Below, piece by piece: positions 1 to 34,723 of a stretch of DNA of 34,723 nt (position 1 is the stretch's first letter; each line of letters begins with the position of its first letter). The stretch is from a virus. The notes beneath the pieces are model-generated. The model searched no databases. It saw only the letters and a program-made list of their open reading frames with translations, and was not told the origin of the DNA. The position numbers and the translations under genes were made by a program. The stretch is from the IMG/VR virus record IMGVR_UViG_3300044568_000881, positions 1 through 34,723 of that record; one strand, written 5' to 3'.

Positions 1-1
1 T

Positions 2-91
2 CCACGCTCTATCAAGTCAATGTCTACTTCCGAGTGGATTGAGGCAGAAAGATTGCGTCAGGTAAAGAAGCACGAAGCGCGCCTCCGCTAA
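2..91 (+). CDS. 3' end of a probable scaffolding protein (partial)
   Basis: Only the last 29 codons are present, read in the frame that opens at base 2 and ends with TAA at 89-91. The peptide ends in a basic, helix-prone stretch (STSEWIEAERLRQVKKHEAR). In P22-like phages the gene directly before the coat gene encodes the scaffold, whose basic C-terminal helices bind coat subunits during procapsid assembly. Position and charge fit that role, but the fragment is too short for a homology claim. An ATG at 20-22 lies in the same frame but is most likely internal. The rest of the gene lies outside the window. Confidence 0.5.
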   Translation, partial: PRSIKSMSTSEWIEAERLRQVKKHEARLR

Positions 92-110
92 CTTATTTTA
101 GGAAATTATC

Positions 111-1319
111 ATGGCAAATAGCATTCTTACCATTGACATGATCACCCGTAAATCCCTCGAAATCCTCGAGAACAACTTGGTGATCAGTCGCAACGTCAAT
201 CGTCAGTATGACGATTCATTCGCCGTTGAAGGCGCAAAAATTGGTTCAACCCTGCGTATTCGCTTACCCGACCGCGCGTTGGTAACTGACGGTGCCGCCT
301 TGCAAGTTCAGGACGACAACGAACAGTTTACAACTTTGACTGTGTCGAGCCAAAAGCACATTGGCGTGAACTTCACCTCTGCCGAACTCACCATGCAGTT
401 AGATGACTTCGCAGAACGCGTTCTGAAGCCTCGCGTTTCACAGTTGGCATCAAGCGTTGACGCTGACGTGGCAACCGCCTACAAAGGCATTTACAACTCG
501 GTGGGCACACCTGGCTCAACTCCTTCGACTTCACTAGTTCTGCTTCAAGCACAACAGAAGTTGAACGAATTTGCCACACCTATGAACCCACGTTATGCGA
601 CTGTTAACCCAGCCGCTAACGCCGGTTTGGTCGAGGGCCTAAAAGGTCTGTTTAACCCAACCGGTACTATCAGCCGTCAGTTCAAAAACGGTATGATGGG
701 CGAAGGCGTATTGGGCTTAGACGAGATCAATATGTCGCAGTCGATTGTTCAGCACACAACCGGTGTCACACCAACTGCCCCAATCGTGGCAACTGCTGTG
801 TCTACCCAAGGTGCAACATCAATTGACATCAGCTTTACAAGCGGCTCACCCACGTTCAAGATCGGTGATGTGTTCACCATTGCCAACGTGTTTGCAGTCA
901 ACCCACAGACCCGTCAGACAACTGGTGCTTTGCAGCAATTTGTCGTAACTGCTGACGTAACTGTTTCGTCAACAACTACAGCAACGTTGTCGGTTCAACC
1001 ACCAATCTTCACTTCAACTAACGCCTTGGCTACTGTGAATTCGTTCCCCGCCGCTAGCGCCGCGTTGACGTTCTTGGGTGGTTCAGCTACAGCGTACCCA
1101 CAAAACTTGATCTATCACAAAGATGCGATCACGTTGGCTACCGCTGACTTGCTGTTGCCACAAGGTGTGGACATGGCTTCGCGCCAAGTGCATAACGGTA
1201 TTTCGTTGCGTATCGTGCGTCAGTACGACATCAACAACGACCGTATGCCTTGCCGTGTGGACGTCTTGTACGGCTTTAACGCAATCCGTCCGGTCACCGC
1301 CGTTCGTTTGTGGGGCTAA
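111..1319 (+). CDS. Major capsid protein, P22 coat (gp5) type
   Basis: This is the shell-forming protein, 402 aa against 430 in P22. The N-terminal part (MITRKSLEILENNLVISRNV, then basic and acidic segments to about residue 200) matches the P22 coat family, in which residues of the HK97 fold pack into hexamers and pentamers. A threonine/serine-rich beta region at about 220-330 sits where P22 carries its inserted I-domain. An AGGAA ribosome site lies 7 bases before ATG. It follows the probable scaffold gene and is followed by a GC hairpin that could hold back downstream transcription. The phage also carries a GroES-like gene (30162-30407), which is relevant because P22 coat is a known GroEL substrate. 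Confidence 0.9.
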   Translation: MANSILTIDMITRKSLEILENNLVISRNVNRQYDDSFAVEGAKIGSTLRIRLPDRALVTDGAALQVQDDNEQFTTLTVSSQKHIGVNFTSAELTMQLDDFAERVLKPRVSQLASSVDADVATAYKGIYNSVGTPGSTPSTSLVLLQAQQKLNEFATPMNPRYATVNPAANAGLVEGLKGLFNPTGTISRQFKNGMMGEGVLGLDEINMSQSIVQHTTGVTPTAPIVATAVSTQGATSIDISFTSGSPTFKIGDVFTIANVFAVNPQTRQTTGALQQFVVTADVTVSSTTTATLSVQPPIFTSTNALATVNSFPAASAALTFLGGSATAYPQNLIYHKDAITLATADLLLPQGVDMASRQVHNGISLRIVRQYDINNDRMPCRVDVLYGFNAIRPVTAVRLWG

Positions 1320-1323
1320 ACAG

Positions 1324-1345
1324 AGTGGGGGCGTAAGCCCCCTCT
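1324..1345 (+). terminator. GC hairpin after the coat gene, possible attenuator
   Basis: GGGGGC at 1327-1332 and GCCCCC at 1337-1342 enclose the tetraloop GTAA, and AG/CT extends the stem across a T-T mismatch. The following bases (TCTTCTAAACTTTT) are only moderately T-rich. It could act as a partial terminator that favours coat mRNA over the downstream genes, or as a 3' stabilising hairpin. Confidence 0.45.
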
Positions 1346-1370
1346 TCTAAACTTTTAAAGGAATTTCATC

Positions 1371-1766
1371 ATGGCACTTCCAAATGGCGCAGGCGGCTAT
1401 CAGATCGGTGATGGCAATCTCGGCGAGGTTATCCTCGGAACTCAACAAGCACCAGTAGCTAAAACAGCAGCGGCAACTTTGACCGCTGCCGAGTTAGCCA
1501 CCGGTATCATCACTTACACTGGCGCAGCCGTTAACTTGACCATGCCTTTGGGTACTGATCTTGAAGCAGCTTTCTCTAGTATGAAAGTCAACAGTTCGTT
1601 TGATTTTCACATCATCAACATCGGCGGCACAAACGCCGCTACGGTCACGGCTAACACCGGCGTGACTTTGGTTGGTGTCGCAGCAGTTTCGGCTAACACA
1701 GCTTGCAATTGGCGTGTTCGCAAGACCGCTGACAACACTTTTGTTGCTTATCGCATCGCAGGTTAA
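1371..1766 (+). CDS. Small beta-rich virion protein, possible capsid decoration protein
   Basis: This 131 aa protein has a strong AAAGGA ribosome site. It is rich in Ala, Thr, Gly and Val, has no cysteine cluster and no membrane segment. Its C-terminal half (FDFHIINIGGTNAATVTA, then GVTLVG and WRVRKTADNTFVAYRIA) has the alternating pattern of the small beta domains found in phage decoration and fibre proteins. Its place right after coat, between two GC hairpins, fits a head decoration protein made in large amounts. I do not recognise a named family. A fibre-associated role is the main alternative. Confidence 0.6.
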   Translation: MALPNGAGGYQIGDGNLGEVILGTQQAPVAKTAAATLTAAELATGIITYTGAAVNLTMPLGTDLEAAFSSMKVNSSFDFHIINIGGTNAATVTANTGVTLVGVAAVSANTACNWRVRKTADNTFVAYRIAG

Positions 1767-1800
1767 TGCGTAGAGGGGCGGGCGATCCTCGCCCCTCGCA
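1767..1800 (+). terminator. GC hairpin, possible partial terminator
   Basis: GAGGGGCG at 1773-1780 pairs perfectly with CGCCCCTC at 1790-1797, and TGC/GCA adds pairs outside. An alternative inner stem, GGGCGA-tcc-TCGCCC, overlaps it. There is no T-run, so it is more likely an RNA-stabilising or pausing hairpin than a strong terminator. Together with the hairpin at 1324-1345 it brackets the 131 aa gene. Confidence 0.4.
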
Positions 1801-1812
1801 TAAGGATTCTGA

Positions 1813-1977
1813 ATGCAAATCTATCTTAAACACCCAATCCACGGTACTAAAGTTGCTACGATGCAAGCTGAAGCCGAAGCTGATGTTCAAAACGGGTGGG
1901 AAGTGTACAATTTAGACGCGCCGGTGGTTGAGGCTGCGCCTGTAAATGAGCTAAAACGACGTCGTAAAACGGAGTAA
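1813..1977 (+). CDS. Small conserved phage protein with basic C-terminus
   Basis: A 54 aa gene (begins MQIYLKHPIHGTKVATM) has AGGA upstream and stops two bases before the next ATG. The start resembles small proteins that lie between coat and the neck genes in many podoviruses: a KHP-HG-K-A opening, a middle such as EADVQNGWE, and a Lys/Arg tail (KRRRKTE). The function is unknown. The basic tail could contact DNA or another virion protein. It is real on the grounds of tight packing with its neighbours, a good ribosome site and the conserved look of the sequence. Confidence 0.7.
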   Translation: MQIYLKHPIHGTKVATMQAEAEADVQNGWEVYNLDAPVVEAAPVNELKRRRKTE

Positions 1978-1979
1978 GT

Positions 1980-2696
1980 ATGATTACAACCACAGCCGGT
2001 GATCAAATCAATGGGGCGTTACGCCTAATCGGTCAACTGGCTGAAGGTGAAGAACCGTCGGCTGCGACCGCTACCGACGCGTTAGCAGCACTCAATCAAA
2101 TGATTGACTCATGGAACACCGAGCGTTTGTCGGTGTTCTCAACGCAAGATCAAGTCTTCTCTTGGTTGCCAAACTTTGCTACGCGCACGCTCGGCCCCAC
2201 GGGCGACTTTGTGGGCAACCGCCCTATTTTAGTAGATGACTCGACTTACTTTCGTGATCCGTCGTCTAACATTTCGTTTGGTATCAAGCTAGTCAACCAA
2301 CAGCAGTACAACGGCATTGCGGTCAAGACCGTGACGTCAACTTACCCTCAAGTCATGTTTGTCAACATGACTTACCCCGACATTACAATGACCGTCTATC
2401 CGGTGCCCACCAAGGTATTGGAATGGCACATTGTGTCGGTGCAAGAACTAACTACCCCCGCGTTGTTGTCTACGCCCTTGGCGTTCCCGCCAGGCTACCT
2501 TCGCGCATTCCGCTACAACTTGGCGTGTGAAATTGCACCTGAGTTTGGTGTCGAGCCTAGCCCCCAAGTGTCGCGCATCGCCATGTACTCTAAGCGCAAC
2601 TTGAAACGCATCAACAACCCTGACGATATTATGTCGTTGCCTTATTCGATTGTTGCGACGCGTCAACGGTTCAACATCTTTGCCGGTAATTATTGA
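1980..2696 (+). CDS. Head-tail adaptor / tail accessory factor, P22 gp4-like
   Basis: This 238 aa protein is preceded by GGAG. The N-terminal helix pair (GDQINGALRLIGQLAEGEEP, then DALAALNQMIDSWNTERLS) is the usual opening of gp4-type adaptors. These form a ring under the portal after packaging and hold the DNA in while the tail joins. P22 gp4 is 166 aa; the extra length here is a central beta region (about 60-160). The C-terminal part (PPGYLRAFRYNLACEIAPEFGVEPSP) also fits adaptor proteins. The stop overlaps the next start by one base (TGATG), so translation of the two neck proteins is probably coupled. Confidence 0.75.
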   Translation: MITTTAGDQINGALRLIGQLAEGEEPSAATATDALAALNQMIDSWNTERLSVFSTQDQVFSWLPNFATRTLGPTGDFVGNRPILVDDSTYFRDPSSNISFGIKLVNQQQYNGIAVKTVTSTYPQVMFVNMTYPDITMTVYPVPTKVLEWHIVSVQELTTPALLSTPLAFPPGYLRAFRYNLACEIAPEFGVEPSPQVSRIAMYSKRNLKRINNPDDIMSLPYSIVATRQRFNIFAGNY

Positions 2697-4222
2697 TGAA
2701 GTCGCCTATCCTCGGTTCTGCATATACGGCTCGCAGCGTCAACGCTGCCGACAACCGTATGATCAACTTGTTCCCCGAGGTGGTCGCCGAGGGCGGTCTA
2801 GAACCTGCGTTTCTAAATAGAGCGCCAGGGCTTCAGTTATTAGTCGCCGTGGGCACCGGCCCCGTGCGGGGCTTGTGGCAATACGGTGGTTACGGCTACG
2901 TTGTGTCGGGCAATACGCTTTACCGCATTGATAATCAATACGCCATTACAACGCTCGGCGTAGTTGCCAACGATGGGCCGGTGTCAATGGCTGATGATGG
3001 CAACCATTTGTTTGTGGCTTGTAATGGCCCAAGTTTTATCTACAACGCTACAACTACCGTGTTTGCACAGATTACGGACGTAGACTTCCCTGGCGCATTA
3101 ACGGTTTCGTACCTTGACGGCTACTTTGTGTTTATCGAGCCCGACAGCCAGCGCGTGTGGGTAACAGATTTGCTTAACCCACTTGCTGTTGACCCGCTTG
3201 ATTTTGCAAGCGCCGAGGGCAACCCTGACGGTTTAGTGTCATCCATTACCGATCATTCTGAGATTTGGTTGTTTGGCACAACTTCGGTTGAAGTTTGGTA
3301 CAACGCAGCCCAAGGTTCGGGTTTTCCCTTACAAAGAATCCAAGGCGCGTTCAATGAAATTGGATGCGCTGCAACCTTTTCGGTTGCCAAACTAGACAAC
3401 GGTTTGTTTTGGCTAGGCGCAGATAACCGTGGGCAAGGCATTGTCTACCGCTCACAAGGCTACACCGGTGTGCGTATCAGCACCCACGCAATTGAGTGGC
3501 AGATTCAACAGTACGGTGACATCTCGGACGCCATTGCCTACACCTATCAGCAAGACGGTCATTCGTTTTACGTCTTGACCTTCCCCACCGCGCAAGCAAC
3601 TTGGGTGTATGACGTTGCCGCGCAAGCATGGCATGAGCGGGCAAGTTTTAGTAACGGCGACTTTAGTCGTCATCGTAGCAATTGCCAAATGTTTTTTAAT
3701 AACGAAGTCATCGTAGGTGACTTTCAAAACGGCAACTTGTATGCCTTTGATCTGGAGGTCTACGCAGATGGCCCACGCACTCAGAAATGGTTGCGTTCAT
3801 GGCGGGCGTTGCCCACCGGCACTAATAACTTTAAACGTACCACCCAACATTCGTTGCAGCTAAACTGCGAAGCCGGTGTGGGGCTCCCTGGCGTGGTCGA
3901 GGTGCCAGGGCGTGTGTACTTGAGCCCTTTGATTGTATCGGGCTCACTTGGCATTGTCGATCAGATTGAAATCATTAACGCCGTGGATGACTTTGTGCAG
4001 CCACAGGTCATGCTGCGCTGGTCGGATGACGGCGGTCACACATGGTCAAACGAGCATTGGAAGTCAATGGGCGGCGTGGGTGAGTACGGCAAACGTGTCA
4101 TTTGGCGACGCCTTGGGATGACTGAAAAGCTGCGTGATCGGGTGTATGAGATTTCAGGCACCGATCCAGTTAAGATTGCCATCATGGCGGCTGAACTTAG
4201 CGTTGAGGCGACCAAAGCATGA
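2696..4222 (+). CDS. Tail neck / packaged-DNA stabilisation protein, P22 gp10-like
   Basis: The ATG at 2696 overlaps the previous stop and gives 508 aa; a TTG one codon earlier (2693) is possible but less likely. P22 gp10 is 472 aa and forms the hexameric hub that closes the neck and carries the tail parts. The opening (KSPILGSAYTARSVNAADNR, then MINLFPEVV) and the repeated beta-strand, propeller-like sequence (RGLWQYGGYGYVVSGNTLYR and similar) are typical of the phage stabilisation family. Gene order coat - gp4-like - gp10-like matches P22. The last codons overlap the next gene by 4 bases (ATGA). Confidence 0.8.
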   Translation: MKSPILGSAYTARSVNAADNRMINLFPEVVAEGGLEPAFLNRAPGLQLLVAVGTGPVRGLWQYGGYGYVVSGNTLYRIDNQYAITTLGVVANDGPVSMADDGNHLFVACNGPSFIYNATTTVFAQITDVDFPGALTVSYLDGYFVFIEPDSQRVWVTDLLNPLAVDPLDFASAEGNPDGLVSSITDHSEIWLFGTTSVEVWYNAAQGSGFPLQRIQGAFNEIGCAATFSVAKLDNGLFWLGADNRGQGIVYRSQGYTGVRISTHAIEWQIQQYGDISDAIAYTYQQDGHSFYVLTFPTAQATWVYDVAAQAWHERASFSNGDFSRHRSNCQMFFNNEVIVGDFQNGNLYAFDLEVYADGPRTQKWLRSWRALPTGTNNFKRTTQHSLQLNCEAGVGLPGVVEVPGRVYLSPLIVSGSLGIVDQIEIINAVDDFVQPQVMLRWSDDGGHTWSNEHWKSMGGVGEYGKRVIWRRLGMTEKLRDRVYEISGTDPVKIAIMAAELSVEATKA

Positions 4223-4419
4223 ACATTACTCAAATTCCCGCGCCTCGGGTGCCTGTTGTAGACCCAGCTACGGGGCTCATGTCACGCGAATGGTTTAGAT
4301 TTTTTAATGCTCTCTACGAACAATTGGGCGGCGGTGCGGGCGGGGCTTCAGGCACTTTTACAACAACCGATTCTAAAACCGTGACGGTCGTCAACGGCAT
4401 CATTACAGGGATAGTCTAA
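4219..4419 (+). CDS. Small fibre-junction-like protein
   Basis: This 66 aa protein starts in an ATGA overlap with the neck gene, and its own stop overlaps the next ATG (TAATG). It has a proline-rich N-terminus ending in an aromatic helix (SREWFRFFNALYEQLG), then a Gly/Ala linker and a short beta tail (KTVTVVNGIITGIV). Similar small proteins often precede fibre genes in podoviruses, and the beta tail resembles a linker or trimer-cap segment. I infer a tail accessory role from position. No named family was recognised. Confidence 0.6.
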   Translation: MNITQIPAPRVPVVDPATGLMSREWFRFFNALYEQLGGGAGGASGTFTTTDSKTVTVVNGIITGIV

Positions 4420-5384
4420 TGTCCATCAATCTTTCAGCCTTTGCCGGTGCGGGCGCGCAATTCTCAGATGCCAATGGCGCACCTCTGACCGGCGGCTTGA
4501 TATACACCTACCTGTCGGGCACTACCACGCCAGTTACAACTTACACTACCCGCGACGGCACGACCAACAACACCAACCCGATTGTGTTGGACGCGGCAGG
4601 GCGCACACCAAATGAGATTTGGCTAGACGGCGGGGTGCTGTACAAGTTTGTGCTGAAGTCCTCGACTTACGTTCAGATTGGGTCGTATGACAATATTCCG
4701 GCAATTAACGACACGACAACCTTTAGCAACCTAATTACGGTTGCCGGTACAAACACGCTAACCGGCTTGGCTACACCCGCATTGTCAGGATATGCTGCGG
4801 GCGCACAATACAGCTTTATTGCTCAGAACGCCAACACCGCTGCCGTCACAATCGACATCGACACGCTTGGGGTTAAGTCAATTACCAAGTTCGGCACGGT
4901 GGCTTTGGCGGCGGGCGACATTCAAGCCGGTGCTTTGACGCTAATTGAATACGACGGTACACGGTTTCAATTGCTTAACGTCACCAACAATACCTTTAAA
5001 AACATTGTTGAAACTACGACTATATCGGCGACCGCTGCTACCGGCACAATCAATTACGACGTGGCGACACAATCCATTGTGTACTACACGACTAACGCAA
5101 CCGCCAACTGGACAATAAACTTACGCGCATCATCAGCGGCTACGCTTAACAGCTTGATGTCTACGGGGCAGACCATTACCGTCACCTTTATGGCAACCCA
5201 AGGTGCAACCGCCTATTACAACAGCGCGTTAACCATTGATGGCGTATCGGTCACGCCTAAATGGCAAGGTGGTGTTGCACCTACTGCGGGTAATGTTAAC
5301 TCGGTAGACACCTACACTTACGCTATTCTTAAAACCGCAAGCGCTACGTTTACCGTGCTTGCTGCTAGAACAAGGTACGCATAA
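4419..5384 (+). CDS. Tail fibre / tailspike-like protein with head-binding type N-terminus
   Basis: This protein has 321 aa. Residues 1-95 (FSDANGAPLTGGLIYTYLSG, then TTPVTTYTTRDGTT, NPIVLDAAGR, EIWLDGG-YKF) have the layout of the N-terminal virion-binding domain of P22-like tailspikes and related fibres. In those proteins, 'added argument' beta hairpins attach the fibre to the neck. The rest is Thr/Ala-rich beta sequence without a recognisable hydrolase or catalytic triad, so it is more likely a fibre or a connector than an enzyme. The glycine-rich protein encoded next may form the distal receptor-binding tip. Confidence 0.7.
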   Translation: MSINLSAFAGAGAQFSDANGAPLTGGLIYTYLSGTTTPVTTYTTRDGTTNNTNPIVLDAAGRTPNEIWLDGGVLYKFVLKSSTYVQIGSYDNIPAINDTTTFSNLITVAGTNTLTGLATPALSGYAAGAQYSFIAQNANTAAVTIDIDTLGVKSITKFGTVALAAGDIQAGALTLIEYDGTRFQLLNVTNNTFKNIVETTTISATAATGTINYDVATQSIVYYTTNATANWTINLRASSAATLNSLMSTGQTITVTFMATQGATAYYNSALTIDGVSVTPKWQGGVAPTAGNVNSVDTYTYAILKTASATFTVLAARTRYA

Positions 5385-6209
5385 ATGCCACGTTTATCGA
5401 CCATCGGTGTAGCATCAGCGGGCGCGTTTGGCTTTGGCACAAGCGGCAGTCTGCTTATTGACTACCTTATCGTTGCAGGTGGTGGCGGGGGCGGTGCCCC
5501 TGGCCCCGCCGGTGGGGGTGGAGGCGGTGCGGGAGGCTTCCTATCTAGTTCAGCAACAATAGTAACGGCGGTGGGATATACCGTCACCATTGGTGCGGGC
5601 GGGGGCGTGTCAACTGCGGGGTCAAATAGTTTAATAAGCAGCGTTAACACCGCAATTGGCGGTGGTTACGGTGGCCCGCAAGGCGCGGTTGGCGGTGCCG
5701 GTGGCTCGGGCGGTGGTGGTGGTGCAAACGTAAGTGGTGGTGGCGGTGCGGCTACAGCCGGTCAAGGAAACGTCGGGGGCGGGGGGTTTGGCTCGCCTGG
5801 CGGGGGCGGGGGTGGTGCGAGTAGCGCCGGAGGTAACGGCGATGGCGTGGGCGGCGGCGGTAGCGGCGGCAATGGAACGGCATCGTCTATTACCGGATCA
5901 AGTGTCACTTATGGCGGCGGCGGCGGGGGCGGTGGCTACACGCCTGGCACCGGCGCGGGGGGCTCGGGCGGTGGAGGCGCGGGTAGCGTAAACAGCGCAA
6001 GCAGCGGAGGTGCGGGTACTGCCAATAGAGGTGGTGGCGGTGGCGGTGGCCCGTTTAACCCCGATCCTGGCAGTACGGGCGGTGCGGGTGGTTCGGGCAT
6101 TGCAGTTATTAAATATCTCGGCACACAACAAGCAACGGGCGGTACTTATTCGTTTGTTGGCGGTTACTCTATTCATGTCTTTACAACGTCAGGAACTTTT
6201 CAGACTTGA
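5385..6209 (+). CDS. Glycine-rich tail adhesin
   Basis: This 274 aa protein has its ATG directly behind the fibre stop. Residues about 30-245 are dominated by runs of 4-6 glycines separated by short Ala/Ser/Asn/Tyr segments. A conserved entry motif (IDYLIVAGGGGGG), an inner beta hairpin (VGYTVTIGAGGG) and a C-terminal beta cap (GIAVIKYLGTQQATGGTYSF, ending FTTSGTF) frame them. Glycine-rich tracts like these form polyglycine type II helix sandwiches in adhesins such as Salmonella phage S16 gp38, with variable loops touching the receptor. The role as receptor-binding tip is inferred from composition and place. The GGN codons also leave the opposite strand open, which creates false reverse reading frames. 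Confidence 0.65.
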   Translation: MPRLSTIGVASAGAFGFGTSGSLLIDYLIVAGGGGGGAPGPAGGGGGGAGGFLSSSATIVTAVGYTVTIGAGGGVSTAGSNSLISSVNTAIGGGYGGPQGAVGGAGGSGGGGGANVSGGGGAATAGQGNVGGGGFGSPGGGGGGASSAGGNGDGVGGGGSGGNGTASSITGSSVTYGGGGGGGGYTPGTGAGGSGGGGAGSVNSASSGGAGTANRGGGGGGGPFNPDPGSTGGAGGSGIAVIKYLGTQQATGGTYSFVGGYSIHVFTTSGTFQT

Positions 6210-6682
6210 AAGTAACTTTTGACCTCGACTTTTTAAAGCCAACCTTGCAGCAGAAGATTGACGTGCTGCAAGACGAACTTTTGAAAATGCCACAGGCTGA
6301 CATTAAGACAATTCATTCGTTTGAGGAGGGCAAGTACATTCGCAAGATTATTGCTCCCGCTTGGACAGTAATGATCGGTGCAAAGCATAAAACGCCGTAC
6401 AAAGTCAGGATTGAAAAAGGCACGGTTGCATTTAATATTGGCGACGTAGTCCACACTTTGACCGCGCCAGTAAAGTTTGATGCGCCAATTGGCGAACGAC
6501 GTGTTGCACACGCATTTGAAAATGAAGTTGTGTGGGTGGACATTTACGACAACCCCGACAATTGCAAAGATATTGATGAAATTGAAAACAGAATTTACGT
6601 TATCCCCGAGTGCGGGATGCTAGATAAAAGACTAGCCCTAGCGCACAACAACGGCGTTAGAATGCTATTAACGGAGAATTAA
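6206..6682 (+). CDS. Cupin-like protein in the tail-gene cluster
   Basis: This 158 aa protein begins at TTG, which overlaps the previous stop (TTGA); no in-frame ATG lies near. An N-terminal helical part (1-30) precedes a beta-barrel-like core (about 50-115: IAPAWTVMIGAKHKTPYKV, EKGTVAF, HTLTAPVKFDAPIGERRVAH, VVWVDIY). This is the strand-glycine pattern of small single-domain cupins seen in phage tail regions. The canonical two-histidine metal site is not intact (H61 present, the second position is Thr), so it may bind a sugar or act structurally rather than as a metal enzyme. The GGAG of the next gene lies at its end. Confidence 0.55.
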   Translation: MKVTFDLDFLKPTLQQKIDVLQDELLKMPQADIKTIHSFEEGKYIRKIIAPAWTVMIGAKHKTPYKVRIEKGTVAFNIGDVVHTLTAPVKFDAPIGERRVAHAFENEVVWVDIYDNPDNCKDIDEIENRIYVIPECGMLDKRLALAHNNGVRMLLTEN

Positions 6683-6683
6683 C

Positions 6684-7772
6684 ATGGCTGGAGTTATTGT
6701 TGGATCGGTAATTAGTGCGGGCGCGGGTCTATTAGGCAGCGCAAACAGCGCGCGCGCCTCTCGCGACGCTGCTAACACACAGGCCGAAGCCGCAAGAGAG
6801 TCAGGGCAACTGTCGTATCAGATTTCGCAACAACAGCTTGCCGCGCAAAAAGAAGCACTCGACCGGCAGATTGCAGCGTCGGGCGCAACTGTTGACAAGC
6901 AACTGCTTGCCCAGCGTGACGCGCTTGACCAGCAAATGGCGTTTCAGCAACGGATGTACGATCAAACGCGCGAAGACTTTGCGCCGTACAGAGCCTCAGG
7001 CGTTGCCAACCTTAACCAACTCAATACGTTGTTGGGTATTGGTGGCAACACCGGCGCAGCAGACTACGGTCGCTTTGCTACGGCTGACTTTACCAACGCT
7101 GATTTCTTAGCCAACAAAGACCCAGGCTACGGTTTCCGTATGTCCGAAGGACTGAAAGCCGTCGATCGCCAAGCCGCTGCGCGAGGTGGTTTAATTTCAG
7201 GTAATGCTCTTAAAGCCTCACAAGCGTACGGCCAAGACATGGCCTCGCAAGAGTACAACAACGCATTTAACCGTTACCAAACGGTGCGCGGCAATACCCT
7301 TCAACCTTTCCAAATGGGCGCAGCAGCCGGTCAAAGTGCAGCGGCTATGCAAGGTCAAGCCAACGCAAACTTTGGCAGCGCCGGTGGGCAAGCTATTGGG
7401 CAGTTTGGTCAAGGCGCATCGGGCATTTACGGCAACGCCGGTAACGCGATGAACACGGCGTATGGCAACTACGGTCAAGGCACAACCGGTGTATTAGGTG
7501 CCTATGGTACAAACGCCACCAACGCGTTGACCGGCGGTGCTAACGCTCAAGCGTCGGGTATTGTCGGCGGGGCCAACGCGTTTAACCAAGGGTTGAGTGG
7601 TATCAGCAATCTTGCCAACACCTACTACGTTAATAGTTTGCTACAGGGCCGGAATAGTAACGACCCTACTTCGCAAGCGGGCGCCACAAAAACTTACAAC
7701 ACCATGATGAACAGCGGTGGTTTTGGAACCGGTAGCGGTTTTGGCAATCAAGACTACGGTCAGTATTTCTAA
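6684..7772 (+). CDS. DNA ejection (internal virion) protein 1
   Basis: This 362 aa protein has a GGAG ribosome site. A hydrophobic glycine-rich N-terminus (VIVGSVISAGAGLLGSANSA) is followed by a long Gln/Ala coiled coil (about 25-100). Next come a conserved helical segment (EDFAPYRASGVANLNQLNTL, then GYGFRMSEGLKAVDRQAAAR-GLISGNALK) and an Asn/Gly/Ala-rich repeat tail (about 220-362). This arrangement is typical of podovirus proteins annotated as DNA transfer or injection proteins, which leave the head and build a channel through the envelope. Position as first of three large genes before lysis matches gp7-gp20-gp16 of P22 in order, though not in recognisable sequence. Confidence 0.7.
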   Translation: MAGVIVGSVISAGAGLLGSANSARASRDAANTQAEAARESGQLSYQISQQQLAAQKEALDRQIAASGATVDKQLLAQRDALDQQMAFQQRMYDQTREDFAPYRASGVANLNQLNTLLGIGGNTGAADYGRFATADFTNADFLANKDPGYGFRMSEGLKAVDRQAAARGGLISGNALKASQAYGQDMASQEYNNAFNRYQTVRGNTLQPFQMGAAAGQSAAAMQGQANANFGSAGGQAIGQFGQGASGIYGNAGNAMNTAYGNYGQGTTGVLGAYGTNATNALTGGANAQASGIVGGANAFNQGLSGISNLANTYYVNSLLQGRNSNDPTSQAGATKTYNTMMNSGGFGTGSGFGNQDYGQYF

Positions 7773-7782
7773 GGATTAAATC

Positions 7783-9216
7783 ATGGCACTCGACACCAAC
7801 ATCGCGCTAGGCGTACGCCCAGTAGAGCAGCCCAATATGCTTGCCCAAATGGGGCAGATGATGCAGATTCGGCAAGCGCAGCAAGAGTATGATTCGCAAA
7901 ATGCGTTGCGCGACGCGTTCTCGCAAGGCACCGATATTAACGACCCTGCTGCGTTTAAACGTATTGCGGCAATTAACCCTAAACTTGCGTTTGACTTGCG
8001 CGGTAAAGACCTTGAGCAACGGCAAAAAGGTGTTGAAACGGGCATTAAAATTAACGAAGTGTTAGGGTCTGCGCTAGGTGGTTTGGTGCAAAACCCTACC
8101 CTTGATTACGCTAGGTCTACGTTTAGCCATCTTGTGTCAACAGGTGTTTTACCCCCTGACAAAGCAGCAGCAATGCTTGCCAAACTTGAAGCTGAGCCTG
8201 GTCGCATTAAAGAATACGCAACTTTAGGTGTTAACGCAGCTATCACCGCGCAAGCTAAGATGCAAGATGCTACGTCGCGCCGTAACACGGACGTAAGTTC
8301 GGGCGCAAGTTATCAACAAGCTGAAACTGCACGGCAACGTTTAAAAATGGATCAAGAAGGTACTTGGTCAAATGTTATTGTTGGGCGGCGTGTTCTGCAA
8401 CAAAACAGTCGCACCGGTGAATTCCGCGAAGCTCAAGACCCTTACGACAATAAAAGTGGAACTGTAACCGTTGGCCCTATTACAAACCTGCCTGACACAT
8501 CTACTAACGGCGGGGTGGTTACCGGCGGCGGCGCCCCCACCGCGCCAAACACATTAGCTGCGCCATCTGTAAATGCGTTACGTAATCCACCTGTTGTGGC
8601 TACTACACCTGTTCCTAAAACACGTCCACCTGTTACTAATCCGTTGATGGTTGAAGAAAAGCCTGTATGGAATGAAAAAGCCGGTGTATTTATGTATCCT
8701 CCTTCAGAAGATAATCCAAAAGGAAGAGTTGTTGAAACCCCAGCTCTACAAGAAGCTGTTCAAAAACGTGCTGCTAATCAAGCCCTTAAAGTTGCTGGCT
8801 TTGATCCTAAAACTGGGTCTAATGAAATATCACAATTAATTGAAAAATCAACTAGCGGGTTAGGCGCAAATGCTCTTTCCAAAATAGCGTCATCAGTCGG
8901 TTGGGGAACGGAAGGCGCGCAAGCTATTGCTAAGTTGGAAACTCGCGCTAACCAACTTACTCTTGATCTCGCACCTAACGGAAGTTTAGGTGCTGGCTTT
9001 TCTAACGACGACCGGATATTTATGTTGTCTAAATTAGGCGACGTAGCTAACCCTAATAAACCGGTAAGTGTAAGATTAGCAGCTTGGGAAGATGTTATGG
9101 AACGTGCGGCACGTACAGCGGGAGTGCCATACCCCAAATCAGCAAAAAGCACCGGAGATATAACTATTGACCCTGCGATTGCTGAAGCCCTCAAAAGATA
9201 CCCAGCGAAAAAATAA
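7783..9216 (+). CDS. DNA ejection (internal virion) protein 2
   Basis: This 477 aa protein has an AAGGA ribosome site. The N-terminal helices (EQPNMLAQMGQMMQIRQAQQ, then a Gln/Glu-rich region to about 180) look like other podovirus internal virion proteins. A low-complexity Pro/Thr/Val linker lies at about 225-300, and a helical C-terminal domain at about 320-470. There is no catalytic motif and no signal peptide. The second half (about 8590-9200) is visibly more AT-rich than the first half, which suggests a mosaic join inside the gene. The role is inferred from position between two other ejection-type proteins. Confidence 0.6.
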   Translation: MALDTNIALGVRPVEQPNMLAQMGQMMQIRQAQQEYDSQNALRDAFSQGTDINDPAAFKRIAAINPKLAFDLRGKDLEQRQKGVETGIKINEVLGSALGGLVQNPTLDYARSTFSHLVSTGVLPPDKAAAMLAKLEAEPGRIKEYATLGVNAAITAQAKMQDATSRRNTDVSSGASYQQAETARQRLKMDQEGTWSNVIVGRRVLQQNSRTGEFREAQDPYDNKSGTVTVGPITNLPDTSTNGGVVTGGGAPTAPNTLAAPSVNALRNPPVVATTPVPKTRPPVTNPLMVEEKPVWNEKAGVFMYPPSEDNPKGRVVETPALQEAVQKRAANQALKVAGFDPKTGSNEISQLIEKSTSGLGANALSKIASSVGWGTEGAQAIAKLETRANQLTLDLAPNGSLGAGFSNDDRIFMLSKLGDVANPNKPVSVRLAAWEDVMERAARTAGVPYPKSAKSTGDITIDPAIAEALKRYPAKK

Positions 9217-9218
9217 TC

Positions 9219-11705
9219 ATGGTCACTCTTGAACAACTCAGTTCAGCTTTTTTGCAAGCAGACGCGGCGGGTAATACCGCAGACGCTCAATTGTTTGCCG
9301 ATGCAATCCGTAAAATGCAATCTGGCGAAGGTATGCCTAAAACGCGTACCGCCGCGCAAGACACGGCAGCGGAAATGAAAACCGCTACAACTGCGCGCGA
9401 AGCGTTTGATATTTCGCAAAAAAACTTTCGCGGAAACATTGAGGCAGCAGGCAAAGGTGCGCTTGCTCAAACCGTTAATATCGGCGGTAATATATACGAT
9501 TTATTAGGTAGAGGCATTAAAGCAATTGGCGGCGAAAAAGTTGGGCAAATGGCTCAAGACGTAGGCGCGTCGGTAAAAGAAGGTAGCCGAAACATTTCTG
9601 CGCCTTACGTTGAAAAATACCCTACAGCCGTTGCTATGGGCGGTTTGGGGGCTGACGTAGGCGTAACAATGCCTATAGGTGGCATAGTAGGCGCGGGTCT
9701 TAAAACCGTAGCACAATACACGCCTTCGGTCGCGCGGTTTATTACGCCGGTTGCCGAATCTATATCTACTGGTGGTTTTAAAACTGGTCTTGGCCCCACA
9801 GGCCCAGTTAAACCAATTACCGGTTTACCTTCATATACTGCGCGCGACGTAGCCGCTGAGGCCGCCGCTCGCGCAACAGGCGGCGCGGTGTTGGGCGGCG
9901 TAAGCACCGCTATTACGCACCCCGAAGATACTGCTATGGGCGCGGTAGTCGGCGCAGCAATACCGGCTGTGGCAGCCCCTTTTGTTAAAGCGGGTGTGAC
10001 CGGTGCGGGGCGCGTAATTGACTTGCTTTCCGGTCGTGCGGGAGATATTAAAGCCGCGCGAATTGCCAAGACTGCGTTGGGCGACCAATTGATTCCCGCA
10101 ACGCTTGCATTGCAACAGGCTCGGCCAGGCATCACCGCCGTGCAAGCGTTGCAAGAAGCTGGAATTGATGCCGCACCTTTTATGTCGCTTGGTGTACTCG
10201 CGGAGCAAAGCAGTATCAGTGAAGCATACCGGCGGTTAGCCCGTGCGCAAACGCAAGAACAAAAAAATATGTTGATCGCTATGGCTGGCGGTCGCACTCA
10301 AACTGAAGTTGCTGAATCATTAAGAGCCGGTAAAAATGCTTTAAATGATGTAACAACGCCAATGCGGGATATAAATTTACAGGCATCTAACCAATATACT
10401 CAAACTGCTCGACGCCTTGAGCCGTACATTGCTCAAAAAGAATCATCTATGGTTGATGCGTTGCAAAGCCAAGGGCAAGCGGCGACAAACGTAGCGCAAC
10501 AAACTAATCTTGCGCGTGGCGGTGTATTGCCCTCAACTATGGGTACGCCCACTTACCCTAATGCGTTTCCGTCGCCAATAGGCGGCACAGGCATCCCACA
10601 GCCAATGGCTGTAGCTACACAAGCAGGGTTACCGCGCATTTCACCAAGCGCTACGTTAAACGCTGAACGCGCGGTTGAATCAGGCGTTGTAGCCGACACG
10701 ATGGGTGTCATTAAAGCGCAACGTCAAGCCGAGCGCGATTTTTTGCAACGGCAAATGGGAAGTCTTGCAGATTATGGACTCAAACCGCTTAACATTAACC
10801 CAATTCTTGCCACAATTGATTCTAAATTAGCTGACCCTAACTTGTACGGGCAAACGCAATTGCTTAACGTCTTGCGCGGGTTGCGAGATGACTTCACCGG
10901 CGCAGTTAGCGCCAATGGCGGCGTAGCTGACGCGCGCGCGCTTTACAGTATGCGTAAAGCGGGCATCAGCCAAAGAATTGATGAAATGTACGGCACTCTT
11001 GACCCTTCAGCTAAACAAAAATTAACCGCTGACGTGTTGGCGTCAATTAAAAAACCTATTGACGACGCAATTATTGATGCTGGCGGTACGGGTTGGAATC
11101 GCTATTTGCAAACTTTTGAAACAGGTATGCACGAACTTGGACAACAACGTTTAGCTGCATTAGCGTTGGACAAATTTAAAGGCGACAAAGACGGTTTTCT
11201 TAAACTTGTACGCGGTGATGACAAAAAAGCAATTGAAGATATTTTTGGGTATGGCAGCGATAATATTTTTAAAGAAATGGGCCGCAAGTCGGGTCAATTA
11301 GAAAGTATTGCTAGCCAACTTGAACGTGACATTGCGGTTAAAGAATCCGCTAGTGAAGCTAGAGCAGCATTAGCGCGTATTATGAATATGTCTGAATCTA
11401 AAATACAAGGTTTCCCTGCATTTTTTGATAAAAGTATTACTACACTTAATACAGCATTAAAAATACTTCGCGGGCAAGTTAACGAAAAAACTTTTGCCGC
11501 GTTTGAAAAGGGTATGATTTCAGGCAAAAACGCAGCAGAAATGTTGGGCGAATTGCCAATGAGCGAACGCAACAAAGTATTTAGGATTTTAAAGAACAGC
11601 AGCGAATGGAATCCAAACGTAGCTAAAGCAGGTGTCCTATCATCAGTAGACCGCACTAACCAACTTGCACCACCGTCTGAAAACCGCAATAACCTGAGGC
11701 CGTAA
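9219..11705 (+). CDS. DNA ejection (internal virion) protein 3, gp16-like position
   Basis: At 828 aa this is the longest protein of the window; P22 gp16 is 609 aa. An N-terminal helical region is followed by glycine/alanine-rich hydrophobic stretches (about 135-165: AVAMGGLGADVGVTMPIGGI; about 215-265: GGAVLGGVSTAITHPED, AMGAVVGAAIPAVAAP) that could insert into or cross a membrane. Long charged helices run to the end. No lytic transglycosylase or peptidase motif was seen, so peptidoglycan opening during entry is not explained by this protein. The place directly before the lysis genes and the membrane-active segments support an ejection role. Confidence 0.6.
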   Translation: MVTLEQLSSAFLQADAAGNTADAQLFADAIRKMQSGEGMPKTRTAAQDTAAEMKTATTAREAFDISQKNFRGNIEAAGKGALAQTVNIGGNIYDLLGRGIKAIGGEKVGQMAQDVGASVKEGSRNISAPYVEKYPTAVAMGGLGADVGVTMPIGGIVGAGLKTVAQYTPSVARFITPVAESISTGGFKTGLGPTGPVKPITGLPSYTARDVAAEAAARATGGAVLGGVSTAITHPEDTAMGAVVGAAIPAVAAPFVKAGVTGAGRVIDLLSGRAGDIKAARIAKTALGDQLIPATLALQQARPGITAVQALQEAGIDAAPFMSLGVLAEQSSISEAYRRLARAQTQEQKNMLIAMAGGRTQTEVAESLRAGKNALNDVTTPMRDINLQASNQYTQTARRLEPYIAQKESSMVDALQSQGQAATNVAQQTNLARGGVLPSTMGTPTYPNAFPSPIGGTGIPQPMAVATQAGLPRISPSATLNAERAVESGVVADTMGVIKAQRQAERDFLQRQMGSLADYGLKPLNINPILATIDSKLADPNLYGQTQLLNVLRGLRDDFTGAVSANGGVADARALYSMRKAGISQRIDEMYGTLDPSAKQKLTADVLASIKKPIDDAIIDAGGTGWNRYLQTFETGMHELGQQRLAALALDKFKGDKDGFLKLVRGDDKKAIEDIFGYGSDNIFKEMGRKSGQLESIASQLERDIAVKESASEARAALARIMNMSESKIQGFPAFFDKSITTLNTALKILRGQVNEKTFAAFEKGMISGKNAAEMLGELPMSERNKVFRILKNSSEWNPNVAKAGVLSSVDRTNQLAPPSENRNNLRP

Positions 11706-11706
11706 C

Positions 11707-11961
11707 ATGGATTGGCAAAACTTCATCAACTTAGGTGCCGGTGGTCTACTTGCGGTAGGCGGTTGGTTTTGTCGTCAGTTATGGGATTCGGTGAAAGAAC
11801 TCAAGACCGACATCTCTGACCTCAAGTTGCACGTCAGCGATTCGTATGCCAAGAAATCCGAGATCGACACAATTAAGTCTGAGATGGACAAACGCTTTGA
11901 CCGTGTTGAGATGCTGCTCGACCGCTTGTTCGATAAACTTGAAGCTAAGGCAGACAAATAA
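11707..11961 (+). CDS. Small membrane-anchored coiled-coil protein of the lysis cluster
   Basis: This 84 aa protein has one hydrophobic N-terminal segment (FINLGAGGLLAVGGWFCRQL, about 5-25). A charged heptad-like helix follows (about 28-82: VKELKTDISDLKLHVSDS, IDTIKSEMDKRFDRVEMLLD). The single anchor with a coiled coil, in a lysis cluster, fits an accessory holin, an antiholin or an inner-membrane spanin-like subunit. No lipoprotein partner gene was found, so a classical two-part spanin is not supported. Its stop overlaps the following ATG (TAATG). Confidence 0.6.
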   Translation: MDWQNFINLGAGGLLAVGGWFCRQLWDSVKELKTDISDLKLHVSDSYAKKSEIDTIKSEMDKRFDRVEMLLDRLFDKLEAKADK

Positions 11962-12326
11962 TGGATCCGATTACGCTCCTAGCCGCGCTTGGGCCCCTTG
12001 CCGTTGATCTTGGCAAGTCCTTGATCGGGCGGTTCATTCAGACCGACGTCTACAAACCGACCAATATCGGTGAGTACACGCAAATGCGTAACACCGATTT
12101 AGAAATGTTTAAAGCGATGAACGCAGCGGGCGGTGCAGGTACAACCTACCCGTGGGTTGAGGCGATTGTCAGATTGATGCGCCCAGGCGTTGCTACCGTC
12201 GTGTTGGGCACTTGGTCGTTTATGATGATCACAGGGCAAGACTCGCCAGCGGTCAACAATTTTGCAAGCGCCGTGGGTTTCTACCTGTTCGGCGACCGCA
12301 CCCTTTTCTACGCGCAGAAAAAATAA
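11961..12326 (+). CDS. Candidate holin
   Basis: This 121 aa protein has hydrophobic segments at about 3-22 (ITLLAALGPLAVDLGKSLIG) and about 70-95 (MRPGVATVVLGTWSFMMITG), with a third weak one at about 97-112 (VNNFASAVGFYLFGDR). The aromatic end (FGDRTLFYAQKK) is like that of holins with three membrane segments associated with gene transfer agents and podoviruses. The stop overlaps the start of the endolysin (TAATG), the usual holin-endolysin order. The hole-forming role is inferred from topology and context. Confidence 0.6.
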   Translation: MDPITLLAALGPLAVDLGKSLIGRFIQTDVYKPTNIGEYTQMRNTDLEMFKAMNAAGGAGTTYPWVEAIVRLMRPGVATVVLGTWSFMMITGQDSPAVNNFASAVGFYLFGDRTLFYAQKK

Positions 12327-12751
12327 TGTTTACCTTCTCAGAACGCTCGCTCAATAACCTCAAAGGCGTACACCCAAAGTTGGTTGCCGTTGTCCACCGT
12401 GCGCTTGAGTTAACCCCGATCGACTTCACGGTCTTGGAAGGTGTGCGTTCGCAAGCGCGTCAAGATGAATTGTGGGCTCAAGGTAGAACTAAGCCTGGCC
12501 CTGTCGTCACATGGGTGCAAACTAGCGGCACTCACGGCATCCAAAAAGATGGTTACGGTCACGCCGTAGACCTCGCACCATACCCGATTGATTGGAACGA
12601 TTACGCCCGTTTTGATAGTTTGGCTAACATCATGTTTGCCGCCGCCAAAGAGTTAGGCGTGACGCTCAGATGGGGCGGCAATTGGGATATGGACGCCACG
12701 ATTCATGAGCGTGGCGAGTCCGATAGCCCGCACTATGAGCTATTTGAGTAG
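12326..12751 (+). CDS. Endolysin, M15-family L-Ala-D-Glu / D-Ala carboxypeptidase type
   Basis: The ATG at 12326 overlaps the holin stop and gives 141 aa, a normal length for single-domain M15 endolysins such as that of T5. A longer open frame upstream lies inside the holin gene and is rejected. The zinc-site pattern is visible: H70 (SGTH), then D82 in GYGHAVDLAPY, and H136 in SPHYELF, with D133 as the likely catalytic acid. The helix EGVRSQARQDELWAQGRT (about 38-55) is typical of the family. The enzyme cuts the peptide part of peptidoglycan at the end of infection. No signal peptide is present, so it needs the holin. Confidence 0.9.
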   Translation: MFTFSERSLNNLKGVHPKLVAVVHRALELTPIDFTVLEGVRSQARQDELWAQGRTKPGPVVTWVQTSGTHGIQKDGYGHAVDLAPYPIDWNDYARFDSLANIMFAAAKELGVTLRWGGNWDMDATIHERGESDSPHYELFE

Positions 12752-12771
12752 GCGCCACAGAACCCTGCGCC
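12751..12771. terminator. Weak hairpin between convergent gene blocks
   Basis: GGCG at 12751-12754 pairs with CGCC at 12768-12771, with an inner CAG-aacc-CTG stem after a 3-base bulge. It lies between the stop of the rightward endolysin and the stop of the leftward gene at 12801. No T-run follows on either strand, so termination would be weak or depend on Rho. Confidence 0.3.
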
Positions 12772-12800
12772 ACCAAGGGAAGTGGGGTTTCACATAAAAG

Positions 12801-12986
12801 CTAGTATTGTTTCGCGCAGTATTCACAAAACCCCTCCTTGAGTTCGCTACAGACCTGACCACACCCGTCGCAAATCCACTCAGGTGGGTAGACGTGAGGC
12901 TTCTTGCGTGTGTTGAACAACCACAGAATTGCTGCTACCATCAGGGCCATCGACGCGTAGAACCACATTATTATGTCGTATACCAT
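12801..12986 (-). CDS. Small membrane protein with zinc ribbon
   Basis: This 61 aa protein has GGAG 7 bases before its ATG. An N-terminal membrane segment (about 3-24: YDIIMWFYASMALMVAAILW) is followed by a basic stretch. A Cys-rich end (CDGCGQVC then FCEYC, about 39-57) gives two CxxC-type pairs and so a zinc-ribbon knuckle facing the cytoplasm or periplasm. It is the last gene of the leftward block. Its 5' half overlaps another reading frame (12880-13113). Function unknown. Confidence 0.65.
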   Translation of the reverse strand: MVYDIIMWFYASMALMVAAILWLFNTRKKPHVYPPEWICDGCGQVCSELKEGFCEYCAKQY

Positions 12987-13113
12987 TTCGTTTCTCCAAT
13001 AAAATTTGAATGTCCACGCGTAGCATCAAGTGCTGGTGGCGCAGCCTAGCAATGTCATCGTCGATCTGTGCAAGGTTCTCGATAATCTGTTTGTACACCT
13101 GGCTCTCGGTCAT
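12880..13113 (-). CDS. Small coiled-coil protein overlapping the zinc-ribbon gene
   Basis: This 77 aa frame is preceded by a strong GAGGAGAGG ribosome site. Residues 1-45 (SQVYKQIIENLAQIDDDIAR, then HQHLMLRVDIQILLEKRNGI) are a convincing amphipathic helix. The remainder runs out of frame through the first 107 bases of the 12801-12986 gene and looks like low-quality sequence, so only the N-terminal part seems to be under selection. Its start overlaps the stop of the upstream gene (13110-13112). Function unknown. Confidence 0.5.
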   Translation of the reverse strand: MTESQVYKQIIENLAQIDDDIARLRHQHLMLRVDIQILLEKRNGIRHNNVVLRVDGPDGSSNSVVVQHTQEASRLPT

Positions 13114-13742
13114 GTCCTCTCCTCAATGTTATAAAACCAATCGGTGCCGGTTGTCCACTTTCTTGTGCCGTCCACCGTCCAAAAAGTTTGTGCTGCTTGA
13201 AAATCAGGGTGCTTGGTGTCGTTTGGAATTAACGATTGGTCGTACCACAAGCACCTATTGTTAGGCTGACAAGCAAACTGACCATTGTCAAGCCTGATGA
13301 AGTTAAAACTTTTATGCTCCTCGGCCTGCTCGGTAAAGCCCGTGTCCACGTCCTGACCATCCGCGCAAAAATCCACCGTGAACAAGTATTTGCCGTATAC
13401 CCACGTCTTGTCTTTAGTCATAAACTTAACGCCCAGGTTACGCAAGCCGATCTTCTCAATGACTGTGAACTTGTAGCCCATACAATCCCAAAGCTGTAGC
13501 GTGTCGATAGGAAGTGCCGCAGGGCTATCCGTGTGCCACACATAGGCGTGGATAGGCAGCTTGTCGTAGAGCGCGCCATAGGCCGGCAAAAGGCTCTCAA
13601 TGCGAAACACTTGGCCCCTGAGTGCTTTGATGCTCATCCAAATAGCCGGTTCGTATTCGCCGTGCCCTTTGGTGAAGTTGTACAAAAACTCTCGGCGTAC
13701 GAAGCATTTGAGCGGAGGTAGGGATGCAACGATGTAGCTCAT
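13110..13742 (-). CDS. Conserved phage protein of unknown function
   Basis: The start is set at ATG 13742, which has GGAG upstream and overlaps the stop of the previous gene (ATGA), giving 210 aa. The sequence is rich in aromatic residues and mixed charge (EPAIWMSIKALRGQVFRIES, PAYGALYDKLPIHAYVW, LDNGQFACQPNNRCLWYDQS). It looks like a compact globular alpha/beta protein. I have an impression of similar proteins in other environmental phages, but I know no function. No catalytic or metal site is evident. Confidence 0.7.
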   Translation of the reverse strand: MSYIVASLPPLKCFVRREFLYNFTKGHGEYEPAIWMSIKALRGQVFRIESLLPAYGALYDKLPIHAYVWHTDSPAALPIDTLQLWDCMGYKFTVIEKIGLRNLGVKFMTKDKTWVYGKYLFTVDFCADGQDVDTGFTEQAEEHKSFNFIRLDNGQFACQPNNRCLWYDQSLIPNDTKHPDFQAAQTFWTVDGTRKWTTGTDWFYNIEERT

Positions 13743-14467
13743 GTGTTGAGCTCCTTTAAATAAAACCATTCTTCTTCAGGGTAAACACGCCCCCCACCAT
13801 CAAGGACTTTACGCAATCGATTTTGGGGTACGCCTAATTCAGTCAGCATTTGATGCGTTGGTTTTTGGTTCCACGCCCCAACAAAATATTCACCGTCTTG
13901 GTCGTATTGGTTTATTTCTCTCGTAAGAACCCAAATAGAATTGGATTGCTCAGACTTGGTAAGCGGATGAAATCGTGAATAAAACATCTCTTCCACCGCA
14001 TCAGACCTGCGATAAACCGCAACGACGTGCGTACCTTCCGGCGTTACATCAACCCCAATACCTACCGGCGATAATTGCTCTTCTTTGGTAAATTCTTTCT
14101 CCGCCAACCATCGACCTTTTGGCGTACAAGGCTTAATGCATTTTTCGTAATCGCCGCAGCACACACATTCTTCAGGCTTGGCTAACTCAATCGCTGCGTT
14201 TTGCATTTGAAATAAACATTTTTTAAGTGTTTCGTTTTCATCATGCAATCGGCGGAGTTCTTTGGCGGCAAACAAGCGATCAGCTTTTGTTGCAACGTTT
14301 AATTCAATAGCATCAGCCACTCGCAATGTTTCTGTTTGCTCAGGCTTGGCTAACTCTTGCTCAAGGGCTGCGATAGCAGGTTGTTTTAAATCAACAGGAT
14401 TACCATCATTGTCACAGCACTCAAGTGTCAACGCATCCAACGCTTGCTGCATAATTTCACGGCTCAT
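13739..14467 (-). CDS. Modular phage protein with cysteine motif, unknown function
   Basis: This protein has 242 aa. The N-terminal part (REIMQQALDALTLECCDNDG, PAIAALEQELAKPEQ) is a module frequent in early regions of environmental phages. A coiled-coil segment follows (about 65-95). A Cys-rich motif (VCCGDYEKCIKPCTPKGRW, about 98-117) could bind zinc. The C-terminal part is globular (VGIGVDVTPEGTHVVAVYRR, YSRFHPLTK, WVLTREINQYDQDGEYFVG). It looks like a fusion of short exchangeable modules. It overlaps both neighbours by 4 bases. Confidence 0.65.
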   Translation of the reverse strand: MSREIMQQALDALTLECCDNDGNPVDLKQPAIAALEQELAKPEQTETLRVADAIELNVATKADRLFAAKELRRLHDENETLKKCLFQMQNAAIELAKPEECVCCGDYEKCIKPCTPKGRWLAEKEFTKEEQLSPVGIGVDVTPEGTHVVAVYRRSDAVEEMFYSRFHPLTKSEQSNSIWVLTREINQYDQDGEYFVGAWNQKPTHQMLTELGVPQNRLRKVLDGGGRVYPEEEWFYLKELNT

Positions 14468-14655
14468 GGTCGCACCGCCTCTTTCAATAGTTCAATACGC
14501 TCACGCGCAACGCGCAGAGAGTTTGCGCGCTGGTGCAAGCGCAACAGCATCTTCACCCGACGCTCATGGGTGCGTTCGTACTCAAGCATAGCCATGATCT
14601 CTTCTTCAGAATATGTAGCCATGTACTCATTTAGTCTTCGCCAAGTGATTAGCAT
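14464..14655 (-). CDS. Small charged helical protein
   Basis: This 63 aa protein has GGAGG at a good distance from ATG. It is almost entirely helical and basic (SEEEIMAMLEYERTHERRVK, MLLRLHQRANSLRVARERIE). Its stop overlaps the next start (ATGA), and its first 29 bases overlap the end of the upstream 53 aa gene. A DNA-binding or assembly-factor role would fit the charge, but the function is unknown. Confidence 0.6.
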   Translation of the reverse strand: MLITWRRLNEYMATYSEEEIMAMLEYERTHERRVKMLLRLHQRANSLRVARERIELLKEAVRP

Positions 14656-14788
14656 ATTTGTCCTCCAATTTTTTAACAGTTACAAAAACACGGTTGTAAG
14701 CCCGTGTCGCTTCGTTCATTAGCTTTTGCCGATGGCGCAACGTATCCTTGGCCGTGGCCAGTTGCGCGCGTAGTAGATCAAGTTTCAT
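14627..14788 (-). CDS. Very small coiled-coil protein (53 aa)
   Basis: A 53 aa frame starts at ATG 14788 in an ATGA overlap with the upstream gene and ends at TGA 14627-14629. The protein (MKLDLLRAQLATAKDTLRHR, then QKLMNEATRAYNRVFVTVKK and a basic tail) is a continuous amphipathic helix. AAAGGA before the ATG serves as ribosome site. Without it there would be a gap in an otherwise gapless operon, which supports it as a real gene. Function unknown. Confidence 0.65.
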   Translation of the reverse strand: MKLDLLRAQLATAKDTLRHRQKLMNEATRAYNRVFVTVKKLEDKYANHLAKTK

Positions 14789-14964
14789 TTCTGTCCTTTA
14801 AGATTATTGGTGTGCCGCTCATACTCAAGATCAAAAGCTAAACCAATAATCTTTTCATCTTGCTCTTTTATTACGCTCTTTTGCGCGTCAATTAGCTTAT
14901 CTTGCAACGCAATATGACGCTCAAGCTGCTCAATCTGCGTTTGTAATTCTCTAGCTTCTTTCAT
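14785..14964 (-). CDS. Small coiled-coil protein (59 aa)
   Basis: The start is taken at ATG 14964, with AAGGAA upstream; a TTG one codon earlier is possible. The sequence (KEARELQTQIEQLERHIALQ, DKLIDAQKSVIKEQDEKIIG) has clear heptad spacing of Leu/Ile over about 45 residues, so it should dimerise. It overlaps both neighbours. Function unknown. It belongs to a run of four consecutive tiny helical proteins. Confidence 0.6.
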   Translation of the reverse strand: MKEARELQTQIEQLERHIALQDKLIDAQKSVIKEQDEKIIGLAFDLEYERHTNNLKGQK

Positions 14965-15154
14965 CAAGTTGTTTCCTTATTTCAGTTAAGTCACGGCGTA
15001 CGTCAAACAATGTGTCGGCGTACCTAATGAGTTCCTCGCGCATCACTCTGTTCGACTCTTGCAGCGCGCGTATGTACTTGGCTGTTTCGTCTTGCTCTTG
15101 AGGGTTCATAACGTACCCATGTTCAAGATAACGTAATGTTTTTTCAGGTGTCAT
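14951..15154 (-). CDS. Small helical protein (67 aa)
   Basis: This 67 aa protein overlaps the upstream stop (ATGA). The first part (PEKTLRYLEHGYVMNPQEQD) is followed by a long helix (ETAKYIRALQESNRVMREEL, RRDLTEIRKQLDERS). It looks like proteins that accompany early operons in other phages. There is no recognisable domain. Confidence 0.6.
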   Translation of the reverse strand: MTPEKTLRYLEHGYVMNPQEQDETAKYIRALQESNRVMREELIRYADTLFDVRRDLTEIRKQLDERS

Positions 15155-15396
15155 GGCTGTAATCCAAAAGGGTTGTGGGCGTGTTTAATAACTAGGTTTT
15201 CAAAATGTTCCACAACCGTAGGCGTAGACACTATGTAAGTGGCGGGCTCGGTATCAACGCGCTTGACTAGCCCTTTCATTTGCAAACGCCCCAAGGCGCT
15301 GTAGATGCTGCTGCGCTGTATCTTGCAATGATCGGAAATTTCTTGCGCCGTATGCGGCTTAGTGCAAAACGCAATTATCTTGTCAGGTGTTCTCAT
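15151..15396 (-). CDS. Winged helix-turn-helix DNA-binding protein
   Basis: The ATG at 15396 follows an AGGGGCGAGAA ribosome region, overlaps the upstream stop, and gives 81 aa. Residues 2-55 form a MarR/TrmB-like winged helix: helix 1 (PDKIIAFC), helix-turn-helix (TAQEISDHCKIQRSSIYSAL), a further helix (GRLQMKGLVKR) and a beta wing (VDTEPATYIVS). It is the only obvious transcription-regulator candidate in the window, so it may control the early promoters at 17338-17408 and 26461-26530. That link is inference. Confidence 0.75.
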   Translation of the reverse strand: MRTPDKIIAFCTKPHTAQEISDHCKIQRSSIYSALGRLQMKGLVKRVDTEPATYIVSTPTVVEHFENLVIKHAHNPFGLQP

Positions 15397-15602
15397 TTCT
15401 CGCCCCTTGCTCTGATTAGTTCGGCAGCATGATGAGCGGTTGCTAAACTCCATTGTTCCTCACACAACTTCGCACACACCTCACGTTCATCAGCGCGCAC
15501 AAGTTCGGCAAAATGTTCAAGTTCACCAAGCCAAGCCCATTTCATTTCGTATTCATACAAATAACCTATACCGGCTTGTTCAGCTAATTCTTTATGTTTC
15601 AT
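15393..15602 (-). CDS. Small conserved phage protein (69 aa)
   Basis: The sequence has a helical opening (MKHKELAEQAGIGYLYEYEM) and a common phage motif (HFAELVRADEREVCAKLCEE) followed by HHAAELIRARG. The latter pair of helices recurs in many small phage proteins and may be a protein-interaction module. AAGGTG lies upstream, and the stop overlaps the wHTH start. Function unknown. Confidence 0.6.
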   Translation of the reverse strand: MKHKELAEQAGIGYLYEYEMKWAWLGELEHFAELVRADEREVCAKLCEEQWSLATAHHAAELIRARGEK

Positions 15603-15603
15603 T

Positions 15604-15768
15604 TCAATGCACCTTATAGTTGGGCGCTTTCAAACAAATCCAAAAATGATCTGTACTAGCGCAATCAACAACAAACATAATTTCTGAAACAACAAACCAA
15701 ACAACTAAAAATGAAGGTAAAACAACTCCAAACAGTATTAATAATGCCCATATAAATATATTTTTCAT
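15604..15768 (-). CDS. Small membrane protein (54 aa)
   Basis: The frame begins at ATG 15768 (GGAGG 8 bases upstream, overlapping the helicase stop as ATGA) and ends at TGA 15604-15606, just before the next gene. Residues 3-36 (IFIWALLILFGVVLPSFLVV and WFVVSEIMFVV) form one long or two short membrane segments. A hydrophilic end with two cysteines follows (VDCASTDHFWICLKAPNY). It could be a superinfection-exclusion or membrane-acting early protein. That is a guess from topology. Confidence 0.65.
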   Translation of the reverse strand: MKNIFIWALLILFGVVLPSFLVVWFVVSEIMFVVDCASTDHFWICLKAPNYKVH

Positions 15769-17087
15769 TTCAAAGCCTCCAAAGCAATATCAGATACAGC
15801 GCGCTTATCATGCAACGCCGCCCAAATTTTTTCATCAACGGTATTGTTGGTGAGCAACACATACACCCACACATCATTCTTTTGACCCGACCGATGAATA
15901 CGCCCTACGGTTTGCTCAAACAATTCAAGGCTCCAAGGCAATGACAGAAAGACCATCCTGCAACCGCCGTGTTGCAAGTTAAGCCCGTGCCCTGCTGACT
16001 TGGGGTGGACAAGTAGCAACTCCACTTTTCCCGCATTCCAGCGCTCAATAGCGTCTTTGTCATCGAGAGTGACGGCGTGGGGGTACTGGTTCTTGAGCAT
16101 GGCAAGTTCTGCGGTAAATGAGTAAACAATGATTGTGTTCGCACGTTGGTTTTCCTCTAACAAATCATCTAACAAATCAAACTTGTGTCGGCTCATCCAA
16201 ATAACAGTTTGCGTGGTATCAAACTTGCCTGGCCGTTCGCTTGCAAACGTGTCGGTTTGATAGATAAACCCCGACGCCATCTGTTGCAGCTTACCGGTCA
16301 CGACCGCTGCGTTGATCGCCTCAATGTGTGTATCGCCAAAGCGCAGCACCATGTCTTTTTTCATCGTCTTATAACTCACCATGTCCATGTCACAGCACAT
16401 CTCTACGGTGTGGCAGGGCGGCAGCTTGTCGGCGTACTCACCAGGCTCAAGCAAATAGGTTGCCGGTTTGATGCGTTCCATCACCGACTGCAACGCCTTG
16501 GGTCGTGGCGCCCACTCGCCGTACTCTTTGTTCATCAGCACAAAGTAGGTCTGCATGAACGCGCCTTTGCTGCGCCCAAGCAATGATTGGTCAACGATCT
16601 TGCATTGCCCAAACACGTCTTCTAGGCCGTTACTTGTGAACGATCCGGTCAGGCCCCAGCGCACAGTCATGGGTTCGATGACTTTGAGCAACGCCTTGAA
16701 CCGTGCGCCCGAGGGGTTCTTCAACCGTGTCAGTTCGTCAAACACAATGCCGTCAAAGTCCAAATCTTGCTCGGCTAACCATTGCAAATTGTCGTAGTTG
16801 GCCACGACGACTTTTACATCTGAATGAAGCGCGGCAAGACGTTGCGCGGGCGTACCTACGCATACGCCTAAATGCAAGTTAGGCGCCCACTTACGCGCCT
16901 CGGCTGACCATACACTTGTGGCTACCCGTTTGGGCGCCAAGACAAGCCAACGAAGTACGGGCGAGGCTTGCATAGCGGTCAACGTAATCGCCGTCTTACC
17001 GGCTCCTACGGGCGCGAGAACCATAGCGCGGTCGTGTGTACCGAGAAAAGCGGCGGCTTCAGTTTGATAAGGTCGTAATGTAAGCAT
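15765..17087 (-). CDS. SNF2-like superfamily 2 helicase/ATPase
   Basis: This 440 aa protein shows SF2 helicase motifs in order: LRPYQ (4-8), Walker A APVGAGKT with K31, LVLAPKRV (motif Ia), DELT at 117-120 in the DEAD-box position, LTGSF (motif III), and near the C-terminus the SNF2-type motif VI QTVGRIHRSGQK. It should move along double-stranded DNA using ATP, in replication or recombination. It overlaps the VRR-NUC gene by 29 bases, and this nuclease-helicase pair is common in phage replication cassettes with DUF2800 and PolA. The domain is shorter than cellular SNF2 proteins, as usual for phages. Confidence 0.85.
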   Translation of the reverse strand: MLTLRPYQTEAAAFLGTHDRAMVLAPVGAGKTAITLTAMQASPVLRWLVLAPKRVATSVWSAEARKWAPNLHLGVCVGTPAQRLAALHSDVKVVVANYDNLQWLAEQDLDFDGIVFDELTRLKNPSGARFKALLKVIEPMTVRWGLTGSFTSNGLEDVFGQCKIVDQSLLGRSKGAFMQTYFVLMNKEYGEWAPRPKALQSVMERIKPATYLLEPGEYADKLPPCHTVEMCCDMDMVSYKTMKKDMVLRFGDTHIEAINAAVVTGKLQQMASGFIYQTDTFASERPGKFDTTQTVIWMSRHKFDLLDDLLEENQRANTIIVYSFTAELAMLKNQYPHAVTLDDKDAIERWNAGKVELLLVHPKSAGHGLNLQHGGCRMVFLSLPWSLELFEQTVGRIHRSGQKNDVWVYVLLTNNTVDEKIWAALHDKRAVSDIALEALK

Positions 17088-17337
17088 CTACTTGTTCCTT
17101 AGTCCATAGTGTTGTGTAGTTTTGATTTAATCTCGCCATGTCGGCAGCAAAAATTTTTTGTAATTCTGACAATCGACCTCCTTTAGTCTTGAGTTCTACA
17201 AACCATGTCGCCCCGTCAGGGAAACACGCTATACGGTCAGCAACGCCACGGTGGCTTGGTGACGTAAACTTATACGTCTTGCCCCCTGCGCGTTCGACCG
17301 CCCATTTAAAATAATTTTCGATTTCTGATTCTTTCAT
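17059..17337 (-). CDS. VRR-NUC domain nuclease
   Basis: This 92 aa protein is a single PD-(D/E)XK domain of the VRR-NUC type. E5/E7 lie in the first helix, D34 in HRGVADRI, E48 and K50 in WFVELKTKGG, and Q60 in LSELQ. Such stand-alone proteins cut branched DNA and sit next to SF2 helicases in phages. It is the first gene of the leftward block. A promoter (TTGTAC - 18 bp - TATACT) would place the RNA start at about 17338, almost on the ATG, and there is no Shine-Dalgarno sequence, so the message may be leaderless. Confidence 0.85.
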   Translation of the reverse strand: MKESEIENYFKWAVERAGGKTYKFTSPSHRGVADRIACFPDGATWFVELKTKGGRLSELQKIFAADMARLNQNYTTLWTKEQVDAYITTLSN

Positions 17338-17344
17338 GTAAAAA

Positions 17345-17374
17345 AGTATAGCACAAGCAAAAAATCGTGTACAA
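17345..17374 (-). promoter_or_regulatory. Leftward sigma70-like promoter
   Basis: Read leftward, TTGTAC (17374-17369), an 18-bp spacer and TATACT (17350-17345) match the -35 and -10 elements. The start would fall at about 17338, directly before the ATG of the nuclease gene at 17337. The -35 element is the same TGTACA palindrome that supplies the -10 element of the rightward promoter. Confidence 0.65.
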
Positions 17375-17383
17375 TTAAATCTC
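17361..17383 (+). promoter_or_regulatory. Rightward early promoter element shared with 26461-26483
   Basis: This 23-nt element opens with AAAATCGTGTACAAT and closes with AATCTC. It is repeated on the minus strand at 26483-26461 with 21 of 23 bases identical. It contains TACAAT (17370-17375) as a possible -10 box, and the gene starts 26-27 bases past the predicted RNA start. No consensus -35 is present at 17347-17352, so an activator or a phage-specified sigma contact may be needed. The TGTACA palindrome inside it also serves the leftward promoter. Confidence 0.65.
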
Positions 17384-17408
17384 TCTAAACTAAATTGGAC
17401 TACACAAA

Positions 17409-17717
17409 ATGAAAGCTAAAACCATTGCATGGCTAAGTAGCACTAGTAATATGTCGCCCGAACAAATCTTAAATGACTCGGGTGATGAACTTGCTTCACA
17501 AGTGATGTTGACTAAATTAGATATGGCTAAACATGGCTATACCCAAATTGGTACGGCTACGATTGAGTTTGATTTGATTAGTAATAAAGAAATGATTCAA
17601 AACAAAGTCGTGGCGTTGCAAGCTGAAATGCAGATTGTCAAAGCCGACGCGCAAATTAAAGTGCAAAAACTTGAAGATCAATTACAAAGCCTGTTGGCTA
17701 TTGAGGTGTCAAAATGA
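17409..17717 (+). CDS. First gene of the replication block, unknown function
   Basis: This 102 aa protein has an N-terminal part (AKTIAWLSSTSNMSPEQILN) and a C-terminal coiled coil (about 58-98: NKVVALQAEMQIVKADAQIK, VQKLEDQLQSLLA). There is no good Shine-Dalgarno sequence before the ATG. It overlaps the DUF2800-type nuclease gene by 4 bases, so it may be translated together with it as a partner. Function unknown. Confidence 0.6.
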   Translation: MKAKTIAWLSSTSNMSPEQILNDSGDELASQVMLTKLDMAKHGYTQIGTATIEFDLISNKEMIQNKVVALQAEMQIVKADAQIKVQKLEDQLQSLLAIEVSK

Positions 17718-18802
17718 ATCACTCAACTATCGTAGGCGGCTCAACTGCCAAACGCGTTATCGCGTGCCCAGCCTCAATTGAACTGGTCGCTAAGATGCCG
17801 CCAAAGCCCTCTAGCAAGTATGCGGATGAAGGCACGTTGCTACACGACGCCATTAGCCAAATCCTCGACTGCAAGGCTACACCCGAGTCTGTGATCGGTA
17901 TGATTTACGAAGGCATTACTCTCACGCAGGAGTTGTTTGATGACAAGATTGCTGCGGCGCTTGCGGCGTTGGATGAAATTGATCCCGATAAGCAAATGGA
18001 GTTTGCTGTGGAAAGCAGCGTCAACTTTGGTGATCTTCTGCCAGGCGTGTTTGGAAGTGCTGACCTACTTGGCCGGATCGGCAAGAAGGCAATTGTGTTG
18101 GATTGGAAGTTTGGCAACGGCGTGGCTGTTGAAGCAACTGAGAATTATCAAGGTATGTTCTACGCCGCTGCTGCGATGCGTACGCCTGAAATGGCGTGGG
18201 TGTTTGAAGATGTTGAAGAAATTGAAATTATCATTGTTCAACCGCCGATGGTAAAGCGTTGGGTGACAACGCCCGAGCGTATTGCTAAGTTTGAGTTTGA
18301 TTTGATTGCTGCGGTCAACGGCCCACGCACTAAGCTAGAGTCCGGTGAGCATTGCCGGTGGTGTGCGGCCAAGCCAACGTGCCCCAAGGTGACCGGTGCT
18401 GTTGATCGGGCGCTAAAGACCGCGCTTGTGAACCTTGACGCTGATAAAGTGAGCGAATATCTCGCGCAAGCCGAACTACTTGAGTCGTGGATCGACGCCG
18501 TGCGCGTACTGGCGTACGATATGTTAGAGAACAACGTGCGTGTACCAGGCTTTAAGTTGGTCGCCAAAAGGGGCACACGTCAATGGGTGAATGACCAAGT
18601 AGCAAAAGATTTATTAGGTGACAAAGCGTATGAGAGTAAGCTAATCTCTGTTGCTCAAGCCGAGAAAATTATTGGCAAAAAGAACTTTCCGGCTGACGTA
18701 GCAGTAAGCGTTAGTTCGGGCAGTACGTTGGCGGCCGACTCTGATCCAAGGCCAGCGGTTATTAACCTAGGCGCGCAACTTGCAAACCTAAAACTACTCT
18801 AA
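17714..18802 (+). CDS. DUF2800-type PD-(D/E)XK nuclease with Fe-S cluster motif
   Basis: This protein has 362 aa. Nuclease residues: H44 (GTLLHD), D117 (FGSADLLG), D130 and K132 (VLDWKFG), Q146 (ENYQGMFYAAA). Cysteines follow the Cas4/AddB rule: C18 near the N-terminus and C214-x2-C217-x5-C223 after the nuclease core, which should hold a 4Fe-4S cluster. Such proteins resect DNA ends in recombination-dependent replication. The neighbours match the known phage cassette DUF2800 - ssDNA-binding protein - PolA - primase. The C-terminal 80 residues are an extra helical region. Confidence 0.8.
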   Translation: MNHSTIVGGSTAKRVIACPASIELVAKMPPKPSSKYADEGTLLHDAISQILDCKATPESVIGMIYEGITLTQELFDDKIAAALAALDEIDPDKQMEFAVESSVNFGDLLPGVFGSADLLGRIGKKAIVLDWKFGNGVAVEATENYQGMFYAAAAMRTPEMAWVFEDVEEIEIIIVQPPMVKRWVTTPERIAKFEFDLIAAVNGPRTKLESGEHCRWCAAKPTCPKVTGAVDRALKTALVNLDADKVSEYLAQAELLESWIDAVRVLAYDMLENNVRVPGFKLVAKRGTRQWVNDQVAKDLLGDKAYESKLISVAQAEKIIGKKNFPADVAVSVSSGSTLAADSDPRPAVINLGAQLANLKLL

Positions 18803-18813
18803 AGGTAAAGTAA

Positions 18814-19455
18814 ATGTTTAATTTAGCAAAACTCCCTGAAGTAAAGTCACTCTCTACAGCCCTGCGTACCATTCAAGCCGACGTGGGCCCAACTGGTACG
18901 GTCATCATCAAGATGGACAAAACTGGGCACTGGGTGTTCGGCGCCGACCAAGAAGAAGTCGAAGCTGACTCAACCTGGGCGGTCAACCCGTTCTCTTTTG
19001 TTCACGGCTACATTGCGTGGGGCGACGGTGATGTGTTGGGTGAAAAAATGGTGTCTGTGTCTGAGCCATTACCCGAGATGGATGATGCACCATCAATGGC
19101 CAAGCGCGGTTGGGAAGTGCAGGTTGGAATGTCACTCAAGTGCTTGACCGGCGAAGACAAGGGTATGGAAGCGCGTTACACCACCACATCAGCGGGTGGC
19201 AAGCGTGGCGTACAGACCCTAGCCGTGGCGATTGCCGAACAAGTTGATAAAGATCAGTCTAAGCCGGTGCCTGTTGTGCTTTTGAAGAAAGAGCATTATC
19301 AGCACAAGTCGTATGGCCGCATCTTTACACCGCTGTTTGACATTCAGTCGTGGGTGTCAATGGATGGCGAAGAGCCTGAAGTTGAGCCTGACACCTCGCC
19401 CGTAGCGTCTGCTATTGATGCTGCACCCGCCCGTCGTCGTAGGAGCGCAACATGA
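18814..19455 (+). CDS. Candidate ssDNA-binding protein in the DUF2815 position
   Basis: This 213 aa protein has AAAGG upstream. It has a beta-rich core with many aromatic and Gly residues (KTGHWVFGADQEEVEADSTW, NPFSFVHGYIAWGDGDVLGE, KRGWEVQVGMSLKCL, HKSYGRIFTPLFDIQSWVSM). A disordered acidic-then-basic tail follows (EEPEVEPDTS, RRRRS). In related phage cassettes the slot between the DUF2800 nuclease and PolA holds an ssDNA-binding protein (DUF2815). I infer the same role here from position; the sequence itself was not recognised as DUF2815. Confidence 0.55.
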   Translation: MFNLAKLPEVKSLSTALRTIQADVGPTGTVIIKMDKTGHWVFGADQEEVEADSTWAVNPFSFVHGYIAWGDGDVLGEKMVSVSEPLPEMDDAPSMAKRGWEVQVGMSLKCLTGEDKGMEARYTTTSAGGKRGVQTLAVAIAEQVDKDQSKPVPVVLLKKEHYQHKSYGRIFTPLFDIQSWVSMDGEEPEVEPDTSPVASAIDAAPARRRRSAT

Positions 19456-19604
19456 GCAACACAATTGCTTTAGATTTAACCGTTGCGGAAATTAACGCAA
19501 TTATGGGCGTACTTGGTCGTCAACCGTATGAGCAAGTCGAAGCCTTGATTGCTAACATTCGCCGCCAAGCATTGCCGCAGTTGCCACCAGCAGTAGACGA
19601 GTAA
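19452..19604 (+). CDS. Small conserved protein (50 aa)
   Basis: A 50 aa frame starts at ATG 19452 in an ATGA overlap with the previous gene; AGGAG is upstream. The sequence (LTVAEINAIMGVLGRQPYEQ, VEALIANIRRQALPQLPP) has a short strand and two helices and resembles a family of very small phage proteins. It has no known function. The stop is followed by the structured leader of the polymerase gene. Confidence 0.65.
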   Translation: MSNTIALDLTVAEINAIMGVLGRQPYEQVEALIANIRRQALPQLPPAVDE

Positions 19605-19712
19605 GGTTTGGGGGCGGTTAGGCAAGCAATTGAGGATGCCGTAAGTGCGTGTTTTTCTTGCCTTCCAACGCACGGGCAGTAACGGCCAAATCAACGCCCC
19701 CACCTCACACTT
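19605..19712 (+). ncRNA. Structured leader RNA with predicted pseudoknot before polA
   Basis: These 108 bases carry no gene inside an otherwise gapless operon. They can form an outer stem, GGGGGCG (19610-19616) with CGCCCCC (19695-19701), extended by a T-A pair. Inside, AGGCAAG (19620-19626) pairs with CTTGCCT (19657-19663), and GTGCGT (19645-19650) pairs with ACGCAC (19668-19673), which crosses that stem and makes a pseudoknot. TGCC/GGCA can stack next to it. The polymerase ATG is 12 bases after the outer stem, without a Shine-Dalgarno sequence. It may be a cis-regulatory element or a small RNA cut from the message. This is prediction by eye only. Confidence 0.6.
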
Positions 19713-21635
19713 ATGACAATCCTATACCTAGATTTTGAAACGCGCAGCCATTGCGACTTAAAAAAGCATGGCGTGTACAACTACGCGCAAGACGCAACGA
19801 CTGACGTGTTGTGTATGTCCTACGCGTTCGATGACGAAGACATGGTGACGTGGCTACCCACGCAGCCGTTTCCTAAGCGTGTACGCGATCACACCGGCCT
19901 GATCTACGCGCACAACGCAGCCTTTGAGCGGTTAATCTTTTGGTACGTCTTACAAATCAATTTCAAGCTCGAGCAGTTTTATTGCACCGCAACACAAGCG
20001 CGAGCAAATTGTGCGCCTGGTAGCCTTGAGGACGTGGGCCGGTTTGCCGGCGCGTCAATGAAGAAGGATTACCGTGGCGCGCAGCTTATCCGTGCGCTGT
20101 GTGTGCCGCCTTTTAAAGAAGATGCTGCACTAATGACCGAGATGGTGCAATACTGTGAGCAAGACGTGCGCGCCATGCGCGCGGTCAGTCAAAGCCTACG
20201 CCCCCTATCAGACGAAGAGTTGGAGGATTACCATGTCAACGAAAAAATTAACGACAGAGGTGTTTTGGTGGACGTGCCTCTTGCCAGCGCAGCCATCTCT
20301 TACGCGGCCACGGAACTCGAGGATATTCAGTCCATTGTCAGAACCGTCACCAATGGCGCGATCACGTCAGTCCGCTCGCCGAAGATGCGCGAATGGGTTA
20401 AAGAAAGGTTGAGCCCTGAACAACTTAAACTAATGGAAGTGGAAGATGGAAAGTATTCGATCGACAAGCGCGTCCGCGCAAACCTACTCGCGGTCGAAGA
20501 CCTACCGCCCGACGTTGCCGAGGTTATCCAATGTGCCGACGATTTATGGGCGTCGTCGGTTGCGAAGTTCAGCCGCCTTAAAGACTTGGCGGATGTGGAA
20601 GACTCAAGAGTACGAGGCGCTTTTGTATTCGCTGGCGGATCAGCTACAGGGCGAGCTTCGAGCTACGGTGCTCAAGTCCATAACTTCACGCGCAAGTGCG
20701 CCAAAGACCCCGAGTCAGTTAGAGCTAGCATGGTTCTCGGACACCCCATCGTTCCCCAGTTTGGCCGTAGAGTCACAGACGTTCTCAAAGGGATGCTCAG
20801 GCCAGCAATTATCCCGTCCAAAGGTAAGTCCTTGGTTGTAGCCGATTGGGCGCAGATCGAAGCCAGGATGACCCCGTGGTTGTCGGGTCGAGGCGATGAC
20901 GTGCTAGACGTGTTCCGTTCAGGGCGTGACATCTACATACGGGAAGCTGCCGCGATGTACAAGATACCCGAAGACCAAGTCACCCCCGATCAGCGTCAGA
21001 TTGGTAAGGTCGCCATTCTCGCCTGCGGGTTCGGCGGGGGCATTGGCGCGTTTAGCGCGATGGGTCGCGCCTACGGGTTGACCATGACCGAGTCAGACGC
21101 GCAGCGCACGGTGGACGCCTGGCGCCGCGCAAACCAATGGGCCGTCAGGTATTGGCAAGAACTAGAAACTGGCTACATGATCGCCATGAGAAATAAGGGT
21201 AAAGAAATCGTGGCGGGTAGGGTTACCTATATGTTTGATGGGCAACACTTATGGTACGCTTTACCCTCCGGTCGCATTCTCTGCTACCCCTACGCCAAAC
21301 TTGAAGAAGATGGAATCAGCTACGCCAAAGCCGCATGGAAGCCAGCCGTTGACGCCCGTGAATGGCCCCGCGCCCGACTATGGCGTGGTTTGGCCTGTGA
21401 GAACATCACCCAAGCCGCAGCGAACGACGTATTACGCCGATCTTTACGGTTGTGCGACGAAGCAGGTTTACAAGTAATTTTGCATTGCCACGACGAAATT
21501 GTCTTGGAGTGCGATGAAAATAAAATAGAATCTTCAACTGCAACTTTAACTGATATAATGTGTACGTCACCTGAGTGGGCAAATGGTTTGCCTCTAGGCG
21601 TAGAGATTAAGGCAATGGCGAGATATGGTAAATAA
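19713..21635 (+). CDS. polA: Family A DNA polymerase with 3'-5' exonuclease domain
   Basis: This 640 aa protein is of the bacteriophage type, without a 5' nuclease. Exonuclease motifs: D7 and E9 (LDFETRS), HNAAFE (67-72), YCEQDVRA (about 147-154). Polymerase motifs: A, D378 in VVADWAQIEAR; B, R428-K432 in RQIGKVAILACGFGGG; C, HDE at 593-595. At the position of E. coli Phe762 there is Leu436, and at Tyr766 there is Phe440. The start is fixed by the exonuclease motif beginning at residue 7. There is no ribosome site; the structured RNA before it may control translation. The 3' end overlaps the HNH gene by 11 bases. Confidence 0.92.
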   Translation: MTILYLDFETRSHCDLKKHGVYNYAQDATTDVLCMSYAFDDEDMVTWLPTQPFPKRVRDHTGLIYAHNAAFERLIFWYVLQINFKLEQFYCTATQARANCAPGSLEDVGRFAGASMKKDYRGAQLIRALCVPPFKEDAALMTEMVQYCEQDVRAMRAVSQSLRPLSDEELEDYHVNEKINDRGVLVDVPLASAAISYAATELEDIQSIVRTVTNGAITSVRSPKMREWVKERLSPEQLKLMEVEDGKYSIDKRVRANLLAVEDLPPDVAEVIQCADDLWASSVAKFSRLKDLADVEDSRVRGAFVFAGGSATGRASSYGAQVHNFTRKCAKDPESVRASMVLGHPIVPQFGRRVTDVLKGMLRPAIIPSKGKSLVVADWAQIEARMTPWLSGRGDDVLDVFRSGRDIYIREAAAMYKIPEDQVTPDQRQIGKVAILACGFGGGIGAFSAMGRAYGLTMTESDAQRTVDAWRRANQWAVRYWQELETGYMIAMRNKGKEIVAGRVTYMFDGQHLWYALPSGRILCYPYAKLEEDGISYAKAAWKPAVDAREWPRARLWRGLACENITQAAANDVLRRSLRLCDEAGLQVILHCHDEIVLECDENKIESSTATLTDIMCTSPEWANGLPLGVEIKAMARYGK

Positions 21636-22125
21636 TTTGCCCACCCAAGCTAGGCTAAAAGAATTATTTATTTACGACCCCGATAGCGGGGTTTTTACGC
21701 GTCGTATTTCTACAGGGCGGCATAATCGGCACAAAGCGGGTGAAATTGCGGGTACAAAAGGCATTTACTGGCATATGTACGTTGATGGTAAACGCTTTGT
21801 AGGGCATCGTTTGGCATGGGTCTATGTATATGGCAAGCCGCCAAAAGAAGACCTTGACCACATAAACCAAAATAAATTAGATAATCGTATTGCGAATTTG
21901 CGTGAGGCTACACGGCGCCAAAATATGCAAAACGTGACGCTTCACAAACACAATAGTAGTGGGTTTAAAGGCGTGGCGTGGCACAGCCCACGCAAAAAAT
22001 GGCGCGCGTACATTTTTAACGGTTACAAGCAAACGCATTTAGGTCTGTTTGAAACATTAGATCAAGCCGTTCAAGCGAGAAAAGCCGCAGAGTTTGAATA
22101 TCATACGCATCGCTTAACGGCATAA
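21625..22125 (+). CDS. HNH homing-type endonuclease with AP2-like DNA-binding domain
   Basis: This protein has 166 aa. The order is an N-terminal linker (ARLKELFIYDPDSGVFTRR), an HNH core (VGHRLAWVYVYGKPPKEDLD, HINQNKLDNRIANLREATRR), then an AP2-like domain (SSGFKGVAWHSPRKKWRAYI, HLGLFETLDQAVQARKAAEF). Such genes are mobile and often sit next to conserved replication or packaging genes. It starts inside the last 11 bases of polA and is followed by a hairpin. It is a paralogue of the endonuclease at 27599-28090 and probably spread by copying within or between related phages. Confidence 0.88.
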   Translation: MVNNLPTQARLKELFIYDPDSGVFTRRISTGRHNRHKAGEIAGTKGIYWHMYVDGKRFVGHRLAWVYVYGKPPKEDLDHINQNKLDNRIANLREATRRQNMQNVTLHKHNSSGFKGVAWHSPRKKWRAYIFNGYKQTHLGLFETLDQAVQARKAAEFEYHTHRLTA

Positions 22126-22128
22126 AAA

Positions 22129-22150
22129 AAGCCACCGGCGAGGGTGGCTT
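22129..22150 (-). terminator. Strong hairpin with T-run on the leftward strand
   Basis: AAGCCACC (22129-22136) pairs with GGTGGCTT (22143-22150) around the loop ggcgag. Seven A's precede it on the plus strand, so it is an ideal terminator for leftward RNA. Rightward the tail is only TTAAAC. All neighbouring genes are rightward, so it would block antisense transcription into the HNH and polymerase genes or work as a weak rightward attenuator before the primase. Confidence 0.6.
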
Positions 22151-22171
22151 AAACAACTAAGGAGTATTGCA

Positions 22172-24484
22172 TTGGACTTTGTCGATTTTATCTCAAAAGT
22201 CGCCCCCGAGGGTGAAACTTGTTTGTTGGTTAAGCAAAAGCCTGTTGGAAAAGAACAACACGCCGATGGCACGATTAAGGCGACATGGCCAGCCTTTTAC
22301 CCGAGCGAGTACAAGGAAGGCGGGGCGTGGTACGCCAACACCGCATCTTTTATCGTCGAACGGTTTAAAAGTAAACCGAGTGCGTCAATTCACAATTGTG
22401 ACCATGTTGCTTTTTTGGTGCTTGATGACGTGGGCACCAAAGCAAAAGCGCCTCCGCTTGAGCCGACGTGGAAGATTGAAACGTCGCCCAATAACTTCCA
22501 ATGGGGTTATACGTTTGCTTTAGACGATCAACCCACGCATCAAGTATTCAGCGCAGCCATCAAAGCGATTGCCGAGGCCGGTTACACCGACGAAGGCGCG
22601 ACTAACGCGGTGCGGAATTTTAGAATACCAGGGAGCGTCAACCTCAAGCCCGAGCGTAACGGGTTCAAGTCGGTGCTAACCGAGTTTCACCCCGCGCGCG
22701 AGTTTAGTCTGCCGCAAATTATGGACGCGTTTGGTGTGGTCGCGGGCGAAGTTGAATCCAACGCATACCGACCGATCAAAGTAGAGGACGATGGCACCGA
22801 TACGATTTTTGCGTGGTTGGCTGAGAATAGCCTTGTTATCTCGCGCCCCAACTCCGAGGGTTGGGCGGGCGTAGTTTGCCCCAATGCACACGAACATACC
22901 GACGGCAACCCTCAAGGGCGTTACAACCCGTCTATGCGCGCCTATTGCTGCCTTCACTCGCATTGCTTGCAACTCGACAGCCACATCTTCCTTGAGTGGG
23001 TCGAGGGCCAAGGCGGTCCAAGCGCAGCACCAGGTCTGCGCGATGAGTTGTTAGCGTCTGTCATGGCTAAAACCTACGCCGTAATTGCGCCTACTCAAGC
23101 ATACCCCGATGATGTCAAACGCCGCCAGCGCGAGATCGAACAGCGCGAGTTGGGTAGGGTTGAAAAAGAAGAATGGTTTGGGCGATTCGCGTATATCCAA
23201 AGCGATGATAGTTATTTTGATATGCAGGATAGGCGCGAAATTTCCCGTGGCACGTTTAACGCGTTGTACAGGCACATTGTGTGCAAGTCAGCGCGTACGG
23301 GGCGCCACATTGAGGCGTCAGTTTGCTTTGATGAGTTACGCCAAAAATGCGGCGCCCCTGCGTTGGTTGGCATTACTTACGCGGCGGGCGAAACTGTTCT
23401 TGTGTCGCGTGGCGGTGACGTCTATGGCAACAGATGGCGCGATGCGCGCCCCGTGGCCATGAAGGGTGACGTTACCCCGTGGCTTGAGCATTGCAAGCGT
23501 TTGGTGCCCGACCCCGAATCGCTTAACCACATATTTGACGTGATGGCGTTTAAATTGCAGCACCCGCAGCGCAAGATCAACCACGCGATTCTGCACACGG
23601 GTGTGCAAGGATCCGGCAAAGATACGATGTATCACCCGTTTATATGGGGTGTTTGTGGTGATAACGCGACTAATCGGGGTTTGTTGGACTCCGACACCAT
23701 GTCGTCGCAGTTTAATTACGCGCTCGAGTCTGAAATACTGATTCTAAATGAATTACGCGAGCCCGACGCCAAGGATCGCCGCGCTTTAGCGAATAGGCTT
23801 AAACCCGTGATTGCTGCGCCCCCCGAGTACCTGTCGATCAATCGTAAAGGATTGCACCCCTACGACATGGCCAACAGACTGCTAGTGCTGGCATTTTCTA
23901 ATGACCCTGTACCTATTACGCTCGACTCGCAAGACCGTCGCTGGTTTGCGATCAAATCGACCGCGCCCCGTATGACTTCAGAGGCAGGCGCGGCCATGTG
24001 GAAGTGGTTTGATCAGGGCGGTGTGAGCGCGTGTGCGGCGTGGCTGTATGCGCGCGATGTAAGCGCGTTTAACCCTGGTGCGGCGCCCCCAATGACCGAA
24101 TTCAAACTAACCTTGGTCGAACAAGGTATGAGCGCCAATGAGTCGTTTTTGGCCGATATGATCCGCGAGCGCAAAGGCTTGTTTGCTAATGGTGTTATTG
24201 CGTCGCCCTTTCATGCGATCTGTGACACGCTATCGATCAACGCTCCGGGCACCTATAAGGTGTCGCAGGGCGCGCTTTTACACGCTTTGCAAGAGTGCCA
24301 ATGGGTAGACTGTGGGCGCGTGTCGTCGCGTGAGTACACATCTAAAAAACAGATTTACTGCGCGCCCGATATGCTCGAGCATAGCAAGAGCGATTTGCGC
24401 GCGATGGCCGAGGGCGTAGTCATACGCGCGGGTTCACCTATGGCCGCTGTCACACACTTGAAGAGCGTAAAAAAACCCGCGTAA
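22172..24484 (+). CDS. Primase-helicase fusion (AEP-like primase, SF3-like helicase)
   Basis: This 770 aa protein starts at TTG 22172 with AAGGAG 8 bases upstream. The N-terminal half resembles archaeo-eukaryotic/RepB-type primases: acidic pair D85-D86 in FLVLDDVGTK and the motif FRIPGSVNLKP (about 155). A Cys/His-rich stretch lies at about 250-280 (CPNAHEH ... CCLHSHC). The C-terminal half is a D5/SF3-like helicase with Walker A GVQGSGKDT (K483), ILILNELREPD as Walker B-like motif, and FSNDPVPI as sensor region. It should both prime and open DNA at the origin. Its stop codon lies in the loop of a terminator hairpin for the opposite operon. Confidence 0.85.
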   Translation: MDFVDFISKVAPEGETCLLVKQKPVGKEQHADGTIKATWPAFYPSEYKEGGAWYANTASFIVERFKSKPSASIHNCDHVAFLVLDDVGTKAKAPPLEPTWKIETSPNNFQWGYTFALDDQPTHQVFSAAIKAIAEAGYTDEGATNAVRNFRIPGSVNLKPERNGFKSVLTEFHPAREFSLPQIMDAFGVVAGEVESNAYRPIKVEDDGTDTIFAWLAENSLVISRPNSEGWAGVVCPNAHEHTDGNPQGRYNPSMRAYCCLHSHCLQLDSHIFLEWVEGQGGPSAAPGLRDELLASVMAKTYAVIAPTQAYPDDVKRRQREIEQRELGRVEKEEWFGRFAYIQSDDSYFDMQDRREISRGTFNALYRHIVCKSARTGRHIEASVCFDELRQKCGAPALVGITYAAGETVLVSRGGDVYGNRWRDARPVAMKGDVTPWLEHCKRLVPDPESLNHIFDVMAFKLQHPQRKINHAILHTGVQGSGKDTMYHPFIWGVCGDNATNRGLLDSDTMSSQFNYALESEILILNELREPDAKDRRALANRLKPVIAAPPEYLSINRKGLHPYDMANRLLVLAFSNDPVPITLDSQDRRWFAIKSTAPRMTSEAGAAMWKWFDQGGVSACAAWLYARDVSAFNPGAAPPMTEFKLTLVEQGMSANESFLADMIRERKGLFANGVIASPFHAICDTLSINAPGTYKVSQGALLHALQECQWVDCGRVSSREYTSKKQIYCAPDMLEHSKSDLRAMAEGVVIRAGSPMAAVTHLKSVKKPA

Positions 24485-24490
24485 GCGGGT
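24475..24490 (-). terminator. Rho-independent terminator of the leftward accessory operon
   Basis: ACCCGC (24475-24480) and GCGGGT (24485-24490) flank GTAA. Read leftward the stem is followed by seven T's, a textbook terminator for the operon at 24499-26437. The loop contains the TAA stop codon of the rightward primase gene, so one short sequence ends both a protein and an opposing transcript. Confidence 0.8.
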
Positions 24491-24498
24491 CTGTGGAG

Positions 24499-24561
24499 TT
24501 AAAGGTCAAAAACTAAAATAAGTAGCACCACTACAGCGGCCGCGATTAACGATATAGTCAT
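24499..24561 (-). CDS. Tiny single-span membrane peptide (20 aa)
   Basis: The frame starts at ATG 24561, overlaps the stop of the upstream gene (ATGA) and ends at TAA 24499-24501, immediately before the terminator. The peptide, MTISLIAAAVVVLLILVFDL, is a single hydrophobic segment with an acidic end. It is the last gene of the operon. Tight coupling and clean composition support it; size alone makes it uncertain. Confidence 0.5.
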   Translation of the reverse strand: MTISLIAAAVVVLLILVFDL

Positions 24562-24761
24562 AGTGGCATCAATCCGGTGAATAATGGGTGTAAACGCGGG
24601 ATATAAGCGCCGATATCGGCCGGAAATACGCGCTTGATATACCCGCGCTCACACATTGAGCGCAGCGTAACGTAATCGCTTACGGAATAGACGGTATACG
24701 CGCGATTTCTGACGTGTACGACGTCGCCTACGTCAACAGACTGGCCATTTTTATATTTCAT
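24558..24761 (-). CDS. Small unknown protein (67 aa)
   Basis: The start is placed at ATG 24761 (AGGTGG upstream, ATGA overlap with the acidic gene), giving 67 aa. The sequence MKYKNGQSVDVGDVVHVRNR, then AYTVYSVSDYVTLRSMC, looks like a small beta barrel (SH3- or KOW-like in pattern), with a basic middle. It may bind nucleic acid or protein. The function is not recognised. Confidence 0.6.
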   Translation of the reverse strand: MKYKNGQSVDVGDVVHVRNRAYTVYSVSDYVTLRSMCERGYIKRVFPADIGAYIPRLHPLFTGLMPL

Positions 24762-25183
24762 GCGGCCACCTCTTGCGCGTCGAGTAAACGCGTAACAGCG
24801 CTGACCATGTTTTCCATGATGTGCAACACGTCGCAATACTCAAAGGGCTCCCACACGCTTACAAGCGCGTCGCCATCTTCGTCTTCTGTGTCGTTACGTA
24901 TAAATTCGCAAATTTCCTCATACGTCGCGTCATCGGGGTAAGTACCTAAACATTGGCCAAGTGCAAATTGCTGCGCTTTTTCTAAATTTGTCATGGCTTT
25001 GATTTCCTCAATTTTATAATCGTCAGGGTTTAAGTCTAAAAATTCACTATTGGCTAAATGATCGGCTAATTCGGCCTCGGCCTCGGCCAACGTGGCAAAC
25101 GTCAACGGGTAGCCGTCTTCGCCTGTCGAGCAATTCACCCAGCCCGTCACAAAGGTATCCGTAAGAATCGCGTAACGTGTCAT
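24758..25183 (-). CDS. Strongly acidic unknown protein (141 aa)
   Basis: By my count 31 of 141 residues are Asp or Glu and only 6 are Lys or Arg. The N-terminal part (TRYAILTDTFVTGWVNCSTG, EDGYPLTFATLAEAEAELAD) looks like a small alpha/beta domain. The rest is helical and acidic (SEFLDLNPDDYKIEEIK, YPDDATYEEICEFIRNDTED). The charge would suit a DNA mimic or an inhibitor of a host DNA-binding enzyme, as in Ocr or other anti-restriction proteins. That is inference from composition, and no family was recognised. GAGGTG lies upstream. Confidence 0.65.
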   Translation of the reverse strand: MTRYAILTDTFVTGWVNCSTGEDGYPLTFATLAEAEAELADHLANSEFLDLNPDDYKIEEIKAMTNLEKAQQFALGQCLGTYPDDATYEEICEFIRNDTEDEDGDALVSVWEPFEYCDVLHIMENMVSAVTRLLDAQEVAA

Positions 25184-25506
25184 GCTTGCACCTCGGCGTC
25201 GGTCAAGTCATTTGCCCATTTTGTGAGGTCAGCGAGCGATATAAAACCTTTAGTCACAAATGCGGTGTCCATAGATTCTTCGTGATCGTTAAGCGAGCTT
25301 GACCAGTTCGCGTACACCTTATCTGAACCTAAATCGATGTACAGCGTAAACGGATAGTCTTCAAGCCACAAATACACGTTGCCTGAGTTTTGATTCTCGG
25401 CGGCCTCACCGTAGCCGCTTATATCCATACCTAAATCGGAGGCTTTAGTAATCAAAAGGGCTACTTTGCGCAGCGCGTTACTGCATAAGTTTTGAGTAAT
25501 GTTCAT
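25180..25506 (-). CDS. Unknown protein of the leftward accessory operon (108 aa)
   Basis: The ATG at 25506 has GGAG at good spacing, giving 108 aa. A helical start (NITQNLCSNALRKVALLITK) is followed by strands (NVYLWLEDYPFTLYIDLGSD, KVYANWSSSLNDHEESM). The protein is net acidic. It overlaps the acidic gene downstream by 4 bases. Nothing in the sequence gives a function; a host-interaction role is possible from context. Confidence 0.6.
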   Translation of the reverse strand: MNITQNLCSNALRKVALLITKASDLGMDISGYGEAAENQNSGNVYLWLEDYPFTLYIDLGSDKVYANWSSSLNDHEESMDTAFVTKGFISLADLTKWANDLTDAEVQA

Positions 25507-25508
25507 GG

Positions 25509-25742
25509 TTATTCTCCAAATGTGACAAAAAGCACTACGCAAGCATTGTTGGGATAAATAGCAAAGCATTCTCCGCAATCATCAACCTTACAAGTTATGC
25601 CATTTAACCCCGCCCATTTCTTAGCGCGGCGTACGATCGCCAAATCTGTCAAGTTGTCAGGCGCGTCAATTGAAGCGCGATTAACCCATGAATAATTAGC
25701 CTCACCGCCAAATGTATCTGTTAGTTCGTAGTTGATTTTCAT
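25509..25742 (-). CDS. Small unknown protein (77 aa)
   Basis: This 77 aa protein has AAAGGG upstream. It has an N-terminal strand region (KINYELTDTFGGEANYSWVN), a helix (NLTDLAIVRRAKKWAGL), and a C-terminal segment with three close cysteines (CKVDDCGEC) and a hydrophobic end. Its last codons contain the ribosome site of the next gene. Function unknown. Confidence 0.6.
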   Translation of the reverse strand: MKINYELTDTFGGEANYSWVNRASIDAPDNLTDLAIVRRAKKWAGLNGITCKVDDCGECFAIYPNNACVVLFVTFGE

Positions 25743-25776
25743 TTTTAGCCCTTTGAGTTTATTGAAGTGTGTGGTG

Positions 25777-25848
25777 TTACATAAAAATAGCCAGCAGTAG
25801 AGCGAGGCACATCAACAGCGCGGCGATGGTGTCGTGGATCTTATTCAT
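25777..25848 (-). CDS. Tiny single-span membrane peptide (23 aa)
   Basis: The frame begins at ATG 25848, inside the end of the upstream gene, and stops at TAA 25777-25779. The peptide opens with MNKIHDTIAA and continues as a hydrophobic span (LLMCLALLLAIFM). It is the second tiny membrane peptide of this operon. Without it there would be a 98-base gap. The ribosome site is weak (AAAGGCTCAC), so confidence is limited. Confidence 0.45.
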   Translation of the reverse strand: MNKIHDTIAALLMCLALLLAIFM

Positions 25849-26059
25849 TGTGAGCCTTTGCGTTTAATGCTTCGGTTGCGCCTTCGAGCGTCATAAACGT
25901 GGTTTCGTGATACCCGCTGTCGTAGTCTGACGAGCCTTGCCATTGAATGATGTACGCGTCGGTCTGTTGCTTGCGCCAACCATTCTTGGTGTTGACTTTT
26001 GCGCCCTTGGCGCGGAAAAACAAGTTTAAGTGATCGTCTACTGTCTTAATTATGGTCAT
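25841..26059 (-). CDS. Small unknown protein (72 aa)
   Basis: This 72 aa protein has AGGAG 9 bases before ATG. The sequence (KTVDDHLNLFFRAKGAKVNT, KNGWRKQQTDAYIIQWQGSS, then ETTFMTLEGATEALNAKAH) suggests a small alpha/beta fold. Its end resembles the 'TLEEA-EAL' helix seen in other small early phage proteins, including the acidic neighbour. Function unknown. Confidence 0.6.
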   Translation of the reverse strand: MTIIKTVDDHLNLFFRAKGAKVNTKNGWRKQQTDAYIIQWQGSSDYDSGYHETTFMTLEGATEALNAKAHNE

Positions 26060-26064
26060 GGCAA

Positions 26065-26202
26065 TTACTCCTGAGTTAAGCGTACAAATTCTTCAAACGA
26101 CTCAAACATGATGTCGCGCGTATCTTCGTCTAATGAATCGACAATGCGGCCGTCGTCTAATAAGTAGAATTTGTAGCCGTCTTCGGTCATAAGTGTGATC
26201 AT
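26065..26202 (-). CDS. Small unknown protein (45 aa)
   Basis: The start is set at ATG 26202 because AAAGG lies 7 bases upstream; the longer frame lacks a ribosome site. The 45 aa product (MITLMTEDGYKFYLLDDGRI, then DEDTRDIMFESFEEFVRLTQ) has a beta hairpin and an acidic helix. The stop region contains the AGGAG of the next gene. Function unknown. Confidence 0.55.
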   Translation of the reverse strand: MITLMTEDGYKFYLLDDGRIVDSLDEDTRDIMFESFEEFVRLTQE

Positions 26203-26245
26203 TTTGTAACCTTTAAAGTGATGGCCGCTTGCGCGGCCGGATTGA

Positions 26246-26437
26246 TTAAGCGTAGAAATCAGGATGATTGATAAGCGAGTAGGCCATCGCAAGTTTGAGA
26301 ATTTCTTCTTGCTGACTAGTCTTGCGCGCTGAGCGGTAAAGCGCGCTCAGGCCTCGAGCGGCCGCGCTGTGATTGCCATTGTTGTAGTGCTGAAGGTCGA
26401 TTTGTACTGCGCGCAACTGTGATTTGTTGAGTGTCAT
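26246..26437 (-). CDS. First gene of the leftward accessory operon (63 aa)
   Basis: The ATG at 26437 has AAGGAA upstream and gives 63 aa. The protein is helical and basic in the middle (TLNKSQLRAVQIDLQHYNNG, AAARGLSALYRSARKTSQQE). The predicted RNA start is about 25 bases upstream, at the 26461-26483 element. Function unknown; a small DNA-binding protein is one possibility. Confidence 0.6.
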   Translation of the reverse strand: MTLNKSQLRAVQIDLQHYNNGNHSAAARGLSALYRSARKTSQQEEILKLAMAYSLINHPDFYA

Positions 26438-26460
26438 GGTTATTTCCTTGTGGGTTAAGT

Positions 26461-26530
26461 GAGATTCTATTGTACACGATTTTCTAGCAGTGTACATAAA
26501 TTTCTAGCAAAATGCTCACAAATGCTCACA
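26461..26530 (-). promoter_or_regulatory. Early promoter with tandem operator-like repeats
   Basis: The minus strand at 26483-26461 carries the same 23-nt element as 17361-17383, with TACAAT (26474-26469) as the -10. Upstream of it on that strand lie two 20-bp tandem units (26471-26490 and 26491-26510; TGTACA, four variable bases, TTTCTAGCA) and two perfect 10-bp units AATGCTCACA (26511-26520 and 26521-26530). GTCGGTCA occurs twice further out (26536, 26557; 21 bp apart). The 10/20/21-bp periods put repeats on one helix face, as expected for regulator sites. Confidence 0.65.
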
Positions 26531-26822
26531 ATTTTGTCGGTCATGTGGGTTATTTGGTCGGTCAGCAAAAACAACAAAAAAGCTGACGGGAAATGCTTAT
26601 AAATCAGTCTGTTGAATGACTTGTAGTATTAGATAGTCATTTAGAAGATATATATTTAAAATCTGTAAAATATTAAGTATTACTTTAGAGCATGAAAATG
26701 TCGGAGCGTTGACGCACACGCTGAAGAGCCCGATGCAATTTTTTCTGCATGGCTACATGACCTACATGACCTACAAAATAGCCCAGGTGTGCTGGCTTTT
26801 CGGCTAAATTATCTTTAGGAAG
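26531..26822. other. Non-coding stretch with AT-rich segment
   Basis: I see no gene here. 26636-26694 is strongly AT-rich and contains TATATATTTAAAA-like sequence, which could be a DNA-unwinding element next to the iteron array. Small hairpins lie at 26705-26722 (AGCGT/ACGCT) and 26733-26750 (ATGCA/TGCAT). The 16-base repeat CCTACATGACCTACAA starts at 26761. Confidence 0.5.
26761..26776 (+). repeat. 16-base direct repeat, copy 1
   Basis: CCTACATGACCTACAA is identical to 27125-27140, 364 bases further on. The CTACATGAC unit is also duplicated in tandem just before it (26753-26761). The two copies bracket the iteron array and the G-rich run. Confidence 0.7.
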
Positions 26823-27005
26823 CTAAGACTTAGTGAGTATTGATGGTTAAGACTTAGTGAGCCTGTAAACCCTAAGACTTAGTGAGTGGCTAAGACTTAG
26901 TGAGTATTTGTCCTAAGACTTAGTGAGCCACTCACTAACTCTTAGCCACCTAATCCTAAGACTTAGTGAGCTTGTTGGTTGTCCAACAACCTAAGACTTA
27001 GTGAG
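26823..27005 (+). repeat. Iteron array: seven direct and one inverted 15-mer
   Basis: CTAAGACTTAGTGAG occurs at 26823, 26872, 26890, 26913, 26956 and 26991, with a TTAAG variant at 26847. An inverted copy with one mismatch lies at 26931-26945. Start-to-start spacing is 18-35 bases. Each unit contains CTAAG-A-CTTAG, an 11-base dyad suited to a dimeric protein, plus an asymmetric GTGAG tail. A perfect 7-bp hairpin (26972-26989) lies between the last two. Together with the AT-rich stretch upstream it resembles an iteron origin of replication. A packaging (pac) or partition site are alternatives because the terminase gene follows. Confidence 0.85.
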
Positions 27006-27036
27006 CCAACGGCCTTGTGGCATTAAGCATTTTTGA

Positions 27037-27058
27037 GGGCATGGGGGTAGGGGGGGGG
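27037..27058 (+). other. G-run cluster before the terminase gene
   Basis: Runs of 3, 5 and 9 guanines (27037-27039, 27043-27047, 27050-27058) lie on the plus strand. They could form a G-quadruplex or a rigid G-tract at the packaging start. The palindrome CTAGCTAG follows at 27077-27084. Assembly errors in the 9-base run are possible. Confidence 0.45.
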
Positions 27059-27112
27059 AGGACCCTGCGAGGAGCCCTAGCTAGCGGAGGTTATGCCAAC
27101 AAAATTTTTTTA

Positions 27113-27118
27113 TATAAT
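27113..27118 (+). promoter_or_regulatory. Perfect -10 box before the terminase gene
   Basis: TATAAT lies 11 bases before the ATG at 27130, in a T/A-rich stretch. The -35 region (TTATGC at 27091-27096) is poor. RNA starting about 7 bases after the box would have a leader of about 5 bases and no Shine-Dalgarno sequence, so translation would be near-leaderless. A longer transcript from farther upstream is the alternative. Confidence 0.5.
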
Positions 27119-27124
27119 AAATTG

Positions 27125-27140
27125 CCTACATGACCTACAA
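27125..27140 (+). repeat. 16-base direct repeat, copy 2, over the terS start codon
   Basis: CCTACATGACCTACAA is identical to 26761-26776. The ATG at 27130-27132 inside it is the start codon of the small terminase gene. A small terminase binding its own gene start would fit a pac or autoregulatory site, but this is not shown. Confidence 0.65.
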
Positions 27141-27651
27141 TCGCAAAATGCTATCTCTACACTTCACACCCCGCGAAGTCCGCGCTACCGAGTCGCGTTT
27201 GTTGCGCGTCTATGAGGCCGCGCGTCTAGGGTTGTCAAACGATGCGTTGGCGTTGAAGGCCGGCATGATGCCTGAAGAGTTTCGCAAGCTCTGCCAGCTA
27301 GACCCTGTGGTCGAATTAGCCGCCATGCAAGGCCGTGCGGATTCAGAGTCCGAGATGTCGCAAGTTGTGCGTGACGCGGCGTTAGCGGGCGACGCTAAGA
27401 TGGCGTTGGAGTTCTTAAAACACAAACACGATTGGGTGGCCAAACAACAAGTGCAGGTGGACGTGACGCAACAGATCAGCATCATCACCGCGCTTGAACA
27501 AGCCAACCAAAGAGTAGTAAATGGGCTTACAATTGACGAAGCCGATTACCGCGACAACGGTAACCGGCCTCTTATCAACAACCGTGAAAAGGACGGCGAT
27601 GACTACCAAGATATTAACTCAAGACCGGCTCAAAGAGTTACTTCAGTATGA
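27130..27651 (+). CDS. terS: Small terminase subunit
   Basis: This 173 aa protein recognises phage DNA and starts packaging together with the large subunit. A helix-turn-helix-like N-terminal region (about 25-60: VYEAARLGLSNDALALKAGM, MPEEFRKLCQLDP) fits the DNA-binding domain of small terminases, and a helical oligomerisation core follows (about 60-130). The C-terminal tail is disordered and overlaps the HNH gene by 53 bases. A start at the second Met (27148) is possible. No ribosome site is present. The position directly before terL (with an inserted HNH) and next to the iteron region supports the call. Confidence 0.75.
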   Translation: MTYNRKMLSLHFTPREVRATESRLLRVYEAARLGLSNDALALKAGMMPEEFRKLCQLDPVVELAAMQGRADSESEMSQVVRDAALAGDAKMALEFLKHKHDWVAKQQVQVDVTQQISIITALEQANQRVVNGLTIDEADYRDNGNRPLINNREKDGDDYQDINSRPAQRVTSV

Positions 27652-28090
27652 CGCCGACACAGGCGTTTTTGTCTACAAAATAAAACGCCAACGTTGCAAA
27701 GTGGGCGCCGTGGCGGGTACACGCGACAACCGCAACTATTTAAATTGCAGCATTGACGGCAAGCTATACAAACTTCATAGGCTAGCGTGGTTGTATGTTT
27801 ACGGCCATTGGCCTAACGATCAAATAGACCACATAGATCACAACCCTAGCAATAACGCTATTGCCAATTTGCGTGATGTTTCTTGCGCTCAAAATCAACA
27901 AAACCGCGCGCATAAAACTAAAAGTGCTTCAGGACACCTTGGTGTAACATGGAACAAACGAGATAGGCGCTGGCAAGCGTACATAGAGTTAAAAGGAAAA
28001 AGTATCCATATTGGAAATTACACCGACGTAGACGTTGCCATAACCGCCCGAAGACAAGCGGAATTAAAATACCACTTAGATAGGCCTTAA
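27599..28090 (+). CDS. HNH homing-type endonuclease between the terminase genes
   Basis: The ATG at 27599 has AAGGA 6 bases upstream and gives 163 aa; the longer frame runs through terS. The order is the same as in its paralogue at 21625-22125: DRLKELLQYDADTGVFVYKI, HNH core LHRLAWLYVYGHWPNDQID, HIDHNPSNNAIANLRD, and AP2-like SASGHLGVTWNKRDRRWQAY, IHIGNYTDVDVAITARRQAE. The pair share roughly 40-50% identity by eye. HNH genes near terminases can be mobile passengers, and in some phages HNH nucleases help the terminase cut. It overlaps terS by 53 bases, as expected from an insertion that extended a 3' end. Confidence 0.88.
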   Translation: MTTKILTQDRLKELLQYDADTGVFVYKIKRQRCKVGAVAGTRDNRNYLNCSIDGKLYKLHRLAWLYVYGHWPNDQIDHIDHNPSNNAIANLRDVSCAQNQQNRAHKTKSASGHLGVTWNKRDRRWQAYIELKGKSIHIGNYTDVDVAITARRQAELKYHLDRP

Positions 28091-28092
28091 CT

Positions 28093-29613
28093 ATGCAAAC
28101 CGCCATTTACAGCGCTTCTGATGAAATGGCTCTAATGAGCAAACTTTGGTCGCCTCGTATTGCTAACGACCCTTTGGCTTTTGTATTGTTAACATTCCCT
28201 TGGGGTCAGAAAGGCACACCCTTAGAAAACTTCACCGGCCCACGCCGGTGGCAGCGCGAAGTGCTGTCAGACTTGACCGCACACATTAAGCAAAACAACG
28301 GCAAGATTGACTTTGACACCTTTAGGATGGCGACGTCATCCGGTCGCGGTATTGGAAAGTCTGCCCTAGTGTCATGGCTCACCTTATGGATGCTCTCCAC
28401 ACGCATTGGTTCAACAACCATTATCTCGGCCAACAGCGAATCCCAACTCCGATCGGTCACCTGGGCAGAGATTACCAAGTGGTTGGCGATGTCACTTAAC
28501 TCACATTGGTTTGAGGTCAGCGCCACACGGCTCATGCCCGCCAAGTGGATCACCGAGTTGGTTGAGCGTGATCTAAAGAAAGGCACACGCTATTGGTCGG
28601 TCGAGGGCAGGTTGTGGTCAAGCGAGAACCCTGATGCGTACGCAGGGGTTCACAACTACGACGGTGTGATGGTGATCTTTGACGAGGCCTCCGGTATTGA
28701 CGACGCCATTTGGGCGGTGACTGCTGGCTTCTTTACCGAGAACACACCTAACCGCTTTTGGTTGGCGTTTTCTAACCCTAGGCGCAACACCGGTTACTTT
28801 TACGAATGCCACAACTCCAAGCGTGATTTTTGGAACACTAAGATTGTGGATGCAAGAACGGTCGAGGGTACGGACAAGGCGGTGTATCAGCAGATCATCG
28901 ACGAATATGGCGCCGATTCATCACAAGCTGCGGTTGAGGTTTACGGTGACTTCCCATCAGCGGGTGATGATCAGTTCATATCATCATCAATTGTTGACGA
29001 AGCCATGCGTCGGCCACGGCTCAAAGACCTGTCCGCCCCCATTATTGTGGGCGTTGATCCTGCACGGTTCGGTTCTGACTCGACCGTGATCGCCATACGC
29101 CAAGGGCGTGACATTATTGGCATCAAACGCTTTAAGGGCGACGATACGATGACCGTTGTCGGCCATGTAATCGAAACAATCGAAGAATATAAGCCCGCGC
29201 TGGTCGTAATTGACGAAGGTGGCGTGGGCGGGGGCGTTGTGGATCGTCTAAAAGAGCAGCGATACAAGATTAGGGGGGTCAATTTTGGAAATAAATCAAA
29301 AAATCCGCTCATGTATGGTAATTTAAGGGCTCAGATGTGGGGTGATATGCGTCAATGGCTCAAAACTGCATCGATTCCTAGTGACAGAGTGCTTAAAACT
29401 GATTTAATATCACCAGTAATGAAGCCGGATTCTAAGGGTACGATTTTTTTAGAGTCTAAGAAAGATATGAAGGCGAGGGGGCTGGCTTCTCCTGACGCAG
29501 CAGATGCTATATGCGTGACGTTCGCATTCCCCGTCGCGCACCGAGAGTACGCAGAACCAAAGCGCCGTAGTCAATCAACTAATAGTTTACAAACTTCTTG
29601 GATGGGAGCTTGA
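28093..29613 (+). CDS. terL: Large terminase subunit
   Basis: This 506 aa protein is the packaging motor and nuclease. ATPase motifs: Walker A TSSGRGIGKS with K89, Walker B VMVIFDEAS with D197-E198. RNase H-like nuclease acids: D322 (VGVDPARFGSD), D374 (LVVIDEGG) and D468 or D471 (SPDAADA). The ATG directly follows the HNH stop. The codon mix changes to AT-rich over about 29270-29480 inside the nuclease domain, which may mark a recombination join. It works with the small terminase (27130) and the portal (30404). Confidence 0.93.
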   Translation: MQTAIYSASDEMALMSKLWSPRIANDPLAFVLLTFPWGQKGTPLENFTGPRRWQREVLSDLTAHIKQNNGKIDFDTFRMATSSGRGIGKSALVSWLTLWMLSTRIGSTTIISANSESQLRSVTWAEITKWLAMSLNSHWFEVSATRLMPAKWITELVERDLKKGTRYWSVEGRLWSSENPDAYAGVHNYDGVMVIFDEASGIDDAIWAVTAGFFTENTPNRFWLAFSNPRRNTGYFYECHNSKRDFWNTKIVDARTVEGTDKAVYQQIIDEYGADSSQAAVEVYGDFPSAGDDQFISSSIVDEAMRRPRLKDLSAPIIVGVDPARFGSDSTVIAIRQGRDIIGIKRFKGDDTMTVVGHVIETIEEYKPALVVIDEGGVGGGVVDRLKEQRYKIRGVNFGNKSKNPLMYGNLRAQMWGDMRQWLKTASIPSDRVLKTDLISPVMKPDSKGTIFLESKKDMKARGLASPDAADAICVTFAFPVAHREYAEPKRRSQSTNSLQTSWMGA

Positions 29614-29614
29614 A

Positions 29615-30016
29615 ATGCCTAATACACAAGCAATCGGTGTCGCTTTCGCTGACCCCGAGTTCACAACGATGTACGCAAGCCAAGAGATTGGCTACTCAAC
29701 CGCCGCCCAAGGCGCGGTTACTCAAGCAACTTCAAAATCTACTGGCGTGACGCTCAACAAGTCAGCCGGTCAGATTACGATGAGCGATGCGGCACTTAAT
29801 ACCCTTACAAACGTCACCTTTACGTTGACCAACAGCACGTTGTCAGCTAAAGACGTACTGATCCTGAACGTGTCGGGTGCGGCAACTGCTGGCGCGTACA
29901 ACTGTTGGGTGTCTAGCATGAGCGCAGGGTCGGCAACTATTACGCTGCGTAACATTAGCGGTAGTTCGTTGTCTGAGGCGGTTGTGATTAACTACGCAAT
30001 CATTCACGCTCAATAA
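29615..30016 (+). CDS. Small beta-rich virion protein
   Basis: This 133 aa protein has GGGAG upstream. It has a short N-terminal segment (IGVAFADPEFTTMYASQEIG) and a long Ser/Thr/Ala beta region (SAGQITMSDAALNTLTNVTF, AAGAYNCWVSSMSAGSATIT in pattern), typical of Ig-like or decoration domains. It lies between terL and portal, so a head-surface or head-fibre role is likely. Function inferred. Its stop overlaps the next ATG (TAATG). Confidence 0.55.
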   Translation: MPNTQAIGVAFADPEFTTMYASQEIGYSTAAQGAVTQATSKSTGVTLNKSAGQITMSDAALNTLTNVTFTLTNSTLSAKDVLILNVSGAATAGAYNCWVSSMSAGSATITLRNISGSSLSEAVVINYAIIHAQ

Positions 30017-30165
30017 TGGCTAAGACCGGACTCTACGCAAACATCCACGCCAAACAAGAACGCATCAAGGCGGGGTCGGGCGAGAAGATGCGTAAGCCTG
30101 GGGCGGCTGGTGCGCCAACTGCTAAAGATTTCAAACAATCAGCCAAAACTGCAAAGAAGAAATGA
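30016..30165 (+). CDS. Very small conserved basic phage protein (49 aa)
   Basis: The 49 aa frame starts in a TAATG overlap and ends at TGA 30163-30165, overlapping the next ATG. The sequence (MAKTGLYANIHAKQERIKAG, SGEKMRKPG-A-GAPT, K-rich tail) matches a tiny protein that I remember as widespread next to portal genes in environmental phages. The high Lys content suggests DNA or acidic-protein binding. Function unknown. Confidence 0.75.
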   Translation: MAKTGLYANIHAKQERIKAGSGEKMRKPGAAGAPTAKDFKQSAKTAKKK

Positions 30166-30407
30166 TCAGACCATTAAACGACAACATTGCGGTACGCCCT
30201 GACCCGTTTGTGCAAAGCGGGCTGATTATTATGCCCGAGGAAGACACCCGCACAGGCGTGGTCGTAGCAGTCGGGCGAGGCAAGAAAGACTCTAAACGGC
30301 CCTTAATGGTCGCCGTAGGTGATCATGTCATGTACAGCGGTACAATTGACCGCAAGTATGAAGACTTGATCCTGATGAAGGATAAGGACGTAATCGGACT
30401 TGTATGA
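30162..30407 (+). CDS. GroES-like co-chaperonin
   Basis: This 81 aa protein is shorter than bacterial GroES (about 97 aa). The cpn10 layout is visible: start RPLNDNIAVRPD, short mobile loop at SGLIIMPEE-TRTGVV, core VVAVGRGKKD, AVGDHVMYSG, and end KYEDLILMKDKDVIGLV. It would cap the host GroEL and may help fold the coat or other phage proteins; P22 coat is a known GroEL client. Its location inside the head-gene operon, overlapping both neighbours, supports a role in capsid assembly. Confidence 0.85.
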   Translation: MIRPLNDNIAVRPDPFVQSGLIIMPEEDTRTGVVVAVGRGKKDSKRPLMVAVGDHVMYSGTIDRKYEDLILMKDKDVIGLV

Positions 30408-32602
30408 AAGACAAAGACATCATAGAAACCGCATTGCATCGCATGACAATGGCGATTGCCGCCTATTCTGATAGCCGTGAGGATGAACTAGATGATCTTC
30501 GATTCTACGCAGCAAGTCCGGATAACCAATTTCAGTGGCCCGCAGACGTGTTGGCTACTCGGGGCTCAGTTCAGGGTCAGACCATCAACGCGCGCCCCTG
30601 CCTTACCATTAACAAACTCCCCCAGCACGTCAGACAAGTCACTAACGACCAACGCCAAAATCGACCAAGCGGAAAAGTAATCCCCGCTGACGACAAGGCC
30701 GACGTTGAAGTCGCTGAGATTTTCAACGGCATGGTGCGTCACATTGAGTATATGTCCGACGCGGACGTCGCATACGACACCGCTTGTGAGAACCAAGTAG
30801 CGTATGGTGAGGGATATATTCGACTGCTGACCGAGTACGAAAGCCCCAATTCGTTTGATCAAAACATCAAAATTGGGCGTATTCGCAACAGTTTCAGCGT
30901 CTACATGGATCCAACAATCCAAGACCCGTGCGGCTCAGACGCCCAATGGTGTTTTGTGACTGAAGACTTGATGCTTGAGGACTTTGAGCGGATGTTTCCG
31001 GATGCACAACCCGTGTCGTCCTTACAGGCGCAAAGCGTGGGTAACGAATCCTACGCACCGTGGTTAAGCGTAGACACTATTCGGATTGCCGATTATTACT
31101 ACGTCGAGCATGAGAAAGCTACATTAAACCTTTACTACGGCAACGTAAGCGCCATGAAGGGTTCGCCTGAAGACCAGCAAATGGTTCAGATGGGCATGAA
31201 GCCAATCAAAAGCCGTATTGTAGATGTCAAAAAGGTCAAGCATTGCAAGATTAACGGCTTTGAAGTGCTTGAGCATAACGATTGGGCAGGTGATTGGATT
31301 CCGGTTGTGCGTGTCGTGGGTAACGAATTTGAGATTGACGGACGCATTCATGTGTCGGGCATTGTGCGTAACGCCAAGGATGCTCAACGTATGTACAACT
31401 ATTGGGTAAGCCAAGAGGCTGAGATGCTCGCTTTGGCGCCCAAAGCACCGTTTATTGGCTACGGCGGGCAGTTCGAGGGCTACGAAACCCAATGGAAAAC
31501 TGCTAACACCACCAACTGGCCATACCTTGAAGTTAACCCTGATGTCACCGACGGTGCGGGCGGCACGCTCCCATTGCCACAACGCGCACAGCCCCCTATG
31601 GCGTCAAGTGGCTTGCTGCAAGCCAAAGCGGGCGCTAGCGACGATATTAAGTCAACGACAGGGCAATATGACTCTAGCCTTGGTGCGACCTCTAACGAGC
31701 GTTCAGGCAAGGCTATCATGGCGCGTGAGCGTCAGACCGACACCGGCACCTATCACTACGTTGACAACTTAGCGCGCGCCATTCGTCACATTACCCGTCA
31801 GATTATTGGCTTAGTGCCTAAGATTTACGACACGCAACGGGTCGCGCGCATCATGGGCGAGGACGGCGAGCCTGATTCAGCCAAGATTGATCCCATGCAA
31901 CAAGAGCCGGTTAAGAAAATTGTTGACCAAAACGGGTTAGAAATTGACAAGATTTACAACCCTGGCGTTGGCACTTACGACGTGATGGTCACGACCGGCC
32001 CAAGCTACATGACCAAACGCCAAGAAGCGTTGGAGTCTATGGGTCAATTGCTGCAAGGCAACCCACAGTTGTGGGCAGTTGCGGGCGATCTGTTCATCAA
32101 GAACATGGATTGGCCTGGTGCCCAAGAGATGGCCAAACGCTTTGCCAAGACCATTGATCCTAAGTTGATGGACGACGGTGACAAAGACCCAGCACTCCAA
32201 GCCGCCGAGCAACAGATGCAAGCAATGGCGCAAGAGATGGAACAAATGCACACCATGCTGCAAAACGTGTCTAAGTCTATGGAAGCCCAAGACATTGAGC
32301 GCAAGAACTATGAGGCGCAGATTAAAGCCTTTGATGCTGAAACCAAACGCATCTCAGCCGTTCAAGCGGGCATGACCTTTGAGCAGATTCAAGACATCGT
32401 AATGGGTACGGTTGCCGCTGCCTTGGATACGGGCGATTTGATTAGCGGCGCGCCTCAACGTGAGCAGTTTGAGATGCCTATGGAGCAACCTCCAATGGAT
32501 CAGGGCATGATGCAACCGCCTATGGATCAAGGCATGATGCCACCTGAAGGTATGCCACCTGAACAGATGCAACCGCCCCCAATGATGGAGCAACCACAAT
32601 GA
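30404..32602 (+). CDS. Portal protein, P22 gp1-like
   Basis: This 732 aa protein compares with 725 in P22. It forms the dodecameric ring for DNA entry and exit. The N-terminal stretch (LHRMTMAIAAYSDSREDELD, LRFYAASPDN-QW) and the core (RPCLTINKLPQHVRQVTNDQ, YDTACENQVAYGEGYIRLLT) are typical of P22-like portals. A long helical region at about 600-665 matches the barrel. The last 45 residues are a Met/Pro/Gln-rich tail with repeats of PPMDQGMM. The gene overlaps the GroES-like gene by 4 bases. Confidence 0.9.
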   Translation: MKDKDIIETALHRMTMAIAAYSDSREDELDDLRFYAASPDNQFQWPADVLATRGSVQGQTINARPCLTINKLPQHVRQVTNDQRQNRPSGKVIPADDKADVEVAEIFNGMVRHIEYMSDADVAYDTACENQVAYGEGYIRLLTEYESPNSFDQNIKIGRIRNSFSVYMDPTIQDPCGSDAQWCFVTEDLMLEDFERMFPDAQPVSSLQAQSVGNESYAPWLSVDTIRIADYYYVEHEKATLNLYYGNVSAMKGSPEDQQMVQMGMKPIKSRIVDVKKVKHCKINGFEVLEHNDWAGDWIPVVRVVGNEFEIDGRIHVSGIVRNAKDAQRMYNYWVSQEAEMLALAPKAPFIGYGGQFEGYETQWKTANTTNWPYLEVNPDVTDGAGGTLPLPQRAQPPMASSGLLQAKAGASDDIKSTTGQYDSSLGATSNERSGKAIMARERQTDTGTYHYVDNLARAIRHITRQIIGLVPKIYDTQRVARIMGEDGEPDSAKIDPMQQEPVKKIVDQNGLEIDKIYNPGVGTYDVMVTTGPSYMTKRQEALESMGQLLQGNPQLWAVAGDLFIKNMDWPGAQEMAKRFAKTIDPKLMDDGDKDPALQAAEQQMQAMAQEMEQMHTMLQNVSKSMEAQDIERKNYEAQIKAFDAETKRISAVQAGMTFEQIQDIVMGTVAAALDTGDLISGAPQREQFEMPMEQPPMDQGMMQPPMDQGMMPPEGMPPEQMQPPPMMEQPQ

Positions 32603-32961
32603 AGTGCAACGATTTCGTAGGGATGTTTTTCCTAGCGCGCGACGTAACCCATTCGGTACATTTGAACACTCGCAGTTACGCCAAACATAAGGCGTTGCAA
32701 AAGTTCTATGAAAATATCATCGACCTAGCTGACGGGTTTGCCGAGGCGTATCAAGGTAGACATGGGCTGATCGGCGCCATTACGTTGCAATCGTCTAAAA
32801 AGACGACTAACGTCACCGAGTTCTTGGAAGATCCGCTTGAAGAGATTGAGAAGTGTCGCTACGAAGTCTGCGACAAAACAGACACGGCTTTACAGAATTT
32901 AATCGACGGAATCGTCGAATTGTATTTATCGACGTTATACAAATTGAAGTTTCTTTCGTAA
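32599..32961 (+). CDS. DUF5856-like helical protein
   Basis: This 120 aa protein is all helical. The pattern FVGMFFLARDVTHSVHLNTR, SYAKHKALQKFYENIIDLAD, GFAEAYQGRHGLIG and CDKTDTALQNLIDGIVELYL fits the DUF5856 family of phage proteins that I associate with a ferritin-like four-helix bundle. Conserved His and Glu residues sit on the helices and could bind metal. It may protect DNA or act in the virion; the function is not established. It overlaps the portal stop. Confidence 0.65.
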   Translation: MKCNDFVGMFFLARDVTHSVHLNTRSYAKHKALQKFYENIIDLADGFAEAYQGRHGLIGAITLQSSKKTTNVTEFLEDPLEEIEKCRYEVCDKTDTALQNLIDGIVELYLSTLYKLKFLS

Positions 32962-32969
32962 GGCATATC

Positions 32970-33236
32970 ATGGCAAATTACACCTACATCACAGCGTCTA
33001 AACAGATCAAAGTCGGTGCTGGCAAACTCAGGGGCATCTTTGTAAGTTCTGCTTCTAGTACGCCCACGATCACCATTTATGACGTGCAGACCGGCACCGC
33101 CACCACAATGGTCGGTGTGTTTACACCCGTTGGCGCGACCTTTTACCCTTTTGGCTCTTTAGATGGGGCATTTTTTAACCAAGGGCTTAACGTGGTGATT
33201 AGTGGTACGGTCGCTGCAACTGTCATCTACGAATAA
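32970..33236 (+). CDS. Small beta-sandwich virion protein
   Basis: The ATG at 32970, with AAGG upstream, gives 88 aa; the longer frame runs into the previous gene and is rejected. The sequence (YITASKQIKVGAGKLRGIFV, STPTITIYDVQTGTATTMVG, GLNVVISGTVAATVIYE) is a jelly-roll-like string of strands, as in small decoration or fibre-attachment proteins. Its position directly before a fibre-like gene suggests the two act together. Confidence 0.6.
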   Translation: MANYTYITASKQIKVGAGKLRGIFVSSASSTPTITIYDVQTGTATTMVGVFTPVGATFYPFGSLDGAFFNQGLNVVISGTVAATVIYE

Positions 33237-33245
33237 AGGGTTGCC

Positions 33246-34667
33246 ATGAGCCGCTTAATTTTTGATGCCGATACACTAGGCGGCACAACCACTTTATCTT
33301 CTGCTGATGCAGTCGGTAACTTTACGATTACCGTGCCCGCTGTTAACGGCACAATGTCTGTCAAAGACGCATCAAACGATGCGACTTTCCGTAACATTAC
33401 GCTGACCGGTGCGGTACTTGCCGGTGCTTGGAATGGCTCAACCATTACGGTGCCTTACGGTGGCACGGGTGCTACGACCTTGACGGGTTACGTCAAGGGT
33501 AACGGCACAAGCGCCATGACCGCCTCGGCAACCATTCCCAACACCGACATTACCGGCTTGGGTACAATGTCTACCCAAGGTTCAGATGCGGTCACCATTA
33601 CGGGCGGTACAGCCAACGGCTTGACAATTGGTGCGTCTAACCCAGCAGCCGGTACATTTACAACTTTACGCATCAACTCAACTTTGTCGTTAGCGGGTAC
33701 AACCGGCACGGCAGGGCAAGTGTTAACTTCTAACGGTGCCTCGGCGCCAACCTGGCAAAACATTGCCGGTTCGGGTACGGTTACAAGCGTTGATGTGTCG
33801 GGCGGCACAACAGGTCTAACCACCTCCGGTGGGCCGGTCACGGGCTCGGGCACAATTACTCTTGCTGGTACGTTGGCTATTGCCAATGGTGGCACGGGTG
33901 CGACCACTGATTCTGCGGCTAGGACTGCACTTGGTCTTGGCACGATGGCTGTCCAAGCAGCAAGTTCTGTTGCCATTACCGGCGGGTCAATTAACGGCAC
34001 AAGCCTTGGTGCTACGACCGCAGGGTCTGCCAAAGTTACGACTTTAGATATTGCAACAGGCTTAACTTTAGCAACTTTGGCGGGAACCTCTGGTCAAGTG
34101 TTAACGTCAGCCGGTGCGGGGGTAGTGCCTACTTGGACAACACCCACAACCGGTACGGTCACTTCTGTCGCCGGTACAGGTACAGTCAACGGCTTGACCC
34201 TGACCGGTACGGTCACATCGTCGGGCAGCTTGACGCTAGGTGGCACACTAAGTTTAGTGTCACCACCAGCCATCGGGTCTACATCACCCAACACAGGTGC
34301 CTTTACAACACTCACATCATCAACTAGTTTTGTACCAACCGCCTACACCGAAACAATTGTCGCAAGCGGTACGGTCGGTGCATCTGCTACTTTGGCAATT
34401 ACTGCCGGTACGATCTTGACGGCTACGTTGACCTCTGCCACGGCTTGTACGTTTACGATGCCAACAGCAACCGCCGGTAAATCGTTTACTTTGTTGTTGA
34501 AGCAACCCGCATCAGGTACAGCTACAACGGCTACGTTTACGGGTGTCAAATGGGGCAGCATAGGCGCGCCGACCATTACCGCAACAGTCGGTAAGCTAGA
34601 CATCCTTGCGTTTATTGCGGATGGCACAAACTGGTACGGCACAGCTTCACAAGGTTACACATACTAA
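33246..34667 (+). CDS. Repeat-rich fibre protein between portal and coat genes
   Basis: This 473 aa protein is Thr/Gly/Ala-rich. Repeated fibre motifs are GGTGATT (VPYGGTGATT, then IANGGTGATT), GQVLTS-GA--PTW twice, GTVTSV twice and GTM-xQ twice. These repeats are common in long phage fibres and head or tail appendages. No catalytic site was found. Location between portal and coat instead of in the tail block suggests a head-attached fibre or a second tail fibre. The last third (about 380-473: TATLTSATACTFTMPTATAG and after) could be a C-terminal trimer-forming domain. Confidence 0.65.
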   Translation: MSRLIFDADTLGGTTTLSSADAVGNFTITVPAVNGTMSVKDASNDATFRNITLTGAVLAGAWNGSTITVPYGGTGATTLTGYVKGNGTSAMTASATIPNTDITGLGTMSTQGSDAVTITGGTANGLTIGASNPAAGTFTTLRINSTLSLAGTTGTAGQVLTSNGASAPTWQNIAGSGTVTSVDVSGGTTGLTTSGGPVTGSGTITLAGTLAIANGGTGATTDSAARTALGLGTMAVQAASSVAITGGSINGTSLGATTAGSAKVTTLDIATGLTLATLAGTSGQVLTSAGAGVVPTWTTPTTGTVTSVAGTGTVNGLTLTGTVTSSGSLTLGGTLSLVSPPAIGSTSPNTGAFTTLTSSTSFVPTAYTETIVASGTVGASATLAITAGTILTATLTSATACTFTMPTATAGKSFTLLLKQPASGTATTATFTGVKWGSIGAPTITATVGKLDILAFIADGTNWYGTASQGYTY

Positions 34668-34723
34668 TGTTTGCTTACCACACCCTCTTTCAAGCCATAT
34701 TTGGCCCCGCGCCAGTTGTTGCA
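34667..34723 (+). CDS. 5' end of an unknown gene (partial)
   Basis: The ATG at 34667 overlaps the fibre stop (TAATG), and 19 codons are present (MFAYHTLFQAIFGPAPVVA). The sequence is too short to name. The gene order of P22-like phages predicts more structural genes here, with the scaffold before coat. Confidence 0.55.
   Translation, partial: MFAYHTLFQAIFGPAPVVA

Follow-up and report, generated by a model that had tools for sequence, protein, structure and literature searches.

The array of 15-bp repeats that precedes the small terminase gene in this DNA looks like a swappable accessory module of a freshwater phage, and not like a packaging signal or the replication start site itself. It lies in an intergenic region (26500-27150) between the divergent starts of two operons in the 34,723-nucleotide stretch analyzed here, which is called the window throughout. 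On balance, this region is probably an origin read by an initiator resembling P4 alpha and the NrS-1 primase-polymerase-helicase, with the 15-mers acting as a clade-specific accessory binding array. The reading builds on the conservation of the 15-mer, the exchangeability of the array, the co-variation of a second set of repeats with the initiator and the domain architecture of that protein.

The 15-mer, CTAAGACTTAGTGAG, is present between 26823 and 27005 in six exact copies and two copies with one mismatch. The exact copies are all on the plus strand (copy 1, 26823-26837; copy 3, 26872-26886; copy 4, 26890-26904; copy 5, 26913-26927; copy 7, 26956-26970; copy 8, 26991-27005), as is copy 2 (26847-26861), which has one mismatch and begins TTAAG. 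Copy 6 (26931-26945) is inverted, lies on the minus strand and reads CTAAGAGTTAGTGAG, with its single mismatch at position 7. When up to three mismatches were allowed, the window contained 10 matches to the 15-mer vs. 0.37 expected, and none of 100 shuffled sequences reached 10. The array reported in an earlier note on this DNA, which was made from the letters alone, is thus real, and two details of its description need amendment. The CTAAG-A-CTTAG dyad assigned to every copy is complete in six of the eight copies and disrupted in two, and the spacing of 18 to 35 bases applies to the start-to-start steps with the inverted copy counted (24, 25, 18, 23, 18, 25, and 35), but one step from direct copy to direct copy is 43. 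Outside the array, no further copy was found in the 34.7-kb record, and none at another phage promoter. No RNA family or terminator was found, the IMG/VR record of 34,723 bases has no terminal repeats, and no phage paper mentioning CTAAGACTTAG turned up in a literature search.

Viral contigs were searched for two exact 15-mers no more than 30 bases apart. This pattern was matched by 45 other viral contigs and had no match in 11.3 million bacterial and archaeal contigs. Although the search used the DNA pattern alone, a gene of the same terS family adjoins the array in all 45; the L104 locus ends just before terS, which is visible in L249 of the same contig. The TerS proteins of these contigs, many of the relatives being contig fragments, are 58% to 98% identical to that of the window. 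The 126 distinct contexts of the 15-mer comprise 114 exact copies and 12 with a single mismatch, and 11 of the 12 mismatches fall at position 7. The exact 15 bases also persist in lineages whose flanks can no longer be aligned. Because the mismatches are nearly all at one position and the flanks of the contexts are only 32% alike, the 15-mer is, on these comparisons, a selected site of exactly 15 bases, behavior that agrees with its earlier description as a protein-binding site. There are between 0 and 9 copies, whose order and orientation shift between near relatives, and in L114, L129, and L131 the entire array is reversed relative to terS. The last copy is located ~125-320 bases from terS. 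As a separate observation, the 92.9-kb contig IMGVR_UViG_3300042472_000301 (L196-L200, L126, L243) joins a complete-looking phage of this group, ~37.5 kb long, to an unrelated phage and is probably a chimeric assembly.

Array-less relatives came from a TerS-based scan, a search that is neutral with respect to the array. Nine distinct clade-mates have 0 copies (L204, L207, L209, L211, L212/L285, L216, L234/L295, L238, and L240/L296). Their TerS proteins are 90-98% identical to that of the window, with residues 1-118 fully identical in L204, L207, and L209; TerL is kept at 94-97% and the primase-helicase, where the contig covers it, at 75-87%. These phages retain the G-rich block that follows the array and, in most cases, the flanking 9-mers described below, and the slot that the array fills in the window is occupied by other short repeats, among them the families CACCRCTCGGC, a CTCGACAG tandem, and TGCAGTGCAGCA. 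In L255-L263 (TerS 76%), the slot mostly contains seven or eight CTAAG-N5-CTTAG dyads instead. One complete array-less contig, G258 (37,015 bases), has every ORF common to seven array-bearing clade genomes, and no left-flank gene or TerS residue separated array-bearing from array-less phages after correction for multiple testing. In G002/G004, which have the late genes in common with the window, there is another replication module and there are no 15-mers and no 9-mers. Since the 15-mer is absent from clade-mates that share TerS, TerL, and the primase-helicase with the window, this comparison of genomes shows the array to be exchangeable; it is not required as a TerS target or as an iteron.

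Such turnover could also occur in a neutral, recombination-prone spacer, where short repeats expand and are swapped and the 15-mer has no function. The spread of copy numbers, the varying order and orientation between near relatives, and the other repeat families in the same slot are all in line with that explanation. We nevertheless regard it as unlikely, since neutral decay would hit all positions of the 15-mer and not position 7 in 11 of 12 cases, and since the 15 bases persist exactly despite the unalignable flanks.

The distribution of one further gene was recorded in the same genomes. A GroES-like co-chaperonin gene (30162-30407 in the window) is present in the array-bearing relatives with data, except L131. 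Among array-less relatives from the first scan, L016/L017 and the L009/L010/L013 type have it and the others do not; this gene may mark a host group.

The terminase genes follow the array on the plus strand. The small terminase gene, terS (27148-27651), for which a start at 27148 is likelier than one at 27130, encodes a protein with a helix-turn-helix (HTH) and a helical hairpin, and the large terminase gene, terL, lies at 28093-29613. Fold searches with TerS gave weak results, with Sf6 gp1 and phBC6A51 among the matches and all E values above 0.4. Were the array a pac or cosB-like site, TerS would bind the 15-mers and pass the DNA to TerL; this would suit the HTH in TerS, the position of terS beside the array in every array contig, and the joint loss of the array and this TerS type in G002/G004. 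We consider this function very improbable. In L204, L207, and L209, the TerS region identical to that of the window is found without any 15-mer, no residue of the TerS body splits array-bearing from array-less phages, the TerS proteins of array-bearing G037 and G046 group with array-less ones in the TerS tree, which was built by a quick method, and the orientation of the array to terS is not fixed, as its reversal in three loci shows. The earlier note, which had raised a packaging site as one possibility, had also named relatives with the same replication and packaging genes and no array as evidence against its proposal, and the array-less clade-mates are such relatives. The shared TerS sequence, the lack of separating residues, and the TerS tree also led to the rejection of TerS as the 15-mer reader, and on this sequence evidence TerS is excluded as a necessary partner of the 15-mer. 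The pac interpretation of the 15-mer is thereby largely refuted. In headful phages, binding of TerS to pac is often weak and hard to demonstrate (PMC9611059), so a missing fixed sequence is not enough to exclude packaging here, and packaging from the G-rich block or from a site inside terS is possible.

Two side observations concern the terminase region. In G002 (L172 9765-10361), an Sf6-like TerS encoded on the other strand replaces the window-type TerS while the late genes are 85-97% identical, a clear module exchange; the C-terminal tail (TQISI..ALEQA) is the only TerS part common to the window and G002 and is probably a TerL contact. The window also contains two similar (homing) endonuclease genes of the HNH type; one follows the DNA polymerase gene (21625-22125), the other lies between terS and terL (27521-28090), and both are absent from many close relatives.

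Several candidates for the protein that reads the 15-mer were tried. A dedicated phage gene was rejected because no gene of the left operon and no HTH gene follows the presence of the array, and array-less G258 lacks no such gene. The two small proteins suggested previously fared no better: several genomes with the array lack the wHTH protein (15151-15453), and array-bearing and array-less genomes alike encode the 63-aa protein (14464-14655). Genes of the ParA/ParB type, which would go with a centromere or partition site, were not recognized by eye among the translated ORFs of the window. None of 201 genomes from the presumed host family has the exact 15-mer; this family is that of a Rhodoferax MAG holding a relative and rests on MAG contigs. 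Together with the lack of a paired match in genome contigs, this count led to the rejection of a host regulon carrying the 15-mer; it gives no sign of such a regulon, yet it is compatible with a host protein that binds the 15-mer. These data also bear on the idea of an operator array, in which a phage or host regulator binds the 15-mers and switches the divergent operons. Although the location between those operons, the asymmetric dyad in the 15-mer, and the distance of the last copy from terS would be appropriate for an operator, the 15-mer is found at no other phage promoter, no left-operon or HTH gene tracks it, and the 201 host-family genomes have no exact copy, making an operator array a rather improbable explanation. 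Within the clade of the window, the 15-mer is constant while the 9-mer words change with the initiator, and the wing of the initiator is therefore not the 15-mer reader. Most likely, the reader is encoded by the host or is a conserved phage protein able to work without these sites as well.

The 9-mers are tandem repeats of the type ATNRCCNAC that are confined to three places in the window, which all lie within 26536-27138. The left pair (ATGACCGAC, ATAACCCAC; 26536-26553) is on the minus strand and forms the inverted iteron set, the right pair (ATGACCTAC ATGACCTAC; 26757-26774) is on the plus strand, and the third pair (ATTGCCTAC ATGACCTAC; 27121-27138, plus strand) is located directly 3' of a TATAAT sequence at the start of terS. 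The pairs flank both the array and an AT-rich stretch (26636-26694; 20% G+C), which sits between inverted and direct 9-mers and is a candidate unwinding element. This arrangement between divergent operons bears out the earlier description of the place as origin-like. A GC-skew switch at the array, which the earlier note proposed to look for, is not seen; cumulative GC skew has no turn there. Between 15-mer copies 7 and 8 lies a dyad, GTTGTCCAACAAC (26978-26990), that is present also in relatives without the 15-mer. The G-rich block (27043-27090, plus strand) is family-wide and is also found in TerL relatives whose TerS and replication module are of another kind. The TATAAT (27113-27118, plus strand) is a candidate -10 element of the terS/late promoter, for which a scan found no consensus -35. 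Relatives have the same 9-mer layout with other words (ATTGTCCAC, ATGACCCAA, ATAGCCAAC, ACTGCCGAA, and ATGACTCAC) and up to about 10 copies, and where the word differs, it has changed in all copies of a relative together. Two other elements were noted in this region. Before the minus-strand operon, the window has an operator-like direct repeat, TGTACA..A.TTTCTAGCA, in two copies 20 bases apart (26471-26509), and L011 holds a similar pair. A LexA-box-like sequence (ACTGTATATACATACAGT) is found in the AT-rich stretch of many relatives (for example L039, L093, L126, L204, and L209, about -400 to -470 upstream of terS) and is absent from the window.

With the AT-rich stretch and the 9-mers adjoining, and with an iteron-like copy number, dyad, and spacing, the 15-mers might themselves serve the phage initiator as its main origin iterons. 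This, too, is very improbable. The initiator is kept in clade-mates without the array, at the 75-87% identity given above, a distribution that also argues against the iteron reading of the earlier note; in the clade of the window, the 9-mer words vary with the initiator and the 15-mer is constant, implying different readers; and the steps of 18-35 bases show no helical phasing. The 9-mers, and not the 15-mers, are accordingly the iterons in the origin that we favor.

The putative initiator is the primase-helicase (770 aa; 22172-24484, plus strand), which has an N-terminal RepB-primase-like part, a DUF5906 SF3-type core, and a C-terminal winged helix. The core matched PF19263 (DUF5906) at 49.1 bits against a cut-off of 27.6, and a profile match was obtained to NrS-1 (PDB 6k9c; E = 7e-14); fold matches were to NrS-1 and SaPI PriRep1. 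The primase part reached 21.5 bits with RepB_primase, under the cut-off of 24.3, and matched DNA primase families in PHROGs. In the AlphaFold2 model, the winged helix comprises helices at residues 655-665, 680-690, and 699-708 and wing strands at 712-717 and 726-730, with a pLDDT of about 79-88 for the block. The statement that the window encodes no initiator of a known family is thus mistaken, since the primase-helicase, with its SF3/DUF5906 core followed by a C-terminal winged helix, is like the P4-alpha, NrS-1, and SaPI initiators.

Codons 714-736 of this gene (24311-24379, plus strand), encoding the wing and the residues that follow, co-vary with the 9-mer word. Two independent clades each include ATTGTCCAC phages and ATGACCCAA phages, and in both clades ATTGTCCAC is found with K718, R720, and D723, and ATGACCCAA with A718, G/S720, and Q/P723. 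Thirteen primase positions split ATTGTCCAC from ATGACCCAA in both clades, seven of them within residues 714-736, and no TerS position does so. Among loci fetched later, K718 and D723 were present with both of the two new GTCC words and in 0 of 16 other combinations. Over all distinct combinations, the association of GTCC with K718 and D723 has P = 3e-6, a value to be read with the rows not all phylogenetically independent and the counts uncorrected for phylogeny. Of three recorded exceptions, one (L049) has ATTGTCCAC in two copies, and the other two (L052 and L057) contain TTGTCCACA copies overlooked by the tandem filter. When all 9-mer words were entered in a partial Mantel test, the wing did not stand out, the top windows being primase 261-297 and TerS 43-58. 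TerS was rejected as the 9-mer reader, given that L065 and L033 share TerS residues 1-70 yet differ in their 9-mers. Collectively, assignment of the primase-helicase winged helix as the 9-mer reader is well supported, though not proven. The 9-mer word of L073, L082, and L039, TTGTCCACA, is identical to the actinobacterial DnaA box, a likeness that is probably a coincidence of a variable word. A phage DnaA-like protein was rejected as its reader, a DnaA_C domain scoring above the cut-off only in MW202483. That genome, MW202483.1, has a stand-alone DnaA domain IV (L134 3892-4188; PF08299, 64 bits) and, in front of terS, an array of GTTTACATAAAC dyads (L134 6700-7500).

In the favored model, the intergenic region 26500-27150 would be at once a replication origin and the promoter region for the terS operon. 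The C-terminal winged helix of the primase-helicase would bind the 9-mer pairs flanking the AT-rich stretch, as the co-variation suggests, and by analogy with the family the SF3 helicase would open that stretch and the primase domain would prime. The 15-mer array fills the variable slot between the putative 9-mer iterons and the conserved G-rich block, as it does in most phages of this clade, each 15-mer being the presumed binding site of a sequence-specific protein, for which selection on the site argues. Sibling phages retain the other elements and have different short repeats in the slot, and the array would probably tune initiation or transcription at the origin. A more far-reaching version, which we advance tentatively, is a host-adapting origin slot in which unrelated families of selected sites alternate, the 15-mer is the best conserved of these families, and its reader is probably host-encoded. 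In this version, wing and 9-mer word would co-evolve as a specificity code that can be read for a viral initiator. The paired changes of iteron word and wing residues, seen in dozens of uncultured phages, offer a direct and cheap test of how such an initiator chooses its origin. The 15-mer array is a strongly selected DNA site that is dispensable with identical packaging and the same replication genes, and it cautions that a position before terS alone does not make repeats a pac site.

The proposed system resembles several known ones in part. In P4, the winged helix of alpha binds origin repeats (PMC4234260), and the likeness lies in the union of primase, helicase, and a winged helix for short origin repeats in a single protein. 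The primase is of the Toprim type in P4, in contrast to the RepB-primase-like part here. The origin repeats of P4 also differ from those here, where the iterons would be 9-bp tandem pairs with an extra 15-mer array beside them. The NrS-1 primase-polymerase-helicase (PDB 6k9c, 6k9e, and 6lrb) is the best match in sequence and fold, for the helicase and the C-terminal part; overall similarity is low (15-19% identity), and the comparison covers the protein. In SaPI Rep and SCCmec Cch2, the C-terminal domain acts on iterons (PMC7581432), and SaPI Rep/PriRep1 and Cch2 (PDB 7ola and 7pds) are similar in this use of a C-terminal domain on short origin repeats and in the helicase fold. Their origin is directly downstream of the helicase gene, whereas here it would be about 2 kb away, before terS. 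The pac and cosB sites of SPP1, P22, and lambda share with the array a location before or inside terS and several sites for a DNA-binding subunit, the pac of P22 being a 22-bp sequence inside terS (PMC9611059), but the 15-mer array is missing from phages with identical TerS (residues 1-118). Iteron plasmids (RSF1010 RepC and others; reviewed in PMC4980987) likewise have repeats by an AT-rich unwinding element and an initiator encoded by the replicon. The phage region differs from these in the fusion of helicase, primase, and DNA-binding domain in one protein and in its second, exchangeable array of a different word.
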